Source of the DNA: Streptomyces cyaneus
Lineage (GTDB): Bacteria; Actinomycetota; Actinomycetes; Streptomycetales; Streptomycetaceae
Direction of reading: 5' to 3'
Length of the DNA stretch: 64,000 bases
Assembly: GCF_004028635.1 (NCBI RefSeq)
Contig: NZ_RQJW01000007.1
Coordinates: 124,001-188,000 of the forward strand
Shown: in pieces, positions 1 through 64,000 of the stretch
How the letters are laid out: the number at the start of each line of letters is the position of its first letter
How positions within the stretch are numbered: position 1 is the stretch's first letter
The notes under the pieces: generated by a model
Databases searched by the model: none
Told to the model about the DNA's origin: nothing
The model's input: the letters and a program-made list of their open reading frames with translations, nothing else
Position numbers and translations under genes: made by a program

Positions 1-848
1 GAGTAGGCGCCGGTGGTGTCCAGGGCGACGGTGGCCGCCGGCCGTCCGCAGACCGCGTGCAGGTCGGCCCGTAGCGTGTCCTGCCCGTGGGAGGCGTGCG
101 GCAGCGACAGCCAGGCGACCCGGTGCAGCGGGTGGGCCGTCCTGTCCGGTTCCGGAGTGACCGTTGCCGCCAACCGGTCCAACAGCAGGCAGTCCGTCAC
201 CGTCGCGGCGAGCGCTCCGACGTGGGACAGGCTGTCGCCGCGCGGCCCGTAGGCCCAGCGCTCCCAGGTCGGTTTGAACCCGACGACCCCGCACCATGCG
301 GCAGGGATGCGCACCGAGCCGGCACCGTCCGTCCCGATCGCGATCGGCCCCAGACCCGTGGCCACCGCGACAGCGGCTCCGCCGCTCGATCCACCGCTGC
401 TGCGGTCCGGGCAGCGCGGGTTCACACTGGCCGGGCCGCAGGCACCGACGGTGCTGGCCGACCAGCCGTCCTCGGACGTGCGGGTCTTGCCCAGGATCAC
501 CGCCCCGGCCCGGCGCACCACCTCGACCACGGGCGAGTCCGTCGCCGCCGCCGGGGCGTCCCCTGCGCGCCCACGACCGGTCGGCAGTCCCGCCACGTCG
601 AGCAGGTCCTTGACCGAGACCGGCACCCCGCACAGCGGCGGGGGCACCCTTGCGCTGCGGTAAGCCAGGTCCGCACGCCGGGCCGCGGCCATCGCCGAGT
701 CCCGGTCGACGGACACGAAGGCGGACCCCTCCGGGGTCCCCTCGGTGATCCGGTCGAGCAGCTCGGCGACATGGCTCGACGGCAGCAACGCGCCCTCGGC
801 GTACTGCCCGGTGAGACTCCGCGCCGAGTACCCGGGCCCGCTACGCAT
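1..848 (-). CDS. Amidase-signature family hydrolase (C-terminus beyond window)
   Basis: The first 282 codons are present; the gene runs off the left edge, which is why no stop is seen. It hydrolyses C-N bonds of amides or carbamoyl compounds. The full Ser-cisSer-Lys catalytic set is visible: VSVKD with Lys80, the SSGGSSGGAA loop with the cis-Ser near 155, and TDGAGSVRIPA with nucleophile Ser178. The ATG at 848 overlaps the stop of the upstream gene (TAG at 843-841) by eight bases, so the two are translationally coupled. As the last visible gene of the minus-strand cluster operon it may trim or deprotect the product, or hydrolyse a primary amide; that role is inference. Family assignment is secure, substrate unknown. 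Confidence 0.9.
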   Translation of the reverse strand, partial: MRSGPGYSARSLTGQYAEGALLPSSHVAELLDRITEGTPEGSAFVSVDRDSAMAAARRADLAYRSARVPPPLCGVPVSVKDLLDVAGLPTGRGRAGDAPAAATDSPVVEVVRRAGAVILGKTRTSEDGWSASTVGACGPASVNPRCPDRSSGGSSGGAAVAVATGLGPIAIGTDGAGSVRIPAAWCGVVGFKPTWERWAYGPRGDSLSHVGALAATVTDCLLLDRLAATVTPEPDRTAHPLHRVAWLSLPHASHGQDTLRADLHAVCGRPAATVALDTTGAY

Positions 849-2508
849 AGGTGCTCCGGAACCAGGCGTTGTCGAACTCGGTGACCTTGTCCCGGCACAC
901 GCGGTACATCTCCTCGTGGAACACCCGCAGGACCTGGCCGAAGGCAACGGCGGTCGCCAGATCCGCCGCGGTGAACGGGACGCCACCGGCCCGCATCAGA
1001 CGCAGGTCGTACAGACCGGGGAAGGTCCGGCCGTCCAGGGCCACCTGCAGCGGCACCCGCATCGCATGGCGCACGCCGAACCGCACGTGCCCGGTGTGGT
1101 GCCATTCGGAGTGGTGGGTGAGGTCGGGCATGGTCGGCGCGAAGAACCAGTCGTCGCGCCGGGGATCGTCGGTCTGCCCGAGCACGTGTGGGAGGTAGTG
1201 CCAGCTGTTGAAGCGCATGCGGGCGCTGTAGGCGGCGAGGATCTTGTCGAGTGACGGTTCCCCGCCGCGGTGCTGGTTCGCGAAGGATCCGCTGGGGACG
1301 ACGCAGCAGTAGAAGTCGGTGGTGCTCAGGGTGAGCGCGTGCCGCTCCGGCTCGGAGTCGTCCACGAAGAAGAGCTCCCGCGGCCCGCGGGCCATGGTCA
1401 CATCGGAGCCGGTGGCTGCGGCGAGGTCCTGGAGCAGGTCGCGGAGGATCTCCGCGCGGACGGCCGGACGCTTGCCGACGGCGGCGTCCTGAACCTGGTG
1501 CGCGGCCTCGCGGCCCATGTCGGCCAGGGTCGGCGCCTGCGCCGACCACCTGGACCACCGGTACTGCGGCCGGGCCAGCAGCCGGGCGTCCGGTACGGCC
1601 GGCAGCGACCGCTCCCGCTTGTTCAGGCTCACCCCGTGGATCTCACGGTAGAAGACCGTGCCCTGCCCGAGCAGCTCCGCCCGGCGCTCGGCGAGGCGCG
1701 CGGCCAGGGCCATGAGCGCTTCCGGCTCCGGCGGGCCCCCCGCTGCCACCACCTGCACTCCATACCGCTGCGCGTGTCCCCGCAGAAACTCGCTCAGCCA
1801 GCGCAGGTCGAGGTGGCAGCCGTTGGCCTCCTCCAGCCGGGACGGCGGGCCGCTGGTGATCAGTACCCAGCACGCCGTCACGAAGGCGGCCTCCTCGCCG
1901 CTCCACGTGCCGACCGGTTGGCTGCGCAGCCGGGCCAGCGTGTCGGCAGGGGCACCGGCCGACACCAGGCGGCCCGGGAGGTTGCCCCGGCCCAGGTTGG
2001 TGAAGCAGGCATCGCCCACGTGCAGTTGGACCGGCGCCATGTGCGGCAACAGGTACGCCAGGCGGTCCAGACACTCGTCGACCGCCTCGCCGGCCTGGGC
2101 GGCCAGCCAGTCCCGCAGCCGCAGCCGCTCGGCCTCGGCCGTGCGCCGTTCCACAGCCCAGCGGCGTACCGCTTGGTCCAGCTCGGCGGCAGCGGCGCCA
2201 CCGAGGACGCGTACCAACGGCTCGGAGCCGTCCGGCGCCTGGACCGCCCAGACCTGCCCGGTCCGGCTCAGCCCGACGGGCATGCCTTCGGCCTGCTCCG
2301 TGGCGGCGACCGCCCGGCAGGGCAGCGCGGCGACGCGCCGCAGCAGCTCGCGCGACTCCCCTGGCAGCCGGTCCAGGCCCTGATCGAGAGGGATGCGACT
2401 GTCCATCGACAGCAGCACCCCGGTCACCGCCGCGACTTCGGGAGCTGCGGCCAGGGCGGTTGCCGCGACGTGGCGCAGCAGACCGTCCCACCCCTCACTG
2501 CCGATCAT
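841..2508 (-). CDS. Unknown 555-aa cluster protein with His-rich C-terminal segment
   Basis: I do not recognise the family. The protein is soluble, with no signal peptide or membrane helix. The N-terminal 150 residues are Ala/Leu/Arg-rich and helical-looking. The C-terminal third is more conserved in appearance, with aromatic residues and a dense histidine group at residues 462-481 (H465, H466, H470, H471, H474, H481) followed by HEEMYR near 531, which could bind metal. The start ATG at 2508 overlaps the stop of the VOC gene (ATGA type), and the stop overlaps the amidase start, so it sits inside a tightly coupled operon and very probably acts on the same substrate. An enzyme or an acyl-acceptor scaffold are both possible. 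Confidence 0.85.
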   Translation of the reverse strand: MIGSEGWDGLLRHVAATALAAAPEVAAVTGVLLSMDSRIPLDQGLDRLPGESRELLRRVAALPCRAVAATEQAEGMPVGLSRTGQVWAVQAPDGSEPLVRVLGGAAAAELDQAVRRWAVERRTAEAERLRLRDWLAAQAGEAVDECLDRLAYLLPHMAPVQLHVGDACFTNLGRGNLPGRLVSAGAPADTLARLRSQPVGTWSGEEAAFVTACWVLITSGPPSRLEEANGCHLDLRWLSEFLRGHAQRYGVQVVAAGGPPEPEALMALAARLAERRAELLGQGTVFYREIHGVSLNKRERSLPAVPDARLLARPQYRWSRWSAQAPTLADMGREAAHQVQDAAVGKRPAVRAEILRDLLQDLAAATGSDVTMARGPRELFFVDDSEPERHALTLSTTDFYCCVVPSGSFANQHRGGEPSLDKILAAYSARMRFNSWHYLPHVLGQTDDPRRDDWFFAPTMPDLTHHSEWHHTGHVRFGVRHAMRVPLQVALDGRTFPGLYDLRLMRAGGVPFTAADLATAVAFGQVLRVFHEEMYRVCRDKVTEFDNAWFRSTYA

Positions 2509-3386
2509 CGCGGTACCCCGTCGGGTAGCTGGTTGCGCAGTGGCCGGGGTCCGGTGCCGCCGCCCGGGACCAAGGCGTGGTCACGCCGCCCGACCAGCTG
2601 CAGGACCGATATCTCCGAACGGATCTCGTCGGTGCGGAAGCCGAGGCGGTGAACGCCTGGGCCACCGTTGCGCTCCAGGAACTCGTCGGATTCGTTCGGC
2701 CGGCCGTCCCGGTGGGCGGACGCGGTGAGCGTCACGGAGGGACCCGCCGGGCCGATGCGCAGCACCACCGAGTCGGCCGCATCGCCGGTCCGGCCGGGCA
2801 GTTCGGCGGGAAGCCGGGTAAAGCCCAGGGCGTCCTCGCAGAAGGCGGCGTAGTCGGCGAGACCGTGCGCGGTCAGCAGGATGTCCAAGTGGTCCAGGCG
2901 CAGGGCCCGCCCGGTCGGCTCGGCCGGGGAGTCCGGTACGGCCGGGGAGTCCGGTACGGCCTCCGTGGCCGGGGCTCCATCCGTGGTGATCCACTGCCGG
3001 CCCGACGGCCAAGCCGGCCCGCCCTGCGCAGCGGTCGGCACCAGCGTGTGCCAGACGCCGCCGAAGCCGGACACCATCCAGCCGCCCCTCGGCGCGGCCC
3101 AGGTCCTCGCCCCGGCCGCCCGGGCCGCCTCGACCGTCGCCGCGACGTCGGCGCAGCTCAGGGCGATGTCGAAGACACCGTCCCCGTGATCGGAGACGAA
3201 CCTGCGGGTACCCCAGCCCGAGGTGACGACCAAGAGGACCTCACCCTGCCGCAGCAGTACCGAGCTCCGATCCGCTTGGACGCTGTCCGCGACCCGGGCG
3301 AATCCGAGATCGGCCACCAGGCGGTCCACCACCGCGACCTTGTCCAGCACGAACAGCTCGACATAGGCGATGTCCTGCACAGTCAT
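2505..3386 (-). CDS. HPPD/hydroxymandelate-synthase-like VOC protein, shortened
   Basis: Two tandem vicinal-oxygen-chelate modules resemble 4-hydroxyphenylpyruvate dioxygenase and hydroxymandelate synthase. The first module covers residues 1-110. The second begins at LRLDHLDILL, supplying the first metal His, and continues to GGPGVHRLGF, supplying the second. The protein is 293 residues, against about 350-380 for the family, and ends about 37 residues after the second His, before the place where the third ligand (a Glu in a C-terminal strand) should be. It is therefore either a truncated, non-canonical or regulatory member. Starts 11 bp after the antiporter stop; ends in an ATGA overlap with the next gene. 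A repeated VPDSPAVPDSPAEP linker joins the modules. Confidence 0.8.
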   Translation of the reverse strand: MTVQDIAYVELFVLDKVAVVDRLVADLGFARVADSVQADRSSVLLRQGEVLLVVTSGWGTRRFVSDHGDGVFDIALSCADVAATVEAARAAGARTWAAPRGGWMVSGFGGVWHTLVPTAAQGGPAWPSGRQWITTDGAPATEAVPDSPAVPDSPAEPTGRALRLDHLDILLTAHGLADYAAFCEDALGFTRLPAELPGRTGDAADSVVLRIGPAGPSVTLTASAHRDGRPNESDEFLERNGGPGVHRLGFRTDEIRSEISVLQLVGRRDHALVPGGGTGPRPLRNQLPDGVPR

Positions 3387-3397
3387 GCCAAGCCTCC

Positions 3398-4720
3398 TCA
3401 GGCGGACTGAGTCGCGAACTCACGTTCACGCTCGATCTCGGTGGAGGTCAGCGGCATGCGTGCGGCGGTCCGTCGCAGGATGGGCGGGGCCATCACCGAC
3501 GTGACGACCGCCACCAGCACGACGATGGTGTAAGACCCGCTGGTCAGCACCCCGATGCGCAGGCCGACGGAGGCGAGCACGATCTCCACCACGCCACGGG
3601 CGTTGAGGCCTGCGCCGATGGCGAGCGCCTCGTTGCCCGACAGTCGTCCGACCCGCGCGCCGAGGTAGCCGCCGACGAACTTCGCCCCGATGGCGACGGC
3701 GAGGGTGGCCAGCCCGGCGAGCAGGATCTTCGGACTCTCGAGCGCGGACAGGTCCACCTGGAGCCCGGCGGTGGCCAGGAAGATCGGGGCGAGGACCGCC
3801 ATCACGAAGGGCCGCATGGTGTCCAGCGTTCGGCGCCCGGCCTTGCCCAACGAGCCGATCACGATGCCACACAGGAAGGCGCCCAGAATCGGTTCCATGC
3901 CCAGTGCATGGGTACCGGCCGCGGACAGGATGATCAGCACGATCGCGACCGAGAGGCCGACCTGGGTACCTGCCGGCCCGCCGGACCGCTCGGCCCATCC
4001 CATCAGCCGCGCGATGAGCGGACGGGCCAGGAACGCCGCGAAGGCCAGCACGATCACCAGGTAGCCGACGGACTCGAGAACCACCCCCGAGTGGAGACCG
4101 TAGGTGGCCATGGCCGACACGATCGACAGCAGCATCCAGCCGATGATGTCGCTCACCGCCGCCGAACCGATGATGATCTGACCGACGTTCCGGTGCAGCA
4201 GTCCCATGTCCAGCAACGTCTTGGCGATCACCGGGAGCGCGCTCACCGCCACCGCCACCCCGATGAACAGCGCGAAGGTGAGCCGGTTGCCCGGATCGCC
4301 CATCAATTGCGTGGGCAGCACGAAGCCGAGCCCACAGCCCAGAAACAGCGGCAGCAGCACTGTGCCCGCGCTGACCGAGGCGATCACCCGACGCTTGCGC
4401 TTGAGCAGGCCCAGGTCGATGTGCGCGCCAGTGATCGCCACCAGCAGCAGCACGCCGAACTGCGACACGGCGCTGAGCAGGTGCATCTGCTCGGGATCGT
4501 GGGGCAGCAACCAGTTGGACAGGCCCGGTAGCCAGTTGCCCAGCAGCGAGGGCCCAAGCACGACTCCGGCGGTCAGCTCCCCGACGACCGGCGGCAGTTT
4601 CACTCGCACGGCGAGGCGGCCGAGGACGATCGCGGTGGCAAGCAGCAGACCCGCCTGCAGCAGGAAGATCAGGATCTGGTGGTGGGTGAGACCAGGCACT
4701 GGTCCCGTGGCCAGCGTCAT
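3398..4720 (-). CDS. CPA2-type monovalent cation/proton antiporter
   Basis: An integral membrane protein of 440 residues with about 12-13 hydrophobic helices and the typical opening of Kef/NapA-like exchangers (helix 1, then LPPVVGELTAGVVLGPSLLG). The transport-site segment in the middle reads SAALPVIAKTLLDMG-like and AVSDIIGWML, the latter holding the conserved membrane Asp. There is no C-terminal RCK/TrkA-N domain. It exchanges Na+ or K+ for H+; the exact ion cannot be read from sequence. Such antiporters recur in Streptomyces clusters next to exporters and may give self-protection or pH/ion balance during export. Starts 24 bp after a small upstream ORF. Confidence 0.9.
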   Translation of the reverse strand: MTLATGPVPGLTHHQILIFLLQAGLLLATAIVLGRLAVRVKLPPVVGELTAGVVLGPSLLGNWLPGLSNWLLPHDPEQMHLLSAVSQFGVLLLVAITGAHIDLGLLKRKRRVIASVSAGTVLLPLFLGCGLGFVLPTQLMGDPGNRLTFALFIGVAVAVSALPVIAKTLLDMGLLHRNVGQIIIGSAAVSDIIGWMLLSIVSAMATYGLHSGVVLESVGYLVIVLAFAAFLARPLIARLMGWAERSGGPAGTQVGLSVAIVLIILSAAGTHALGMEPILGAFLCGIVIGSLGKAGRRTLDTMRPFVMAVLAPIFLATAGLQVDLSALESPKILLAGLATLAVAIGAKFVGGYLGARVGRLSGNEALAIGAGLNARGVVEIVLASVGLRIGVLTSGSYTIVVLVAVVTSVMAPPILRRTAARMPLTSTEIEREREFATQSA

Positions 4721-4744
4721 TGCGTTCCTTTCGGGTAGACCGCG

Positions 4745-4963
4745 CTACGGCGTGGTCACGGTGCAGGGGGTGGCGTCCTTCGTGGCCCGCAGCGCGCGAC
4801 GAGCGGCAGGGACGAGCTGCCTGGTGCCGCCGGCCGGCCTGGGCCCGATCCGGATCAGGACCGATCCCTGCGCCGTCAGCAGCACCTCGGTGTGGCCGGC
4901 ATCCGTCACCATCCCCGGGCGTCCAGGACGGCGGGCGACGGCACTCAGCGCTGCCGAGGCCAC
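4745..4963 (-). CDS. Small hypothetical protein between MFS and antiporter genes
   Basis: A GTG-started 72-residue ORF that begins 8 bp after the MFS stop and ends 24 bp before the antiporter start, filling the gap almost exactly. Third codon positions are about 85% G/C, as in neighbouring real genes. The translation has a beta-strand-like core (TEVLLTAQGSVLIRIGPRP) and a basic end, with no signal peptide or helix spanning the membrane. I cannot name a family. Operon position and codon bias are the only support. Confidence 0.55.
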   Translation of the reverse strand: MASAALSAVARRPGRPGMVTDAGHTEVLLTAQGSVLIRIGPRPAGGTRQLVPAARRALRATKDATPCTVTTP

Positions 4964-4970
4964 CGGGACC

Positions 4971-6239
4971 TCAGGAGCCGAGTGGCTCCGGGATCCCCTT
5001 CGCCTCCTCGGACTCGGCCGGCCGCTGCTGCCGCTCCAGCAGAGCCACCATGGGGCGCACCAGGAGTGAGGCGAGCAGGAAGAAGGCCGCCAGACCCAGC
5101 CAGCCGACCCGGCCGGTGCCGATCACCACGGTGGTGAGCAGGCTCGGCCCGATGATGCCCTCGCTCGTGGAGCCGAGGTTGAAAACCGAGAGATAGGTGG
5201 CTTTCTGGCCCTCGGGAGCGAACAGGTACGACAGCTGCCAGCCGCCGACGGACTGCCACAGCTCGCCGAAGGTGAGCAGCACCAGACCGATCAGCAGCAC
5301 CGTGAGTGCCACCGCCGCGCTCGTACCCTGGGCGTACGCGAAGGCCACGCTGCACGCGGCGAGCGCCAGACCACCGCGGCGCAGCGCCCGGCCGGCCCCC
5401 TTGGCGTCGTCGGCCCCTCTGGAGAAAGGGACTTGCAGCACCACGGCCAGCACGGTGTTGATGAACACCAGGATCGGCACCGCTGCGGTGGGGGCCTCGG
5501 TGGCCGTCACCGTCCACAGCGGGATGCCGACCGAGAGGATCGTCATGTGCAGGCAGAGCGTGCCGTTCAAGGTGCTCAGCGCGACGTAACGCCAGTCGCG
5601 GAAACCCTTGATGGCACTGAACACGCTGCCGGAGGCACGGGCGGCCGTGCTGCGGGGCAACTTCAGCCGCATCAGCAGGCAGGCCGAGACGGAGAAGGCC
5701 AGGGCGTTGCCGAGAACCAGCAGCCGGAAGGCCGAAGGGTTGGACGCCGACAGCAGTGGGGCGGCGAGCAGGGCGCCCAGCGAGAACCCGACGTTGCGGA
5801 CCGTGCGGATGATCGCCATGGCCCGGAGCCGGTCCTGGGGACTGGTGGTCTCGGCGACCACCGCCTGGTTCAGGGGCGGGGTCGACCCTTCGGCCACCGC
5901 CATGCACGAGGCGACCACCGTGAAGCCGATCGGGTCGCTCACGAAGCAGAGCCCGATGAAACAGCAGGCACGCCAGAGCTGAGTGCCGATCAGGGCTCGC
6001 AGCGAGCCGAACCGGTCGGCGAGGGCGCCGACCGGCACCGTGGCCAGGAAGCCGAACACTGCCGCGGTGGCGAGCCCGAGGCCGATCTGAGAGTTGCTCA
6101 GGCCGACGTAGCGGATGAAGAAGACCGTGGAGCCCGCAAGGAAGAGACCGGTGCCGATCGAGCTGATCAGAGCCGTGAGCGCAAAGGTCCGCGCGGCGGG
6201 GGTGGACGGCACGTAGTCCTTGAACGAGGGCAGCTTCAC
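4971..6239 (-). CDS. MFS-type exporter
   Basis: A 422-residue major facilitator with about 12 hydrophobic helices and the loop 2-3 signature GALADRFGSLRAL. The GTG at 6239 is preferred over the upstream in-frame ATG at 6272, because it is preceded by GGAGGAACGGC and forms a GTGA overlap with the stop of the ATP-grasp gene. Its place between biosynthetic ligase and antiporter suggests that it exports the cluster product and gives self-resistance (inference). Confidence 0.9.
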   Translation of the reverse strand: MKLPSFKDYVPSTPAARTFALTALISSIGTGLFLAGSTVFFIRYVGLSNSQIGLGLATAAVFGFLATVPVGALADRFGSLRALIGTQLWRACCFIGLCFVSDPIGFTVVASCMAVAEGSTPPLNQAVVAETTSPQDRLRAMAIIRTVRNVGFSLGALLAAPLLSASNPSAFRLLVLGNALAFSVSACLLMRLKLPRSTAARASGSVFSAIKGFRDWRYVALSTLNGTLCLHMTILSVGIPLWTVTATEAPTAAVPILVFINTVLAVVLQVPFSRGADDAKGAGRALRRGGLALAACSVAFAYAQGTSAAVALTVLLIGLVLLTFGELWQSVGGWQLSYLFAPEGQKATYLSVFNLGSTSEGIIGPSLLTTVVIGTGRVGWLGLAAFFLLASLLVRPMVALLERQQRPAESEEAKGIPEPLGS

Positions 6240-7516
6240 CGCCGTTCCTCCTCTGCGGCACCATCCGTGCACACCACGGCGATCCGCCCCGCGACGTCCT
6301 CGGCGTTGGCGGCCGCGTCGGGGCCGTCCGCGCCCGTGGCGATCACATGACCGGCCCGTTCCCAGGAGCTGGTCGTCGGCCGGACCGTGTCCCCGGGCGC
6401 GACGCCGACGTGCACTGAATGCACGCCCTTGGCAGCTCGCGCCTTCTCCTCGCCCAGGACCTCGGCCACCACACCGGGAGGCGAGCTCAGGAAGCGGATT
6501 GCGGCGCCCCCCAGCGGGTCGCGCGGCCCGACTGGACCGCCGCCCTCCAGGATGCCGAGCAGGTCGTCGGCCAGGGAGCCGCCGTAGGCGAGGTCGATCA
6601 GCTGCGGGATGTTGTCACCAGGGAGCCGGGCCGCGCACTCGACCAGGTACGGGCCGCCGTCGCCGAGGATCCACTCGGCGTGCAGCACGCCGTTGCGGAA
6701 GCCGGCTGCCTCGGCCAGCAGCCGGACGGCCCGGTACAGCGCCTCCTCGGTGGCGGCGGGAAGCCCGGCCGGGACGGTGTGGGCCAGTTCGACGGGGTAA
6801 CGGGACTGCAGCACGGTCTTGGCCGTGATGTTGCGGAAGCCGACCACACCCTGGTGGACCAGGACCTCGACGCTGACCTCAGGACCGTACAGACGCTGCT
6901 CAACCAGGTAGCGGTCGGCGTCGGCGTACCGGGCGCGCTGCCGGGTGTCCCTGGCCCCGGCGGTGTGCGACCACAGCGCGTGAACGTCGTCATCGGGCTC
7001 CAGAAGCTGGACGCCGAGGCTGGCCTGACTGTTGCCCGGCTTGATGACACAGGCCCGCCCGTGCACGGAGCGGAACCGCTCGACCTCGTCCGGCCCGCTG
7101 ACCTCGGCCCAGGCAGGCTGGGCGATGCCGGCCGCACCGGCCACAGCGCGCAGCCGCGCCTTGTCGCGGAACACCCGCGCGGCGGCGAGCCCGGCTCCGG
7201 GCACGCCCCAGGCGTCGGCGAGCGCGGCGGCCGAGACCACCCCGTACTCGACACCGGGCATCACCGCCTGCACACGCGGCGGACGCTGCACGGCGGCCAC
7301 GACTCGCTCGGGGTGCTCCTCGTCTTGGGTCGGGGCCTCCAACAGAGCCGCCACGCAACGGAACTTGGCGGCCTGCTCGTGGGCTCGCCGAGCCTCGATG
7401 ACGCTCGATTCCTCCAGGATCAGCACGGACCGTTCCGGGAGGCGTTCCTCCAGGTCGGAGAGGCTCCCGACGCTGAAGCCTACGAGGACGTGGGTGATGG
7501 AGTCGCTCAGGGACAT
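6236..7516 (-). CDS. ATP-grasp amide ligase 1
   Basis: A 426-residue stand-alone ATP-grasp protein of the carboxylate-amine ligase type (BacD/carnosine-synthase-like). Visible elements in order: a Rossmann-like N-terminal domain, the central nucleotide-binding strand CVIKPGNSQASLGVQ (Lys near 173), the hinge LVEQRLYGPEVSVEVLV, and the metal-binding ECAARLPGDNIPQ segment near residue 310. It activates a carboxylate as acyl phosphate and couples it to an amine. Overlaps the MFS start by a GTGA. There are 262 bp between its start and the radical-SAM gene. With two further ATP-grasp genes on the other strand, it implies that at least two or three peptide or amide bonds are made without an NRPS. 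Confidence 0.9.
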   Translation of the reverse strand: MSLSDSITHVLVGFSVGSLSDLEERLPERSVLILEESSVIEARRAHEQAAKFRCVAALLEAPTQDEEHPERVVAAVQRPPRVQAVMPGVEYGVVSAAALADAWGVPGAGLAAARVFRDKARLRAVAGAAGIAQPAWAEVSGPDEVERFRSVHGRACVIKPGNSQASLGVQLLEPDDDVHALWSHTAGARDTRQRARYADADRYLVEQRLYGPEVSVEVLVHQGVVGFRNITAKTVLQSRYPVELAHTVPAGLPAATEEALYRAVRLLAEAAGFRNGVLHAEWILGDGGPYLVECAARLPGDNIPQLIDLAYGGSLADDLLGILEGGGPVGPRDPLGGAAIRFLSSPPGVVAEVLGEEKARAAKGVHSVHVGVAPGDTVRPTTSSWERAGHVIATGADGPDAAANAEDVAGRIAVVCTDGAAEEERR

Positions 7517-7778
7517 CGAAGGTGCCTTGTCGCAGAGGGTTGGATAGCTGAGATGAGCAGCTCAGGACGTATGGGCTGGAAGGCCATATCGGCCCGACGA
7601 AAACCTGGCGTACTGGGGAATCCGGAACGTCTCGGGGTTCCACCGGCTTCAGCTCGGGGCGTCTCAGCGATGGGAACCGCGGATGCAAGGCACCGAAGTC
7701 GTACGCCCAGGCGGCCGGCATCCGGGGCGCGCAGGCGTCCGCGTCCTTGAGCGGTCGGGCTTCAGGGGAGCGATGCCC
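7517..7778 (-). other. Intergenic gap inside the cluster operon
   Basis: 262 bp between the aminomutase stop and ligase 1. No convincing ORF is seen on either strand. Near the ligase start is GGCACCTTCG (7517-7526 read on the minus strand), a ten-base element that recurs in the hairpin arm at 9363-9375 and again at about 13919. The gap could carry a second promoter for the ligase-MFS-antiporter segment. Confidence 0.4.
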
Positions 7779-9122
7779 CTACTCTTCGAAGGGGAACTTG
7801 TCGGCGAGCGCCGGCTTCAGGTCCGACAGCCACTTGGCTTCCGGGTCGTAGTGGGCAAAGAACGGCCGCCCCACCAGCGACGCGTCGCGCGCCTGGATGA
7901 GCCGGAGCATGAACAGCCGCTCGCCGTTGATCTCCGTGACGCCGTCGACGCATACCTTGCCCGGCGTGGCCGACATGGAGGGGCCGCGAACGGTCCGGCA
8001 GAGGCCGGAGACCGAGGTATAGGCATCCCGGAAGATTTCGTACGCCCGGCCGAGCGGGACCGCGAAGTAGTCCTGCGGGCCGGTGTCGCGCTCGACGAAC
8101 ATGTAGTAGGGGATCATCCCCATTGCGTGCTGCTGCCGCCACATGCTCGACCAGTCGCTGGGATTGTCGTTGATCGACCGGATCAGAGGGGCCTGCGTCC
8201 GGATGGTCGCGCCCGTCGACTGGATGCGGCGGACCGCCTGGGAGACCAGCTGCGACTCCATCTCCCGCGGATGGCTGAAGTGCGCCATGAAAGCGAGATT
8301 CTTGCCGGCCTTGGTGACCCGCTCGAACAGCCGCAGGGTGGCGTCCGCGTCCGGGTCGGTCACGAACCGCTGCGGCCAGTACGCCAGGGCTTTGCTCCCG
8401 ATCCGGATCGATTCGAGCTGCGGCAGCTCGAGCAACGGCTCGATGTAGCGCTTGAGGACCGTCTCGCCCATGATCATGGGATCGCCGCCGGTGATGAGCA
8501 CGCTGGTGACGTCAGGGTGCGCCACCAAATATTCCACCAGGCCGTCGATGTCGTCGGAAGCGAACTTCAGGTCCGGCTCCCCGACGAACTGCGCCCACCG
8601 GAAGCAGTACGTGCAGTATGCATGGCAGGTCTGCCCCTGCTTGGGGAAGAACAGCACCGTCTCTCGGTACTTGTGCTGGATGCCCTGCATCTCGTCGGGA
8701 ACGTTGAGATCCATCTGCCCGGCGGGATGGGGGTTCAGCTTCATCCGAACCTCGTGGGCCGCGCGCTGGATCTCCTTGGGCGGTGCCTCCTGGCGGAGCA
8801 GGTCCGCGATCCGGGCGACGTCCGAGTCGGGCAGCATGTCCGCCTGGGGGAAGACGAGCCGGTAGATCGGGTCGTCGGGGGCGGCGGACCAGTCGATCAG
8901 CTCGTCCACCACGTAGGCGTTCGTCCGAAAGGGCAGCACCGTCGCCACGGCTCGAGTCGCGAGCCTCGCCTCGGGCCCGAGCCCCGCTCGGGCCACCAGT
9001 TCATCGAGGTGCTTGTTGGTGTAGGCGCGAAAGCGTTGCGTGGCGCGCACCGGCGTGCCGGCCAACCCGGCGGGCGGTGCGTCATTGAGCAATGTCACTC
9101 GTGGACTCTCTTCTGGTGTCAT
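7779..9122 (-). CDS. Radical-SAM/PLP aminomutase, lysine-2,3-aminomutase family
   Basis: A 447-residue KamA-family enzyme. The [4Fe-4S]/SAM motif is CHAYCTYC (C166, C170, C173). The GGDPM motif near 212 follows, and a late Gly/Ser loop GPSMSATPGK offers K389 as the PLP lysine. The family moves the alpha-amino group to the beta carbon. Hand alignment to clostridial lysine 2,3-aminomutase puts D319 at the position of Asp293, but R345 at the position of Asp330, so the substrate may not be lysine. The ATG at 9122 is preferred over a further-upstream in-frame start at 9380, because residues before it look non-coding and run through an inverted repeat. It probably supplies a beta-amino acid to the ligases. 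Confidence 0.9.
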   Translation of the reverse strand: MTPEESPRVTLLNDAPPAGLAGTPVRATQRFRAYTNKHLDELVARAGLGPEARLATRAVATVLPFRTNAYVVDELIDWSAAPDDPIYRLVFPQADMLPDSDVARIADLLRQEAPPKEIQRAAHEVRMKLNPHPAGQMDLNVPDEMQGIQHKYRETVLFFPKQGQTCHAYCTYCFRWAQFVGEPDLKFASDDIDGLVEYLVAHPDVTSVLITGGDPMIMGETVLKRYIEPLLELPQLESIRIGSKALAYWPQRFVTDPDADATLRLFERVTKAGKNLAFMAHFSHPREMESQLVSQAVRRIQSTGATIRTQAPLIRSINDNPSDWSSMWRQQHAMGMIPYYMFVERDTGPQDYFAVPLGRAYEIFRDAYTSVSGLCRTVRGPSMSATPGKVCVDGVTEINGERLFMLRLIQARDASLVGRPFFAHYDPEAKWLSDLKPALADKFPFEE

Positions 9123-9301
9123 ACGGCCTGGTGCCGCAACTTCTGGTCGTAACAATGCAAATCGCGTGGCAGACAGCAGAGGCCCAAGACCCCTCTGCTT
9201 CCCTGATTTGCCGGGGCGTTTCTCCAGGCGGCCACGGAGACACCGTTCCGCAGTACTCCGGACTTTTTCTGCAAAACACTTGATGCCGTAAGGCTCGCTT
9301 T

Positions 9302-9375
9302 GAAGGTGCCGTTCCCCTGCATAGATCCAGGCCACTGCGGCTCCCGATCGATGCCAGATCGAGAACGGCACCTTC
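9302..9375. repeat. Perfect 13-bp inverted repeat upstream of the aminomutase gene
   Basis: GAAGGTGCCGTTC at 9302-9314 and its exact complement GAACGGCACCTTC at 9363-9375, separated by 48 bp, in the 302-bp gap between the PhyH-like stop and the aminomutase start. No T-run follows. It could fold in the transcript as a leader or terminator-like stem, or be two opposed binding sites for a regulator. Confidence 0.6.
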
Positions 9376-9424
9376 GTCACGCTTTCAACCTGCGCGCCTG
9401 CCGGTCGAGCAGGTCACGAATTAC

Positions 9425-10348
9425 TCAGGCCTCGCGGGGAGCCAGGAGCGTGCGAGCCTCGCGGGTACCGTCGAAGTACGGGCTGGCGTAGACCAGTTCG
9501 CCGTCCTCGGTAGCGACCTTGTCGTTGAAGTCGCGGCCGATGTCGTAGTTGAACGTGGCCCGCGGGGAGGCGAGGTTCTCGACGCGACGCTTGTCGTACC
9601 GGGCGTCGACCGAGGAGAAGCGCAGCGCGTAGGCCAGCCGCGACGGGATCGGGCCCTCCTCGAGCTTGATGCTGCGGTGCAGCACGTACTTGTCGAAGAG
9701 AAGGGCGTCGCCCAGTTCGAAGGAGTCCTCCACCGCGAAGTGGTCCAGCAGCGCCTTCGTCGAAGGCGAGTTGAGCGGGCCGTCCTTGAGGGTGCTGAAG
9801 TCCTCGTAGCTAAGGTCGCGGCCGGCCTCGACCTCGCTCCTGCAGTACTCGGGCACCAGGTTGAAGTGCTGGTAGACGAACTCGCCCGAAAGGTGCTGCT
9901 TGGACACGTACTTCATGCCGCCGCGCTGGCCCTGGGCATCGATGGTGCACAGCGGCGTCCAGACGGTGAAGCCTGCGTCCTGGCGGCGCTGGAAGCCGAA
10001 GCTCTTGTTGCCCACGTGCCACGGGAACCCGGTGCTCTTGCCCTTCGCCAGTTCGAATCCGAGCCCCTGGGTGAAGAACAGCTGCTGACCGGTCAGCTTG
10101 GCTATGGCGGTCGAGAAGGTCTCGTCGCGCATCACGTCGAGAACGGTGGGGTCGTCGTTGCCCACGTCGTACTTCAGCTTGCTGAAGCCCTTGCCGTAGT
10201 TGTCCGACGGGGGAGCGACCTCCGAGGTGCAAAGCTTCTGCATGTGCTCGATGAGTTCCGGCGAGAAGATGCCCTTGAGCTTCAGGAAGCCGTGCTCACG
10301 GAAGTTCTGAATATCTGCGTCAGAGACAGAAAAGCTCGGATTGATCAC
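9425..10348 (-). CDS. PhyH-fold Fe(II)/2-oxoglutarate enzyme with HxG motif: candidate radical halogenase
   Basis: A 307-residue cupin-type oxygenase of the phytanoyl-CoA dioxygenase superfamily. The proximal metal motif is FPWHVGNKSFGFQ: H111 is in place, but residue 113 is Gly (GGC at 10010-10012) where hydroxylases have Asp/Glu. The distal His is H224 (VLHRSI) and the 2-oxoglutarate Arg is R237 (PSRLAYALRF). Loss of the acidic ligand to Gly or Ala opens a chloride site in SyrB2 (HxA), WelO5 and BesD (HxG); BesD-type enzymes chlorinate free amino acids. No other HxD/E lies ahead of the W130 core strand. First gene of the minus operon, facing a 590-bp regulatory region. A halogenase is favoured; an inactive or unusual oxygenase remains possible. 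Confidence 0.85.
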   Translation of the reverse strand: MINPSFSVSDADIQNFREHGFLKLKGIFSPELIEHMQKLCTSEVAPPSDNYGKGFSKLKYDVGNDDPTVLDVMRDETFSTAIAKLTGQQLFFTQGLGFELAKGKSTGFPWHVGNKSFGFQRRQDAGFTVWTPLCTIDAQGQRGGMKYVSKQHLSGEFVYQHFNLVPEYCRSEVEAGRDLSYEDFSTLKDGPLNSPSTKALLDHFAVEDSFELGDALLFDKYVLHRSIKLEEGPIPSRLAYALRFSSVDARYDKRRVENLASPRATFNYDIGRDFNDKVATEDGELVYASPYFDGTREARTLLAPREA

Positions 10349-10938
10349 GCGCGGACTCCTGTTTGATGTTTCTGGAACGGGGTAGTGGGCTGCCGGCGGT
10401 TACGGAAGATGGGCACGCCAAGCGGATATCCGGATCGCCGAGCCTCTTCCCCAGGACCGCAGATCCCCGATATCTGACCTGGGCGTCCCCTATTCGCACG
10501 CGGCAAAGATTCCACGCACGGCAGGGCTCAACGAGCGGCATACCTCCCAGCCAAGTAAATCCACACGGTCAGGCGCACATCAAGAGACATTCATGCCACC
10601 TACTGACATCGCGGCGTCGAGTCGGCAGTGCAATTGATGGACAACCCGCCATTGCCAACCCATTTCCCAGGCTTCACAGGGTGGACCTTCGTGGTGTAAC
10701 CGACAAAGTAGACTGGGCAACTTGATCTTGCAGGCTGCCGTTGGCACACTCCTGCCGAGCTGAGCGAGGCGAATGTGACCACCATCACAGCAGCCGATTC
10801 GGCGCCAACACCCCTCCCCGGCTACAGCCGGAAAGAGGCGGGCTGCAACGGGGGAATTTTTAAAATATGAATTCTGGTTATTCGCTCGCGACAAAAGTAA
10901 AGCGAGCAAACGGGGTAGGCGCTCGGAAAGATGGAGCG
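10349..10938. promoter_or_regulatory. Divergent regulatory region of the cluster
   Basis: About 590 bp between the PhyH-like start and the preferred regulator start. ORFs here have no coding bias. It is the most AT-rich DNA of the cluster, with the run TTTTTAAAATATGAATTC near 10856-10873. It must hold the promoters for the nine-gene minus operon and for the regulator. I could not define -10/-35 boxes with confidence. Confidence 0.45.
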
Positions 10939-11241
10939 ATGGATCCGATCGAGCTCCATGGCGCGATCGAGGTAGTAGACGTTCTGGCTCGACGCGGAAT
11001 GATCGCCGTTCTGAACGCTCTGATATTGGGCCCACTTGGGCACAATGAACTTGCTCGTGAGACCAACATGGACAGCAAGCAGTTGTCTCGGACGCTCGTT
11101 CGCGCGCGGGATACGGGAATAGTGGATCGCATAGTCAGTGGCGAAATCCCTCCCGTGCGCGTGCATTACGAGCTGACCCCGAGGGGCGAAGACCTGGCCA
11201 GGGCAATCATTCCGCTGGCCCTCTGGTCCAAGAACTCATAA
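10939..11241 (+). CDS. HxlR-type winged-helix regulator
   Basis: A 100-residue winged-helix protein matching the HxlR pattern: a helix (VVDVLARRGMIAVLNALIL), recognition helices around NELARETNMDSKQLSRTL, and a wing followed by VHYELTPRGEDLARAI. The family usual N-terminal Cys is absent. I prefer the ATG at 10939 because the 24 codons from the alternative ATG at 10867 have low third-position GC and look like leader; GGAAAG lies 8 bp upstream of 10939. GC is lower than in the neighbours, a sign of separate origin. It sits between divergent halves of the biosynthetic cluster and is the obvious cluster regulator. Confidence 0.8.
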   Translation: MDPIELHGAIEVVDVLARRGMIAVLNALILGPLGHNELARETNMDSKQLSRTLVRARDTGIVDRIVSGEIPPVRVHYELTPRGEDLARAIIPLALWSKNS

Positions 11242-11363
11242 CTCTCATTGGATGCGGCGTATTCACAGGCCGTGTCGTTGCCCTAAATTTCCGTTTGATG
11301 ATGCGGGCGAAATGGCCATGACCACGGCCATGCACATACTCCGCCCAGCAGGATTGAGGCACC

Positions 11364-12584
11364 GTGGAAAACCTGATCATGTCGCCAATCAGTGCGTTGC
11401 TTCGCAGTACGCCTCGGGAATGGTCCGACGCAACCCAGAACACGGCCCATCTGTTGACGGGAACAGACTGCGATCACCCGCCGGAATGGATCAAGGCGCA
11501 CTACGGTGACGCGTTCCAGGAAATTGAGTGCTTCGAGAATTACGAGGCGAACGACCTGGTCGCGAAGCGGGCCGACCACCTGCTCGCGAACGGCGGGTTC
11601 AAACGGGTCATCCCCATGACAGAGGCAGACGTCATGCGAGCGGCATGGCTGCGCAAGCGCCACGGGCTGACCGGTGTCCCTCCCGAGGACGCGGTCTACA
11701 TGCGCGACAAGTTCCTCATGAAGCAGTGCGCGTCTGCGGCAGGCGTTCCGGTGGCTCATGGCCGGAAGGTCCGCAACGCCTTCGAGCTGCTCGACTTCGC
11801 GGACGAGGTCGGCTTCCCGGTCGTACTGAAGCCGATCTCGGGCCGGGGATCGGCCGAGACCTTCATCCTGGACTCGGAGACCGAGCTGGACTCCCTGCTG
11901 AGTGCGGGAATCTTCGCCAGGGCCGACCGCGAGCCGGACATGCTCGCCGAGGCCTTCGTCGACGGGACGCAGTTCCACGTCGACGGCTACTACTCCCAGG
12001 GCGTCTGCCGCTTCATGAGCGCGGCTCGGTATGTCGGCAGTCATATCGATTTCTTTCAGGGCGGCGGGTTCTTGGGCAGCACGGTTCTCGACGCCCGGAG
12101 CGACATTTTCCGGGAACTCACCGAGTTCACCAGGAACCTCCTGGAGAAGGTGCTTCCCTTTGGGCCCGACGGCCTCTTCCATGTGGAGATCTGGCAGCGC
12201 CCGAACGGCGAGCTCGTCCTCGGCGAGGCCGCACAGCGGCTCGCCGGCGGTCCGATATTCGAAGAGAGCCGGGCCAGCTTCGGGGTCGATTACAAGATGG
12301 ACGCAGTCCGTGCGTTCTGTGGGTTCGAACCGTGTGACTCGCCGGGAACAGAGGCCCTGCAGAAGCAGATCGCCGGGCACGGAGAGATCTCCTCCACCAG
12401 GGCCCTGACCAAGGCCCCTCAGTCGGCTCCGTTCGACTGGGTGCTGGACTACAAGTTGCGGCACACCAGCAGCGAGATCGTGACTTTCGTCGTTTCCGGC
12501 GCGACCAGTGACGAGGTCGAAGAACGCCTTCGCATCTGTACCGACTGGTTCTACGCGAATGCGGAGTGGTCGGATGAGTGCTGA
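11364..12584 (+). CDS. ATP-grasp amide ligase 2
   Basis: A 406-residue ATP-grasp ligase. Signature parts are the second nucleotide Lys in FPVVLKPISGRGSAETF, the hinge MLAEAFVDGTQFHVDG, and the metal acids in FHVEIWQRPNGELVLGEAAQR with RLAGG after it. GTG start with GAGG 5 bp upstream; ATG at 11379 is an alternative. It belongs to the same general carboxylate-amine ligase group as ligase 1 but is clearly divergent from it, so the two should have different substrates. Its end overlaps the next ligase by 11 bp. Confidence 0.9.
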   Translation: MENLIMSPISALLRSTPREWSDATQNTAHLLTGTDCDHPPEWIKAHYGDAFQEIECFENYEANDLVAKRADHLLANGGFKRVIPMTEADVMRAAWLRKRHGLTGVPPEDAVYMRDKFLMKQCASAAGVPVAHGRKVRNAFELLDFADEVGFPVVLKPISGRGSAETFILDSETELDSLLSAGIFARADREPDMLAEAFVDGTQFHVDGYYSQGVCRFMSAARYVGSHIDFFQGGGFLGSTVLDARSDIFRELTEFTRNLLEKVLPFGPDGLFHVEIWQRPNGELVLGEAAQRLAGGPIFEESRASFGVDYKMDAVRAFCGFEPCDSPGTEALQKQIAGHGEISSTRALTKAPQSAPFDWVLDYKLRHTSSEIVTFVVSGATSDEVEERLRICTDWFYANAEWSDEC

Positions 12585-13854
12585 AAGAGCAGAGCTTGCC
12601 GAACACCTTCTCATGGTCGGTGGAGCACGCGAGGTCCCGAGGAATTGCTTCCAGGCTGCCCCCGGGCTGCGGATCAGCGTGATCTGTCGGCAGGAGTTCG
12701 AAAGCAAGGTCTGGGACAAGAAGGACCTGCACCGGCTGCTGCTCCTCGATCCTGAGACCAGCCGGGAGGAATGGCTGGGCATCGTCCGGGCGATCCATGA
12801 GAACGACCGCATCGATGCGATCGTCAATTTCACCGAGTCGGATGCGGACAAGACCGCCTACATCGCCGAGAGGCTGGGGCTGAGGTGCTACTCCGCGCAG
12901 ACCGTTCAGTGGGTCACCGACAAGTACCTCATGCGCGCCCGCCTGAACGAGACGGGCGTCGATCACACTCCCGCGATGAAGGTGGTCGGCCCGGACGAGC
13001 TCGCCAAGGCCGCCGCTGAGCTGGGCTACCCCGTCATCTGCAAGCCCACAGGAGGCACCGGAAGCCTGGGCATCAGCAAACTGGAGTCCCCCGCGGACGT
13101 CCCCCGGGCCTTCACCTGGAGCAAGGAAGGAACTTCGAGCCTGGACGGGGACGAGCTCATAGCCGAGCCCTTCCACCAGGGCCAGGAGTTCAGTGTCGAG
13201 TGCATCAGCGAGACAGGCCGACACTACGTGGCAGGCATCACCCAAAAGTCCATCGACCAGGACAGCTTCGTCGAAGTCGGGCATCTGCTGCCGGCGCCGC
13301 TTCCTGACGCGGACGCGGCAGCCATCTCCGACACCGTTCTCCGGATGCTGGACGCGCTGGAGATCCAGGACGGCCTGACCCACACCGAGGTGATCCTCAC
13401 CGAGAACGGTGTCCGGATCATCGAGACCCATCTACGCTACGGCGGCGACAGGATCCCCAACATGCTCACGGCCGCGACGGGGATCGATATCCAGAAGGCT
13501 TGGGCTCGTCAGGCGGTCGGCCACTCGATCACCGCGGAGATCGAGGAGGCGATAGAGCGTCATCGGAGCGGCGAGCGCGCGGAGTTCGCAGCGATCCGGT
13601 ACCGGTGCGCCGACCGCCGGGGCGTACTCACCGCAGTCCACGGCATCGAGGAGGCGCACGGGATGCCCGGCGTGATGGAGGTCGCCGCTGTGGCCGAGGT
13701 CGGTGAGCAGGTCGGCGATCTCACCGATTCGCTCGCGCGACTCGCGTTCGCCTGGGCACTCGGCGCGACGCCGGAGGAAGCCACAGAGCGCGCTCAGGCG
13801 GCAGTGGAGTCGCTCACCTTCGATCTCGACGACGAACCCGGTGGCCAGACGTGA
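12574..13854 (+). CDS. ATP-grasp amide ligase 3
   Basis: A 426-residue ATP-grasp ligase with the pre-grasp domain, YPVICKPTGGTGSLGISK, the hinge LIAEPFHQGQEFSVEC and the metal acids in THTEVILTENGVRIIETH. The C-terminal lid region ends in an acidic tail. The ATG at 12574 is chosen over the in-frame upstream start at 12508 because it lies in GCGGAGTGGTCGG context and gives an 11-bp overlap with ligase 2, so the pair is translationally coupled and may form a complex or act in sequence. Confidence 0.9.
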   Translation: MSAERAELAEHLLMVGGAREVPRNCFQAAPGLRISVICRQEFESKVWDKKDLHRLLLLDPETSREEWLGIVRAIHENDRIDAIVNFTESDADKTAYIAERLGLRCYSAQTVQWVTDKYLMRARLNETGVDHTPAMKVVGPDELAKAAAELGYPVICKPTGGTGSLGISKLESPADVPRAFTWSKEGTSSLDGDELIAEPFHQGQEFSVECISETGRHYVAGITQKSIDQDSFVEVGHLLPAPLPDADAAAISDTVLRMLDALEIQDGLTHTEVILTENGVRIIETHLRYGGDRIPNMLTAATGIDIQKAWARQAVGHSITAEIEEAIERHRSGERAEFAAIRYRCADRRGVLTAVHGIEEAHGMPGVMEVAAVAEVGEQVGDLTDSLARLAFAWALGATPEEATERAQAAVESLTFDLDDEPGGQT

Positions 13855-14158
13855 TGCTGCGCTCCATGTCGATCAGTTCTGGCCCCCTGGCATAGCCGTC
13901 ATCATCAACCTGCCGGGGACCGCGGCACCTTCGTGGCTTGCTCGGTGCCGTGATTTGTTTTGCTGCTCGACGAGCTCGCACAAAGCGAACAGGATGCCTC
14001 CTTGAGGAGCGCCTGCACGTCGACATCGCGGGCCTGTCGACCCACCTGCGCGACCTCGAGCGGGAGCTGTTCCAACTACCGCTCGAGCAGCCAGTGATGC
14101 CCTGATACCCGGCCGACCAGCGCGTTCTCGCCTCCGGCGTGGCTGATAACTTGGCCCC
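13855..14158 (+). other. Gap with a possible 3' gene remnant
   Basis: 304 bp between ligase 3 and the racemase-like gene. At 14002-14106 one plus-strand frame reads LEERLHVDIAGLSTHLRDL-like helical residues and ends in TGA, with coding-like composition but no start or upstream continuation. This may be the tail of a lost gene. GGCACCTTCG occurs again near 13919. Confidence 0.3.
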
Positions 14159-14983
14159 ATGACGGTGGCGTTGATCGACTCAGGGTTCGGACTCCTCTCC
14201 ACTACGGGCTGGCTCCGGCACCTGGCCCCGGAACTCGACCTGCTGTTGCTACTCGATCCCGACGGCGCTCCCTGGGGATCGAAGACGGCCTCCTTCGTCA
14301 CGGAACGTCTGTTGACCGCCGCTCAGTTCGCCATCGAGCGAGGCGCGCAGGCCATCGTGGTCCCCTGCAACACCGCCACCGTCACCGCGATCGACGCTCT
14401 GCGCGAGAGGTACGAGCCGCGCGTACCTGTGATCGGAACCGTGCCCGCCGTGAAGCCGGCCGCAGCAGTTGGCCAAAGCATCGCCGTGTGGGCAACCGTC
14501 CGGACCACGGCGAGCAAATACCAGGAGCGCCTGATCGCGGACCACGCGAACGGCCGGCCCGTGGCGCGTGTCGCATGCCCCGGCCTGGCGGAGGCGATCG
14601 ACCACGGCGACACCGCCGCAGCAACGGCAGCCATCGCCGACGCGGCCGAGCGAACCCCCGAAGACTGCGACTCCGTGGTGCTGGGATGCACGCACTACCC
14701 CCTGGTTGTGCCAGAGATCCTACGGAGCCTGCCCAGTGGAATCACTCTGTACGACAGCGCGGAGGCGGTCGCCCGTCAAACGCTGCGACGATTGGGGAGA
14801 GCCACGGACTCGCGCAGCACGATGGGCGCCATCGACGTGGTACTCAGCGGTCGACCCGGAAGCCTCCCGACCGGCGGCCACGCCTACCCCGTGGGTCGCG
14901 CCCTCGCCGCAGCAGAGCGGGTACCCCGCGACATTCTCACCTCAGCAGTGACTCGCTCCCCGATGACTTCACCGGCGATCTGA
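14159..14983 (+). CDS. Aspartate/glutamate racemase family protein (MurI-like)
   Basis: A 274-residue protein with the two catalytic cysteines of glutamate racemases: the first in AIVVPCNTAT (near residue 69), the second in VVLGCTHYPLV (near 180). The N-terminus reads VALIDSGFGLLS, a variant of the usual DSGxGG start. Length is normal for MurI. Sequence outside the motifs is loose, so this looks like a secondary copy rather than the housekeeping murI. It lies just after the ligases and could supply a D-amino acid to the product, or be unrelated to it. Confidence 0.8.
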   Translation: MTVALIDSGFGLLSTTGWLRHLAPELDLLLLLDPDGAPWGSKTASFVTERLLTAAQFAIERGAQAIVVPCNTATVTAIDALRERYEPRVPVIGTVPAVKPAAAVGQSIAVWATVRTTASKYQERLIADHANGRPVARVACPGLAEAIDHGDTAAATAAIADAAERTPEDCDSVVLGCTHYPLVVPEILRSLPSGITLYDSAEAVARQTLRRLGRATDSRSTMGAIDVVLSGRPGSLPTGGHAYPVGRALAAAERVPRDILTSAVTRSPMTSPAI

Positions 14984-15084
14984 GCAGGCCCCACGACAAC
15001 CCGCCCGGGTTGGCTGGGTGACGGGATGTGCCGCGCGGCATGGAGCGCATCGCGTACGGCAGTCTGCTTCAGCCGCCGACAAGG

Positions 15085-15237
15085 TCAGCTCCGGTCCAGG
15101 TTCCTCTCCATGACGTCGATGTAGTTGAAGATGAAGTGGTCCCTGAGGCCGTCGCTTCCCGGGGCGAGGAGGTCGGCCGTCAGGCCCCTGGCCCGGTCGG
15201 TCAGCCCTCGATGGTGCTGAACGGTCCGCTCACACAT
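15085..15237 (-). CDS. Small ORF or gene tail, unknown
   Basis: A 50-codon minus-strand ORF with an ATG at 15237. The second half (APGSDGLRDHFIFNYIDVME) looks like genuine protein and ends NLDRS. It lies next to a transposase remnant, so it is more likely the tail of a disrupted gene than an intact small gene. No family recognised. Confidence 0.35.
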   Translation of the reverse strand: MCERTVQHHRGLTDRARGLTADLLAPGSDGLRDHFIFNYIDVMERNLDRS

Positions 15238-15240
15238 CGC

Positions 15241-15435
15241 TCACGCACGCTCCTGCCTGATGGCCGTGGCCGCCCTCACCCACGGCTCCCCCACGGGCGC
15301 CAGGCACAGCCGACCCGGATCCAGTGGCCGAGGGGCATCTATGATCTCCCGCCGCGGATGCTCAGGTGGGCCCCCGCCCGGCTGCGGAGGCGGCACCAGC
15401 ACTGCCCACTCCGCAGGTGCGAGATCAGCCGGATA
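15241..15435 (-). pseudogene. IS5-type transposase remnant (N-terminal DUF4096 piece)
   Basis: The minus strand encodes YPADLAPAEWAVLVPPPQPG followed by EHPRREIIDA, which matches the start of IS5-group transposases (usual form YPSDLxDAEWALLxPLLPPP...HPRREIVDAI). The next part does not continue as a transposase and stops about 30 residues later. No terminal inverted repeats are seen, so only a scar of an insertion sequence remains. It lies at the boundary between the biosynthetic cluster and the secreted-protein block. Confidence 0.6.
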
Positions 15436-15520
15436 CGCGAGTCGCCCGCCCCGGCCATCCCAGCCTCCACCAGCACAGGGACTAACTCGCCTTCCCTGAA
15501 CGGAACTTCCCAGACACCCT

Positions 15521-16102
15521 CTAGCTTTGCGACGACTCATCGACAGCCTCGCGGCGCCGGAAGCGCAGCACCATCCCGCCCGCCGCCAGCGTCCCCACGG
15601 CACCCGACGCGATGCCGAGCGCCAAGCCGCCGCCGAAGCCAAGTCCGTCGCCCGATGCCGGGGCCTCGTCCGGAGTCGAGACCTTTACCTCTCCACGCAG
15701 GACGATCGAGGGGTAGTTGCACACATAGTCGCGGTCCTTTTCCGTCACGCAGTCGGCGTCCTTGTGGCGCAGCGTGAACGTCACGGGATACGTGCCGGGC
15801 TTCAGGTTCTCTCTGATCCGGCCCGCACCTACCCAGGCGCTCTTGGTGTCACCGAGGGCGGTTTCGTCGGTCAGCGCCGGGCTGGAGACCTCCACCGACG
15901 TCGGGTGCGGATTGCCAGGGCGCTCCTTGACCGTGAGTTCCACTGTCTCGCCGGGTCCTGCCGGACCGCTGACGGAAACGTATCCCCCTCCAGGGAAAGG
16001 GAGCCGATCGGCGTGGGCCGTCGTGGACTGCCCGAGCAGGATCAGAGGTGCGGCAATTGCAGCGAGTCCGCCATATGCGAGTGAGCGTGTGAGGTGGGTC
16101 AT
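15521..16102 (-). CDS. Exported membrane-anchored protein, unknown function
   Basis: A 193-residue protein with a Sec signal (ending near STTAHA), an extracellular beta-rich domain of about 120 residues containing two cysteines (DADCVTEKDRDYVC) likely to form a disulphide, and a C-terminal Gly/Ala transmembrane helix followed by a basic RFRRREAVDE tail. The topology is that of an anchored surface protein without an LPXTG motif. The ATG at 16102 has AAAAGG just upstream and is preferred to 16120. Diverges from the protease gene at 16208, so the two share a short regulatory region. Confidence 0.8.
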   Translation of the reverse strand: MTHLTRSLAYGGLAAIAAPLILLGQSTTAHADRLPFPGGGYVSVSGPAGPGETVELTVKERPGNPHPTSVEVSSPALTDETALGDTKSAWVGAGRIRENLKPGTYPVTFTLRHKDADCVTEKDRDYVCNYPSIVLRGEVKVSTPDEAPASGDGLGFGGGLALGIASGAVGTLAAGGMVLRFRRREAVDESSQS

Positions 16103-16207
16103 ATGCGCCTTTTCTTGCATAAAACGGTCCTATGATCATGGCTGACCTTGACGTATTCACGCCAGGCGGCATGACACGCGTCTCCTTTGATGACGGGGAA
16201 ATTGACC

Positions 16208-18040
16208 ATGAAGTTGCGCAGAGCGCTGGGCGCTGTGGCGGGGGCTGCGGCACTCATTCTGCTGCCGGGGCTTCCGGCGTACGCAGACCAGAGCGAGCCA
16301 CCTCCCTCGGGGAACGCCGCCCCGAGCGCCCTGGCGGAAAAGCCTTCCGTTCCGCCGACCCCCGTCCCGCCGGGCGGGGACGACGACGCGCGTGGGTTCA
16401 CGCCGGCCGACGCCGACAGCTACTGGACTCCGGAGCGCATGCGGGCCGCGCAGCCCGTCCAGGAGCAGGAGGCCAAGCATTTTCCCGCTCCGACCAGGGC
16501 GCCCCGCTCCCCCAGCAAGCCGTTCGAAGGGCTGCCCGTCGTCGGCACCTTCTTCTGGAACGACGGCACCGACACCGGCCGCTTCTGCGGTGGCACGGTC
16601 GTCAAGAGCCCCGGCAAGAACATCGTGATGAGCGCCGGTCACTGCTTCGACGACCAGGACGCGCGCAAGAACCTCACGTTCGTCCCGCAGTACGACGACG
16701 GCAAGAAGCCGCACGGCGCCTTCACGGTCAAGCCCGGGCGTATATACGTCGACAAGCGATACCTGTCCAAGGGCCCGGACGCCGCGGCCGACCTCGACTT
16801 CAACTTCCTGCAGCTCGAACCGCGCGGTGGCAAGAACGTCGAGGACGTCGTCGGCGGGGCCGAGTTGATGATCAATGCCGGGTACGCCCACGACCCGGTC
16901 CGCCTCATCGGCTATCCGGCCAACCAGAAGCGCCCGCTGGACTGCACGGACAAGACCGTCCGCTACAACAGCACCGACCCGAAGATCCCGGGCAGTTTCC
17001 TGCGTATCGCATGCGACAAGTACTCCGGCGGCGCGTCCGGCGGCCCGTTCCTCATCAAGCGAGGCGGCGGCTGGGGTCTCATCGGCGTCATCGGCGGCTG
17101 GAAGACCGGCGGTGACAAGGACGACATCTCCTACAGCTCTTACCTCGATGCTGACGCCAAGGCGCTGTACGACGACGCGGTCAACAACCGTCAGCCGGCC
17201 GGCCGTGGCGTTCTGGGCAAGGCCGAGACCTGGAAGCACGCCGAGGTCATCGCCGGGGGCTACTTCACCGACGGCAATCCCGGAACGTGGGACTACTCCG
17301 ACCTGATCGTCCGCTGGACCGACGGCGAAGTGACCCTGTACCGCGGTGCCGGTGAGGACGCTGACAACTTCGACAAGGAGATTCGTCTAATCGGGCCCAA
17401 CGGCACCTGGAAGCACGCGGAGACCATCGCGGCGGGCGACTTCACCGGTGCCGACAGGGATGACCTGATCGTCCGCTGGACCGACGGCGAGCTGACGCTC
17501 TATCCCGACGTCGACGAGCGGGGATTTCACGGCGATGTCCAGCTGCAGAAGCCCAACGCCACGTGGAAGCACGCCATTTCCATCACCGGTGGCCGCTATA
17601 CGAGCAGCAACAAGTGGGCCGACGATCTCCTGGTCCGCTGGAGTGACGGTGAAGTCACCTTGTACACCGACGTCAACCGCGACGGCTTCCACGGGGAGAA
17701 GAAGCTTGCCGCGCCCAACGGCACCTGGAAGCACGCCGCGACAATCACGTCGGGCGACTTCACGGGCAACGACCAGCACGACCTCATGGTGCGCTGGACG
17801 GATGGCGAACTGACCCTCTACAAAGACCTCGACCAGAACGGCTTCCACGGCGAGATCCAGGTCAAGAAGCCCAACCGGCTCTGGACCCACGCCACCCTCC
17901 TGGGCGCCGGCGACTACACGGAGAACCGCCACCCTGACGACTTCCTGGTGCGGTGGTCCGACGGTGAGGTCTCCATGTACCCGGACGCCGACGAGACCGG
18001 CCTGAACCGCGAGATCACGCTGGTATACCCGCCCGCGTAA
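16208..18040 (+). CDS. Secreted trypsin-like serine protease with five C-terminal tandem repeats
   Basis: 610 residues. A Sec signal (MKLRRALGAVAGAAAL... to AYA) is followed by a proline-rich segment and a chymotrypsin-fold protease. His is in VMSAGHCFD near 144, the probable Asp in AAADLDFNFL near 195, and Ser in SGGASGGPF near 277. From about residue 340 there are five repeats of about 53 residues, each beginning W-K/T-H-A and containing DDLIVRWTDGELTLY-like text (starts near 17229, 17405, 17561, 17720 and 17879). They resemble FG-GAP/VCBS-type beta-propeller blades and probably bind a surface or substrate. The ATG at 16208 has GGGGA upstream. Confidence 0.9.
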   Translation: MKLRRALGAVAGAAALILLPGLPAYADQSEPPPSGNAAPSALAEKPSVPPTPVPPGGDDDARGFTPADADSYWTPERMRAAQPVQEQEAKHFPAPTRAPRSPSKPFEGLPVVGTFFWNDGTDTGRFCGGTVVKSPGKNIVMSAGHCFDDQDARKNLTFVPQYDDGKKPHGAFTVKPGRIYVDKRYLSKGPDAAADLDFNFLQLEPRGGKNVEDVVGGAELMINAGYAHDPVRLIGYPANQKRPLDCTDKTVRYNSTDPKIPGSFLRIACDKYSGGASGGPFLIKRGGGWGLIGVIGGWKTGGDKDDISYSSYLDADAKALYDDAVNNRQPAGRGVLGKAETWKHAEVIAGGYFTDGNPGTWDYSDLIVRWTDGEVTLYRGAGEDADNFDKEIRLIGPNGTWKHAETIAAGDFTGADRDDLIVRWTDGELTLYPDVDERGFHGDVQLQKPNATWKHAISITGGRYTSSNKWADDLLVRWSDGEVTLYTDVNRDGFHGEKKLAAPNGTWKHAATITSGDFTGNDQHDLMVRWTDGELTLYKDLDQNGFHGEIQVKKPNRLWTHATLLGAGDYTENRHPDDFLVRWSDGEVSMYPDADETGLNREITLVYPPA

Positions 18041-18060
18041 GGGCTTCCTCCGGACAGGAG

Positions 18061-18100
18061 AAGGGCTCTTCTCTCCCCCTGGGCGCGAGAAAGAGCCCTC
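18061..18100 (+). terminator. Stem-loop terminator after the protease gene
   Basis: GGGCTCTTCTC pairs with GAGAAAGAGCCC with one bulge, about 20 bp after the protease stop and ahead of the convergent M1 remnant. Confidence 0.7.
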
Positions 18101-18120
18101 CTCCCATCGGACTGCTCTCG

Positions 18121-18600
18121 TTACATCCGGGACGGCTTCTTCTTGTTGAAGAGCCAGACATCGAAGAGCTTCGTCAGCTTCTTCCCGGACTTGCCCTCAC
18201 ACAGGGCGATGAACTGTCCGGTGTCGGCGTTGCCGTGCCGGTGCTGTCGGGTCCAGGTGCGGAGAATGTCGAAGAAGGTCTCGTCGCCGACGGCCTCACG
18301 CACCTTGTGCATGACCATGGCGCCACGTCCATAGACGGGCGGGTCGGAGACGCGCGCTGCGCGGGGAGGATCGGCCGGCGGGAAGGCCCAGATGCCCTCG
18401 CTCTCGGAATCCGTGCCGTCGTAGAAATCCTCGAAGATCTCATCGGTGTTCCTGCCGCCCTGCTCCTCCTCCCAGAGCCACTCCGCGTAGGTGGCCATGC
18501 CCTCGTTGAGCCAGATGTCCTTCCACTTGCGCGGGGTGACGGAGTTGCCGAACCACTGGTGCGCCAGCTCGTGCACGAGCAGCCACCGGGCAACCGGCGG
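18121..18600 (-). pseudogene. M1 family metallopeptidase, 5'-truncated
   Basis: The last 150-160 residues of a gluzincin aminopeptidase of about 450-500 residues. The zinc site is intact: VHELAHQWFGN (HExxH) with the downstream Glu in WLNEGMATYAEW, and a typical PPVYGRGAMVMHKVRE follows. The N-terminal two-thirds is missing: reading upstream of LLVHELAH the frame gives low-quality sequence with no signal peptide. The break point is about 18600. Without its N-terminal domain it cannot be a normal enzyme. Confidence 0.75.
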
Positions 18601-18770
18601 CGCAGCCCCCCACGTGCTCGGACGGCCAGCACAGGGTCCGTTTGGCCTCCATCAGCGCACGCAGAGCGGGCCGTTGGGCGAGCTCGGCCGGCCTGGGGCG
18701 GGTCCGCTGCTCACCCGCTTGTTCACGCCACTTCGGCCTGTTGACATTGCGTCTGCAACGCGAGGTGTGA

Positions 18771-18995
18771 GAGGAGGAGGGCAAGTTCAACGGGGCGGGC
18801 AAGGCCGCGTTCGAGACGTTCAAGATGCATGCCGATGAGATCACGGACGCGCTGAACAGCTCGCTCAGCGCGATCCTGGGCGGTCAGTCCGGCATGGACA
18901 GCGCGTTCGGCACCGGTGATGTGGAGTTGGAGGACAACGCCCACCAGAACATGGGCGCTGCCAACTTCGACGCGGCCCGCTTCGGCGCGCGGTAA
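18771..18995 (+). pseudogene. WXG100 (ESX-type) protein, N-terminus lost
   Basis: In frame from 18771 the plus strand reads GKFNGAGKAAFETFKMHADE and onward, ending FGTGDVELEDN...AANFDAARFGAR and TAA at 18993. This is the C-terminal half of a Streptomyces WXG100 secretion substrate. An in-frame TGA at 18768 precedes it, and the W-x-G turn and first helix are missing. No start codon with a ribosome site is present. It faces the M1 remnant across about 170 bp. Confidence 0.65.
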
Positions 18996-19217
18996 CCACG
19001 CAGGCGCACGCGCGCTCGTCTGCCGAAATCACCTTCACCCGCCTCAAGAGGGAACTTGACGAATCGATTGCGGGGCGCCCTGTCGAATGGGGCCCGCGAT
19101 GAGCTGACGAGACTGCGACGGCGCGCATCAGGGCATGACACTGCGGTTGTGGTACGCCGACCGGCGAAGGTGCTGCCGCGCCCTCGCCGGTTGTGCGTCA
19201 TGCTCCTGCCGCGGACA

Positions 19218-21218
19218 TCAGCTGAGGGTCCACTTTTGGTTGGCCGCTCCGGTGCAGGTCCACAAGATCAGCTTGGTGCCGTTGGCGGTAGCCGCGTTCG
19301 AGGCGTCCAGGCAGAGGCCGGAGAGGTTGTTGGTGATGGTGCCGTTGGAATTGACCGTCCACTTCTGGTTGGTTCCGTTGGTGCAGTCCCAGATGATGAC
19401 CTTGGTGCCGTTGGTGGTGCCGTTGTTGTCGGCGTCGAGGCACTTGTTGCCGTAGACGACGAGTTCGCCGCGCGAGGTGTGGGTGAAGGTCTGGTTGCGT
19501 CCGCCGGAGCAGTCCCAGATCCCTGCCTGGGTGGCGTTGACGTAGGTGTTCTTGTCGATGTCCACGCAGCGGCCCGAGGCGGAGCCGACCAGGGCGGTGC
19601 CGTCGGTGCCGGGGATGCCCTGGACGCGGAGGGCATCGATGTCGGGGGCGGAGCTGCCCGAAACCGCCGCGAACTTCACGGTGTTCGCGCCCTTGGCCAG
19701 GTGCGCGAGCACGGACACGGTGCGGTAGGTGGTGGCCGAGCCGGTCGGCGGGAAGGCCATGCGGTAGCTGTACTGGCCGTTGACCTGGATGGTGGCCTTG
19801 CGGGCGGTACTGGAGCCGTTGGCGTAGGTGATGTCGACGAGCTTGGTGCCCGCCGTGGAGGCGTTGACGTTGCCGAACGTGGGGGTGGTGGCGGTGGTGG
19901 TGTCCTCGTACGTCGAGCCGGCCGCCTCGGTGCCGGAGACGGTCAGCAGGACAGCGTCGTTGGCGGGGACGGAGGTGGTGTAACTCGTCGCGTGCGATCC
20001 GGCGTTGGTGCGGGTCCAGGCGTTGCGCACGCTGGCGGAGGCCGGGGTGAGGCCGAGGTCGGCCCAGCGGACGGTGATGTTCGCGGCGGAGCCGGTGCGG
20101 TTGAACAGCATCACCGCGCGCTTGCCGGTGCCGGCGAGGACCTTGCCGTACACCTGCAGGTTCCGGGTGTCCTCGGCGACCTTGACGCCCTGCAGGCCGC
20201 GCGGGTCCTGATTGACGGCGAGGACCTCGGGGTTGGTGAGGATGTCGCGGGTCTCGGTGGTCATCGTGGCGACGTTGTTGCCGGCCAGCAGCGGGGCGCC
20301 GGCGATCGACCACAGGCTCATGTGCAGCCGGTTGCGCGCGGCGGTCATGCCGTTCAGGCCGACCATCAGCATGTCGGGGTCGTTGTAGTACCCGGTGTGC
20401 TGGGCCGCGGGCTGGAGGGCCTCGTCGAAGTTGCGGTACATCTTCGTCAGGCCCGGGGTCTCCTTGTACAGCAGCACGTCGTGGCTGGTGCGCCACAGGT
20501 CTCCGTAACCGGTGGCCCAGTTCCAGGGCAGGCCGGTACCCCACTCGCAGAAGGAGAGCACCAGCTTGCGGCCGGTGACGGCGGACGCGGCCTCGTTCGC
20601 GGCGGCGATCTGCTTGTACGTGCTCTCCTGGTCCAAGCCCTGTTCGCGGCCTCCGCACCAGTCGATCTTCACGTAGTCGAAGCCCCAGCGCTGGAAGGTC
20701 TCCAGGTCCTGCTGGTAGTGGCCCTCCATGCCGGTGTTCGGGGCGGCCGGGCGGGTGGTGGGGAAGTAGTAGCCGCAGCCTTGCTTGCCCGCGTCGGTGT
20801 AGATGCCGGCTTTGAGGCCCTTGCTGTGGATGTAGTCGGCCATCGCCTTCATGCCGCCGGGGAACAGGTTCTCGTCGACGACGATGTTGCCGTTCGCATC
20901 CCGCTCGCCCTGCCACCAGCCGTCGTCGAGGTTGACGTACTTGTAGCCGGCCGCGGCCATGCCGGAGGAGACCAGGGCGTCGGCCTGCTGCTTGATCACA
21001 TTGTGGTCGATGCTGCTGAAGAAGCTGTTCCAGGACGCCCAGCCCATCGGCGGCGGGGTGACGCCGATCTGGTTGGTGCTCACGGCGGCCGGTTCGGCGG
21101 GCAGGGGCGCCGACGGCTCGGGCCGGTCAAGGGACGCAAGACCGGCCACGGCGAGTCCGGCGGCGAGGACCTGGGCGGTGATGCGCCTGGTCCATCTTCG
21201 TACGGCGGGGTGGGGCAT
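19218..21218 (-). CDS. Secreted GH27 alpha-galactosidase with ricin-type lectin domain
   Basis: 666 residues. The signal region is long (basic RRWTRRIT, hydrophobic to about 32). The GH27 barrel spans about 50-400 with nucleophile Asp in DYVKIDWCGG (near 185) and acid/base Asp in YYNDPDMLMVG (near 281). A C-terminal beta domain follows, then a carbohydrate-binding-like domain and a ricin B-type trefoil (about 540-666) with three repeats ending NQTFT, NQKWT and NQKWT. It releases alpha-galactose from plant galactosides. Neighbouring pectin-lyase and deacetylase genes fit plant-biomass breakdown. There are 228 bp upstream without a gene. Confidence 0.93.
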   Translation of the reverse strand: MPHPAVRRWTRRITAQVLAAGLAVAGLASLDRPEPSAPLPAEPAAVSTNQIGVTPPPMGWASWNSFFSSIDHNVIKQQADALVSSGMAAAGYKYVNLDDGWWQGERDANGNIVVDENLFPGGMKAMADYIHSKGLKAGIYTDAGKQGCGYYFPTTRPAAPNTGMEGHYQQDLETFQRWGFDYVKIDWCGGREQGLDQESTYKQIAAANEAASAVTGRKLVLSFCEWGTGLPWNWATGYGDLWRTSHDVLLYKETPGLTKMYRNFDEALQPAAQHTGYYNDPDMLMVGLNGMTAARNRLHMSLWSIAGAPLLAGNNVATMTTETRDILTNPEVLAVNQDPRGLQGVKVAEDTRNLQVYGKVLAGTGKRAVMLFNRTGSAANITVRWADLGLTPASASVRNAWTRTNAGSHATSYTTSVPANDAVLLTVSGTEAAGSTYEDTTTATTPTFGNVNASTAGTKLVDITYANGSSTARKATIQVNGQYSYRMAFPPTGSATTYRTVSVLAHLAKGANTVKFAAVSGSSAPDIDALRVQGIPGTDGTALVGSASGRCVDIDKNTYVNATQAGIWDCSGGRNQTFTHTSRGELVVYGNKCLDADNNGTTNGTKVIIWDCTNGTNQKWTVNSNGTITNNLSGLCLDASNAATANGTKLILWTCTGAANQKWTLS

Positions 21219-21446
21219 GCGGCTCTCCAGGGGGAGGGGGAAAAGAGGAAGGGGGAAACAAGGCCGGCCTCACGACGGCCCAGGGACGGCGGGGGTCCGC
21301 CGGCCCGGGCACCACGCTCGGGTGCCGGTTCGCCGGGCCCGCGGCGCCGTGTCCAGCCGGGACGTGACCCCGGCGTCGTCGGCCGTCCGATATACCGGCC
21401 GCAGTCCGGGGAAGTGGTCAGAAAGTAGAGGTGGGGCATAGGGAGG

Positions 21447-21839
21447 TCAATGGTTTTGTCGAAGCGCGTTGGATTTTGTGTGGTTGGGGAAGGTCACGCA
21501 GGTCACGTCGCCGCGGCGGGTGTCCGGGCGTATGTCGCCGTTCCCGGTGCTCCACCAGGTGTTGCCGTGGGTGAGCACAACGCCCTTGGGCGTGCCGGTA
21601 GGGCCCGAGGTGAACATCGGGATCACCGGGTCGTCGGTGCGCCCGGGGACGACCTCGATGGTCGGCTGTGCCGTGGTGATCAGCGGGGACCATGGCTCCC
21701 GGCCTTCCGCTCCGGCGGTCGGCACTTCGGGGTCGTCGTCCACCAGGAGAAAACGCCTGAGGCGTGTCCAGACGCGCACGGCTTCCACACCGGCGCGGCG
21801 CCCCTCCTCGCAGACGATCACCTCCGCGCTGCTGCTCAC
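21447..21839 (-). pseudogene. Acyl-CoA synthetase (AMP-binding) fragment
   Basis: About 130 residues containing the adenylate-forming P-loop motif PMFTSGPTGTPKGVVLTHGN, then WWSTGNGDIRPDTRRGDVT, after which the expected FHIGA-type segment is lost and the frame ends. The first Thr of the usual TSGTTG is Pro here. Both ends are missing relative to a ligase of about 500 residues, so this is a broken gene. Confidence 0.65.
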
Positions 21840-21901
21840 TGTCCACTGTCAAGACGCATCTGGCCGACATCCAGCAGAAGATCGACGCCCGCAACCGGGT
21901 C
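21839..21901 (+). pseudogene. LuxR-type HTH fragment
   Basis: The plus strand reads LSTVKTHLADIQQKIDARNR then V, the recognition-helix end of a LuxR/FixJ output domain (usual form STVKTHLxxIxxKLGARNRVE). Nothing of the receiver or the rest of the HTH is found upstream. It abuts the acyl-CoA synthetase fragment on the other strand, so this spot joins two unrelated broken genes. Confidence 0.55.
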
Positions 21902-21978
21902 GATCCCGGCATGGGCGTGAGAACGCGGCCTGGTGCGGGAGTGATGGGGACGGCCGCACAGCTGAAGGCGGTCGGAAG

Positions 21979-23409
21979 TCAGAGCGTGGCGCGCAGGTGG
22001 CTCACCGTGACGAAGTGGAAGCCCTCGGCGGTGAGGGTGCGCAGGATCTGCGGGACGGCGGCGACGGACGTCGGGTGGATGTCGTGCATCAGGACGACGC
22101 TGTTGCGCCGGGCCTTGGCGATGACCGTCTGTGCGACTTTGGCGCTGTCCCGGTACTTCCAGTCCTCGGTGTCGATGTCCCACAGCACCGGCGCCAGTGT
22201 GGTGGCGGCCTTCACCTTGGTGTTGATCGCACCGTACGGCGGGCGGAAGAGGGTGGGGGCCTTGCCGGTGGCGGCCTTGATCGCGGCGCTGGTGCGGCGC
22301 AGCTGGTAGGCGACCTGCTCGGGGGTGAGCTTGGTGAGGTCGGGGTGGTTCCAGGTGTGGTTGCCGATCTCGTGGCCGGCCTTGGCCTCGGCGCGTACCA
22401 GCGCGGGGTGGGCGGCCATGTTCTGGCCGACGACGAAGAAGGTGGTGCGCGCCTTGTACCGGGCGAGGTGGTCCAGCAGGGTCGCGGTCTCCGGGGCGGC
22501 CGGGCCGTCGTCGAAGGTCAGGGCGATGCACTTGACCTTCGTGCAGTCGGTGTCGTCGTCGGCGGAGGCGGTGTGGGTGGGCACGGCCGCACTCGGTGTG
22601 CTGGTGGCGCCCAGGTCGAGACCGTCGCTGGGGCGCTCGGTCTGCTTCTGGGCGCGCTTGCCGAAGGGGGACAGCCAGGGCGTGATCGCCGCCTTGGTGA
22701 AGGACACGACGAATGACCCGGCCGCGGTGCCTCCCACCGTGCCGGGTTCGAACTCCACTCGGAGACCGCCGTCCGTGGTGAAGGACAGGTCGTCGAGAAG
22801 GCCGGCGAGGTGGGTGGCGTCGGCGAAAGCGTCGTCGAGGTAGGTGGGGTCCACCCCCTCGTGGCCCCTGAGCCGCTTCTTCAGGGCGGCGGAGAAGGCG
22901 TCCCGGGATCCGTCGGCGATGAGGTCGAGCGCCTGCCGGTAGGCGCCGTCCTTTCCGTCGTACCAGTAGCTCTTGGCCGACTGCCCGTTGCCGGCCCCGC
23001 TGCCGTCCAGGGTGGTGAGCCGGACTCCGAGCACGTCTCCGGACGCGACCAGGAACCGGTGGCTGACGTTGAACTCGCCCCCCGAGGCTGAGCCGCTGCC
23101 GCACCTGTTGGAGCGGAAGGTGTCCAGGCGCTGGTCGACGTCCTTCTTCATCGCGGCGGTCATCGCCTCCGCCCCGGGCACGTCCGGGTAGCTGACGGCG
23201 AACGGGCAGGAGCTCTGCTCACTGCTGTCGTTGACGATCTCCAGACCTTTGATCTTCGACGGGTCGACCGTCCGGGACGCGGTGGAGGGCGGGCCGGGCT
23301 GTGCCTCAGGGGTGGGGCCCGGGGTTCCGGACCCGTGGGAGCAGGCCGCGGTCAGGGTGAGGGAACCGAGGAGGAGAAGGGCCGAGGGGATGAGGGTGTG
23401 AGCGCGCAT
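21979..23409 (-). CDS. Polysaccharide deacetylase lipoprotein (NodB domain)
   Basis: 476 residues. Lipobox LTAAC gives a lipidated Cys near 22. An N-terminal domain of about 230 residues (DUF3298/RsiV-like in appearance) leads to a NodB-type carbohydrate esterase-4 domain from about 290: TFDDGPA (catalytic base and metal Asp), HEIGNHTWNHPDL (metal His pair), RPPYGA, LWDIDTEDW and the C-terminal LMHDIH. It removes acetyl groups from peptidoglycan or another surface or plant polysaccharide, outside the membrane. Complete, with all five motifs. Confidence 0.92.
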   Translation of the reverse strand: MRAHTLIPSALLLLGSLTLTAACSHGSGTPGPTPEAQPGPPSTASRTVDPSKIKGLEIVNDSSEQSSCPFAVSYPDVPGAEAMTAAMKKDVDQRLDTFRSNRCGSGSASGGEFNVSHRFLVASGDVLGVRLTTLDGSGAGNGQSAKSYWYDGKDGAYRQALDLIADGSRDAFSAALKKRLRGHEGVDPTYLDDAFADATHLAGLLDDLSFTTDGGLRVEFEPGTVGGTAAGSFVVSFTKAAITPWLSPFGKRAQKQTERPSDGLDLGATSTPSAAVPTHTASADDDTDCTKVKCIALTFDDGPAAPETATLLDHLARYKARTTFFVVGQNMAAHPALVRAEAKAGHEIGNHTWNHPDLTKLTPEQVAYQLRRTSAAIKAATGKAPTLFRPPYGAINTKVKAATTLAPVLWDIDTEDWKYRDSAKVAQTVIAKARRNSVVLMHDIHPTSVAAVPQILRTLTAEGFHFVTVSHLRATL

Positions 23410-23584
23410 GCGGAGTACCTGGAGGGGAGAGGATGTGCCGGGCGTCGCGGAGCGGACGCCGGTCGGCCGCCCTGCGCGGGAAGTGCGCGGACGGCCGTCG
23501 TGCTCTCGATGCTCCAGGTCAGAGGCGTTTTTCAGCGACCCTCGGGGTCACCCTGAACAATCCTCGGCCCCTGGTCGCGGCTTC

Positions 23585-26500
23585 TCAGCGCGGTGCGGGG
23601 CACACCTCCCGGTACGGGGCGTCGGGCACGTAGGTGTGCCACTGGGCCCGGGTGAGTCCGCCGCCTGCTCGTTCGCAGATGGTGCGGACGGCCTGGTCCG
23701 GGTCGATGGACAGGGCCTGGAGCAGCACGTCCGGGCCTGAAACGTAGACAGTGCCCCCGTCACGCGCGAAGGAGAGGGAGCCGATCTCGTCGCCGGAGGT
23801 CGGCAAGTCGCTGCCGAGCAGCCGCTGCCCGTCGGTGTCCCACAGCCGCAGCGTGCCGGCTCTTCCGCCCACGGCGAGGGTGTGTCCGTCGGAGGAGAAG
23901 GCGAGCGCGGTGACGGGCTCGGGCTCACCCCGCGAGACCGTGTCGGCAGTGCCGGTCAACACGCCCGTACGACGCCGTACGTCTCCGTCCCAGAGGGTGA
24001 CGTGCCCGGTGTCGTCACCGACGGCCAGCCGGGTGCCGTCGGGGCTGAAGTCGAGCGCGGTGACCTCGCGGCCGTCGGCGAGAGCGCGCCCGGTGACCTT
24101 GCCGGATGCCGGGTCCGCGTACGCGTCGCCGTGGCTGACCAGCAGCCGTCCGTCCGGCCGGATGGCCAGGGCTGTCTCGGACATGCCGTGCAGGGTCCGT
24201 GACCTGCGGCCGCGTGCGGTGTCCCACACCTCGGCCCCGCCTTCACGCACGGTCAGCACAGTCCGCCCCCCGGGGCCCACGGCGAGGTCGGACAGGGGGC
24301 GGTCGGCGGCGCCGGAGGTCTCGAAGGACGTGCGCACCCTGTGCGCCGGCACGTCCCACACCGTGAACCGCAGCCGCAGGGAGCCCTGCGAGGAGGTGGT
24401 GTCGGCGACGGCGAGCGACCGGCCGTCCGGACTGAAGGACAGCAACGGGCTCGTGGTGCTGTCCAGCGAGGGCAGGGGGCCGAGCGGGGCCCGGGCGAGC
24501 ACCTTGCCGATGGGGGTCCCCCCGCTCGAGCGCAGTTCGAAGCGGTAGCCGTGGCCGGACCGGGTGACGGTGGCCAGGGAGGTGCCGTCGGGGCTGAGGG
24601 CGGTCGCCCCGGCCTCGGTGTCCTGCCAGCGGGCCTCGAGGCGATCAGTCAGGTCGTAGCTGTGGACGGTGGCACCGTCCAGATAGCGCAGCACGCGCTG
24701 CCCGCCCGGGACCCAGGTCAGCCCTCCCACCTCCGCGCCGGACAGCGGCCGCGCGTAGGCGAGGGTGCCTCCGCTGTCCATGCGCCACACGGCGATCTGC
24801 TGGTCGTCGGCCGTGGCGAGGAACCGTCCGTCGGGGGAGAGGGCAAGCTGCGTGAACCCGGAGATGCCGCCGCTTGCGAAGTCGGCGACCGTGCGCCCGC
24901 TGCCCACGTCCCAGACGGTGGCCGCCGTGCCGTAGGCGACGGCCAGCCGTCGGCCGTCCGCGCTGAACTTCAGCAGGCGGTCTCCGTTGTCCGCGCCCGA
25001 GCCGGTGCCGCAGACGGTGCTGTCGGCCTTGTCCCAGGCTCCCGTCAGGCGCCGGTGCCGGACGGTGTCCCACACCTGCGGCCGGCCTCCGGGAGGGCAC
25101 AGCGCCAGCAGTCGGCCGCGCGGACCGACGGCCGTCATGAGCATGCTGTCCGGGGCGGCGGCCGAGAAGACGTTCCCGGCGCCGTCGGTCCGCTGCAGCC
25201 GCAGCGAGCCGCCGTCCCCCGCCGGGACGGTGAGGTACGCGCTTGCGTCGTCGGAGGCGTCCACCAGCGTGGCGTCGCCCAGTTCGGCGGCGGGCTTCCC
25301 GGCGGCGAGGTCCCACAGCACCTCACCGTCCGGCCCGGTCAGATCCAGGGAGCGGGAGTCGGGGCCGGCGGCGGTCATCTCCATACCGCTGGGCAGGTGG
25401 TAGGTCGCCGTACGCCGGTGGTCGGCGACACGCCACACCCTCACGGTGCCGTCCGCGACGCTGACGAGGCTCCGGCCGTGGTCGGTGAGGAAGCGCCGGG
25501 CGTCGCTGCCCGTCTGGGGGTCGGTGAAGGCGTCCCGTTCCGGCTGGGCCAGCGAGGCGAGCAGTGCGGAGCGGGACTCCGTCAGCGGAGCGAGCTTCCA
25601 GGCCGCGACGCCGAGCACGGCGGCGGTGCGCGGGTCACTGGAGCGCAGGCTGTCGGCGATGGTGGCCAGGCGGCGGGCGGCGGCCTTCGCGGACTCCTGC
25701 TCGCTCGTCCGGTCGCGCTGCCAGGCGAGCAGGCCGGCCGCGAGCGCGCACACGAGGAACACCGACAGGCCCACGGCGAGCGCGCGCGTGCGACGGGCGG
25801 TCCGTGCCCCGGCGTCCCGCTCGGCGTCCCGCGCCGCGAGCGACGCGGTGAGAAAGGCCCGCTCCAGCCGGGACAGGTCGTCGTCCTGCGCTCCTCGCCT
25901 CTGGAACAGTTCCTCGGCCCGGGCCAGCCGGGTGCCCCGGTACAAGGCGCCCGGATCGCGGTCCAGTCCGTCCCAGGCGCGGGCGGCCTCGCCGAGCAGT
26001 CGCTGGGCGTGCAGCCGTTCCCGGCTCTCGTCGATCCAGCCGGCCAGCCGCGGCCAGCTCGTGATCAGGGCCTCGTGGGCCAGCTCGACGGCGTCGCCGT
26101 CCAGGGTGATCAGGCGGGCGGTGGCGAGACGTTCCAGTACGTCCGGTGCGTCCGGGCCGGTCAGTTCGGCGCGGGACGCCGGGCGGCGCGTGTCGGGGGC
26201 GACCGCGGGCAGGGAGGGACCCTGTTCGTGAGCGGAGCCGCCGGGTGCGATCAGCCGCAGCAGGATGCGGCGGGCGGTCCGTGCCTGCCGCGCGGTCAGG
26301 CCGCCGTACACCTGCTCGGCCGTGGCGGCGATCGCCCCGCGGACGCCGCCCGCCTCCTCGTACCCGGCCAGCGTCAGGGTGCGGCCCCGGCGACGGCGCC
26401 ACGTCTCCAGCAGGGCGTGCGAGAGCATCGGCAGCGCGCCCGGCTGGTCGCCGGCCTCCTCGATGATCCGGGCGGTCAGCACCCGCTCCACGTTCAGCCC

Positions 26501-27340
26501 GGCCGCGGTGGCCGGGCCGGTGATAACCTCGCGCAGCTCGTCCCCATTCATGGGCCCGACCAGCAGGTTGGCGCGGCTGACCGCCTCGGCGAGCTCCCGG
26601 TGGGCGGCGCAGTGGCCGTAGAAGTCGCCGCGTACCGCGACCACCACGCGCAGGCGGCTGCCCGGCTCACGCGCGCTGAGCAGCAGGTCCAGGAAGCGGT
26701 CCCGCTCCTCGCGGTCGTGGCAGAGGGTGAACAGCTCCTCGAACTGGTCGACGATCACCCAGGTGTCCAGCTCACCGTCCTTGGCGACGAGCGCCTGTCC
26801 GTGTGTGCGAGCGGGCCGCTCGCCGGGAGTGAGCACCCGGATCACCGCCGGGCGGTCGACACCCTCGCTCTCCCGCAGCCGCGGGACGAGACCGGCCCTC
26901 AGCAGCGAGGACTTGCCGCTGCCGGAGGGCCCGAACACGGCCGCGAAGCGGTGCGCGTGCGCCAGGTGCAGGAGTTCGCGTACCAGTGCGTCCCGGCCGA
27001 AGAACAGGTCGCTGTCAGCCGGTTCGAAGCGGGCCAGCCCTCGGTACGGAGCCCGCTCGTCGGCCGCGGGAGCCCGCAGCTCGGCGTCCGCCTCCCGCCA
27101 GCAGGCCTCCCACTCGTCCGGGTCGGCGTCCAGGGCCTCCACGTACGCGCGCACCACCGCGAGCGTCGGCAACTGGTCGCCGGCCGCGGCCTGCGACAGG
27201 GCGGTCGTGGAGTAGCCCGCGCGCTCGGCCATCTCCCGGTACGGCGGCTTGCCGGCCTTCTCCCTCAGCAGGCGCAGGTCGTGCGCGAGGCGCTGGACCG
27301 GACCGGCGCTCGGGTCGACCGGCTTCTCTCGTCGGCCCAC
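23585..27340 (-). CDS. HTH-NTPase-WD40 signalling protein (nSTAND1 type)
   Basis: 1251 residues. An XRE-like N-terminal HTH (about 10-75) is followed by a STAND-family P-loop NTPase with Walker A FGPSGSGKSSLLRAG near 138 and Walker B WVIVDQFEELFTL near 197. One transmembrane helix (LAVGLSVFLVCALAAG near 530) and then about 14 WD40-like blades to the end follow. The GTG at 27340 is preferred to an in-frame TTG at 27364; AAAGG lies upstream. Such proteins are common in Streptomyces and are proposed as conflict or stress sensors; the partner is unknown. Confidence 0.9.
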   Translation of the reverse strand: MGRREKPVDPSAGPVQRLAHDLRLLREKAGKPPYREMAERAGYSTTALSQAAAGDQLPTLAVVRAYVEALDADPDEWEACWREADAELRAPAADERAPYRGLARFEPADSDLFFGRDALVRELLHLAHAHRFAAVFGPSGSGKSSLLRAGLVPRLRESEGVDRPAVIRVLTPGERPARTHGQALVAKDGELDTWVIVDQFEELFTLCHDREERDRFLDLLLSAREPGSRLRVVVAVRGDFYGHCAAHRELAEAVSRANLLVGPMNGDELREVITGPATAAGLNVERVLTARIIEEAGDQPGALPMLSHALLETWRRRRGRTLTLAGYEEAGGVRGAIAATAEQVYGGLTARQARTARRILLRLIAPGGSAHEQGPSLPAVAPDTRRPASRAELTGPDAPDVLERLATARLITLDGDAVELAHEALITSWPRLAGWIDESRERLHAQRLLGEAARAWDGLDRDPGALYRGTRLARAEELFQRRGAQDDDLSRLERAFLTASLAARDAERDAGARTARRTRALAVGLSVFLVCALAAGLLAWQRDRTSEQESAKAAARRLATIADSLRSSDPRTAAVLGVAAWKLAPLTESRSALLASLAQPERDAFTDPQTGSDARRFLTDHGRSLVSVADGTVRVWRVADHRRTATYHLPSGMEMTAAGPDSRSLDLTGPDGEVLWDLAAGKPAAELGDATLVDASDDASAYLTVPAGDGGSLRLQRTDGAGNVFSAAAPDSMLMTAVGPRGRLLALCPPGGRPQVWDTVRHRRLTGAWDKADSTVCGTGSGADNGDRLLKFSADGRRLAVAYGTAATVWDVGSGRTVADFASGGISGFTQLALSPDGRFLATADDQQIAVWRMDSGGTLAYARPLSGAEVGGLTWVPGGQRVLRYLDGATVHSYDLTDRLEARWQDTEAGATALSPDGTSLATVTRSGHGYRFELRSSGGTPIGKVLARAPLGPLPSLDSTTSPLLSFSPDGRSLAVADTTSSQGSLRLRFTVWDVPAHRVRTSFETSGAADRPLSDLAVGPGGRTVLTVREGGAEVWDTARGRRSRTLHGMSETALAIRPDGRLLVSHGDAYADPASGKVTGRALADGREVTALDFSPDGTRLAVGDDTGHVTLWDGDVRRRTGVLTGTADTVSRGEPEPVTALAFSSDGHTLAVGGRAGTLRLWDTDGQRLLGSDLPTSGDEIGSLSFARDGGTVYVSGPDVLLQALSIDPDQAVRTICERAGGGLTRAQWHTYVPDAPYREVCPAPR

Positions 27341-27450
27341 CTGGTGGCACCTTTCAACCTTCAAACACAGGAACGGGCGCCCAACCTACGTTTTTCACCC
27401 ATCCGGAGGCAATCCCGGCCCCACCTGATGAGGCCGGGATCTCGTCCGGC

Positions 27451-29142
27451 TCAGGGCACCAGCTCGATGGCGTCGTACGCCACCCCGGGGCTGAGGTAGG
27501 CGGTGCCGCCGGAGCCGCTGACGATGTCGATCGTCAGCTCCTGGTAGGCGTCGGCGGACTTGGTCCAGGCGCTCGCCGGGATGGCGTAGCTGTAGGTGTG
27601 GTTGTTGCCCCGGTAGGAGCCGACGGTCAGCGAGCGGGTCGTGGGTTCCTTGGCGGGCTGGGGGACGGCCGAGAGCCAGTCGTTGACCCTGATCCGGGGG
27701 CGGCCGTTCGCGAACGCGGTGGTGATGCCGATGTTGAGGGTGTGGCCGGAGGCCAGCTGCTGCTGCGTCAGCCTGAAGCGGATCTTCAGTTTGTTGTTGA
27801 TGTCCGCCCACTGGTAGCAGGGGAAGTCCGCCGCAGACGAGGAGCCCACCGTGTGGACACCGGTGGCCCAGGGCCTGGCCCTCGCGTCGGAAGGGTGCAT
27901 GGTGGTCATCAGGGAGGCGTTCTTGAAGCCTCCGGGGGTGCCGGTCCAGTCGCCGATCCGCCAGATCGCGGTGTTCCGGCTCGGGTCAGCGGTGATCTTC
28001 AGCGTGTGCAGGGCCGTCGTCTTCCCGGCCGTGACGGTGACGGACGTGGTGTGGACGGCGAGTTCGTCCTTGTACACGGTGAGCGTGTAGGTGCCGGGCA
28101 GCATGTACGGGGACATGAAGTGCCCGGTGACCGCGTCGGCCTTCGCCCAGTACTGGGCGGCGGCGTTCGCGAAGCCCACGGTGTAGGCGTGGCCGTCGCC
28201 GCGGCCGCTGATGCCGACGCCGGCGACGCGTCCGCGACCGCCGCGGCCGACCCAGCCGGCCAGGCCCAGACCGTCGACCCACGAGGTGTCGATGACGTCG
28301 TGGCTGAGCGAGCGGGCGGGGGCGCCACCGTCGGTGAAGGCGAGGACGTAGGGCCCCTGGAGGCCGAACCGCATCGGTTCGGTCTGGTTCTCCCCGTAGT
28401 AGAGGATCTCGTACAGCCCGGCGCCGTCCTCGTAGTGGTGGCGCATGAGTGAGCGGTAGAAGGGGCCGCCCGAGGCCTTCTCGTGGTTGCTGCGCACCAT
28501 CCACATGCCGGTCTTGCCGTCGCTCCAGCCGACGTGGTCGTAGTCGATGACGCGCTGGTTGGAGTAGTGCTTGGAGCGGGTGGTGCCGTTGGGCTTGCGG
28601 CGGATGTCCTGGGCCTCGATGAGAGTGTCGGTGCGGGCGTCCCAGGTGTCGGGATTGTTGTTGGGGAACAGGCCGGGCTTGACGCGGACGATGTAGCGGG
28701 TGGCGGTGATGGAGGCGTCCGCCTTGTTCGTCCACATGTAGACGTTGTTCTCGCCGCGGCGGGCGGCGTAGTAGTGGTGCATCGTGCCGTGCACGACGGT
28801 GACCAGGATGGTGTCGCCGGACGTACGGATGCTCACGGACGAAGTGCCGAGCCCCGTCTCGACGTGGGAGTTCCGGTTGCCGTAGCCCTGGAACTCGGTG
28901 CCCTTGTAGACCAGGGAGGTCAGGTCGCCGTTGCGGTGGTCGACCTTGAAGACCAGGTCGGCGCCGGTGGTGATGACGTAGGCGCGCCCGTCGTTCCGGT
29001 ACCCGAAGGCGCTGGGCGCCGCGTCGGCGCTGGCGAGCAGGGGGCCGGCGATGGCGGCGCCCCCGCCGAGGACGAGTCCGCCGGCGGCGGTTCTGAGCAG
29101 GACATCCCGGCGGGTCAGGCGCCGGCGACCGTGTGCGGCCAT
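27451..29142 (-). CDS. Tat-exported rhamnogalacturonan lyase-like protein (PL4 type)
   Basis: 563 residues with a twin-arginine signal (RRRLTRRDVLLRTAAGG then a hydrophobic run). The catalytic super-sandwich domain begins FGYRNDGRAYVITTGADLVF and runs to about 300; a fibronectin-III-like domain (GTYTLTVYKDELAVHTTSV) and a C-terminal jelly-roll CBM-like domain follow, as in PL4 rhamnogalacturonan lyases. It would cleave the rhamnose-galacturonate backbone of pectin by beta-elimination. The ATG at 29142 has GGAA 8 bp upstream; the longer frame to 29232 adds an implausible leader. Family assigned from domain order, not from a search. Confidence 0.8.
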   Translation of the reverse strand: MAAHGRRRLTRRDVLLRTAAGGLVLGGGAAIAGPLLASADAAPSAFGYRNDGRAYVITTGADLVFKVDHRNGDLTSLVYKGTEFQGYGNRNSHVETGLGTSSVSIRTSGDTILVTVVHGTMHHYYAARRGENNVYMWTNKADASITATRYIVRVKPGLFPNNNPDTWDARTDTLIEAQDIRRKPNGTTRSKHYSNQRVIDYDHVGWSDGKTGMWMVRSNHEKASGGPFYRSLMRHHYEDGAGLYEILYYGENQTEPMRFGLQGPYVLAFTDGGAPARSLSHDVIDTSWVDGLGLAGWVGRGGRGRVAGVGISGRGDGHAYTVGFANAAAQYWAKADAVTGHFMSPYMLPGTYTLTVYKDELAVHTTSVTVTAGKTTALHTLKITADPSRNTAIWRIGDWTGTPGGFKNASLMTTMHPSDARARPWATGVHTVGSSSAADFPCYQWADINNKLKIRFRLTQQQLASGHTLNIGITTAFANGRPRIRVNDWLSAVPQPAKEPTTRSLTVGSYRGNNHTYSYAIPASAWTKSADAYQELTIDIVSGSGGTAYLSPGVAYDAIELVP

Positions 29143-29256
29143 GGTTGTTCCGTTCGTGAGCAAGGAAGTGATGGAGCTGTAGTGCCTGGACGGCGGTGCG
29201 GCGGTGGTGGCCGGGCGGAGCCGGTTCACCACCGCCGCAGGTTGCCTTGCCTTCCG

Positions 29257-32200
29257 TTACCGGACGGTGCGGTAGGCGTTGTGGATCGTGCCGGTGTAGG
29301 TGTTGCCGGCGGTGTCGGCGAGGTTCGTCCTGAAGGAGACGGTGCCGGGGTTCTTCGGGTTGGTAAGGGTCAGGTAAGGCTTCCCGCTCGCCGCGCTGTG
29401 CACGGTGACCGGCTTCCAGGTGCGCCCGCCGTCGTACGACGCCTTCACCGTCAGCGACTTCAGGTGCCCCTTGGCCGCCGCCGGGCCCTGCAGGGACAGC
29501 GGGACGGTGATCCGGGCGCCCGCCTTCGCCGTGCCGGTCAGGCTCAGCTTCGGGTGGAAGCGGACGACGGACAGCGGCCAGGCGACCACCTCGGTCTCGG
29601 GAGTGTTCGCCGAGGTGAACGTCCACACGCCCTCGACGTGGTCACTGATCTTGTAGCCCTTGCTGCGGTCGGCGGTGATGGACAGCTTGTAGCGCGCCGT
29701 CCCGGCCCGCAGGTTGGCGTAGCTGTTCTGGCAGGTGTCCTCGGTGAAGTCGCCTATGACCTTGCTGCCGGAGGTGAGCCGGGTGCGGATCTGGATCTGC
29801 CGGGAGTAGGAGAAGTCGCCCGCCCCGTCGGAGAACATCGGCACGCACAGCGCGTAGTACCGGCCGACCCGCAGGCCGCCCACGATCTGCGTAGGTGTCA
29901 CGATCGGGCCGTGGACACCGCCGTCCAGGGTGACGCGGTGCGTCCGGTTCGGCTCGAAGCGGCGCGGGGTGGTGAAGGCGGTCACGCCCTCTCCGTCGGT
30001 ACCGTTCTGAGTCTGGGCGCCGAGATACCAGCGCATGCCGTGGTCGGCGGACAGGTACTGCACGACCGACGAGGTCGGCGCCGGCCGCAGGGGCCCTTCG
30101 AGGGGGAAGACGACCTGGTCGAGGGACGGCCAGCCGGGCATGGTCCACCAGGCTTGCGGCGAGGTCTCCGCCTTGGCCAGGGCCGTGGCGACGGAGGTGT
30201 TGACCCTGGCCATGCCCCGGGTGGAGGCGAAGGCACGGGTGAGGCCGTCGAAGAAGCCGCCGGCGCGGGTGGTCACCAGGGTGTACGACGGTGAGGTCGC
30301 GGTGCGCTGCCAGACGCCGCCGATCTGGGCGATGGCCAAGTTCGCGGGGGCTTTCGGGCCGACCTGGCCGAGGAAGGTGTCCTTGGCGTCGAGGCTGGCG
30401 CTGGCGGAGAAGTCGTAGGCCCGTTTGGCGCCGTGGGCGGCGAAGACGACCTGGCCGTCGCGCAGGGTGGCCCGGCGGTCCGGAGCGGTCACCTTCACCG
30501 GCTTGGCCTTGCGCCCGTCGAGGGCGACGGTGGTGTCATGGTCGAGCACGAGGTGGGGAGCGACCAACTGGGCGGACCGCCCGGCCGGGGTGGTGCTCGT
30601 GGCGCTGATCGCGTAGCGGCCCTTGGGCAGCCGCAGGGTGACCGTGCCGCGCTGCGCCTTGCCGTCGTCGTAGGGCGTGAACTGCTTGCCGGTGTCCAGG
30701 CCCGCCACGGTCACGTCGGGCTCGTTGTCGGGCTTGCCGTCCCGGCGGGTGGTGACCAGCTTCAGCGTGTGCGTCTCCACCGCGCGGTCGACGGCCACGG
30801 CGGTACGGACGCGCTGCCCGTCACCACTCGCGGTGACCGCGCCCGAGTACAGGCCGTCGGCGCTGCCGAGCCGGGTGTCGGCCGTGACCGTCGCCTTCGC
30901 GGTGCCGCCGGCCGGGACGGTCAGCCGGGCGGGGGAGACGGTGACCATGCCAGGGGGCGCGTCCTGGCCGTCGGGGCCGGTCGCGGTTGTGTCCAGGTCC
31001 AAGGTGACCGGCCGGGAGCCGTCGTTGCGGTAGGTGAGGGTTCTGGTGACCGGGATGTCGTCGTTGTGCGGCCAGGGGTCGGGTGTGCCGAAGTCGACCG
31101 AGGACGGCTCGCTGCTGACGGTGGCGCCGATCGCCCGGGTCAGGTCGACCCGGCCGGCACCGACGTCGTACGCAGTGACGCCGCTCAGCGTCCCGGCCGA
31201 GGCGGTGAGGGCGGACTTGAGCTGCTCGCCGGTCCAGCCGGGGTGCTCCTGGGCCACGATGGCGGCGGCGCCCGCGGTGTGCGGGGTGGCCATCGAGGTG
31301 CCGGACATCGACACATAGCCGGGCGCCTCGTCGTTGCCCTCGTGGCCGTGGGCGGCCTTCGCGGCGATGATGTCGACGCCGGGCGCGGCGATGTCCGGCT
31401 TGAGGCGGCCGTCGGCGGTGGGGCCGCGGCTGGAGAAGGAGGCGATCTTGTCGTGGCGGTCGACGGCGGCCACCGTCAGGGCCGCCGCGGCCGACCCGGG
31501 GGTGCCGAGGGTGGTGTCCGACGGGCCTGAGTTGCCTGCGGCTATCACGAACAGGGTGTGGGAGGAGGCCGACAGGTCGTTCACGGCCTTCTCCATGGGG
31601 TCGACGTCCGCGGTGTCAGGCGAGCCGAGGCTCATGTTGACGACCTTGGCGCCCTGCGCCACGGCCCACTGCATGCCGGCGATGATGTCCGAGTCGTCGC
31701 CGAAGCCCGTGTCGTCCAGGACCTTGCCGACGAGCAATTCCGCGCCGGGCGCCACGCCTTTGTACTTCCCGTCGCTCTTCGCGCCGGAGCCCACGATGGT
31801 GGAGGCGACGTGGGTGCCGTGGCCCTGCCGGTCGTCGGCGGAGTCGGAGCCGGTGAAGTTCCTGGCCTTGAGGATCCTGCCCTTCAGGTCCGGGTGGCCG
31901 GCGTCGACGCCGGTGTCCAGGACGGCGACCTTGACGCCCTTGCCGTCGTAGCCGGCCTTCCAGGCCGCCGGGGCACCGATCTGCGCGACCCCTCCGTGCG
32001 GGTCGGGAGCCGCAGTGTCCTGCGCGCTGATCCTGACCCGGCCGTCCAGCCACACCCGGTCGACACCGGGGGCGGCGGCCACGGCGGCCCGGCCGCCGAC
32101 GGAGTCGGTCAACGCCCGCCACACCTTGCCCACGTCCGGCTTGTCGGCGGTCAGCGCGTCGCCGTTGACGGCCGGCAGCCGGTGCGTGACATCCGCCTCG

Positions 32201-32700
32201 GCGGCGAAGAGGGACTCCCTCGCGCCCTTCTGAACAGTGCTGGAGCCGGTGTAGGAGACGATCAGCGGCACCTGCTTGCGACGAGCGTCGTCGTAGCCGT
32301 CCTTGACCAGCTGCGTGACGTCGAACAGCCGGCGGTCCAGCTTGCCGCTGCCCAGCAGCCTCGTCGCGTCCAGCGGAACGACGTAGGTGTGCCCGGCGAA
32401 GCGCCGTACCGAGTACCCGACGCCGCTACGGCCCTTGCCCGGCCGTACCTCGACCACCCGGCCGCTGCCGTCCACACCGACGGTGTCACCGGTCAGCAGC
32501 GTCACGCGCGCGGCCGGCTTGGCCAGGCCTGGGTGGCCGCCCAAGGACGCGGCGGACCGGTCGGCCGGAGTGATCGGTGCGGCGGGGGCGACTGTCGCGG
32601 TCGCGGTGAGGCCGGCCAGGGCGAGTACGGCGGCGAGGCCGAATCCCGCCCTGCCATGTCCGTGCAGTCTCCTTCTCGTCCGCTGGTGCTTGTTCTGCAA
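29257..32700 (-). CDS. Large secreted subtilisin-like (S8) protease
   Basis: 1147 residues with a signal peptide (RAGFGLAAVLALAGLTATAT), a propeptide of about 170 residues and an S8 domain. Catalytic Asp is in VAVLDTGVDAGHPD near 262, His in GHGTHVAST near 296 and Ser in SGTSMATPH near 470. Several beta-sandwich domains make up the C-terminal 550 residues. The only start I find is TTG at 32700, preceded by GGGGAAAGGG. A palindrome at 32736-32753 lies just upstream. Acts outside the cell, probably on bulk protein. Confidence 0.9.
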   Translation of the reverse strand: MQNKHQRTRRRLHGHGRAGFGLAAVLALAGLTATATVAPAAPITPADRSAASLGGHPGLAKPAARVTLLTGDTVGVDGSGRVVEVRPGKGRSGVGYSVRRFAGHTYVVPLDATRLLGSGKLDRRLFDVTQLVKDGYDDARRKQVPLIVSYTGSSTVQKGARESLFAAEADVTHRLPAVNGDALTADKPDVGKVWRALTDSVGGRAAVAAAPGVDRVWLDGRVRISAQDTAAPDPHGGVAQIGAPAAWKAGYDGKGVKVAVLDTGVDAGHPDLKGRILKARNFTGSDSADDRQGHGTHVASTIVGSGAKSDGKYKGVAPGAELLVGKVLDDTGFGDDSDIIAGMQWAVAQGAKVVNMSLGSPDTADVDPMEKAVNDLSASSHTLFVIAAGNSGPSDTTLGTPGSAAAALTVAAVDRHDKIASFSSRGPTADGRLKPDIAAPGVDIIAAKAAHGHEGNDEAPGYVSMSGTSMATPHTAGAAAIVAQEHPGWTGEQLKSALTASAGTLSGVTAYDVGAGRVDLTRAIGATVSSEPSSVDFGTPDPWPHNDDIPVTRTLTYRNDGSRPVTLDLDTTATGPDGQDAPPGMVTVSPARLTVPAGGTAKATVTADTRLGSADGLYSGAVTASGDGQRVRTAVAVDRAVETHTLKLVTTRRDGKPDNEPDVTVAGLDTGKQFTPYDDGKAQRGTVTLRLPKGRYAISATSTTPAGRSAQLVAPHLVLDHDTTVALDGRKAKPVKVTAPDRRATLRDGQVVFAAHGAKRAYDFSASASLDAKDTFLGQVGPKAPANLAIAQIGGVWQRTATSPSYTLVTTRAGGFFDGLTRAFASTRGMARVNTSVATALAKAETSPQAWWTMPGWPSLDQVVFPLEGPLRPAPTSSVVQYLSADHGMRWYLGAQTQNGTDGEGVTAFTTPRRFEPNRTHRVTLDGGVHGPIVTPTQIVGGLRVGRYYALCVPMFSDGAGDFSYSRQIQIRTRLTSGSKVIGDFTEDTCQNSYANLRAGTARYKLSITADRSKGYKISDHVEGVWTFTSANTPETEVVAWPLSVVRFHPKLSLTGTAKAGARITVPLSLQGPAAAKGHLKSLTVKASYDGGRTWKPVTVHSAASGKPYLTLTNPKNPGTVSFRTNLADTAGNTYTGTIHNAYRTVR

Positions 32701-33035
32701 AGGAAGGTCCCTTTCCCCGTGGTCGGTGCGTGGTCCGTACGCGGTCGCGTACGCGAGTGGAAGGGCGGCCCCGAGTCACCGAAGGGGGCATGGGTGACCG
32801 GGACCGCCTGCTGAAGGGCCGATGGCGAGGGAGTGCCACCGGCCGGCACCGACTCTGCGAGGCCGGGGAGTTGATAAGTAGGCCCTGACCAGCACTGAAA
32901 AATGCGGAGCGCCGACTGATGCGATGCGCATCGACCCCGACACAGCGCCGCGGTCCCCACCGAGTCGGGAACGCGCGCGGGCCCGCCGCGCGATACCCCG
33001 AACGCTCGGGATGTCCCGGGCGGTCGGGGGCGGCG
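32701..33035 (-). promoter_or_regulatory. Upstream region of the subtilisin gene with two palindromes
   Basis: 335 bp without a gene. CGTACGCG-GT-CGCGTACG (32736-32753) is a perfect 8+8 palindrome 36 bp before the TTG, well placed for an operator. A perfect 12-bp palindrome CGATGCGCATCG lies at 32922-32933. Protein binding is not shown. Confidence 0.35.
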
Positions 33036-33338
33036 TCAGCCGACGTTGTAGGCGTACGGACTGCCGGGTCCGGCGAAGCCCACGATGTCGGGTGCGACGG
33101 TGGGGGCGTGGGCCATCTCCATGTCGACGGGCTGGTCGGCGGTGCCGGATGCCGTCACAGCAGGCTGGAGTGCCGGGGCACGCGCCAGTACGCGGGGGTC
33201 GGGCAGGTCCAGATGGACGTCGAAGTCGGCCGGGCCACCCGCGGGGACGGTCCGTGTCCGCTCGGGCACCCCCGCGGAGGCGTAACTCCGACCGCTGAAA
33301 CGGAGCTTGACCTGCCCTCGATAAGTTCCCAGTGGGGT
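33036..33338 (-). pseudogene. 3' remnant of an unknown exported protein
   Basis: A 100-codon frame without a convincing start, reading PLGTYRGQVKLRFSGRSYAS at its upstream end and closing GFAGPGSPYAYNVG. Beta-rich, coding-like composition; a GTG at 33269 would give 77 residues. It looks like the tail of a longer protein cut at about 33340, where the sequence changes to the Old Yellow Enzyme remnant region. Confidence 0.4.
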
Positions 33339-33396
33339 GGTTCAACGTGTCTTCCGTGGTGGGCAAGGTGGTAGAGGTTGTACGGGGGTGGGGAGG

Positions 33397-33557
33397 TCAG
33401 TGCTTGCGGCGTTTGACGACGTAGGCGTACTGGTCGGGCCAGCGGGGCTCGGTGTCGAGCCTTCGGGGGCGGCGGAGTACATGCACATCGGGGACATCCA
33501 CACCCGGTTGGGTATCTGAAGCGAACGCAGGGTGAGGGGAGTGAACAGGGAACTCAT
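33397..33557 (-). pseudogene. Old Yellow Enzyme (NADH:flavin oxidoreductase) with large internal deletion
   Basis: Starts as a normal YqjM-type protein, MSSLFTPLTLRSLQIPNRVW then MSPMCMYSA, with ATG at 33557. After about 33 residues the protein core is gone. In another frame the next bases read PRWPDQYAYVVKRRKH and stop at 33397, which looks like a protein C-terminus. Start and end are therefore joined across a deletion of about 1 kb. Not functional. Confidence 0.7.
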
Positions 33558-33621
33558 GCGCGTGGTGCTTCTTTTCGTGGTCGGTGATCGATGACAGCGC
33601 GGGCCTGGCTGCCGTCGTAGG

Positions 33622-34003
33622 TCAGGCGGTGATCGTGTGGAGGCCCGCGACGGGCGGGGCGTAGGCAGCTTCGAGGACCGTGGTGGTTTCCTGGGCGGTG
33701 GCTCCCTCGGCCGGATCGAAGGTGGCGTGCCAGCTGAGGAAGGCGCCACCGGTATCGGCGACGGGCTGGACGGCAGGCGTCGAGCAGTAGCTGCGGACCG
33801 GCAGCGGTGCCTGGAGGATTTCGTGTCAGCTTCCGGTCGGCCTCGTCCAGCGCCACGAGCCGTTCCCGGTAGGTGCTGCCGTCCGCCCCGGTGAGGAGGC
33901 GGACCGCACCGAGGGTGAGCCCGTTGCCGCCCAGATGATCTCGCTCGCCCGGATGGCCGGGTGCCAGTCGGGTAGGCCGTTGAACCGCCGGACGACGGCC
34001 CAT
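33622..34003 (-). pseudogene. SRPBCC (polyketide-cyclase-like) protein with two frameshifts
   Basis: Three consecutive pieces in three frames together rebuild a START/SRPBCC protein of about 130 residues: WAVVRRFNGLPDWHPAIRAS, then VRLLTGADGSTYRERLVALD, then APLPVRSYCS...AFLSWHATFDPAEG to the TGA at 33622. Each junction needs a one-base shift. A real double frameshift is more likely than two read errors this close together. Confidence 0.7.
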
Positions 34004-34053
34004 GTCTAATCTGCGGAGCTGGTGAAGACTGAGCTCCAGTACCGCCTTTGCCG

Positions 34054-34455
34054 TCAGGCGGGCAGACGGGTGTCGATGACGAAGTTGGTCTCGATGAGCT
34101 GGCCGGGGAAGAACAGGTGGGCGACGCCGATGGTGCTGCTGGTGGGGCGGTGGTCGCCGAAGTAGGCCAGGTTGGCGGCCGCCATCGCGTTGTTGTACCT
34201 CGGCAGGTCAACGATGTACTGGGTCTCTGAGACGACCTGGTTGCGGGTGGCGCCGTAGTGGGCGAGGACCTTCTCGAAGTTGGCGAAGACCTGCGCGGTC
34301 TGGGCCTCGAAGTCATCCGCGTAGAGGAAGTTGCCCTCGTCGTCGTGGGAGAGCTGGCCCGAGACATAGATCGTATGGTCGACCTTGATGGCCTGGGCGA
34401 AGCCGAACTCGCGCTCGCCCGAGACGCCGTGGCTGTAGGAATCGATCGCAGTCAT
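34054..34455 (-). CDS. RidA/YjgF family enamine/imine deaminase-like protein
   Basis: 133 residues, normal for the family. The core reads GQLSHDDEGNF in the middle and RPTSSTIGVAHLFFPGQLIE near the end, holding the Arg that binds the substrate carboxylate in RidA. It hydrolyses reactive imines from PLP enzymes, or belongs to the broader group acting in catabolic operons. Its ATG follows a GGACAGCC stretch. It stands in a group with an NAD(P)-binding protein and a VOC protein, all reading left. Confidence 0.9.
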   Translation of the reverse strand: MTAIDSYSHGVSGEREFGFAQAIKVDHTIYVSGQLSHDDEGNFLYADDFEAQTAQVFANFEKVLAHYGATRNQVVSETQYIVDLPRYNNAMAAANLAYFGDHRPTSSTIGVAHLFFPGQLIETNFVIDTRLPA

Positions 34456-34508
34456 GGTGGCTGTCCTTCTCTGGTGGGGGGATGCGGGGGTGAGTTGTGG
34501 GGGCAGGC

Positions 34509-35159
34509 TCAGGCGGTGAGGCGGGCGACCGCGTCTGCGACGGGGGTGTCGCCGGAGGTCAGCTCGACGATGACGCGCCTGAGGGCGGGCTCGTGCAGGG
34601 CGGCGTCGATGAACGCGGCGACATCGTCGCGGTGCACGTCGCCGTACTCGACGGCCGGGCCCGCCGTGACCCGGCCGCTGCCGGGGGTGTCCAGCAGGGT
34701 TCCGGGACGGACGATCAGCCAGTCGAGATCGGTGCGCGTCAGGTACACGTCGGCGCTCTTCTTGACCTTGATGTAGTGCTCAAAGCCGTCACCGGCCTCG
34801 CCGCCGCGCAGGGCGTCGGGGAACACCGAGACGAGGACGAACCGCGTCACCCCGGCGAGCGCGGCCGCGTCGGCGGCCTTCTGCAGGCCCTTGCCGTCGA
34901 TGAGGGTCGTCTTGTCCATGCCGGTACCGTGCGCACCGGCCGAGAAGACCACCGCGTCATGGCCCTGCATCTTCTGCGCGAGGTCGTCGACCGTGTCGGT
35001 GATGAGATCGCCGATCACCGGTATCCCGCCGGCCTCTCGCACGGTCTCGCCCTGAGCGGGCCCGCGATGCATGCCCGTCACCGAGTCTCCGCGTGCGGCA
35101 AGGAGTCGGGTGAGGCGGCGGCCGACTCCTCCAGCAGCGCCGATCTGGAACACGTTCAT
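34509..35159 (-). CDS. NAD(P)-binding Rossmann protein (atypical SDR, NmrA/YwnB type)
   Basis: 216 residues beginning MNVFQIGAAGGVGRRLTRLL, the GxxGxxGxx dinucleotide loop of atypical SDRs, with VVFSAGAHGTG and DLDWLIVRPGTLLD typical of sugar-epimerase-like NAD(P)H-binding proteins. The longer in-frame start at 35684 runs through the next gene and is rejected. It would reduce or sense a small carbonyl or quinone compound. Confidence 0.88.
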   Translation of the reverse strand: MNVFQIGAAGGVGRRLTRLLAARGDSVTGMHRGPAQGETVREAGGIPVIGDLITDTVDDLAQKMQGHDAVVFSAGAHGTGMDKTTLIDGKGLQKAADAAALAGVTRFVLVSVFPDALRGGEAGDGFEHYIKVKKSADVYLTRTDLDWLIVRPGTLLDTPGSGRVTAGPAVEYGDVHRDDVAAFIDAALHEPALRRVIVELTSGDTPVADAVARLTA

Positions 35160-35206
35160 GGGTTCGTCCCGTCTTTCGAGTGGTGAGAGGGTGCGATGTC
35201 CGCCGG

Positions 35207-35638
35207 TCAGGCGGCGAACACCTGGGAGTCGTCGGCGAACGCTTTGAACTCCAACGCGTTGCCGGCCGGGTCGAGGAGGAACATCGTCCACTGCTCGCCC
35301 CTCTGGCCTTCGAAGCGCACGTAGGGCTCGATGACGAAACTGGTGCCCGCCGCGCGCAGCCGCTCGGCAAGCTGCTGGAAGGCCGGGATCGTCAGGATCA
35401 GCCCGAAGTGCGGTACCGGGACGTCGTGACCGTCGACCGGGTTGTGTATGCGCTGCGCGCGCTCCGGTGCCAGATGCGTGACGAACTGGTGGCCGTGCAG
35501 ATTCCAGTCCACCCAGGTGTCCGCGCTGCGGCCCTGCTCCAAGCCCAGTACGTCGCCGTAGAAGCGGCGCGCGGCAGCCAGGTCGTCGACCGGCATGGCC
35601 AGGTGGAACCGAGGGATCGGGGAGTCGAGAACAGTCAC
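35207..35638 (-). CDS. VOC/glyoxalase-fold dioxygenase-like protein
   Basis: 143 residues, one VOC module pair: [20 protein letters not shown], a metal-type His in HFGLIL in the middle, and [15 protein letters not shown] carrying the terminal Glu. Likely metal-dependent, but the reaction cannot be read. First gene of the RidA-SDR-VOC operon, divergent from the GntR regulator, which presumably controls it. Confidence 0.88.
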
Positions 35639-35690
35639 GGCACTGCCTTTCCGAGAGTGGGTCCAGCGGGAGCGTGAACCTCATTGACTT

Positions 35691-35728
35691 AATGTTAACA
35701 ATAAGACAATGAGTTGAATGTTAACATT
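35691..35728. promoter_or_regulatory. Twin palindromic operator-like sites for the GntR regulator
   Basis: AATGTTAACAAT (35691-35702) and the perfect palindrome AATGTTAACATT (35717-35728) share the core TGTTAACA and are centred 26 bp apart in a strikingly AT-rich gap between the divergent VOC and GntR genes. FadR-type GntR proteins bind such short palindromes. Confidence 0.7.
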
Positions 35729-35760
35729 AGGACGTAGATAGAGGAGGTGCAAGTTCAGAC

Positions 35761-36429
35761 ATGAGTGATCAGCGCAAGGTCTCCCCGGCCCGTCGCCGCG
35801 GCCTGTCGGACGAGGTCGCAGACCGGATCCGCGATGCCATCTTCAACGGGGCCTACGCCCCCGGCGCCCAACTGCGCGAGGTGGAACTGTCCGCCACGAT
35901 GGACGTCAGCCGCGGTCCTGTACGTGAAGCACTGCGCGTACTGGAGCGCGAGGGACTGGTCCACTGCGCGTGGCACCGTGGGACGACAGTGACGACACTG
36001 TCTCCCGAAGATGTCGGAGAGCTCGACAGCCTGCGTGGCGCACTGGAAGACCTGGCTGTTCGTCAAGTGATCACGCGCGCCTCGGACGAGGACCTCACAT
36101 CCCTCGCCAAGGCGGCCGAGGTCATGACGCACGTAACGGACGCCCACGAGATGGTGCGACTGGACATCGCTTTCCACGACGCCGTCTTCGCCGCCGCCGG
36201 CCACCGGCGCCTCGCCGACGCGTGGGACGGCATCCGGTGCCAGGTCCACCTGTTCCTGCTGACCCGGATCAACCTCAGCACCGACGGGTACCTCGGCTGC
36301 ATCCCGCGCGAGCACCAGGGGCTCGTAACCGCGCTGCGCTCCCGCGACACCGAAACCACGCTTCGCCTCTTCGCCGCACATCGCCGCCACGCTGTCGACG
36401 TGGTGACCGGGAACACCGAACCGAACTGA
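35761..36429 (+). CDS. GntR family regulator (FadR/FCD type)
   Basis: 222 residues. The winged helix reads GLSDEVADRIRDAIFNGAYA and RGPVREALRVLEREGLV; an all-helical FCD effector domain follows with metal-type residues in RLDIAFHDAVF and the CIPREHQGLVTAL segment. Start ATG at 35761 has GGAGG about 14 bp upstream (AGAGGAGGTGC). It probably represses the divergent VOC-SDR-RidA genes and itself through the twin palindromes; the effector would be a small organic acid. Confidence 0.92.
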   Translation: MSDQRKVSPARRRGLSDEVADRIRDAIFNGAYAPGAQLREVELSATMDVSRGPVREALRVLEREGLVHCAWHRGTTVTTLSPEDVGELDSLRGALEDLAVRQVITRASDEDLTSLAKAAEVMTHVTDAHEMVRLDIAFHDAVFAAAGHRRLADAWDGIRCQVHLFLLTRINLSTDGYLGCIPREHQGLVTALRSRDTETTLRLFAAHRRHAVDVVTGNTEPN

Positions 36430-36819
36430 GAGGGAGGTATGAGGTTGATATCTGATTTGCTGCTTTGTCGAGGATGAGCGGGCAGGTCGCGGCGACGCAG
36501 GGTGGAATCCCGCGTTCGGTGAGCCACTTGGGCTTCAGGCGGGTGTTGTTGATGGGGTTGTGCGCGATCTCCAGGTCCATCGCCTCGTACACCTGCCCCA
36601 CCACCGGCCCTGGGCCACGTCATGGCTTTGGTTGTAGCGCAGCACTATCGGCTTTACGCCACCACCAGCAATGCCCATCTGACCACCCGCCGCCCGACGG
36701 TCCCACCGGAGACCACAGTAGAAAGGCTGGACAGACCGGCTGCTACCTCCTGCCCCCAAAGACGCTGGCGCGCTCGTCAACACGCGAACCAGCCCACAAT
36801 CCCCATCGGTTGATCGAGG
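36430..36819. other. Gene-free stretch with a possible minus-strand remnant
   Basis: 390 bp. A minus-strand frame over about 36460-36604 reads VGQVYEAMDLEIAHNPINNT then RLKPKWLTERGIPP, which is protein-like but has no recognisable family, start or continuation. Nothing else is supported. Confidence 0.3.
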
Positions 36820-37499
36820 CTAAGCCTCCTGATCTGTGCCGACGCGCATGAACTCCTCACTCTCGCGGCTGATCACCGTGGCGAGTTCGTCGGGCATCGA
36901 CAGGAACGGCGAGTGCCCGCTCGGCAGGTGGTCACAGACGACGTAGGTGGTCGGCATGTGACGCCACGCGGCGTCGGTTAGCGTCACTGCGCTCCGGCGA
37001 GGGACTTGTGTTCCAGCCGAGCGGCACAGGACTCCGCGATGTCCGTGGGCACGTCGTTGTAGAAGACGGGCAGTGGAGTGAGGGCGTCGACGTACCCTTC
37101 CTCCGGATGCAGATCCCACCAGGTCGGCGGCGGGCCGGTGAACAGGTCGGACACGCGCTGGCCGACATCGGCCACGAATGCGGCCACGTACACGACGCCG
37201 AGGACGTGCCGCTGCCCGCACACCGCCTGGGTCGTTGAGAGGCCACTGCCCGAGTGGGCCACGACGACGGTGGGCCTGTCGGCGCTCTTCGCCAACCCGG
37301 TTCTGATCGCTTCGACGTCCTCGGCGAAGCCGCCCAGCGCACTGAGGTCGGCCCCGCTAGACGGAAGAGCCACCGTGCGCACGGTACCGGGGAGTTTCGG
37401 GAGCAGTAGGTCCCAGGCCCACGGGCCATGCCATGCACCGTGCACGAGGAGCAGATCCGGTGAAGCTGCCGGGCCCCTGCGGGCAGACGACGTTGTCAT
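36820..37499 (-). pseudogene. Alpha/beta hydrolase with a frameshift
   Basis: The ATG at 37499 opens a normal lactone/ester-hydrolase fold: LLLVHGAWHGPWAWD (oxyanion HG), then VVVAHSGSGLS (nucleophile Ser). The frame meets TGA at 36984 just after LEHKSLAGAQ. One base away, another frame carries on without a gap, AVTLTDAAWRHMPTTYVVCD then HLPSGHSPFLSMPDEL with the catalytic His, to a stop at 36820. One indel near 36985-37000 therefore splits a protein of about 225 residues. Either a real lesion or a sequencing error. Confidence 0.75.
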
Positions 37500-37678
37500 G
37501 GGGCTCCCTCTCAGGCTGCGACTCGTGGTACGAAGCAGCCGGTTCGGCGGTTCTTCGGGTATAGCTCTGCGGCTTCCTGCTGCTGTTCAGAAGGAGCGGG
37601 CAGTGCGAGCGTTCAAGGTCCAGGTGCCTTGTGGTGGCCGGGTACTGGACTCGCCGTCGCGGAGGACGGGCTGGGTTC

Positions 37679-37843
37679 CAGGTGCTGGGCGGGATCGGGT
37701 TCGCCGCCGAACACCCGCGGCGCCGGTACCTGCGCCGGGCCGTCGTCCTGGACGGACTGCTGGGCAGTGCACGGGAGTTGACCCGTCAGGCCGGGGCGCT
37801 GCTGCGCGCGGAGGGCGCGGCGCCCCGGCAGGTGCGGCTGTGA
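37679..37843 (+). pseudogene. Acyl-CoA dehydrogenase C-terminal fragment
   Basis: The plus strand reads QVLGGIGFAAEHPRRRYLRR then AVVLDGLLGSARELT and stops at 37843. This is the last 55 residues of an acyl-CoA dehydrogenase (HGGIGxxxEHxxHxYxRRA). The rest of the gene, about 320 residues, is absent upstream. Its stop is adjacent to the stop of the convergent SDR gene. Confidence 0.65.
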
Positions 37844-37844
37844 C

Positions 37845-38552
37845 TCACCAGGGCAGCGGACCGTTGGCGTCGAAGTAGCCCCCGGTCGGGCCGTCGGGAC
37901 CGATCTGCGCCATGCGGACGATGACCTCGGCGCCCTCCTCGACGGACTGCGTGCCCGTGTTGTCGTTGAGGTCCGTCTTGATGAAGCCGGGCTCGACGGA
38001 GTTGATCCGCATGTCCGGGAACGCCTTCGCGTACTGCACGGTGAGCATGTTGACCGCGGTCTTGGACGCCGGGTAGGCGACGCCCGGGTAGAAGTGCGTG
38101 GGAGACTCGGGGGCGGAGAGGTTGGTCAGCGAGGCGAGGCCGCCGACGACGTTGACCACGACCGGTGCGGCCGAGCGCTGCAGCAGGGGCAGGAAGGCGT
38201 GGGTGACGCGGACGACGCCGAAGGCGTTTGTCTCGAAGGTGTCCCGCATCTGGTCGGCGGTCACGGTCGCGGCGGTGGGCTCACTGTGGGCGTCGGCCCT
38301 GCTCGCGGTTCCGGCGTTGTTGATCAGTACGTCGAGGCCGCCGTCGGCCGCGATGGTCTTGGCCGCGGCCTCGACCGTGGCGTCGTCGGTGACGTCGAGG
38401 AGGACGAACCGTGCGCCCAGCTGCTCGGCGGCCCGGCGTCCGCGCTCGGCGTCGCGGGCACTCACGTAGACGGTGTGACCTGCGGCGATGAGCTGGCGGG
38501 CGGTCTCGTGGCCGAGGCCCTTGTTGGCTCCGGTGATCAGTGTTGTCGTCAT
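37845..38552 (-). CDS. Short-chain dehydrogenase/reductase
   Basis: 235 residues, classical SDR: TLITGANKGLGHETARQL (cofactor loop), LDVLINNAGTAS, active-site Tyr/Lys in YPGVAYPASKTAVNML, and INSVEPGFIKTDLNDN. The ATG at 38552 is used; a longer in-frame start at 38708 adds non-coding-looking residues that overlap the divergent regulator's leader. NADP preference is suggested by the Arg of SARDAERGR. It is probably controlled by the divergent XRE regulator, an arrangement common for stress-type SDRs. Confidence 0.92.
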   Translation of the reverse strand: MTTTLITGANKGLGHETARQLIAAGHTVYVSARDAERGRRAAEQLGARFVLLDVTDDATVEAAAKTIAADGGLDVLINNAGTASRADAHSEPTAATVTADQMRDTFETNAFGVVRVTHAFLPLLQRSAAPVVVNVVGGLASLTNLSAPESPTHFYPGVAYPASKTAVNMLTVQYAKAFPDMRINSVEPGFIKTDLNDNTGTQSVEEGAEVIVRMAQIGPDGPTGGYFDANGPLPW

Positions 38553-38655
38553 GCGTCCAGCCTCCGGTGCGGCGGCACGATCAGCCAGGAGACCCTTCTT
38601 CCTGGGACTGCGGGTACCAGGCACATGTACGGCCGACGGTGTTTCACTGGGGAAC

Positions 38656-39504
38656 ATGACGGCGACGGAACTCGGACAGGCGCTGCGGCGCTGGCGCGAC
38701 CGGGTCACACCGGAGGCGCCGGGGCTGCCCTCCGGCGGTCACCGGCGCGCGGTCGGTCTGCGGCGCGAGGAACTGGCCCTGCTGGCCGGGATCTCGGCCG
38801 ACTACATCACGCGCCTCGAACAGGGCCGGGCGGCCAACCCCTCCGGGCAGGTCGTCGAGGCGCTGGCCCGTGCGCTGCGGCTGTCGGGGGACGAGCGGGC
38901 ATACCTGTTCGGGCTGGCAGGGCTGATTCCGCCCGGTCCCGACATGGTGCCCGGGTTCATCACGCCCAGCGTCCAGCGGCTGCTGGACCGGCTCGTCGAC
39001 GCGCCCGTCGCGGTCTGTGACGCGGTCATGACGCTGCTGCTGGCCAACCCGATGTACGCGGCGCTGATGGGCGACCCGTCCGGCCTGCGCGGCGTGGAAC
39101 GCAACGACGCGTGGCGCACCTTCATGGGTGCACCGACCCGGGTGCGGCACACCCCCGAGGAACGCAGCGCCTGCGAGGCCGGCATGGTCTCCCAGCTGCG
39201 GAGGACCGCCGCCCGCTATCCGGCGGACCGCCAACTGCGACGCCTGATCGCGGAGTTGCGCACCAACAGCGAGCGGTTCGCCGAGCTGTGGGACGCGGGC
39301 GCCGTGGGACGGTTCGAGGCCTGGCACAAGACGATCGAGCATCCGCAGGTAGGCCTGCTGACGCTGGACTGCGACCTGCTCCGGCTGGAGGAGAGCGACC
39401 TGTACATCCTCGTCTACTCGGCCGAGCCGGGCACCGGAGCCGCCGAGAAGCTGGAGCTGATCTCGGTGCTCGGCACCCAGAACCTGGTCGCTCCGGGGCT
39501 CTGA
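38656..39504 (+). CDS. XRE regulator with MmyB-like ligand domain
   Basis: 282 residues: HTH at about 25-85 (RREELALLAGISADYITRLE then QGRAANPSGQVVEALARAL), followed by a C-terminal MmyB-like domain with LLLANPMYAALMGDP and FEAWHKTIEHPQVGLLTLDC. The ATG at 38656 has GGGGAA upstream. MmyB-type regulators bind fatty-acid-like ligands and usually control a divergent SDR, as here. Confidence 0.92.
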   Translation: MTATELGQALRRWRDRVTPEAPGLPSGGHRRAVGLRREELALLAGISADYITRLEQGRAANPSGQVVEALARALRLSGDERAYLFGLAGLIPPGPDMVPGFITPSVQRLLDRLVDAPVAVCDAVMTLLLANPMYAALMGDPSGLRGVERNDAWRTFMGAPTRVRHTPEERSACEAGMVSQLRRTAARYPADRQLRRLIAELRTNSERFAELWDAGAVGRFEAWHKTIEHPQVGLLTLDCDLLRLEESDLYILVYSAEPGTGAAEKLELISVLGTQNLVAPGL

Positions 39505-40020
39505 CCAGTTCGGACGTCTTGGTCAAGGAGGGGGCGAGCACGACAAGCCGATGCTGCCGTACGGCAGCACTCGTCGTCGGTGGCGTCCTTGTCGTGCAGC
39601 GGGCGAAGCCCGCCGGGCAGGGCCGGAGTTGGAACGTGTGCCGTCCGTGCATGTTGATGTGGGGGCGGACGAACGCGGAGAGACGGGCCATGTCCTCGTT
39701 CGGGGTTCGGTCGGGATGGACCACGTCAACGGAAGCGGCGGATCGCGCGCGGGCGGCGGAACCCCGAGAGTACGACGGCGCACCTCGCGCGTACGGCACT
39801 CACACCCCCGCCCTCACCCCGGACGGCACCACCGGGCCGACGGAACCGACCGCGCCCCCCTTCCTGCACAGGATTGTGCGACATCGACAACCTGGCCGGA
39901 GTCAGCACTTCCCGCCCGGCCGCCCGCCCTCAACGCCGGCTGCCGCACTGCAGTTGCACCGATGCGCTCCCCTCCCGCACTCCATTGCCAACCAGAACCG
40001 ATCAGGCAGCGGCGAACTCT
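39505..40020. other. Gene-free stretch next to the tRNA boundary
   Basis: About 516 bp after the XRE gene. Several open frames cross it on both strands, but none has a ribosome site, a coding-type codon bias or recognisable residues. It holds low-complexity Pro/Thr/Ser codons and seems to be decayed DNA. Confidence 0.4.
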
Positions 40021-40108
40021 CGAAACCACAAGGTCAGAGGGGCATCCGCACGCACACTCCGGGGAACCACACCACCACAAACCTCCGACCTACGCATTGC
40101 GCCTGCGC
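40021..40108 (-). repeat. Decayed partial copy of the tRNA-Thr/terminator region
   Basis: GACCTACGCATT (40088-40099) repeats the tRNA segment at 40220-40231 exactly and the match goes on at 18 of 21 bases. AGGTCAGAGG at 40031-40040 repeats the terminator arm at 40164-40173. The offsets are 132 and 133 bp. Part of the T-arm (CTCCGGGGAACC) is recognisable between them. Consistent with an attachment-site scar or an old tandem duplication. Confidence 0.4.
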
Positions 40109-40156
40109 AGGTCAACAGCCGCAATCCCGCCCGGACGACGCACCATAAATGCTAGA

Positions 40157-40188
40157 AAACCCCAGGTCAGAGGCCTGACCTGGGGTTT
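40157..40188 (-). terminator. Strong palindromic terminator downstream of tRNA-Thr
   Basis: Arms AAACCCCAGGTCAG (40157-40170) and CTGACCTGGGGTTT (40175-40188) are perfect complements with a 4-base loop. Located 7 bp beyond the 3' end of the tRNA; with A- and T-runs on both sides it can work in both directions. Confidence 0.85.
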
Positions 40189-40194
40189 GAAATG

Positions 40195-40268
40195 AGCCGC
40201 CTTCGGGATTCGAACCCGAGACCTACGCATTACGAGTGCGTTGCTCTGGCCATCTGAGCTAAGGCGGC
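40195..40268 (-). tRNA. tRNA-Thr (anticodon CGU)
   Basis: Read on the minus strand the 74-nt sequence folds as a cloverleaf: acceptor GCCGCCT/AGGCGGC, D-arm around AGCTCAGATGGCCAGAGC, anticodon arm GCACTCGTAATGC with anticodon CGT at 40234-40232, and T-arm with GGTTCGAATCC. Discriminator U; CCA is not encoded. It lies at the junction between accessory genes to the left and core genes to the right. Confidence 0.93.
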
Positions 40269-40438
40269 GCGCCGTCCGCACTATGGTGCGATCAGCAACG
40301 TCGGTAAGTCTACACAGTTTCCGGGGGTGCTCCGTACCACCCCCGGTCAGCCCCGTTCCGGCCCGGTTCCCAGCCCTCTCCGCCCCCTCCGCCCCCGGAG
40401 CGAGGGCTTCCGGGGACGGAGCAGGGCCGGCCGAGACG

Positions 40439-42064
40439 CTAGGAGCAGCGCTTGTCGTGGGTGGGTGGCGTGCCCCGGAGGAGATAGGCGTTGATCGTTT
40501 TGTCGATGCACCTGCTGCCCCGCCCGTACGCCGTGTGACCGTCGCCGTCATAGGTGAGCAGCCGGGCCGAGGAGAGCTGGCCGGAGAGGGCGCGGGCCCA
40601 GCGGTAGGGGGTCGCCGGGTCGCGGGTGGTGCCGACCACGACGATCGGCGCCGCGCCCCTCGCCTCGATACGGCGCGGCTCACCGGTGGGCGCCACCGGC
40701 CAGTACGCGCAGTTCAGGGTCGCCCAGGCGAGGCCCTCACCGAAGACGGGGGACGCCTTTTCGAAGGCGGGCAGGGCTTCACGGACGTCGTCGGGGGTGG
40801 CGAAGGCCGCCGGGAGATCCAGGCAGTTCACGGCCGCGTTGGCGAACATCAGGTTCGTGTAGCGGCCGTCGGCGTCGCGCTCGTAGTAGCTGTCGGAGAG
40901 GGCGAGGAGGCCCGCGCCGTCGTTCTCCTTCATGGCCGAGGCCAGCGCGTCACGCAGTTGCGCCCAGGCCCCCTCGTCGTACATCGCCGCGATCACGCCG
41001 GTGGTGGCGAGGGATTCGCCGAGTACGCGGCCGTCCGGGTCGCCGGTCGGGATGGGTCGCGCATCGAGCTTCCCGAAGAAGGCCTTGAGGTTCTTGCCGA
41101 CGCCGCTCGCCTTCGTGCCCAGCGGGCAGTCCCGCTGTCGCACACAGTCCCTGGCGAAGGCCTGGAACGCCGTCTCGAAGCCGGCCGTCTGGTCGAGGTT
41201 CATTCGACGGGCCGGCAGGGAGGGGTCCATGGCTCCGTCCAGGACCAGCCTGCCCACCCGGTTCGGGAAGAGCCCGGCGTACGTCGCCCCGAGGAAGGTG
41301 CCGTACGACGCCCCCACATACGTCAGCTTCTCGTCGCCCAGCGCCGCCCGCAGGATGTCCATGTCCCGGGCCGCCTCGGCGGTGGAGACATGGCGCAGGA
41401 GGCCGGGCGCATCTGCTCCGCACCCTTCCGCGAACCTCTTGTAGGTGGCGACGAGTGCGCCGGCCTCCTTCTCGTCGTCGGGCGTGAAGTCCGTCTGCGT
41501 GTACCTGTCCATCTGGCGACCGTTCAGGCATTTGACGGGCTCGCTGCGGGCGACTCCGCGCGGGTCGACCGCGACCATGTCGTACCGCGCACGTACGTCG
41601 GTCGGGTAGCCGATCCCCGCGTACTGCTGGAGGTAGGCGATCGCCGAGCCGCCCGGGCCGCCCGGGTTCACGAGCAGCGACCCGAGCCGCGCGCCCGGTC
41701 CCGTCGCCTTCTTGCGGGCCACGGCGAGCCTGATGTCCCCGGCGCCCGGCTCCGCGTAGTCGAGCGGCGCCTTCATCGTGGCGCACTGGAAGCCGGGCGT
41801 CCCGCAGCTGCGCCAGGTCAGCTTCTGCCCGTAGTACGGCGTGAGCGCGGCCGGCGTCGACCGCGGCAGTGCGGCCAGCGCCGCCTCGGCCGCCGGGTTC
41901 CCCGGGTGCGTCGATCCGCCGGAGGTGCAGGCGGAGGCGAGCAGCGCGGCGACGGCGAGGAAGGTGCCGACCGCGCGGACTCGCCGGAGGTTCGGGCGGC
42001 GGGTACGTGGGCCGTGCCCGGTCGGGCTCGGGTCTGTGCTGACTGGAGTGCGCCTGGTGTGCAT
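40439..42064 (-). CDS. Secreted lipoprotein alpha/beta-hydrolase (tripeptidyl aminopeptidase type)
   Basis: 541 residues with a basic N-terminus, hydrophobic helix and lipobox LLASAC. The hydrolase fold shows the oxyanion segment LLVNPGGPGGSAI, the nucleophile Ser in TYVGASYGTFLGATYAG and a C-terminal TAP-like domain with VVGTTRDPATPY and the His in DGDGHTAYGRG. Six or more cysteines near the active-site lid suggest disulphides. It resembles Streptomyces Slp/Tap mycelium-associated proteases. The ATG at 42064 is preferred to 42115. Core gene next to holB. Confidence 0.9.
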   Translation of the reverse strand: MHTRRTPVSTDPSPTGHGPRTRRPNLRRVRAVGTFLAVAALLASACTSGGSTHPGNPAAEAALAALPRSTPAALTPYYGQKLTWRSCGTPGFQCATMKAPLDYAEPGAGDIRLAVARKKATGPGARLGSLLVNPGGPGGSAIAYLQQYAGIGYPTDVRARYDMVAVDPRGVARSEPVKCLNGRQMDRYTQTDFTPDDEKEAGALVATYKRFAEGCGADAPGLLRHVSTAEAARDMDILRAALGDEKLTYVGASYGTFLGATYAGLFPNRVGRLVLDGAMDPSLPARRMNLDQTAGFETAFQAFARDCVRQRDCPLGTKASGVGKNLKAFFGKLDARPIPTGDPDGRVLGESLATTGVIAAMYDEGAWAQLRDALASAMKENDGAGLLALSDSYYERDADGRYTNLMFANAAVNCLDLPAAFATPDDVREALPAFEKASPVFGEGLAWATLNCAYWPVAPTGEPRRIEARGAAPIVVVGTTRDPATPYRWARALSGQLSSARLLTYDGDGHTAYGRGSRCIDKTINAYLLRGTPPTHDKRCS

Positions 42065-42197
42065 CAAGCGAGCGTAACTCTGTGCAGTGGCTCGGATGCT
42101 GTGCGTGCACATCACGGCTCGTACGGGTTACATGGTCGGCCTCCTGTTGATCACTTGCGGGTGAGAGAGGTCGGACGAGTGGACGCGGGCGGCCGGT

Positions 42198-43403
42198 TCA
42201 GCCCGCTCTGAGTGCCATGGTCATCGCCTCCACCGCGAGCAGCGGCGCCACATTGCGGTCGAGGGCGTCGCGGCAGGCGGCGATCGCCTCGATGCGGCGC
42301 AGCGTGGACTCCGGGGCGCTGTCGCGGGCGAGGCGCTCCAGGGCGTCCTCGGCATCGGTGTTGGCGAGGGCGACGCGGGAGCCGAGCTGGAGGGCGAGGA
42401 CATCGCGGTAGAAGGCGGTGAGGTCGGTCAGCGCGAGGTCGAGGCTGTCGCGCTGCGTCCGCGTACGGCGCCGCTTCTGCTTGTCCTCCAGCTCCTTCAT
42501 CACGCCCGCCGTGCCGCGCGGCATCCTGCCGCCCTGGGCCGCGCCCAGCGCCGCCTTCAGCTCCTCGGTCTCCTTGCCGTCCATCTCCTCGGCGAGTTGC
42601 TTGGCGTCCTCGGCGGCGGCGTCCACGAGTTCCTGGGCTGCCTTGAGGCAGCCGCCGACGTCGCCGACCCGGAGGGGCAGCTTGAGGACGGCGGCCCGGC
42701 GCTCACGGGCGGCCGGGTCGGTGGCCAGGCGGCGAGCCCGGTCCACGTGGCCCTGGGTGGCGCGGGCCGCGGCGGCGGCGACCTCGGGCTCGATGCCCTC
42801 CCGTCGTACGAGCATGTCGGCGACGGCGTCGACCGAGGGCGTGCTCAGGTTCAGGTGGCGACAGCGGGAGCGGATGGTGGGCAGGACGTCCTCGATGGAG
42901 GGGGCGCAGAGCAGCCAGACCGTGCGGGGGGCGGGCTCCTCCACGGCCTTCAGGACGGCGTTGGCCGACTTCTCGTTCAGCCGCTCGGCGTCCTCGACGA
43001 GGATGATCTGCCACCGGCCGTTCGCCGGCGAGGTGAACGACTTGCGGACGGTGTCCCGCATGTCGTCGGCGAGGATCTGGGTGCCGACGGCGGCGACGGT
43101 GGTGACGTCGGCGTGCGTGCCGACGAGCGCCGTATGGCACCCGTCGCAGAACCCGCATCCGGGGGCGCCGCCGAGCGCCCGATCCGGGCTGACGCACTGC
43201 AGGGCGGCGGCGAAGGCCCGCGCCGTCTGATTCCGCCCCGCCCCGGGCGGCCCCGTGAACAACCAGGCGTGCGTCATCTTGGACGCCTCGGGGGGAGGCG
43301 CGTCGGCAGCGGCGGCGGTGACGAGGGCATCGGCGTCCCGAGCGGCAGCAGCCAGCTGCTCACTCACCCTCTCCTGCCCCACCAGGTCGTCCCACACGCT
43401 CAT
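42198..43403 (-). CDS. holB: DNA polymerase III subunit delta'
   Basis: 401 residues, clamp-loader AAA+ fold. Opens VWDDLVGQERVSEQL, with a degenerate Walker A (GPPGAGRNQTA) as expected for the non-ATPase delta' subunit, and a four-Cys zinc module (one Cys in LQCVSPD, three in GCGFCDGCH). The sensor region IILVEDAERLNEKSANAVLK and LPTIRSRCRHLNL follow. A charged insertion of about 60 residues (DGKETEELKAAL...KQKRRRTRTQ) precedes the C-terminal collar domain, as in other actinobacteria. Part of the tmk-holB neighbourhood. Confidence 0.93.
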   Translation of the reverse strand: MSVWDDLVGQERVSEQLAAAARDADALVTAAAADAPPPEASKMTHAWLFTGPPGAGRNQTARAFAAALQCVSPDRALGGAPGCGFCDGCHTALVGTHADVTTVAAVGTQILADDMRDTVRKSFTSPANGRWQIILVEDAERLNEKSANAVLKAVEEPAPRTVWLLCAPSIEDVLPTIRSRCRHLNLSTPSVDAVADMLVRREGIEPEVAAAAARATQGHVDRARRLATDPAARERRAAVLKLPLRVGDVGGCLKAAQELVDAAAEDAKQLAEEMDGKETEELKAALGAAQGGRMPRGTAGVMKELEDKQKRRRTRTQRDSLDLALTDLTAFYRDVLALQLGSRVALANTDAEDALERLARDSAPESTLRRIEAIAACRDALDRNVAPLLAVEAMTMALRAG

Positions 43404-43638
43404 GGGTCACGCCGCCCTTCCGTCACATATCGCGTCGCGGATTCCATTGTGGGGGGCGGCACTGACAACGGGGTCAGGGCGAACGAAGGCGGGACGAACG
43501 AAGGCGGGGTGGAGGTCGGACGCCGACAGCGCCAGTTCAACAGCGCGCACCGGCCCGACAGCCTGTGGGGCCGAACCTCGCGGCACGGCAAGGCCGACTC
43601 ACCGCCGGTTCAGCAACCGATCTCAGGGCCACCCGACC

Positions 43639-46600
43639 TCAGCGCCGCCGGCCCCGTCCCCGGCCACCCTCGTCGTCGTACTCGTCCTCACGCGGCCCCA
43701 ACAGCTCATCCGCCAGCGTCGGCAGATCGTCCAGCGGGGTCTCCTCGGCCCAGTCGGACCGAGCCCTGCGCCGGGGCGCCCCCGACTCGTCGACCTGAGG
43801 CATCTCGCGCGTACGTTCCTGGTCCCGGAAGTACCCCGGCGGAATCCGATCGGCAGACGCCTCGCCCGACACCTCGCCCGATCCCGACCCCGCCCCCGAC
43901 ACGGGAGGCAGCACCGCAGTCTCGTCCGCGGCCCCCGGAGGAACCGGCGGAAGCACAGCGGTCTCATCGGCAGCACCCGGCACCACCGGCGGAAGCACAG
44001 CCGTCTCGTCCGCCGCCCCCGAAGGCACCGGCGGCTGCGGCAGCTTCGCCGTCACCTCGGATTCGGATTCCCCGGAAGGACGGTCGCCGGAAGTGCGGTC
44101 ACCGGCAGGACGGTCACCGGAAGAACCCTGACCGCCAGGCTCCCGCCGCTCCTCACCCCGCACCGGCCGCAACACAGTCGTCTCGTCCGACGCCCCACCT
44201 GGCACCTTCCCCGGCGTCACCATCGGCGTGGGCACCGTCGCCGCGTCCCCAGGAGCAGCCGCGGCCGCAGGCCCCGTCGGCCTCGGACCCGCCTGCGCCG
44301 ACGCCGCCGCCTGCTCGGCCAGCCGCCGCGCCTCCTCGGCCCGCAGCAGAGCTTCCTCGGCCTTGCGCTGCTTCTCCAGGCGGAGCGCCTCCGCCTCGGC
44401 CCGCAGCCGGGCCTCTTCCTCGGCCTGCTTGCGGCGTCGCTCCTCGTCGGCCTTGCGGCGCGCTTCTTCCTCGGCGCGCACCTTCTCCTCCGCGAGGAGC
44501 CGCTGGCGCTCCTCCTCGGCACGCCGACGCGCTTCCTCGGCCCGCTGCCGGGCCTCCTCCGCCTGCCGTTCGGCCTCGCGCCGCTGCGCCTCCTCCAGCT
44601 CGCGCCGCTTGCGCTCCTCCTCCTCGGCACGCAGCCGGGCGAGCTGCTCCTGGCGCTCACGCTCCAGGCGCTCCTCCTCGGCCTTGCGGGCGGCCTCCTC
44701 CTCGGCCTTGCGGCGGGCCTCCTCCTCGGCCTTGCGCCGAGCCTCCTCCTGCGCCTGGATCTCCGCCTCGGACAGCGGCAGCATCTGGTCGAGCCGATGC
44801 CGGACGACCGTCGTGACGGCCTCGGGCTCCTGGCCCGCGTCCACCACCAGGTACCGCCCGGGGTCGGCCGCGGCCAGCGCCAGGAAGCCGGACCGCACGC
44901 GCGCGTGGAACTCGGCCGGCTCCGACTCCAGCCGGTCCGGCGCCTCGGTGAAGCGCTCGCGGGCGATCTCCGGCGAGACGTCCAGCAGCACGGTCAGATG
45001 CGGCGCGAGTCCGTTCGTCGCCCAGCGGTTGATGCGGGCGATCTCCGTCGGGGACAGGTCACGGCCCGCCCCCTGGTAGGCGACCGAGGAGTCGACGTAC
45101 CGGTCGGAGATCACGACCGCGCCCCGCTCCAGGGCGGGCCGGACCACCGTGTCGACGTGCTCCGCGCGGTCCGCCGCGTACAGCAGCGCCTCCGCCCGGT
45201 GTGACAGCCCCGCACTCGACACGTCCAGCAGGATCGACCGCAGCCGCTTGCCGACCGGCGTCGCGCCCGGCTCGCGCGTGACGACGACCTCATGGCCCTT
45301 GCCCCGGATCCACTCGGCGAGCGCCTCGGCCTGGGTGGACTTCCCGGCGCCGTCTCCGCCCTCCAGGGCGATGAAGAAGCCGGACGTCGCGGGCACCTGC
45401 TCCGGGTCGTCCCCGCCGAGCAGCGCGTCCCGCAGGTCCTGCCGCAGCGGCACACCGGAACGGTCGTCGACCTTGGCCAGCACCAGCACGGCCACCGGCA
45501 GCAGCAGCGCCCCGACCAGCATCAGCGTGAACGCCGCACCGCCGTGCGCGAAGACGAACTTGCCGCTCTCCAGCCGGTGCGGCCCGATGAGCGCGGCCAC
45601 GCTGGGCGCGATCACCGCACCGAGGGCCACACACACCCGTACGACCGCGTGCAGATGCTCGGTCGTCCGCGGCCGCCGGAATTCCTCGGCCTCCTGGTCG
45701 AGCAGCGTGTGCCCGGTGTTGGCGGCGACGCCGGCGCCGATCCCGGCCAGCGCGACGATCAGCAGCACGGTGGTGACGTCTGGGACGAGTCCCGCGGCCA
45801 GCAGTGCGATGCCGGTGAAGGCGATCGCCAGCGCCAGCAGCCGGCGCCGCGACAGGGCGGGCACCACGGAGGGCGCCGTACGGATGCCGACGACCACTCC
45901 GCCGGTCAGCGCGAGCACCAGCAGGCCGTACAGCACCGGCCCGCCGCCGAGGTCCTTGGCGTGCAGCACGGCCACGGCGACCGCCGCGGCCACCGCTGCG
46001 GCGACCGCCGCGCACGCCGTCACCAGCAGCGGGATGGCGCCGGTACGGCCCTTGTCGACGCCGGCGCCCGTCTTGGGGCGGCGCAGGCCCTCCAGCGGCG
46101 ACCGCGCGCGCGGGGTGCGCGTGTCGGGCAGCTCCAGGAAGGTCAGCACGGACAGGGACGCGGCGAACAGACCCGCCGCGACATACGACGCGAGGGCGGC
46201 CTGGTGCTGGTCGAACCAGTCGAGTCCGGCACCCAGGAGGTTGTTGAGCAGGGCGGCGACGACGAGTGCGGCGGCGGCCAGGGGGATCGCCACGAAACTC
46301 GTACGCAGCGACAGGCGGCGCAGGGCGTCCATGTGGTCCGGCAGCGGTCGTACCGTCGCGCCCTCCGGGGGCGGGGGCGGCAGCAGCGCGGGCGCCGCGC
46401 TCTCCCGGCACACCGTCCAGAAGCGCTCGGCGACGCCGGTCACGAAGACGGTGACCAGGAGGACGGCCAGCGCGTTGTCCGGCGTCCAGTCGATCCACAG
46501 GGGCGCGATGATCAGCAGGGCGACCCGCAGGCCGTCTGCGCCGACCATGGTCCAGCGCCGGTCGAGCGGGCCTTCCTGGGAGGTCAGCGACGTCAGGGGC

Positions 46601-46905
46601 CCGAGGAGTACGGCGCCGAAGAGCAGCGTCGCCAGGATGCGCACGCCGAAGACGGTCGCCACTGCGAACGCCACGCCCCGGTACCCGCCGCCGAACGAGC
46701 CCTCGGCGATCGCCGCCTGAAGGGCCAGCAGGACCAGCACAAGGAGGGCGAGCAAGTCGCCGACACCGCCCACCAACTGCGCGCTCCACAAGCGCTTCAG
46801 CTGCGGTCGGCGCAGCAGGGCGCGGACGGCACGCTCGCGGGAGTCCGCGGCAAGGGCGTCGTCGGAGGCGGGGTGGGGGGCCGTTGGCTGCTCGGCTCGC
46901 GTCAT
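43639..46905 (-). CDS. tmk: Membrane-fused thymidylate kinase
   Basis: 1088 residues in three parts. Residues 1-490 form an MFS-like domain of about 12 helices. From about 505 there is a complete thymidylate kinase: P-loop ALEGGDGAGKSTQAEAL, the DRx-type VVISDRYVDSSVAYQGAGRD, and the lid in FTEAPDRLES. It phosphorylates dTMP to dTDP. From about 710 there is a long Arg/Glu/Ala coiled coil (about 150 residues), then a disordered tail with four DETAVLPPV-like repeats. The arrangement matches the oversized Tmk of Streptomyces. Position between holB and topA is conserved. Confidence 0.93.
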   Translation of the reverse strand: MTRAEQPTAPHPASDDALAADSRERAVRALLRRPQLKRLWSAQLVGGVGDLLALLVLVLLALQAAIAEGSFGGGYRGVAFAVATVFGVRILATLLFGAVLLGPLTSLTSQEGPLDRRWTMVGADGLRVALLIIAPLWIDWTPDNALAVLLVTVFVTGVAERFWTVCRESAAPALLPPPPPEGATVRPLPDHMDALRRLSLRTSFVAIPLAAAALVVAALLNNLLGAGLDWFDQHQAALASYVAAGLFAASLSVLTFLELPDTRTPRARSPLEGLRRPKTGAGVDKGRTGAIPLLVTACAAVAAAVAAAVAVAVLHAKDLGGGPVLYGLLVLALTGGVVVGIRTAPSVVPALSRRRLLALAIAFTGIALLAAGLVPDVTTVLLIVALAGIGAGVAANTGHTLLDQEAEEFRRPRTTEHLHAVVRVCVALGAVIAPSVAALIGPHRLESGKFVFAHGGAAFTLMLVGALLLPVAVLVLAKVDDRSGVPLRQDLRDALLGGDDPEQVPATSGFFIALEGGDGAGKSTQAEALAEWIRGKGHEVVVTREPGATPVGKRLRSILLDVSSAGLSHRAEALLYAADRAEHVDTVVRPALERGAVVISDRYVDSSVAYQGAGRDLSPTEIARINRWATNGLAPHLTVLLDVSPEIARERFTEAPDRLESEPAEFHARVRSGFLALAAADPGRYLVVDAGQEPEAVTTVVRHRLDQMLPLSEAEIQAQEEARRKAEEEARRKAEEEAARKAEEERLERERQEQLARLRAEEEERKRRELEEAQRREAERQAEEARQRAEEARRRAEEERQRLLAEEKVRAEEEARRKADEERRRKQAEEEARLRAEAEALRLEKQRKAEEALLRAEEARRLAEQAAASAQAGPRPTGPAAAAAPGDAATVPTPMVTPGKVPGGASDETTVLRPVRGEERREPGGQGSSGDRPAGDRTSGDRPSGESESEVTAKLPQPPVPSGAADETAVLPPVVPGAADETAVLPPVPPGAADETAVLPPVSGAGSGSGEVSGEASADRIPPGYFRDQERTREMPQVDESGAPRRRARSDWAEETPLDDLPTLADELLGPREDEYDDEGGRGRGRRR

Positions 46906-47016
46906 GCTTTCAGCCTATCGGGACCTACTGACAGCCCGACGCGCACGCCCGAACGTACGCGCGCCCCGACACCAAACTGATGCCGAGGCGTTCGTTTTGC
47001 GAACCGGAAGTGAAGA

Positions 47017-47063
47017 ACCGGACCCTCAACCGGGCTCAGAAAGAGCCCCGTTGCCAGTCCGGT
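47017..47063 (-). terminator. Terminator downstream of topA
   Basis: Nested stem: outer ACCGGAC/GTCCGGT and inner CAACCGGGCTC/GAGCCCCGTTG (one mismatch), loop AGAAA. Placed 10 bp after the topA stop and ahead of the tmk start. Confidence 0.75.
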
Positions 47064-47072
47064 CCTTGCGGC

Positions 47073-49895
47073 TCAGTCCTCGCTCGCCGACTTCGAAGCA
47101 GCCGCCTTCTTCGCGGTCGTCTTCTTCGCGGCCGTCGTCGTCTTCTTCGCCGCGGTCTTCTTGGCGGCCGTCTTCTTGGCCGGGGCGGCCTTCTTGGCGG
47201 TCGTCTTCTTCGCGGGGGCCTTCTTCGCCGTCTTCTTGGCGGGCCCCTTCGCGCGCTTCTCGGCGAGCAGCTCGAAGCCGCGCTCCGGGGTGATCGTCTC
47301 GACGCTGTCGCCGGAGCGCAGGGTCGCGTTGGTCTCCCCGTCGGTGACGTACGGCCCGAAGCGACCGTCCTTGACGACGACCGGCTTCTCGCTGACCGGG
47401 TCCACGCCCAGTTCCTTCAGCGGCGGCTTGGCGGCCGCGCGCCCACGCTGCTTGGGCTGGGCGTAGATCGCCTGCGCCTCCTCCAGCGTGATCGTGAAGA
47501 GCTGCTCCTCGGACTGGAGCGAGCGCGAGTCCGTGCCCTTCTTCAGGTACGGGCCGTAGCGGCCGTTCTGCGCGGTGATCTCCACGCCGTCCGCGTCGGT
47601 GCCGACGACGCGCGGCAGCGACATCAGCTTGAGCGCGTCCTCGAGCGTCACCGTGTCCAGCGACATCGACTTGAACAGCGAGGCCGTACGCGGCTTGACG
47701 GCGTTCTTGCCGGTCTTCGGGGTGCCCTCGGGGAGCACCTCGGTGACGTACGGGCCGTAGCGGCCGTCCTTGGCGACGATCGCGTGGCCGCTCTCCGGGT
47801 CGGTGCCCAGCTCGAAGTCGCCGCTGGGCTTGGCCAGCAGCTCTTCGGCCAGCTCGACGGACAGCTCGTCGGGCGCCAGGTCGTCCGGGATGTCGGCGCG
47901 CTGGTGCTGCTCGGTGTCCTTCTCGCCGCGCTCGATGTACGGGCCGTAGCGCCCGACCCGCAGCACGATGTCGTTGCCGACCGGGAACGACGACACCTCA
48001 CGCGCGTCGATCGCGCCCAGGTCGGTCACCAGCTCCTTGAGGCCACCGAGGTGGTCCCCGTCGCCGTTGCCCGCCTCGGCCGCGCCGCCGTTGTGCGTGC
48101 CCTCGCCGAAGTAGAACCGCTTCAGCCACGGCACGGACTGGGCCTCACCGCGGGCGATGCGGTCGAGGTCGTCCTCCATCTTGGCGGTGAAGTCGTAGTC
48201 GACGAGCCGCCCGAAGTGCTTCTCCAGGAGGTTGACCACGGCGAAGGAGAGGAAGGACGGGACGAGCGCCGTGCCCTTCTTGAACACATAACCGCGGTCG
48301 AGGATCGTGCCGATGATCGACGCGTACGTCGACGGGCGGCCGATCTCGCGCTCTTCCAGCTCCTTGACCAGCGAGGCCTCGGTGTAGCGGGCCGGGGGCT
48401 TGGTGGCGTGCCCGTCGACCGTGATCTCCTCGGCACTGAGCGCGTCGCCCTCGGCGACCTGCGGCAGCCGGCGCTCACGGTCGTCCAGCTCGGCGTTCGG
48501 GTCGTCGGCGCCCTCGACGTAGGCCTTGAGGAAGCCGTGGAAGGTGATCGTCTTGCCGGAGGCGCTGAACTCGACGTCCCGCCCGTCGGCCGCCGTGCCG
48601 CCGATCTTGACCGTGACCGAGTTACCGGTCGCGTCCTTCATCTGGGAGGCGACCGTCCGCTTCCAGATCAGCTCGTAGAGCTTGAACTGGTCGCCGGTCA
48701 GCCCGGTCTCGGCAGGCGTGCGGAAGCGGTCGCCGGAGGGGCGGATCGCCTCGTGGGCCTCCTGCGCGTTCTTGACCTTGCCGGCGTAGGTGCGCGGCTG
48801 CGGCGGCAGGTAGTCGGCGCCGTACAGGTGCGTGACCTGGGCACGAGCTGCGGCGACGGCGGTGTCGCTCAGCGTCGTGGAGTCCGTACGCATGTAGGTG
48901 ATGTAGCCGTTCTCGTACAGCTTCTGCGCGACCTGCATGGTGGCCTTCGCGCCGAAGCCGAGCTTGCGGCTCGCCTCCTGCTGCAGCGTCGTCGTACGGA
49001 ACGGGGCGTACGGCGAGCGGCGGTACGGCTTGGACTCGACGGACCGGACGGCGAACTGCGTCTGCTCCAGGGCGGCGGCCAGGGCGCGGGCGTTCGCCTC
49101 GTCGAGGTGGAGGGTGTTCGCGCTCTTGAGTTGTCCCAGGGAGTCGAAGTCGCGGCCCTGCGCGACCCGCCTGCCGTCGACGGTCTGCAGGCGGGCGACC
49201 AGCGACGACGGGTCCGACGAATCCCCCGCGCGGCCGGTCGCGAAGGTGCCCGTCAGGTCCCAGTACTCAGCAGAACGAAACGCGATGCGCTCGCGTTCCC
49301 GCTCCACGACAAGTCGTGTGGCGACCGACTGGACACGGCCGGCCGACAGGCGCGGCATGACCTTCTTCCACAGGACCGGCGAGACCTCGTAGCCGTAGAG
49401 GCGGTCGAGGATGCGGCGGGTCTCCTGGGCGTCGACGAGCTTCTGGTTGAGCTGGCGCGGGTTGGCGACAGCGGCCTGGATCGCGGCCTTGGTGATCTCG
49501 TGGAAGACCATCCGCTTGACCGGGACCTTGGGCTTGAGCACTTCCTGCAGGTGCCACGCGATGGCCTCGCCCTCGCGGTCCTCATCGGTGGCGAGGTAGA
49601 GCTCGTCGGAGTCCTTCAGCAGGTCCTTGAGCTTCTTGACCTGGGCCTTCTTGTCGGCGTTGACGACATAGATCGGCTCGAAGTCGTGCTCTACGTCCAC
49701 GCCGAGGCGGCGGACCTCGCCGGTGTACTTCTCCGGCACCTCCGCGGCGCCGTTGGGGAGGTCGCGGATGTGCCCGACGCTCGCTTCGACTACGTAGCCG
49801 GGGCCCAGGTAGCCCTTGATCGTCTTCGCCTTGGCAGGCGACTCGACGATGACGAGTCGGCGGCCGCCCTGTGCGGTCTCGCTGGTCGGGGACAA
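47073..49895 (-). CDS. topA: DNA topoisomerase I
   Basis: 940 residues, type IA. The Toprim domain starts RRLVIVESPAKAKTIKGYLG and holds YLATDEDREGEAIAWHL; the active-site Tyr is in GYITYMRTDSTTLSD. Instead of zinc fingers, the C-terminal half carries TOPRIM_C repeats (each with GRYGPY- or GRFGPY-like text) and a Lys/Ala-rich tail (KKTAKKAPAKKTTAKKA), known in Streptomyces TopA to raise processivity. The TTG start at 49895 is chosen because SPTSETAQGG is the usual Streptomyces N-terminus and GGAGAG precedes it. It relaxes negative supercoils. Preceded by a long structured leader. Confidence 0.95.
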   Translation of the reverse strand: MSPTSETAQGGRRLVIVESPAKAKTIKGYLGPGYVVEASVGHIRDLPNGAAEVPEKYTGEVRRLGVDVEHDFEPIYVVNADKKAQVKKLKDLLKDSDELYLATDEDREGEAIAWHLQEVLKPKVPVKRMVFHEITKAAIQAAVANPRQLNQKLVDAQETRRILDRLYGYEVSPVLWKKVMPRLSAGRVQSVATRLVVERERERIAFRSAEYWDLTGTFATGRAGDSSDPSSLVARLQTVDGRRVAQGRDFDSLGQLKSANTLHLDEANARALAAALEQTQFAVRSVESKPYRRSPYAPFRTTTLQQEASRKLGFGAKATMQVAQKLYENGYITYMRTDSTTLSDTAVAAARAQVTHLYGADYLPPQPRTYAGKVKNAQEAHEAIRPSGDRFRTPAETGLTGDQFKLYELIWKRTVASQMKDATGNSVTVKIGGTAADGRDVEFSASGKTITFHGFLKAYVEGADDPNAELDDRERRLPQVAEGDALSAEEITVDGHATKPPARYTEASLVKELEEREIGRPSTYASIIGTILDRGYVFKKGTALVPSFLSFAVVNLLEKHFGRLVDYDFTAKMEDDLDRIARGEAQSVPWLKRFYFGEGTHNGGAAEAGNGDGDHLGGLKELVTDLGAIDAREVSSFPVGNDIVLRVGRYGPYIERGEKDTEQHQRADIPDDLAPDELSVELAEELLAKPSGDFELGTDPESGHAIVAKDGRYGPYVTEVLPEGTPKTGKNAVKPRTASLFKSMSLDTVTLEDALKLMSLPRVVGTDADGVEITAQNGRYGPYLKKGTDSRSLQSEEQLFTITLEEAQAIYAQPKQRGRAAAKPPLKELGVDPVSEKPVVVKDGRFGPYVTDGETNATLRSGDSVETITPERGFELLAEKRAKGPAKKTAKKAPAKKTTAKKAAPAKKTAAKKTAAKKTTTAAKKTTAKKAAASKSASED

Positions 49896-49940
49896 CTTCG
49901 CTCTTCTCTCCGGTCGACGCTGGGGCCTTCCCAGGGTCAA

Positions 49941-50121
49941 GCGGCTCCGGGGAGGTGCAGGTGCGTTCCCGCGCCCGCCGTGGCAGCGGCTGCTTTCACA
50001 GCCGGTGCGTGCTCTCGGTGTGCCGGGTGAAAGCTCTCGTAGCGGAGCTACCAGGGCCTTCGGCCGGTGCGGCGAGAGTGCGTGCCGGGCGGCGCGGGTC
50101 GTGCCTGCACCTCCCCGGGGT
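49941..50121 (-). promoter_or_regulatory. Long structured leader upstream of topA
   Basis: Arms CCGGGGAGGTGCAGG (49947-49961) and CCTGCACCTCCCCGG (50104-50118) are exact complements 142 bp apart, extendable with G-U pairs to about 21 bp. Inside lie CCCGCGCC/GGCGCGGG, CTCTCG/CGAGAG, and local hairpins GGCTG/CAGCC, GTAGC/GCTAC and GGCC/GGCC, all in nesting order. The foot of the stem is about 50 nt before the TTG. The wider 49896-50328 gap has no gene. Confidence 0.6.
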
Positions 50122-50328
50122 CGCTTAGGGCCCGGGGTCGGGTGGTGGTGACGCTGCGGAGTGTGACGGTACATCCCGCCCCGTTGTCAAACGGGAAAAG
50201 CCCGCAACGGCCACTCGAACGGTAACCCGACTTCCGCCATTCCTGCCGCCCGGAGTGCCCACCGGCCTTTTCGAGCCTTTCCGGAAGAGGCCCTCCCAAT
50301 TATCTGCCGCGCAGCTCGCGGGCCGTTC

Positions 50329-50526
50329 TCAGAGGCGGGTGAAGCACCACGTTCCGAGGATCAACGCGATCACCGAGGCGAGGCCCGCAAGCGTCGCCGA
50401 TGCGACGGGGCTCACATTGTGGGCGACGGGCCGGCGCTGTCGCACCCGGACTGCGGTCCACACCAGCAGCCCGCCTCCGAACAGGGCGAACACGACCCCG
50501 GCGAAGATCGCCGGTCCCCTTTCCAT
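50329..50526 (-). CDS. Small two-helix membrane protein
   Basis: 65 residues with two hydrophobic helices (AIFAGVVFALFGGGLLVW and ATLAGLASVIALILGTWCF) joined by a basic loop. The ATG at 50526 has AAGCGGAACC upstream; the longer frame from 50598 is unlikely. A small membrane protein at this place between topA and the methyltransferase is usual in Streptomyces. Function unknown. Confidence 0.7.
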   Translation of the reverse strand: MERGPAIFAGVVFALFGGGLLVWTAVRVRQRRPVAHNVSPVASATLAGLASVIALILGTWCFTRL

Positions 50527-50884
50527 GGTTCCGCTTGCCCCATTTCTCCCGTCCGCGAGTGCCCAGCCCGGCGAGGCTGACACGCGCGGACGGCGCACAG
50601 GCGAACCTCAGGTGAACGCGGGGCCGACACGGCTGTGGACTCGCCGGGCCATCCGGACCCAACTGCCACGTCGACCCATACGAACCCAACTGCCACACCG
50701 GGCCATGCGGACCCAACTGCCACGCCAGCCCCATCAGGCCCACCGGACCCCGTGCCTCGCCGACCTCACCCCGGACGCGGGTATCTTTCCGGTCGTCTTC
50801 TCGCCGGCCCTGCCGACCGTGATCGACTCGAATTTGTCGCCACACAGCTCGGTGACGTTCTCGGAGCCGTTCTTGTGGCTCATT
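50527..50884. other. Gap between small membrane protein and methyltransferase region
   Basis: 358 bp. A 24-bp-scale repetition of CCCAACTGCCAC/GTGGCAGTTGGG-type units occurs at 50657-50725 (three to four copies of ACCCAACTGCCAC). No gene supported. Confidence 0.4.
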
Positions 50885-51046
50885 TCACCGCCCACGTGAT
50901 GATCGTCGACGGAATGCGGTGCCCGACGGTGAGCCCCCCGGCACGGTGAGCTCGATTCCGGACACCTGAACGGGCGCCAGCGGCCCCGAGCGCCGTACGA
51001 CCGCCCGGAGGTCCACCGCACCGGGCACGTACTCCACGTACCCCAT
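50885..51046 (-). CDS. Possible small protein after the methyltransferase gene
   Basis: 53 residues from an ATG at 51046. The first 35 (GYVEYVPGAVDLRAVVRRSG then PLAPVQVSGIELTV) have strong third-position GC and look like a folded beta-strand protein; the last 18 lose this bias. Starts 41 bp after the methyltransferase stop. It may be a truncated conserved gene. Confidence 0.35.
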   Translation of the reverse strand: MGYVEYVPGAVDLRAVVRRSGPLAPVQVSGIELTVPGGSPSGTAFRRRSSRGR

Positions 51047-51086
51047 GAGGGCCCGCGGCAGCCCGTCGGGCGGACCCTCGGCAGAC

Positions 51087-52628
51087 TCACCGCGCCGGTT
51101 CGAGGAACCCCAGCTCCACCAGCAGCCGGATCTGCCCGGGCGTACGGTCGCGGAGCAACACCGGGTCCTCGCCCATCAGTTGGGCGATCGCGTCCACAAT
51201 GCGGCCCGCGCTCAGCGAACCGTCGCACACGCCCGCGAACCCCGCGCCGACCGTGTCCACCTGAGTGGCCCGGCGCATTCCGCGGTGCTGGCGCAGTACG
51301 ACGTGCTCCGGGTCCTCGGCGCCGGGCATTCCGATCTGCTCCTGCACGACCTCGCCGACGAGCTTGAAGTGGTCCGCCAGCAGGGCCGCGTCGTCGCGGG
51401 CGCGCAGGTAGTCGAGCCGGTCGAAGTGCGCCCGCACCGTGTCGCCGAGCGGCTGCTCGACCGGATGCGGCCACTCCTCCACCGTGATCGAGGGCACGGC
51501 CGCCGACGCCTTCCGTAGCGTGATCCACCCGAAGCCCACGGCCTTCACCTTGCGCGCCTCGAACTCGTCCAGCCACGCGTCGTACCGCGCCTGGTACTCG
51601 GCCACGTCACCCCGGTGGTCACCGGCGTCCCTGAGCCACAGCTCGGCGTACTGCGTGATGTCCTGGACCTCGCGCTGCACGATCCAGGCGTCGCACCCGC
51701 GCGGCACCCATGACCGCAGCCGGTCCTGCCAGTCCTCCCCTTCCACGTGCTGCCAGTTGGCGAGGAACTGCGCGAACCCGCCCTCGTTCAGCCGCTCCCC
51801 TGCCCCCTGAACGATCGACCGGCACAGATCGTCCCCGCTCATCCCGCCGTCGCGATACGTCAGCCGCGCGCCCGGCGAGATCACGAAGGGCGGGTTCGAC
51901 ACGATCAGGTCGTACGTCTCGCCGTTCTTGAGCGGCTCGAACAGCGAGCCCTCCCGCAGGTCCGCGGCCGGGGCGCCGGACAGCGCGAGCGTCAGGGCGG
52001 TGATGTGCAGCGCGCGCGGGTTGAGATCGGTCGCCGTCACGCGCGTGGCGTGCTGTGCGGCGTGCAGCGCCTGGATGCCGGAGCCGGTGCCGAGGTCGAG
52101 GGCGGAGGCGACGGGCGTACGGACGGTGATGCCGGCGAGGGTCGTGGAGGCGCCGCCGACGCCCAGGACGACCGCTGTATCTGCCTGACGGCCGTTACTG
52201 CCGCTGCCGCCCGCTCCACCGACCGCGCACCCGAGGTCGGACACGATGAACCAGTCCTCGCCTGCGGGCCCGCCGTACGGCCGTACGTCCACGGTCGCCG
52301 CGAGGTCGTCTCCGGAGTCGCCACCGGCCCGGACCAGCCACCCGCTCTCCAGGCACGCGTCTACGGGCAGTACGTCCGCCACGCGCGCGTGCGGCACGGG
52401 TTGCTGCAACAGGAAGAGCCGTACGAGCGCCTCGAGCGGCGTGTCCCCCCGGGTCGCCCGGAGCGCGGGCACGGTCTCGCTCCGGGCGAGCGCCGTGTAC
52501 GCGGGCGCGCCGAGCAGCTCTAGCAGCCCGTCGGCGGTGAAGGAGGCCCCGAGCAGGGCATCCCTCAGCCGGGCGGCGACATCGGGACGGTCGGAGGCGG
52601 GCAGGGCAGACAGGCTGGAGTCACTCAC
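51087..52628 (-). CDS. RsmC/PrmC-like SAM-dependent methyltransferase
   Basis: 513 residues. An N-terminal helical domain of about 140 residues is followed by a class I methyltransferase with SAM loop SALDLGTGSGIQALHAA, the acidic strand VTATDLNPRALHIT, and the catalytic YDLIVSNPPFVISPG motif, which marks N-methylation of a base or a Gln amide. A C-terminal domain of about 200 residues is specific to actinobacteria. Likely target rRNA, tRNA or a protein; not determinable here. Conserved core position between topA and hppA. Confidence 0.85.
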   Translation of the reverse strand: MSDSSLSALPASDRPDVAARLRDALLGASFTADGLLELLGAPAYTALARSETVPALRATRGDTPLEALVRLFLLQQPVPHARVADVLPVDACLESGWLVRAGGDSGDDLAATVDVRPYGGPAGEDWFIVSDLGCAVGGAGGSGSNGRQADTAVVLGVGGASTTLAGITVRTPVASALDLGTGSGIQALHAAQHATRVTATDLNPRALHITALTLALSGAPAADLREGSLFEPLKNGETYDLIVSNPPFVISPGARLTYRDGGMSGDDLCRSIVQGAGERLNEGGFAQFLANWQHVEGEDWQDRLRSWVPRGCDAWIVQREVQDITQYAELWLRDAGDHRGDVAEYQARYDAWLDEFEARKVKAVGFGWITLRKASAAVPSITVEEWPHPVEQPLGDTVRAHFDRLDYLRARDDAALLADHFKLVGEVVQEQIGMPGAEDPEHVVLRQHRGMRRATQVDTVGAGFAGVCDGSLSAGRIVDAIAQLMGEDPVLLRDRTPGQIRLLVELGFLEPAR

Positions 52629-52665
52629 GCCCTCATTGTGACCCGCGCCGCCCCCTGAGGGTGGC

Positions 52666-53262
52666 TCAGCTGTCGGTGGCCGCGGCCGACGTGGACGCCG
52701 AAGCGGCCGCCTTGCAGCCCTCCTGCGACGTCAGCGCCTTCTTGGTGTCGCCCGACTCCAGCTTCTTCAGCGCCTTGATCGCGCTCTTGCGCTGCGTCTC
52801 CACCTGCTTCATCTCGGCCGACACGTCCTTCAGACCGGACGCGAACTTCGCCTGGTCCTTCGTGTTCAACCCGTCGACCTGCTTCTTCAGGTCGGCGTAT
52901 GCCGCGGAGAGGGCGGTGAGCTTCTTGACGACGTCCCGCTGGACCGTCGCGCCGTCCTTGACCCCAGGAGGCGCCCCGGCGTTGCTGATGAGCGTCGCGC
53001 GCGCCTTGTAGCCGTCGGCCAGGTCCTGGAAGGCCTTGGAGTCGGCCTGCTGGAGCTCCTTGGGCGTGCTGGTGGTGTCCTTGGCCGCCTTGGTGATCTC
53101 GACGTAGGCCGCCGAGATCTTCGCGTTCTGGGCGGGCACGGCGTCGCAGACCTGCTTGGCCCAGGCGTCCAGCTCCGGGTTGCCCTCGTCGCTCGTGCAT
53201 CCCGTCAGCGCCAGTACCAGTACCGCACCGCCGGACAGTGCGGCCGCGAGCTTCTTGTTCAC
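52666..53262 (-). CDS. Small secreted lipoprotein
   Basis: 198 residues from a GTG at 53262 (AGGAAC upstream). Signal and lipobox ALTGC are followed by an almost wholly helical, Lys/Ala/Asp-rich domain (CDAVPAQNAKISAAYVEITK... LKKQVDGLNTKDQ) and an Ala/Ser/Thr tail. Two cysteines (CDAV and EGCKAA) may form a disulphide. Function unknown; its place next to hppA is conserved in Streptomyces. The 162-bp upstream extension in the same frame is rejected. Confidence 0.85.
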   Translation of the reverse strand: MNKKLAAALSGGAVLVLALTGCTSDEGNPELDAWAKQVCDAVPAQNAKISAAYVEITKAAKDTTSTPKELQQADSKAFQDLADGYKARATLISNAGAPPGVKDGATVQRDVVKKLTALSAAYADLKKQVDGLNTKDQAKFASGLKDVSAEMKQVETQRKSAIKALKKLESGDTKKALTSQEGCKAAASASTSAAATDS

Positions 53263-53409
53263 CGGTTCGGTTCCTTCCGTGGCTCTCGGCCACCGGACCT
53301 TACACGTCGGGCGCTGGACGGCCATGCCCCCAATGGCCCATCTGCGGCTTTTAATGCGATTTACACCAAGTGAGAGAAGGGTCACGGCAAGGGCGTGAAC
53401 AAGCACGAC

Positions 53410-53447
53410 GCGGGCGGGCGGCACGTCAATGCGCGCCGCCCGCCCGC
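53410..53447 (-). terminator. GC-rich stem-loop after hppA
   Basis: Perfect 13-bp arms GCGGGCGGGCGGC and GCCGCCCGCCCGC with a 12-base loop, 29 bp beyond the hppA stop. No T-run, as often in Streptomyces. Confidence 0.8.
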
Positions 53448-53475
53448 CTCTTGAGCTGGGCTGTCGTAAGACCGC

Positions 53476-55881
53476 CTACGAAACCACCGCGGGATCGACC
53501 GGTTTGGCCACCCTGTCGGCGTTGCCTTCGTCACCCATGGCGATGCCTCGCCGCTTGGAGACGTAGACCGCGCCGACGATCACGAGGAGCGACAGCACGG
53601 CGATCGTGACCCGTACGCCGACGTTCTTGTCCTCGCCGTAGCTGAACTGGATGACCGCGGGCGCGATGAGCAGCGACACCAGGTTCATCACCTTCAGCAG
53701 CGGGTTGATCGCGGGACCGGCGGTGTCCTTGAAGGGGTCACCGACCGTGTCGCCGATCACCGTGGCGGCGTGGGCCTCGCTGCCCTTGCCGCCGTGGTGG
53801 CCGTCCTCGACGAGCTTCTTGGCGTTGTCCCAGGCGCCGCCGGAGTTGGCGAGGAACACCGCCATCAGCGTGCCGGCGCCGATCGCGCCCGCCAGGAACG
53901 CGCCGAGGGCGCCGACGCCGAGCGTGAAGCCGATGAAGATCGGCGCCATCACGGCGAGCAGACCGGGCGTCGCGAGCTCCCGGAGCGCGTCCTTGGTGCA
54001 GATGTCGACGACCCTGCCGTACTCCGGCTTCTCGGTGTAGTCCATGATCCCGGGGTGCTCGCGGAACTGTCGCCGCACCTCGTACACCACGGAACCCGCC
54101 GACCGCGACACGGCGTTGATCGCGAGCCCCGAGAAGAGGAAGACGACCGCCGCGCCCGCGATGAGGCCGACGAGGTTGTTGGGCTGCGAGATGTCCATCA
54201 TCAGGCTCATCGGCGCTCCTTCGCCGCTGAGTTTCTCGCCCACGTCCCGCGCGCCGGTGGTGATGGCGTCGCGGTACGACCCGAAGAGCGCCGCTGCCGC
54301 CAGGACGGCGGTGGCGATGGCGATGCCCTTGGTGATGGCCTTGGTGGTGTTGCCGACCGCGTCCAGGTTGGTGAGCACCTGGGCGCCCGCACCCGTGACG
54401 TCGCCGGACATCTCGGCGATGCCCTGCGCGTTGTCGGAGACCGGCCCGAAGGTGTCCATGGCGACGATCACGCCGACCGTGGTGAGCAGGCCGGTGCCGG
54501 CCAGCGCCACCGCGAACAGCGCCAGCATGATCGACGTACCGCCGAGCAGGAACGCCCCGTAGACGCCGAGGCCGATCAACAGGGCGGTGTAGACGGCCGA
54601 TTCGAGACCGACCGAGATACCGGCGAGGACGACGGTGGCCGGGCCGGTCAGCGAGGTCTTGCCGATGTCCATGACCGGACGCCGGTTGGTCTCGGTGAAG
54701 TAGCCGGTCAGCTGCTGGATGACGGCGGCCAGCAGGATGCCGATCCCCACCGCGACGAGCGCGAGGATCCGCGGGTCGCCGTCCTTGCCCGCGATCGCGG
54801 CGTCGGTGACGCCGTCGAGGTCGGCGTACGACGACGGCAGGTAGATGAACACGGCAGCCGCGACCAGCACGATCGAGATCACCGCGGAGATGAAGAAGCC
54901 ACGGTTGATCGCGGTCATGCCGCTGCGGTCGGAGCGGCGCGGGGCCACTGCGAAGATGCCGATCATGGCTGTGATCACGCCGATCGCGGGCACGATCAGC
55001 GGGAAGGCGAGCCCGGCGTCACCGAACGCCGCCGACCCGAGGATCAGTGCGGCGACCAGGGTCACGGCGTACGACTCGAACAGGTCGGCCGCCATGCCCG
55101 CGCAGTCGCCGACGTTGTCGCCCACGTTGTCGGCGATGGTCGCGGCATTGCGCGGGTCGTCCTCCGGAATGCCCTGTTCGACCTTGCCGACCAGGTCGGC
55201 GCCGACGTCGGCGGCCTTGGTGAAGATGCCGCCGCCGACACGCATGAACATCGCGATCAGCGCGGCACCGAGACCGAATCCTTCGAGCACCTTCGGCGCG
55301 TCGGCCGCGTACACGAGCACCACACAGGAGGCGCCCAGCAGACCGAGCCCCACCGTGAACATGCCGACGACGCCGCCCGTTCGGAAAGCGATCTTCATGG
55401 CTTTGTGCGAGACGGCGGTGAGATCCTTTTCCGGCTCTCCCGGCGCCGGGGTCGCTTCCCGTGCGGCTGCGGCGACGCGCACATTGCTGCGTACGGCGAG
55501 CCACATGCCGATATAGCCGGTGGCCGCCGAGAACGCGGCGCCGATCAAGAAGAACACCGATCGGCCGATGCGCTGATTCCAGTCGTCCGCGGGCAGCAGC
55601 ATGAGCAGGAAGAACACGACGACGGCGAATACGCCGAGCGTGCGCAACTGCCGGGCCAGATAGGCGTTGGCTCCTTCCTGGACCGCTGCCGCGATCTTCT
55701 TCATGCCGTCGGTGCCCTCGCCCGCCGCGAGCACCTGGCGCACGAGAACGCCGGCGACCACGAGCGCTGCCAGTGCCACGACGCCGATGACCGTGATGAT
55801 GATCCGGTTGTCGTCGGTCAGCACTGCCGCTGCGAGGGTTGTGGGATGGTCCAGCTGATGAGGGGTAGAAAGCCCCGCCAT
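53476..55881 (-). CDS. hppA: Membrane-bound proton-pumping pyrophosphatase
   Basis: 801 residues with about 16 membrane helices. The substrate loop is KAADVGADLVGKVEQGIPED followed by DPRNAATIADNVGDNVGDCA, the hallmark of M-PPases; the second acidic face is in the C-terminal KKLVEDGHHGG-SEAH and GDTVGDPFKDTAGP. GNTTKAITKG has Lys in the position that makes the enzyme independent of K+. It hydrolyses pyrophosphate and pumps H+ outward. Start ATG at 55881. Confidence 0.96.
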   Translation of the reverse strand: MAGLSTPHQLDHPTTLAAAVLTDDNRIIITVIGVVALAALVVAGVLVRQVLAAGEGTDGMKKIAAAVQEGANAYLARQLRTLGVFAVVVFFLLMLLPADDWNQRIGRSVFFLIGAAFSAATGYIGMWLAVRSNVRVAAAAREATPAPGEPEKDLTAVSHKAMKIAFRTGGVVGMFTVGLGLLGASCVVLVYAADAPKVLEGFGLGAALIAMFMRVGGGIFTKAADVGADLVGKVEQGIPEDDPRNAATIADNVGDNVGDCAGMAADLFESYAVTLVAALILGSAAFGDAGLAFPLIVPAIGVITAMIGIFAVAPRRSDRSGMTAINRGFFISAVISIVLVAAAVFIYLPSSYADLDGVTDAAIAGKDGDPRILALVAVGIGILLAAVIQQLTGYFTETNRRPVMDIGKTSLTGPATVVLAGISVGLESAVYTALLIGLGVYGAFLLGGTSIMLALFAVALAGTGLLTTVGVIVAMDTFGPVSDNAQGIAEMSGDVTGAGAQVLTNLDAVGNTTKAITKGIAIATAVLAAAALFGSYRDAITTGARDVGEKLSGEGAPMSLMMDISQPNNLVGLIAGAAVVFLFSGLAINAVSRSAGSVVYEVRRQFREHPGIMDYTEKPEYGRVVDICTKDALRELATPGLLAVMAPIFIGFTLGVGALGAFLAGAIGAGTLMAVFLANSGGAWDNAKKLVEDGHHGGKGSEAHAATVIGDTVGDPFKDTAGPAINPLLKVMNLVSLLIAPAVIQFSYGEDKNVGVRVTIAVLSLLVIVGAVYVSKRRGIAMGDEGNADRVAKPVDPAVVS

Positions 55882-56129
55882 TCGTCCTCCTTGACGCTTG
55901 GGCTGAGCTCAAGATGTGGACGGATTCTAGGTACCGGAACCTGATCAAAACAGAGCGCGGTAAACGGAATTGGCCTTCACATGCCGTTCAGCAAATGATC
56001 GACGTCACGCCACTGAACCCGAAAGTGCTAATGCCTCAAAACCATTGACGTGAACATTGGCTCTTGATCGAATTATCGGGAGATTGATCGTGAATTCCTT
56101 CACGAATTCCCCGGTACCGACGGAGAAAA

Positions 56130-56164
56130 CGCGAAAGGGCCCTGCTGAGCAGGGCCCTTTCGCG
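56130..56164. terminator. Perfect 17-bp-arm terminator between anti-sigma gene and hppA
   Basis: CGCGAAAGGGCCCTGCT and AGCAGGGCCCTTTCGCG are exact complements around one base. It lies 35 bp past the anti-sigma stop and isolates the bldG operon from hppA, whose promoter must lie in 55882-56129. Confidence 0.9.
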
Positions 56165-56198
56165 ATGGGGTCGCCTTGGCGGGGGTCGTTCAGGTCGT

Positions 56199-56636
56199 TC
56201 AGGGAAGCACCACGGCCGGTGGTGTGGTCGGCCAGGTCATACGGATCAGCCCACCGTGCTCCCCTGCGGAGACCTCTACGTCGTCGACGAGGCCGCTGAT
56301 GACCGCGAGGCCCATTTCGTCCTCTTCGGCCTCGATCTCGCCGTCGTCGCCCGCGGCGCCGGGTCCCCGCTCGCCGGGGACGGAGCGCGGCGCCTCGTCG
56401 CCGACCTCGATGGAGAACTGTTTCTCCTCCTCGATCAGCGCGACCTTCACCGGCGCCGTGATGCCGACGCTCTGGTGCAGTCCGACGGCACGGGTGCAGG
56501 CCTCGCCGACGGCGAGTCTGACCTCGTCCAGGACGGCCTCGTCCACTCCGGCCCTGCGCGCCACCGCTGCCGCCACGAGTCGGGCGGTCCTGACGTGCTC
56601 GGGCAGCGCGCTGAAGCGGAGTTCAACGGTGGCCAT
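56199..56636 (-). CDS. Anti-sigma factor, RsbW-like ATPase domain (bldG partner)
   Basis: 145 residues of the GHKL/HATPase_c_2 type. The N-box helix is EVRLAVGEACTRAVGLH, where the Asn usual for Mg-ATP is not in its common place; the G-box part reads EMGLAVISGLVDDVEV. An acidic, disordered insertion (ERGPGAAGDDGEIEAEEDE) lies between. In S. coelicolor the gene downstream of bldG encodes the anti-sigma protein that BldG counteracts in morphogenesis and antibiotic control. It follows bldG by 121 bp in the same direction. Confidence 0.9.
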   Translation of the reverse strand: MATVELRFSALPEHVRTARLVAAAVARRAGVDEAVLDEVRLAVGEACTRAVGLHQSVGITAPVKVALIEEEKQFSIEVGDEAPRSVPGERGPGAAGDDGEIEAEEDEMGLAVISGLVDDVEVSAGEHGGLIRMTWPTTPPAVVLP

Positions 56637-56757
56637 GCATCCCCCTCGGAACTACGGGCGTGCTGTCCGGAGGGCCGGGCTGCCGAACGCCCGGTCCCCG
56701 TTCTCTTGCAACTTCCGCCGCCCCGGGCACGCTCAGCGGCGTGCCCGGGTCCGGTGA

Positions 56758-57099
56758 TCAGTCGGTCGCCGCAACCGCTTCCTCGACCGAGGTGTGGATC
56801 GGGAACACCTTGGTGAGGCCGGTGATGCGGAAGATCTTCAGAATGCGCTCCTGGTTGCAGACCAGGCGCAGTGAGCCCTCATGGGCACGCACCCGCTTCA
56901 GGCCGCCGACCAGCACGCCGAGCCCGGTGGAGTCGAGGAAGTCCACGCCCTCCATGTCGACGACGAGGTGGAAACTCCCGTCGTTCACCAGCTCGACCAG
57001 CTGCTCGCGCAGCTTGGGCGCGGTATATACGTCGATTTCGCCACCGACCTCGACGACCGTACGATCGCCGACGGTACGGGTCGACAGGGACAGGTCCAC
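56758..57099 (-). CDS. bldG: Anti-sigma factor antagonist BldG
   Basis: 113 residues, STAS domain, the exact length of BldG. The phosphorylated Ser is S57 in [13 protein letters not shown]. Unphosphorylated BldG binds anti-sigma factors and frees sigma, and is needed for aerial growth and antibiotic production. Neighbours (anti-sigma gene after it, helicase diverging before it) match S. coelicolor. The gap to the helicase start (57100-57182) carries both divergent promoters. Confidence 0.96.
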
Positions 57100-57182
57100 G
57101 GATCCTCCAGCACCTTGCTAATCGAGCGGTCGTCCCTCGGGACACCTCGGCTTACAGCCCCCAGGACGGTTCGCCAGCCGCG

Positions 57183-59783
57183 ATGGCATTCAATCACTTA
57201 CCGGCAGGCGTGCACGACGCCTTGGTCCCATTGTCCGTCACGCCAGTGACACACTCGGTGCCGATGGCCAAGAATCACCGATCCGATCGATCCCCGACGG
57301 GCCCCGTTTCCCGGGTGGACCCGGGCACGGTGCTGGGCCGACTCGCCTCGGGGCCGAGCCGGGCTTCGCGCATCACTCATACGGAGCATGTGCCCCCGCG
57401 CGAGGGCCGCCATGCCGTCTGGCCCGACCGGATCCGCGCGGAGGTCATCGCCGCAGTGCAGACCGCGGGAATCGAACATCCCTGGGCCCACCAGGCACGG
57501 GCCGCCGAGCACGCCCTGGACGGCGAATCCGTGGTCGTCGCGACGGGCACGGCGTCCGGCAAATCCCTGGCCTACCTCGTGCCGGTCCTCTCGACGCTCC
57601 TGGACGGCTCCGAGGCGCCGAACGGCCGCGGCGCCACCGCCCTCTACCTGGCGCCCACCAAGGCTCTTGCGGCGGATCAGTGCCGTTCAGTGAAGGAACT
57701 TTCACATCCGCTGGGCAATTCCGTACGCCCAGCTGTGTACGACGGCGATACTCCGTTCGAGGAACGCGAGTGGATCCGCCAGTACGCCAACTACGTGCTC
57801 ACCAACCCGGACATGCTGCATCGCGGCATACTCCCGTCCCACCCCCGCTGGTCCTCCTTCCTGAAGGCGCTGAAGTACGTCGTCATCGACGAGTGCCACA
57901 CCTACCGCGGCGTCTTCGGCTCCCACGTCGCCCAGGTCCTGCGCCGCCTGCGCCGCCTGTGCGCCCGCTACGGCGCCTCCCCCGTCTTCCTGCTGGCCTC
58001 CGCGACCGCCGCCGAGCCCGCCGTGGCCGCCGGCCGCCTCACGGGCCTGCCGGTGGTGGAGGTCGCCGACGACGCCTCCCCGCGCGGCGAACTGGTCTTC
58101 GCCCTGTGGGAGCCCCCGCTCACCGAACTCCAGGGTGAGAAGGGCGCCCCCGTCCGCCGTACGGCAACGGCCGAGACGGCGGACCTCCTGACGGATCTGG
58201 CCGTGCAGGGCGTGCGGTCGGTCGCCTTCGTACGCTCCCGGCGCGGCGCCGAGCTGATCTCGGTCATCGCCCAGGAACGACTCGCCGAGGTCGACCGCTC
58301 CCTCGCCCGGCGTGTCGCGGCCTACCGCGGCGGCTACCTCCCCGAGGAGCGCCGCGCCCTGGAACAGGCCCTCCACTCCGGCGAACTCCTCGGCCTGGCC
58401 GCCACCACCGCCCTGGAACTCGGCATCGACGTCTCCGGCCTGGACGCCGTACTGATCGCCGGCTACCCGGGCACGCGCGCGTCGCTGTGGCAGCAGGCAG
58501 GGCGGGCCGGGCGCTCCGGGCAGGGCGCGCTGGCCGTACTGGTCGCTCGCGACGACCCACTGGACACCTACCTCGTCCACCACCCCGAGGCCCTGTTCGA
58601 CCGGCCGGTGGAGTCGACGGTCCTCGATCCCGACAACCCGTACGTCCTTGCTCCGCACCTGTGCGCGGCCGCCGCGGAAATCCCGCTGACGGACGAGGAC
58701 TTGGCGCTTTTTGGCCCCGAGACCGAGGAACTGTTGCCGCAACTGGAGGCCGCGAAGCTGCTGCGCCGCCGCACGAAGGCCTGGCACTGGACGCGCCGGG
58801 AGCGGGCCGCCGACCTGACCGACATCCGCGGCGGGGGCGGCCGCCCGGTCCAGATCGTCGAGGCCGGGACGGGCCGCCTGCTCGGCACGGTCGACGCGGG
58901 CGCCGCGCACACCACCGTCCACGAAGGCGCGGTCCACCTCCATCAGGGCCGCACCTATCTCGTCCGCACCCTCGACCTGGAGGACTCGGTCGCCCTGGTC
59001 GAGGAGGCCGTCCCGCCGTATTCGACGGTCGCCCGCGACACCACGTCCATCTCCGTCCTGGAGACGGACATCGAGATCCCATGGGGCGACGGCCGCCTGT
59101 GCTACGGCTCCGTCGAGGTCACCAACCAGGTGGTCTCCTTCCTGCGCCGCCGACTGATCACCGGCGAAGTACTGGGCGAGACGAAACTCGACCTCCCTCC
59201 TCGTACGCTGCGCACACGCGCGGTGTGGTGGACGGTCACCGAGGACCAGCTGGACGAGGCCCGGATCAACCCCGAGATCCTCGGCGGCGCCCTGCACGCC
59301 GCCGAACACGCCTCGATCGGCCTGCTGCCCCTCTTCGCGACCTGCGACCGCTGGGACATCGGCGGCGTCTCGATCCCGCTGCACCCCGACACACTCCTCC
59401 CGACGGTCTTCGTCTACGACGGCCACCCCGGCGGCGCGGGCTTCGCCGAGCGCGCCTTCCACACCGCCCGCGCCTGGCTCACCGCCACGCGCCAGGCCAT
59501 CGCCTCCTGCGAGTGCGACGCCGGCTGCCCGTCCTGCATCCAGTCCCCCAAGTGCGGCAACGGGAACGATCCGCTGCACAAGAGGGGCGCGGTGCGGTTG
59601 CTGACGGTGCTGTTGCGGGGAGCGCCGGAGGAGGCGGAGGTCGCCGTGAGCGAGGAAGGGGAGCTGGCCACGGCCCGGGAAGGGAAGCCTGCCACGGCTG
59701 GGGAGGGGGAGCCTGTCCCGGCGAGGGGCGGGGGGCCTGGCACAGCTGGGGACGGCGCCCTGTCGCGGGACGAGGGTCCCTGA
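57183..59783 (+). CDS. DEAD/DEAH-type helicase with DUF1998 (MrfA/YprA-like)
   Basis: 866 residues. Walker A VVVATGTASGKSLAYLVP, the DExH box VIDECHTYRGVFGSH, motif III LLASATAAEP and motif VI QQAGRAGRSGQGA are all present. The C-terminal DUF1998 has the four-Cys set CECDAGCPSCIQSPKCGNGN. B. subtilis MrfA of this type repairs mitomycin lesions; the mycobacterial Rv3649 homologue also sits near topA and the Tad genes. ATG at 57183 (AFNHLPAGVHDA) is the conserved start. The last 45 residues are a degenerate 8-residue repeat produced by a 24-bp DNA repeat. Confidence 0.93.
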   Translation: MAFNHLPAGVHDALVPLSVTPVTHSVPMAKNHRSDRSPTGPVSRVDPGTVLGRLASGPSRASRITHTEHVPPREGRHAVWPDRIRAEVIAAVQTAGIEHPWAHQARAAEHALDGESVVVATGTASGKSLAYLVPVLSTLLDGSEAPNGRGATALYLAPTKALAADQCRSVKELSHPLGNSVRPAVYDGDTPFEEREWIRQYANYVLTNPDMLHRGILPSHPRWSSFLKALKYVVIDECHTYRGVFGSHVAQVLRRLRRLCARYGASPVFLLASATAAEPAVAAGRLTGLPVVEVADDASPRGELVFALWEPPLTELQGEKGAPVRRTATAETADLLTDLAVQGVRSVAFVRSRRGAELISVIAQERLAEVDRSLARRVAAYRGGYLPEERRALEQALHSGELLGLAATTALELGIDVSGLDAVLIAGYPGTRASLWQQAGRAGRSGQGALAVLVARDDPLDTYLVHHPEALFDRPVESTVLDPDNPYVLAPHLCAAAAEIPLTDEDLALFGPETEELLPQLEAAKLLRRRTKAWHWTRRERAADLTDIRGGGGRPVQIVEAGTGRLLGTVDAGAAHTTVHEGAVHLHQGRTYLVRTLDLEDSVALVEEAVPPYSTVARDTTSISVLETDIEIPWGDGRLCYGSVEVTNQVVSFLRRRLITGEVLGETKLDLPPRTLRTRAVWWTVTEDQLDEARINPEILGGALHAAEHASIGLLPLFATCDRWDIGGVSIPLHPDTLLPTVFVYDGHPGGAGFAERAFHTARAWLTATRQAIASCECDAGCPSCIQSPKCGNGNDPLHKRGAVRLLTVLLRGAPEEAEVAVSEEGELATAREGKPATAGEGEPVPARGGGPGTAGDGALSRDEGP

Positions 59784-60105
59784 CCTGACTGGACGGTTCG
59801 TGTGCCCCGGCGGGGTACGACGGGGTGCCCTGGCCGAGGGGGGCATGCGGGGCCGGTCGAGATCGTGCTCGTCGCGAAAGCTGCCTGGCGGGTACGGACG
59901 GGGCCGGCCCTGGCCGGGGAGGGGAAAGCGTCCCGGCTGGGGAGGGGAGGCTGCCCTGGCCGAGGAAGGGGAAGCTGATCCCGCGGGGCACGGAGAGCTT
60001 GCCGCGGCCGGGAAGGGGGGAGCGTGCCTGGCTGGCGACGGAACGCTTGCCGTCGGCGGGGACGGGGCGGCTTTCCCTGGCCGAGAAGGGGAAGCTGTCG
60101 ATGAC
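59650..60105. repeat. Degenerate 24-bp tandem repeat across the helicase stop
   Basis: About 18 imperfect units built on GxCCTGGCCxxGGxxGGGGAA run from inside the helicase gene (where they encode ELATAREG, KPATAGEG, EPVPARGG, GPGTAGDG) past its stop at 59783 and on for about 320 bp. The 59784-60214 gap has no gene beyond this. Confidence 0.75.
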
Positions 60106-60214
60106 CCGCACCCGCGCCTCGCCGAGGGTGCCCTCAGCGACGGCGGGCCAGGACGGACGACGCTGTCCCGGCCAGGGACGGTGAAGAGGAGCCGGATGTC
60201 GGCCGCACAACCGG

Positions 60215-60802
60215 TCAAGGAGCCGGCGTCGGCCGGTCCGTCCCCGCAGGGCCGCCGCGCGGAGGCTCCGTCGGAAGGGTCGCCCTCTCCGGTCCCGCAG
60301 GGCCCGCCCGCGCCCTGATCTCCGCCGCGAACGGCCCCCGGCCCGACGCCGCCGTCACGTCCGAGACCTCGCCCACCATCACGCACCGCACGAGCCGCGC
60401 GCCCTGCGCCCTGGCCACCCGTGCCGCACGGGAGCAGGCCGCCGTACCGCCCTCCGCCCAGTGGTCCGCCGCCGCGAGCGCCGCGAGATCCGCACCGCCG
60501 GCCGCACGATGCCGGGTCACGACGGCTTGGCCCAGGGCGAGTACGACGCCGAAGACGACGCAGAGCACGGCGATGGCGCCGACGCTCCAGACCGTGGCGG
60601 AACCGCGGTCGGAGCGCAGACCGACGGCACGTCCCCGGACCGCACGCTTCGGCCTACGGCCGCTACACCGGCCCCTGACGGAGCTACAGCCCCAGTCGGC
60701 GACAGAGGCGCGGAGAGAAGGACGACCGCCCGCCGTCTCACGCCCACGCCCAGCTCGTCGCCCTGCGACAAACCCGAGCCCTGCTACGAAACCCCCTCTC
60801 AT
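60215..60802 (-). CDS. TadE-like pilus protein (Rv3654c type)
   Basis: 195 residues; the conserved part is DRGSATVWSVGAIAVLCVVF and onward, a single N-terminal-type membrane helix after an RGSATV processing-like site, followed by RHRAAGGADLAALAAADHW. This is the pilus minor-subunit or Rv3654c family found in actinobacterial Tad loci. Start ATG at 60802 overlaps the preceding TadE gene by ATGA. The first 65 residues are Arg-rich and less certain; a start nearer the conserved domain is possible. Tail is low complexity. Confidence 0.8.
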   Translation of the reverse strand: MRGGFVAGLGFVAGRRAGRGRETAGGRPSLRASVADWGCSSVRGRCSGRRPKRAVRGRAVGLRSDRGSATVWSVGAIAVLCVVFGVVLALGQAVVTRHRAAGGADLAALAAADHWAEGGTAACSRAARVARAQGARLVRCVMVGEVSDVTAASGRGPFAAEIRARAGPAGPERATLPTEPPRGGPAGTDRPTPAP

Positions 60803-61212
60803 GTCCCCACCCCCACCATTTCCTCCGCCGACGCCACGGCTTCCTCCCGTACCTCGAAGGGGAGCCCGCGCAGCACCGGCGGCTTGGCCACGACGACCAC
60901 GCGGACCTCGTCACCCTCCCGCCCGACTGTGACCGTCGCGCCGCGCGGTGCCGCCTCACGGGTCACCTCGACGACGGCGTCGACCGGATCCTGCCGGGCA
61001 GCCGCGCGGGCGCCTGTCCGGGCCGCGTCCACGCACTGGATCTGCGCGGCCACCACGAGCAGCCCCCACACCAGCGCCATCGCGAACATCACCAGCACGG
61101 GCAGCACGACAGCCGACTCCGCCGTCACGAACCCCCGGTCCGATCCCCGACCAGGCCCCCGGCCGACACTCCTGTCCGACCCGGGCTCAATGTCCCGCTC
61201 ACATTCGCGCAT
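60799..61212 (-). CDS. TadE family pilus protein (Rv3655c type)
   Basis: 137 residues. DRGFVTAESAVVLPVLVMFA is a classic TadE start (polar leader, Glu at +5 of the helix), then QIQCVDAARTGARAAARQD. Minor pseudopilin of a Flp/Tad pilus, exported and anchored in the membrane. Overlaps the pilin-like gene before it by 14 bp and the next gene by 4 bp. Confidence 0.88.
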   Translation of the reverse strand: MRECERDIEPGSDRSVGRGPGRGSDRGFVTAESAVVLPVLVMFAMALVWGLLVVAAQIQCVDAARTGARAAARQDPVDAVVEVTREAAPRGATVTVGREGDEVRVVVVAKPPVLRGLPFEVREEAVASAEEMVGVGT

Positions 61213-61408
61213 CGAGCGCCTGCTTCACGATGGCCTGCAACTCCGCGCTGACCTGCCCGCTCGTCACGACCTTGTAGAGCACCACGGCGAAGGCCACCGC
61301 GGCCACGATCCCCATCGCGTACTCGGAGGTGACCATCCCCGCGTCCCTCCGCGTCGCCCGCATCCTGCACACCAGGGCGCGCATCCGTGCCCGTACCGCC
61401 TTGTACAT
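61199..61408 (-). CDS. DUF4244 Flp-type pilin-like protein
   Basis: 69 residues: short basic leader, then DAGMVTSEYAMGIVAAVAFA, a prepilin-type site (G before M/V-T-S-E with Glu at +5) and one helix. This matches the DUF4244 family of small Flp pilins in actinobacteria. First gene after the 173-bp gap containing a tandem repeat, so it likely has its own promoter for high-level subunit expression. Confidence 0.9.
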   Translation of the reverse strand: MYKAVRARMRALVCRMRATRRDAGMVTSEYAMGIVAAVAFAVVLYKVVTSGQVSAELQAIVKQALDARM

Positions 61409-61468
61409 CTCAACCCCCGTAATACTCAGTCCTGTTGAAACCAGCTGTTGAACGTCTGCTGCCGAAGT

Positions 61469-61552
61469 CCGAACCCGTTGGCCCGAACTCGCTAGTCCGA
61501 ACCCGTTGGTCCGAACTCGTTGGCCCGAACCCGTTGGTCCGATCTCGTTACC
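61469..61552. repeat. 14-bp tandem repeat, six copies, upstream of the pilin gene
   Basis: Units CCGAACCCGTTGGC, CCGAACTCGCTAGT, CCGAACCCGTTGGT, CCGAACTCGTTGGC, CCGAACCCGTTGGT and CCGATCTCGTTACC. CCC and CTC forms alternate, so the true period is 28 bp. It occupies half of the pilin upstream gap, 60-140 bp before the pilin ATG. Confidence 0.85.
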
Positions 61553-61581
61553 GACCGGCGGCCGTCGCCGCCCTCACCCCG

Positions 61582-62370
61582 TCATCCGCCGCCCCCTCCC
61601 AGCACCCCGCCCGCCAGCCCGATCACCACCGGCGCCACGCCCATCGCGATGAACGCGGGCAGGAAGCACAGCCCCACCGGCGCGGTGACCATGACGGCGG
61701 CCCGCCTGGCCCGTTCCGTCGCAGAGCGGGCCCAGTCGGCGCGGGCATCCGCGGCGAGCCGCGCGACCGGTCCGGCGGCCGGAAGTCCCGACACATCGGC
61801 CCTTTCGAGCAACCGCGCCAGCGCGCCGGCCCCCGGCATCGACGCCAGCCGCTGCCATGCATCGCCCGGTTCACCGCCGAGCCGCACCTCCGCCGCCCCT
61901 CGCGCCAACCCGTCCCCGACGGGGCCGCCCAGGGCCTCGCCCACGGCCTGCGCCGCGATCACCGGACCCGCTCCCGCCGCGATACAGGCCGCCAACAGAT
62001 CGGCGGCGAGCGGCAACTGGCGAGCCACCTCACCCGCGTCGGGCTCCTCCTCGGCGCCAGCGGCTCCCTGCCGACGCCGCCACATCCACAGCCCGCCCGC
62101 GACGATCAGCCCCACCGCCAGCCCGGCGACGCCACCGACCAGCGCCCAACCGGCGCCCACGACCGCCACCATGGGCAGCCCTTGCCGCATGCCCTGCCGA
62201 ACGTCGAACCGTGGGGGTATCGACGTCGCGTCGGCGGTCGTCATCAACTCGGCCAGGCGTCGCCGCACCCTCCGCTCATGCCGTGCCGCCAGGGGCCACC
62301 GCAACAGCCACCCGACGACCAACGCCGCCCCCACGGCTGCCCCCAGCCTGTGGACAACCTCCGCACTCAC
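61582..62370 (-). CDS. TadC-like type II/IV secretion F-domain membrane protein
   Basis: 262 residues: an N-terminal helix, two central helices (MVAVVGAGWALVGGVAGLA), a cytoplasmic GspF/TadC helical domain (QLPLAADLLAACIAAGAGP), and two C-terminal helices (VGLCFLPAFIAMGVAPVVIG). Inner-membrane platform of the Tad pilus machine. GTG start at 62370 with GGGAGGTGGC upstream. This GTGAG start sits in the last copy of a 44-bp repeat. Confidence 0.88.
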   Translation of the reverse strand: MSAEVVHRLGAAVGAALVVGWLLRWPLAARHERRVRRRLAELMTTADATSIPPRFDVRQGMRQGLPMVAVVGAGWALVGGVAGLAVGLIVAGGLWMWRRRQGAAGAEEEPDAGEVARQLPLAADLLAACIAAGAGPVIAAQAVGEALGGPVGDGLARGAAEVRLGGEPGDAWQRLASMPGAGALARLLERADVSGLPAAGPVARLAADARADWARSATERARRAAVMVTAPVGLCFLPAFIAMGVAPVVIGLAGGVLGGGGG

Positions 62371-62506
62371 GCCGCCACCTCCCTCTCACGCTCCAGACCC
62401 GCCCAAGTCCTCACGCCGCCATCTCCTTCGCACACCCCGGTCCGCCCCGAGTCCTCACGCCGCCCCTCTCTTCGCACTCCCTCACCGCCCGAGTCCTCAC
62501 GCCGCC
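62366..62506. repeat. 44-bp tandem repeat joining TadB-like stop and TadC-like start
   Basis: The core CTCACGCCGCC occurs at 62366, 62410, 62454 and 62496 (steps 44, 44, 42). Read on the minus strand each copy is GGCGGCGTGAG. The first is the end of the TadB-like gene (GCG GCG TGA) and the last is the start of the TadC-like gene (GTG AGT). Confidence 0.85.
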
Positions 62507-63357
62507 TCCGCTCCCCGCACGATCCGCATCGCCCACCACATCCCCAGCCCCTCCAGCGCCCCGCCGACCACCACGCACCCGAGCCCGGCCCCGGTATGCA
62601 GCAGCACATGCAGCGGGTCGGCCCCCATCGCGGCACCCAGCAGCAACCCCAGGACCGGCAACCCGGCGAGCATCACCACCGTGGATCGAGCTCCCGCCAA
62701 CTGGGCGCGCAGGTCGGCGCGTTGATCCCGCTCGGCCCGCAACGCCCCTTCCAAGCGGTCGAGTCCGGCCGCGAGCCCCGCGCCCTGGTCCACGGCCACC
62801 CTCCAGCACGCCGCCAGGCCTGACAGGCCCTCGGCACCCGGCTGCCGTGCCGCGGAGGTGAGCGCGCCCGGCACATCCCCACCGAACCGCGCCGCCGCCA
62901 GTACCGCGGCCTGCGCTTCCCCGAGCCCGCCGGAGTCCCGCGCCACCCGCAGCAGCGCCTCACCCGGCTGTCGCCCGGCCCGCACCTCCCCGGCAAGCGC
63001 CCCGCACAGCGCGATCACCGCGTCCCCGCAACGCTCCCGCGTCCGGCGCACCTCCCGGGCCAGCCGCACCCTCCGCAGCAACGGCACCCCGGCCGCCCCC
63101 GCGACGACCGGCAGCAACGACGCCCCCAGCACACCCAGCACCAGCCCGACTGCCGGCGCCCACCATTCGGCCCGCAGCCGTCCCCGCAGCCGCCGCACCT
63201 CCCCGGCGATCTGCGGCCAGTCAGGCGGCCCGGCTCCCACCACCCCACCGCCCGCAAGCAGCAACTGCGCCCGCCGCGTCCCGGAGCCCCGCCCGCCCAG
63301 CAACCAGGCCGCCGCCCCGAGACACGCCACTGCCGCGCCCAACGACATCTCGCCCAT
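62497..63357 (-). CDS. TadB-like type II/IV secretion F-domain membrane protein
   Basis: 286 residues: an N-terminal helix, then a central pair (WWAPAVGLVLGVLGASLLPV), the F-domain (CGDAVIALCGALAGEVRAGR then QPGEALLRVA) and C-terminal helices (VVMLAGLPVLGLLLGAAMGA). Partner of the TadC-like protein in the pilus platform. Start ATG at 63357 (GEMSLGAAVA). Separated from the ATPase gene by a 216-bp gap with short direct repeats. Confidence 0.88.
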   Translation of the reverse strand: MGEMSLGAAVACLGAAAWLLGGRGSGTRRAQLLLAGGGVVGAGPPDWPQIAGEVRRLRGRLRAEWWAPAVGLVLGVLGASLLPVVAGAAGVPLLRRVRLAREVRRTRERCGDAVIALCGALAGEVRAGRQPGEALLRVARDSGGLGEAQAAVLAAARFGGDVPGALTSAARQPGAEGLSGLAACWRVAVDQGAGLAAGLDRLEGALRAERDQRADLRAQLAGARSTVVMLAGLPVLGLLLGAAMGADPLHVLLHTGAGLGCVVVGGALEGLGMWWAMRIVRGAEAA

Positions 63358-63370
63358 TCAGACCACCCAA

Positions 63371-63447
63371 CCCCTCACATCACCGCACCAGCCACGACGC
63401 CGAACCCCTCACGACGGCGAACCCCTCACGTCACCGCACCAGCCACG
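63371..63447. repeat. 26-bp direct repeat between the ATPase and TadB-like genes
   Basis: Two copies of CCCCTCAC(A/G)TCACCGCACC followed by AGCCACG at 63371-63396 and 63422-63447 (25 of 26 identical, 51 bp apart), with a partial third copy at 63403-63413. On the minus strand they again contain GTGAGGGG. Confidence 0.75.
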
Positions 63448-63573
63448 TCACCGACTCCCCCACGTCACCGCCCCCCATCGCGACCACCGGCTCCCTCACG
63501 TCATCGCCCCCATCACCCCCCGGAAGCCCCCTCACGATCACCACGCCCCATCCCCGGCCCCGCACCCTCACCT

Positions 63574-64000
63574 TCACGGCACACACCCCTCATCGCTCGC
63601 CCCTCGAAGCAGCCCCCGCAGCCGCTCCCACCCCCGCTCGTACGCGAAGGCCTCCGCGCCCCAGCGCAGCGCCGGCACCGTCCGCACCAGCCCCGACGGG
63701 TCCCGCTCCAGCACATGCACCTCCGAGATCCGCCGCCGCCCGGTGTGGTCTCGTGCGAGATGGAGAACGACCGACAGCGCGGCCGCCAACTGGCTGTGCA
63801 GCGCGGCCCGGTCGAGTCCGGCCGCCGTGCCGAGCGCCTCCAGCCGGGCCGGCACATCGGCCGCCGCGTTCGCATGGACGGTCCCGCAGCCTCCTTCGTG
63901 ACCGGTGTTCAAGGCGGCCAGCAGATGGACCACTTCGGGTCCGCGCACCTCGCCCACGACCAGCCGGTCCGGCCGCATCCGCAACGCCTGCCGCACCAGG
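63574..64000 (-). CDS. TadA/CpaF-type secretion ATPase (N-terminus beyond window)
   Basis: The last about 142 residues of a hexameric traffic ATPase, open to the right edge. MRPDRLVVGEVRGPEVVHLL is the Walker B region, followed by the His box ALNTGHEGGCGTVHANAA and the C-terminal helices. It powers assembly of the Flp pilus by the proteins encoded downstream. The Walker A part lies outside the window. Confidence 0.93.
   Translation of the reverse strand, partial: LVRQALRMRPDRLVVGEVRGPEVVHLLAALNTGHEGGCGTVHANAAADVPARLEALGTAAGLDRAALHSQLAAALSVVLHLARDHTGRRRISEVHVLERDPSGLVRTVPALRWGAEAFAYERGWERLRGLLRGASDEGCVP

Follow-up and report, generated by a model that had tools for sequence, protein, structure and literature searches.

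The window, a stretch of 64,000 nucleotides from Streptomyces cyaneus, carries on the minus strand, at positions 7779 to 9122, an intact open reading frame of 447 codons when it is counted from the ATG at 9122. The likely true start is the GTG at 9098 (V9), which would give a protein of 439 amino acids, because the homologues L028 and L121 open with VTLL and VTLA, as the protein does at V9; residue numbers follow the ATG 9122 start throughout. Scanning for promoters and terminators yielded no signal beyond chance expectation. The same-strand neighbours of the gene encode a PhyH-type halogenase, an ATP-grasp ligase, an MFS exporter, a CPA2 antiporter and an HPPD-like protein, and the opposite strand adds a further pair of ATP-grasp ligases and a MurI-like racemase:

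841..2508, minus: protein of unknown family, 555 aa; 40% identical in two halogenase sister clusters (L224/L225)
2505..3386, minus: HPPD-like VOC protein; common to sister clusters
3398..4720, minus: CPA2 cation:proton antiporter; about 70% identical in halogenase sister clusters
4971..6272, minus: MFS exporter
6236..7516, minus: ATP-grasp L-amino acid ligase, LAL_C2
7779..9122, minus: KamA-type radical SAM/PLP aminomutase-like gene
9425..10348, minus: PhyH-type Fe/2OG halogenase-like gene with a PWHVG motif; nearest solved structure, the biotin halogenase BtnX
11364..12584, plus: divergent ATP-grasp ligase
12508..13854, plus: ATP-grasp L-amino acid ligase, LAL_C2
14159..14983, plus: Asp/Glu racemase, MurI-like, below the MurI cut-off

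The protein at 841-2508 matches nothing by sequence in Pfam, NCBIfam or the PDB, and its gene adjoins an amidase-like gene. The racemase is probably pathway-specific or serves self-protection, since the genome holds a second MurI-like gene (contig C2).

A second copy of the halogenase, with 79% identity, is found at another place in this genome, and further homologues occur in G528, G501, G521 and a Streptomyces plasmid. The sister clusters in which these lie share GNAT, TauD, M20 peptidase, ATP-grasp, MFS, CPA2 and HPPD-like genes, not every cluster showing every gene in the stretch read. Their assignment as Bes-type (terminal alkyne) clusters was rejected, as Pfam gave GNAT, TauD, M20 and ATP-grasp in place of BesB and BesC; the conserved cluster of this BtnX-like halogenase (9425-10348 in the window; L222-L226) resembles an undescribed pathway. 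On the Klebsiella aerogenes plasmid pC9_001 (L229, 6862-9601), a BesC-like Haem_oxygenas_2 gene and a LysE exporter gene flank a halogenase homologue of 43% identity, an arrangement that suggests that this conjugative plasmid encodes a pathway for halogenating and cleaving an amino acid. A halogenase is paired with LysE in a similar way in Pantoea, and in Dinoroseobacter a halogenase lies beside a BioY biotin transporter.

Family, fold and residue equivalences

The protein matches TIGR00238 and the models for lysine, glutamate and arginine 2,3-aminomutases and EpmB with E-values of 1e-24 to 1e-36, and it falls below every curated cut-off. With 125.1 bits (E 2.8e-36) on TIGR00238, where the cut-off is 199.2, it is homologous to this family yet lies beyond its curated boundary. 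It scores 98 on the lysine model TIGR03820 (cut-off 525), and its 85.8 bits on the glutamate model TIGR04368 (cut-off 650) are no better than its 85.5 bits on the arginine model TIGR04468 (cut-off 600). The sole solved relative found by sequence is the lysine 2,3-aminomutase (LAM) structure 2a5h, to which the AlphaFold (AF2) model of the protein, with a mean pLDDT of 78.7, aligns with a Z of 28.7 and an rmsd of 3.8 over 325 residues, against a Z of 14.2 for the runner-up structure. The alignments place the marks of the KamA type, namely the CxxxCxxC motif, the carboxylate Arg and the PLP Lys, the last two at LAM positions 134 and 337. On the predicted structure, the protein is thus a KamA-type radical SAM/PLP aminomutase-like protein with the LAM fold.

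Equivalences to LAM were taken from phmmer against 2a5h, from MAFFT with real LAM, AblA and EpmB, and from a profile-profile hhalign comparison of a 52-member family profile with a seven-member profile of enzymes of the D type, which carry Asp at the Asp293 site. LAM numbering was checked by comparing the authentic Acetoanaerobium enzyme (L120) with 2a5h, which gives PYYIYQCD293 and SGYC323VPTFVVD330APGGGGK337. All three alignments are ungapped in the pocket region and give the same equivalences, among them P338-Y339-Y340 with P286-Y287-Y288 and C375 with Cys323. The residues of interest, with their conservation in the sequences that share R345 (the R345 clade) and in the D type, are as follows:

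8604..8627, minus: C166-x3-C170-x2-C173, [4Fe-4S]/SAM motif; kept in all rows checked
8598..8600, minus: R175, equivalent to Arg134 of LAM (substrate carboxylate); Arg in 156/156 of the clade and 28/28 of the D type
8166..8168, minus: D319, equivalent to Asp267 of LAM in a conserved 'ND' and not to Asp293 (three alignments)
8088..8090, minus: R345, equivalent to Asp293 of LAM (three alignments); invariant in 156/156 clade sequences
7995..7997, minus: R376; basic in 154/156 clade sequences and 0/28 of the D type
7986..7988, minus: R379; Arg in 148/156 clade sequences, basic in 0/28 of the D type
7977..7979, minus: S382, equivalent to Asp330 of LAM; Ser, Val or Ile in the clade, once Ala, never acidic
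7956..7958, minus: K389, equivalent to Lys337 of LAM (PLP Schiff base; alignments)

Both of the Asp residues with which LAM holds the epsilon-ammonium group of lysine are therefore replaced, Asp293 by R345 and Asp330 by S382. The sequence-only reading of this locus, which located R345 and D319 correctly in ATG numbering, had claimed that the lysine pocket is altered, and the alteration proves to be stronger than was claimed, as both Asp are lost and not one. Its equivalences do not hold: it had matched R345 to Asp330, an assignment ruled out by phmmer, MAFFT and hhalign alike, and it had taken D319 for a retained Asp293, when the Asp293 site is in fact occupied by Arg and the Asp267 equivalent is kept in most D-type enzymes too. 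An Asp at the 330 position had been named beforehand as the finding that would count against an altered site there, and the alignments show Ser. In the model, the pocket loops 341-350 and 371-390 rank among the regions of lower confidence (pLDDT about 63-66), so it gives no reliable side-chain direction in the pocket.

Distribution and genomic contexts of the R345 clade

The 191 distinct sequences gathered comprise 156 with Arg, 28 with Asp and 7 with another residue at the 293 site. The residue pattern is not a matter of chance, since R345 is present in every clade sequence, as against Asp in the 28 of the D type; these counts measure conservation and not independent events, because the sequences are related. 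In a maximum-likelihood tree, all of the R345 sequences used (47 rows, from actinobacteria, a Mycetohabitans plasmid and rhizobial plasmids) form a single clade with support of 100/99, apart from the D type, and LAM, EpmB and other Asp-type proteins fall outside it; the deep branching order is uncertain because long branches were flagged. A Paenibacillus homologue retains R345 and the basic 376 and 379 positions. Several members of the clade are publicly annotated as 'lysine 2,3-aminomutase'.

The nearest relatives of the window protein, with 73-80% identity, are Streptosporangiales genes, mostly in a conserved position close to plsX and argS, and in the tree the window copy groups with Nonomuraea (96/94). 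A homologue is present in only 70/392 sampled species of the window genome's own genus, mostly with 50-64% identity. The simplest reading of these sequence relationships is that the window copy was probably acquired horizontally from Streptosporangiaceae.

Two further copies in the clade (L106, 8862-10157, and L107, 8249-9610), which share a locus near GroEL, lack K389, the PLP lysine, along with further conserved residues, and on this sequence evidence may have lost aminomutase function. Other KamA-type groups of the same genus (L187-L197, L202-L208) have Asp/Thr, Gln/Asp, Val/Met and Met/Pro pairs at the 293/330 sites, so the substrate diversification of the fold looks wider than the named enzymes.

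The neighbours of other clade genes are diverse. They include an NRPS with a carbamoyltransferase (L103), an AMP ligase with a GntC/VioD-like aminotransferase (L112, L161), an ATP-grasp gene (L160), a carrier protein with acyl-CoA dehydrogenases and an ATP-grasp gene (one context), a plasmid NRPS/type III PKS cluster (L114) and, on rhizobial plasmids, aspartate kinase, Asd, EctB and ATP-grasp genes. On the Rhodococcus plasmid pDK3 (L115) the clade gene lies with cupin, MetRS-like and SidA-type genes and ATP-grasp ligases; the first three make up a type of gene set familiar from pathways that form N-N bonds. Such surroundings suit an enzyme that provides an unusual amino acid as a building block, without naming its substrate. 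In most Streptosporangiales, the gene occupies its fixed chromosomal place by plsX/argS, with no hint of a pathway among its neighbours.

Proposed reaction and competing readings

The reading given most weight, tentatively and at somewhat less than an even chance, is that, by analogy with the C. difficile glutamate 2,3-aminomutase (EAM), the window protein would be a radical SAM/PLP 2,3-aminomutase whose substrate is an anionic amino acid, with glutamate the likeliest. Because the lysine-gripping Asp residues are replaced by basic or neutral ones, an acidic amino acid such as glutamate is the probable substrate; as judged from these residues, lysine is unlikely and an acidic substrate plausible. 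The retention of the catalytic residues argues for the standard radical 2,3-amino shift, and the reversal of charge at the side-chain site for an anionic substrate. EAM is reported, in work by Ruzicka and Frey in 2007, to carry Lys and Asn at the 293/330 sites, and the pair of a basic and a neutral residue expected of such an enzyme by this precedent is present here as R345/S382. L-glutamate is the leading candidate because of the Lys/Asn precedent and because of the genetic support, in the case of incednine, for the supply of beta-glutamate by a radical SAM protein (PMC11284099).

The fold, the residue equivalences, the kept catalytic residues, the conservation across the clade and the cluster context come from the analysis itself, while the reaction described next is an inference, as are its acidic substrate, the choice of glutamate and any part in making a peptide. 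As in LAM, the [4Fe-4S] cluster held by C166, C170 and C173 would bind SAM, which would yield the 5'-deoxyadenosyl radical. K389 would carry PLP, R175 would grip the alpha-carboxylate of the substrate, and R345, aided by R376 and R379, would grip the side-chain carboxylate, although R345 could pair with E344 or D346 instead of the substrate. The amino group of the acidic amino acid, most likely L-glutamate, would then shift from C2 to C3, after which the neighbouring ATP-grasp ligases may condense the resulting beta-amino acid into a small peptide that the MFS pump would export.

The same residue pattern can accommodate a different substrate. R345, R376 and R379 might hold an anionic or larger group, as in alpha-aminoadipate, an amino acid that is phosphorylated or N-acylated, a dipeptide or an aminoacyl group on a carrier; three basic residues exceed what one carboxylate needs, and several clade genes adjoin carrier proteins, AMP ligases or ATP-grasp ligases. 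However, the contexts do not all share any one class of substrate, and the core Streptosporangiales locus is without such neighbours. This reading is regarded as a lesser but serious possibility. That the radical SAM/PLP machinery serves some chemistry other than the shift, such as epimerisation, elimination or oxidation, would be in keeping with the change of both side-chain ligands and with the diversity of gene contexts, but is unlikely given that the known catalytic residues of aminomutases are kept. An ordinary lysine 2,3-aminomutase, which is what the annotation of relatives and the LAM fold would imply, is very improbable: the ungapped alignment leaves neither of the residues that bind the epsilon-amino group, and the score on the lysine model is far below its cut-off, even if D346, beside R345, might assume the Asp role through a local shift.

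The sequence-only reading had proposed a substrate that is acidic or already modified, possibly the product of the adjacent halogenase. The first part is supported by the replacement of both Asp and by the extra basic residues R376 and R379; the halogenase part is not, as the clade is far wider than the halogenase clusters. The two genes do adjoin on the same strand, and an amino acid is a possible substrate of the halogenase, given the LysE-type exporters beside its homologues in Klebsiella and Pantoea and the BesC-like gene in Klebsiella. Against this, no aminomutase was found in the sister clusters (the same-genome copy, G528, G501, G521 and the Streptomyces plasmid), the neighbourhoods of about 50 other R345-clade aminomutase genes showed no halogenase motif of the HxG type, and the nearest solved relative of the halogenase acts on biotin. 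The two enzymes therefore need not occur together, and there is little reason to assume by default that the aminomutase acts on what the halogenase makes. Chlorolysine, rejected as unlikely in view of the sister clusters, would moreover retain the epsilon-ammonium group, whose Asp partners are gone. A chlorinated amino acid from the halogenase as substrate is accordingly considered quite improbable.

If the substrate is acidic, as the preferred reading of a glutamate-type aminomutase holds, then the lysine 2,3-aminomutase annotations of the clade are wrong, a beta-amino acid, probably beta-glutamate or a related compound, has gone unnoticed in many actinobacterial clusters, and the fixed Streptosporangiales gene gains a testable function. 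The signature of R345 with basic 376 and 379 sets a large body of 'lysine 2,3-aminomutases' in the databases apart from real ones, and the clade offers new biocatalyst candidates and a clean charge-swap system (R345D/S382D). A broader proposal, put forward as speculative, is that the clade would be an uncharacterised, widespread and misannotated family of anionic-substrate 2,3-aminomutases, a Streptosporangiales chromosomal gene repeatedly recruited to natural-product clusters, whose beta-amino acid is made by no characterised enzyme of the fold.

Comparison with known systems

IdnL4, an actinobacterial radical SAM protein in the incednine biosynthetic cluster, has been proposed as a glutamate 2,3-aminomutase that converts L-Glu to beta-Glu; it is required in vivo for the 3-aminobutyrate unit of incednine, and its activity was not seen in vitro (PMC11284099). 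The window protein is likened to it as an actinobacterial radical SAM protein for which the same conversion is proposed, and a search near clade members for an IdnL4-like setting, marked by a PKS (KS motif) or decarboxylase-like motifs, found none. Arginine 2,3-aminomutases of the BlsG type are likewise members of the KamA-type family that make a beta-amino acid for a natural product, but the nearest homologue found (L094, itself below the TIGR04468 cut-off) retains both Asp, and no over-cut-off arginine enzyme was found in 148 class members. EpmB, which acts in the beta-lysylation of EF-P, shares the family and the catalytic residues, with about 28% identity over the core, but has D or E at both sites and no basic 376 or 379.

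LAM itself (C. subterminale KamA) has the same fold, the CxxxCxxC motif, the carboxylate Arg and the PLP Lys, at 22% identity in the structural alignment, and differs at the two Asp sites and in having no counterpart of the extra basic residues at 376 and 379. No over-cut-off glutamate 2,3-aminomutase was found in 392 congeners. EAM is reported to be alike in that both lysine-binding Asp are replaced, one of them by a basic residue, and to differ in having Lys/Asn where Arg/Ser stand here; the window protein, which is far below the cut-off of the glutamate model, probably belongs to a lineage separate from EAM.

Follow-up and report, generated by a model that had tools for sequence, protein, structure and literature searches.

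The window analysed here, a 64,000-nucleotide stretch of Streptomyces cyaneus DNA, contains a minus-strand gene whose PhyH-type product (Hal) has a glycine where Fe(II)/2-oxoglutarate enzymes have an iron-binding carboxylate. Is Hal a radical halogenase and, if so, on what kind of molecule does it act? Judged by its sequence and setting, Hal very probably chlorinates a small amino-acid-like molecule, and it is likely to be a radical halogenase of the BtnX/CurA branch that takes its amino-acid-type substrate free rather than carrier-bound.

A vacated ligand position in a functional gene

The gene and the codons of its putative active site lie as follows.

9425..10348, minus strand: Hal, putative Fe(II)/2-oxoglutarate radical halogenase of the BtnX/CurA-Hal branch, 307 aa, GTG start at 10348 and stop at 9425
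10010..10018, minus strand: codons of H111-V-G113, the proximal His and the Gly at the vacated carboxylate site
9677..9679, minus strand: codon of H224, distal iron ligand (15-sequence alignment)
9638..9640, minus strand: codon of R237, putative 2-oxoglutarate-binding Arg (15-sequence alignment)

The GC content at codon positions 1, 2 and 3 of this ORF (60, 40 and 90%) is that usual for genuine Streptomyces genes, and dN was lower than dS in comparisons with three relatives (dN/dS pairs of 0.13/0.34, 0.17/0.85 and 0.19/0.43). Together, these values show that the gene is functional. Pfam assigned the product to PhyH (1.2e-07). An AlphaFold2 model built from a four-sequence alignment had a mean pLDDT of 37.6 and was discarded. 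The H111-V-G113 motif, H224 and R237 that the original prediction had placed in this PhyH-fold ORF were all present, exactly as described, in the 307-aa protein.

We aligned 15 sequences from Streptomyces, Bacteroidetes, Klebsiella, Pantoea, Acinetobacter and Dinoroseobacter, and H111, G113, H224 and R237 were invariant in all of these relatives (15/15; 30-79% identity). Since the glycine is invariant across this alignment, a sequencing error is excluded, as is a mutation private to Hal. As controls, the four other PhyH proteins in the same genome have HSD, HRD, HQD and HIE. The four residues of Hal also pair without gaps with their counterparts in the BtnX and CurA halogenase structures, HVG upon HVG. 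A distant homologue on the unverified scaffold MT838212.1 has FDLHYDSLSFRY where Hal has FPWHVGNKSFGF; here H-Y-D replaces H-V-G, the remainder of the stretch matches, and an Asp falls at the position of Gly113. Because this distant relative has Asp exactly there, Gly113 is situated at the iron-ligand site, a placement with which the invariance and the pairing with solved halogenases agree independently, and the earlier assertion that no alignment slip was involved is borne out. An HxD relative at L048:986-1729, on a human-faecal scaffold labelled 'Bacteriophage sp.' and unverified, has an in-frame stop directly before the motif. Replacement of HxD/E by HxG or HxA, together with a distal His and a 2-oxoglutarate Arg, marks radical halogenases, and Hal has each of these; nonetheless, HxG is evidence of the necessary type and is insufficient alone.

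Relatives of Hal and their settings

The best PDB match of Hal was the biotin halogenase BtnX (E 6e-61 over residues 5-294), followed by the CurA halogenase domain (E 1e-23). A profile built from 15 relatives returned BtnX (1.7e-131) and CurA Hal (2.6e-41) and then, weakly, EctD and CytC3, the latter being the next halogenase (E 0.003). Hal is thus homologous over its full length to the BtnX/CurA-halogenase branch, one member of which is named in the PDB as a free-substrate halogenase. Considering that the two best PDB matches are halogenases and that the HxG site is vacated, the prediction of a radical halogenase is well supported; the enzyme is new only in part, since its close relative BtnX has already been crystallised as a halogenase (9pv1, 9q04). 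WelO5 was not detected. BesD, whose entry was presumably present in the PDB copy searched, was matched neither by phmmer (E<=1) nor by the family profile (E<=10) among all PDB chains, and kinship between Hal and BesD was rejected. Since BesD gave no match even at E<=10, the analogy with it extends to the principle of working only.

The PDB sequence of BtnX is contained in the translation of a locus on plasmid pDSHI01 of Dinoroseobacter shibae (L022), which identifies BtnX as a protein of that plasmid; its gene adjoins the biotin-transport genes BioY and EcfT. Going by its name, BtnX would act on a small, free molecule. Our search among open-licence papers found none on BtnX or on a cluster comparable to that of Hal. 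A phylogenetic tree, used solely to show the grouping of Hal among the Streptomyces copies, placed it with these; its deep branches were poorly resolved, and CurA and BtnX formed long branches.

The halogenase family is rare, occurring in three other genomes among 393 sampled in the genus and, among 396 sampled across the phylum, in none except that of S. cyaneus. This genome has a second halogenase (G000:C1:891641-892552), 79% identical to Hal, in a cluster at G000:C1:882001-902000 (L003). The layout around the second copy is common to six Streptomyces loci, itself included: halogenase, GNAT acetyltransferase, TauD oxygenase with an ordinary HSD motif, ArgE-type deacetylase, MFS protein, glutathionylspermidine-synthase-like ATP-grasp protein, LAL ATP-grasp ligase, Na/H antiporter and VOC protein. 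The MFS gene of one of the six, NBC_01207, was detected merely as a small fragment. At a seventh locus, in S. zaomyceticus, the halogenase is accompanied by an antiporter, a diaminopimelate-epimerase-type protein, two ATP-grasp ligases and an M20 peptidase. Beside Hal and its Streptomyces relatives there are no genes for transporting or making biotin.

Plasmid copies in Klebsiella, Pantoea and Acinetobacter adjoin LysE-type exporters, and one K. aerogenes copy also adjoins a haem-oxygenase-like diiron enzyme (PF14518). On K. aerogenes plasmid pC9_001 (L019:8862-11601), a haem-oxygenase-like diiron enzyme, an HxG halogenase relative and a LysE exporter are encoded consecutively, possibly a pathway to a chlorinated amino acid on a conjugative plasmid. 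Plasmid operons of Pantoea (L023:5803-13610) and K. pneumoniae (L024:1541-9442) contain more distant HxG relatives with an opine-dehydrogenase-like enzyme, a DapH/DapD-like transferase, an SDR, an ATP-grasp ligase, an MFS protein and LysE. The Acinetobacter soli plasmid copy (L021:10001-10912) has an in-frame stop near its start and is annotated from a later one. Two scans of viral contigs found no relatives. Amino-acid settings are recurrent across the branch, BtnX being the exception.

The gene cluster and the choice of substrate

The genes around Hal in the window are the following.

841..2508, minus strand: 555-aa protein of unknown family; the S. pinistramenti halogenase locus encodes a homologue (about 40%)
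2505..3386, minus strand: VOC/glyoxalase-fold protein; in six other Streptomyces loci a homologue adjoins the halogenase
3398..4720, minus strand: Na+/H+-exchanger-type antiporter, 69-72% identical to a halogenase neighbour in six other Streptomyces loci
4971..6272, minus strand: MFS exporter
6236..7516, minus strand: ATP-grasp L-amino-acid ligase (LAL_C2)
7779..9122, minus strand: KamA-family radical SAM/PLP 2,3-aminomutase-like enzyme, 447 aa from a probable ATG at 9122
10867..11241, plus strand: HxlR-type regulator, divergent from the halogenase
11364..12584, plus strand: ATP-grasp ligase
12508..13854, plus strand: ATP-grasp L-amino-acid ligase (LAL_C2), which probably starts downstream of 12508
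14159..14983, plus strand: Asp/Glu-racemase family protein; the halogenase cluster of NBC_01207 has a 47% homologue

This cluster has the halogenase (79%), antiporter (72%) and VOC protein (44%) in common with that of the second copy, and has the KamA-family enzyme, its own MFS protein and three ATP-grasp ligases in place of the remaining layout genes. Since the NBC_01207 cluster has homologues of the window racemase (47%) and of one window ligase (30%), the right-hand genes are probably part of the window cluster. Clusters of the window type, with the aminomutase, are known from one genome. The 555-aa protein had no match in Pfam, NCBIfam or the PDB; its homologues occur at S. pinistramenti L014:16678-18396 (~40%) and, more weakly, on Streptomyces and Burkholderia plasmids. 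Further along the window are short ORFs, at 18121-18576 and 21447-21839, which by eye resemble an M1-type aminopeptidase in truncated form and part of an AMP-binding enzyme.

The genome has 56 carrier-protein domains, all of them outside the window; the closest to Hal, at C6:243783, is about 110 kb away. Of its eight ATP-grasp_4 domains, three belong to the window cluster and one to the second halogenase cluster. Since carrier domains are absent and ATP-grasp_4 domains are concentrated here, a free substrate and peptide bonds formed by ATP-grasp ligases are favoured. The window thus offers no carrier for a dependence of the CurA/SyrB2 type; a carrier could in principle act from elsewhere. Overall, the cluster context (three ATP-grasp ligases, aminomutase, transporters and racemase, without a carrier) favours a free substrate of the amino-acid type. 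The original comparison with the BesD cluster therefore holds for a carrier-free cluster of amino-acid and ATP-grasp enzymes and fails for kinship with BesD itself.

The start of the aminomutase-like gene is probably at 9122, since codon-position GC is flat in the stretch upstream of it. The enzyme keeps CxxxCxxC and, by eye, the PLP Lys. In lysine 2,3-aminomutase, Asp293 and Asp330 hold the lysine side chain, and glutamate aminomutase has a basic residue at the place of Asp293. Alignment with 2a5h showed Arg in place of Asp293, and Ser replaces Asp330 in a pairing made by eye beyond the printed alignment. The enzyme also scored far under the NCBIfam equivalog cut-offs for lysine, glutamate and arginine. 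Its identity as a lysine 2,3-aminomutase was rejected because these side-chain residues are missing and, as the lysine-binding aspartates have been lost, plain lysine is disfavoured as the substrate of this enzyme and of Hal. Orthologues occur in 70 of the 393 genus genomes sampled, as well as on replicons of Mycetohabitans and Nonomuraea; two of the loci that we inspected, one adjoining an NRPS and the other adenylation and P450 genes, gave no clue to a substrate. The substrate of this divergent KamA-like family appears to be undescribed.

These observations bear on several other accounts of Hal. It could be a BesD-like lysine or ornithine halogenase, the aminomutase converting lysine or chlorolysine into a beta-lysine. 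The KamA-family enzyme and ATP-grasp ligases would fit, as would the LysE exporters beside distant relatives and the haem-oxygenase-like oxidase beside the K. aerogenes relative, which recalls BesC beside BesD; however, Hal has no sequence kinship to BesD and the aminomutase lacks both lysine-side-chain ligands, leaving this account doubtful. We likewise consider it unlikely that the amino acid chlorinated by Hal is glutamate-like (acidic or N-acylated), even though the Arg at the Asp293 place and the N-acetyltransferase, HxD TauD oxygenase, ArgE-type deacetylase and ligases of the sister cluster point in that direction. Biotin and the 3-hydroxy-3-methylglutaryl-carrier protein, the substrates of BtnX and CurA Hal, bear a carboxylate, so both characterised relatives agree with it. 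Streptomyces metabolites and antibiotics with a chlorinated glutamate-type unit are also known (PMC8659048), but no strain that makes them could be connected with the cluster. An acidic or N-acyl substrate may serve as a lead, and nothing beyond.

An orthologue of BtnX acting on biotin would account for the 36% identity and the identical motif and length, yet it is very improbable that Hal is one, given that every Streptomyces copy lacks the adjoining biotin transport or synthesis genes, such as the BioY/EcfT of BtnX, and has a conserved ATP-grasp setting instead. Finally, Hal may halogenate no longer despite its HxG, being a hydroxylase, a desaturase or an inactive relic. The HxD-bearing relative and the stop-interrupted A. 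soli copy are compatible with such a loss, which is nevertheless improbable: the glycine is kept in 15/15 sequences spanning 30-79% identity, selection is purifying, and one genome has two intact copies, both of them in conserved clusters.

Proposed activity and comparison with known systems

In well-studied halogenases, chloride occupies the site of the missing carboxylate, a chloroferryl species abstracts hydrogen from a C-H bond, and chlorine rebounds (PMC8407142; PMC12346261). By homology, H111 and H224 of Hal would hold Fe(II) and R237 would hold 2-oxoglutarate, with chloride in the site vacated by Gly113; reaction with O2 would yield a chloro-Fe(IV)=O species, which would abstract a hydrogen from an aliphatic C-H before chlorine rebounds to the substrate carbon. 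The aminomutase-like enzyme probably moves an amino group from C2 to C3 on the same or a partner amino acid, after which the three ATP-grasp ligases may link amino acids to form a di- or tripeptide for export by the MFS and antiporter proteins. Activity, step order and retention of chlorine in the product are what we infer, as is the substrate, for which we draw on the neighbouring genes only. Tentatively, the halogenase and the 2,3-aminomutase-type enzyme might share a carrier-free pathway to a (cryptically) chlorinated beta-amino acid that is ligated by ATP-grasp enzymes into a short peptide; the same genome would then also have a sister pathway served by a separate halogenase.

Radical halogenases that accept free small molecules are, to our knowledge, few, and such enzymes are sought after for C-H chlorination. 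The Hal cluster is apparently an undescribed, carrier-free biosynthetic setting for a known kind of enzyme. If the tentative beta-amino-acid pathway is real, free amino-acid halogenases would have evolved independently in two lineages, that of BesD and the BtnX/CurA branch. The Streptomyces clade, with its two conserved cluster layouts, supplies enzymes to assay and places to look for a new peptide, chlorinated or chlorine-derived; the family offers a natural HxG/HxD contrast.

Among known systems, WelO5/AmbO5 and SyrB2/CytC3 resemble Hal in having the carboxylate vacated (Gly or Ala) and a halide at the iron, but they act on indole alkaloids or on amino acids bound to a carrier, and the similarity to CytC3 is marginal. 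BesD/HalA-E share with Hal the outline of an HxG radical halogenase with a free substrate and ATP-grasp neighbours; Hal, for its part, has no detectable sequence kinship to that group and no lysine-specific partner. The CurA halogenase domain (PDB 3nnf, 3nnj, 3nnl, 3nnm) has the fold family, HVG and aligned distal His and Arg of Hal; it is, however, part of a megasynthase and acts on a carrier-bound substrate, whereas Hal has no carrier domain within about 110 kb. BtnX (PDB 9pv1, 9q04; pDSHI01 DSHI_RS18615) is like Hal in family and length, is 36% identical to it from end to end, and conserves HVG, the distal His and the Arg; neither setting needs a carrier protein. The two differ in their company, since BtnX sits with BioY and EcfT and Hal sits with ATP-grasp ligases, an aminomutase and exporters.
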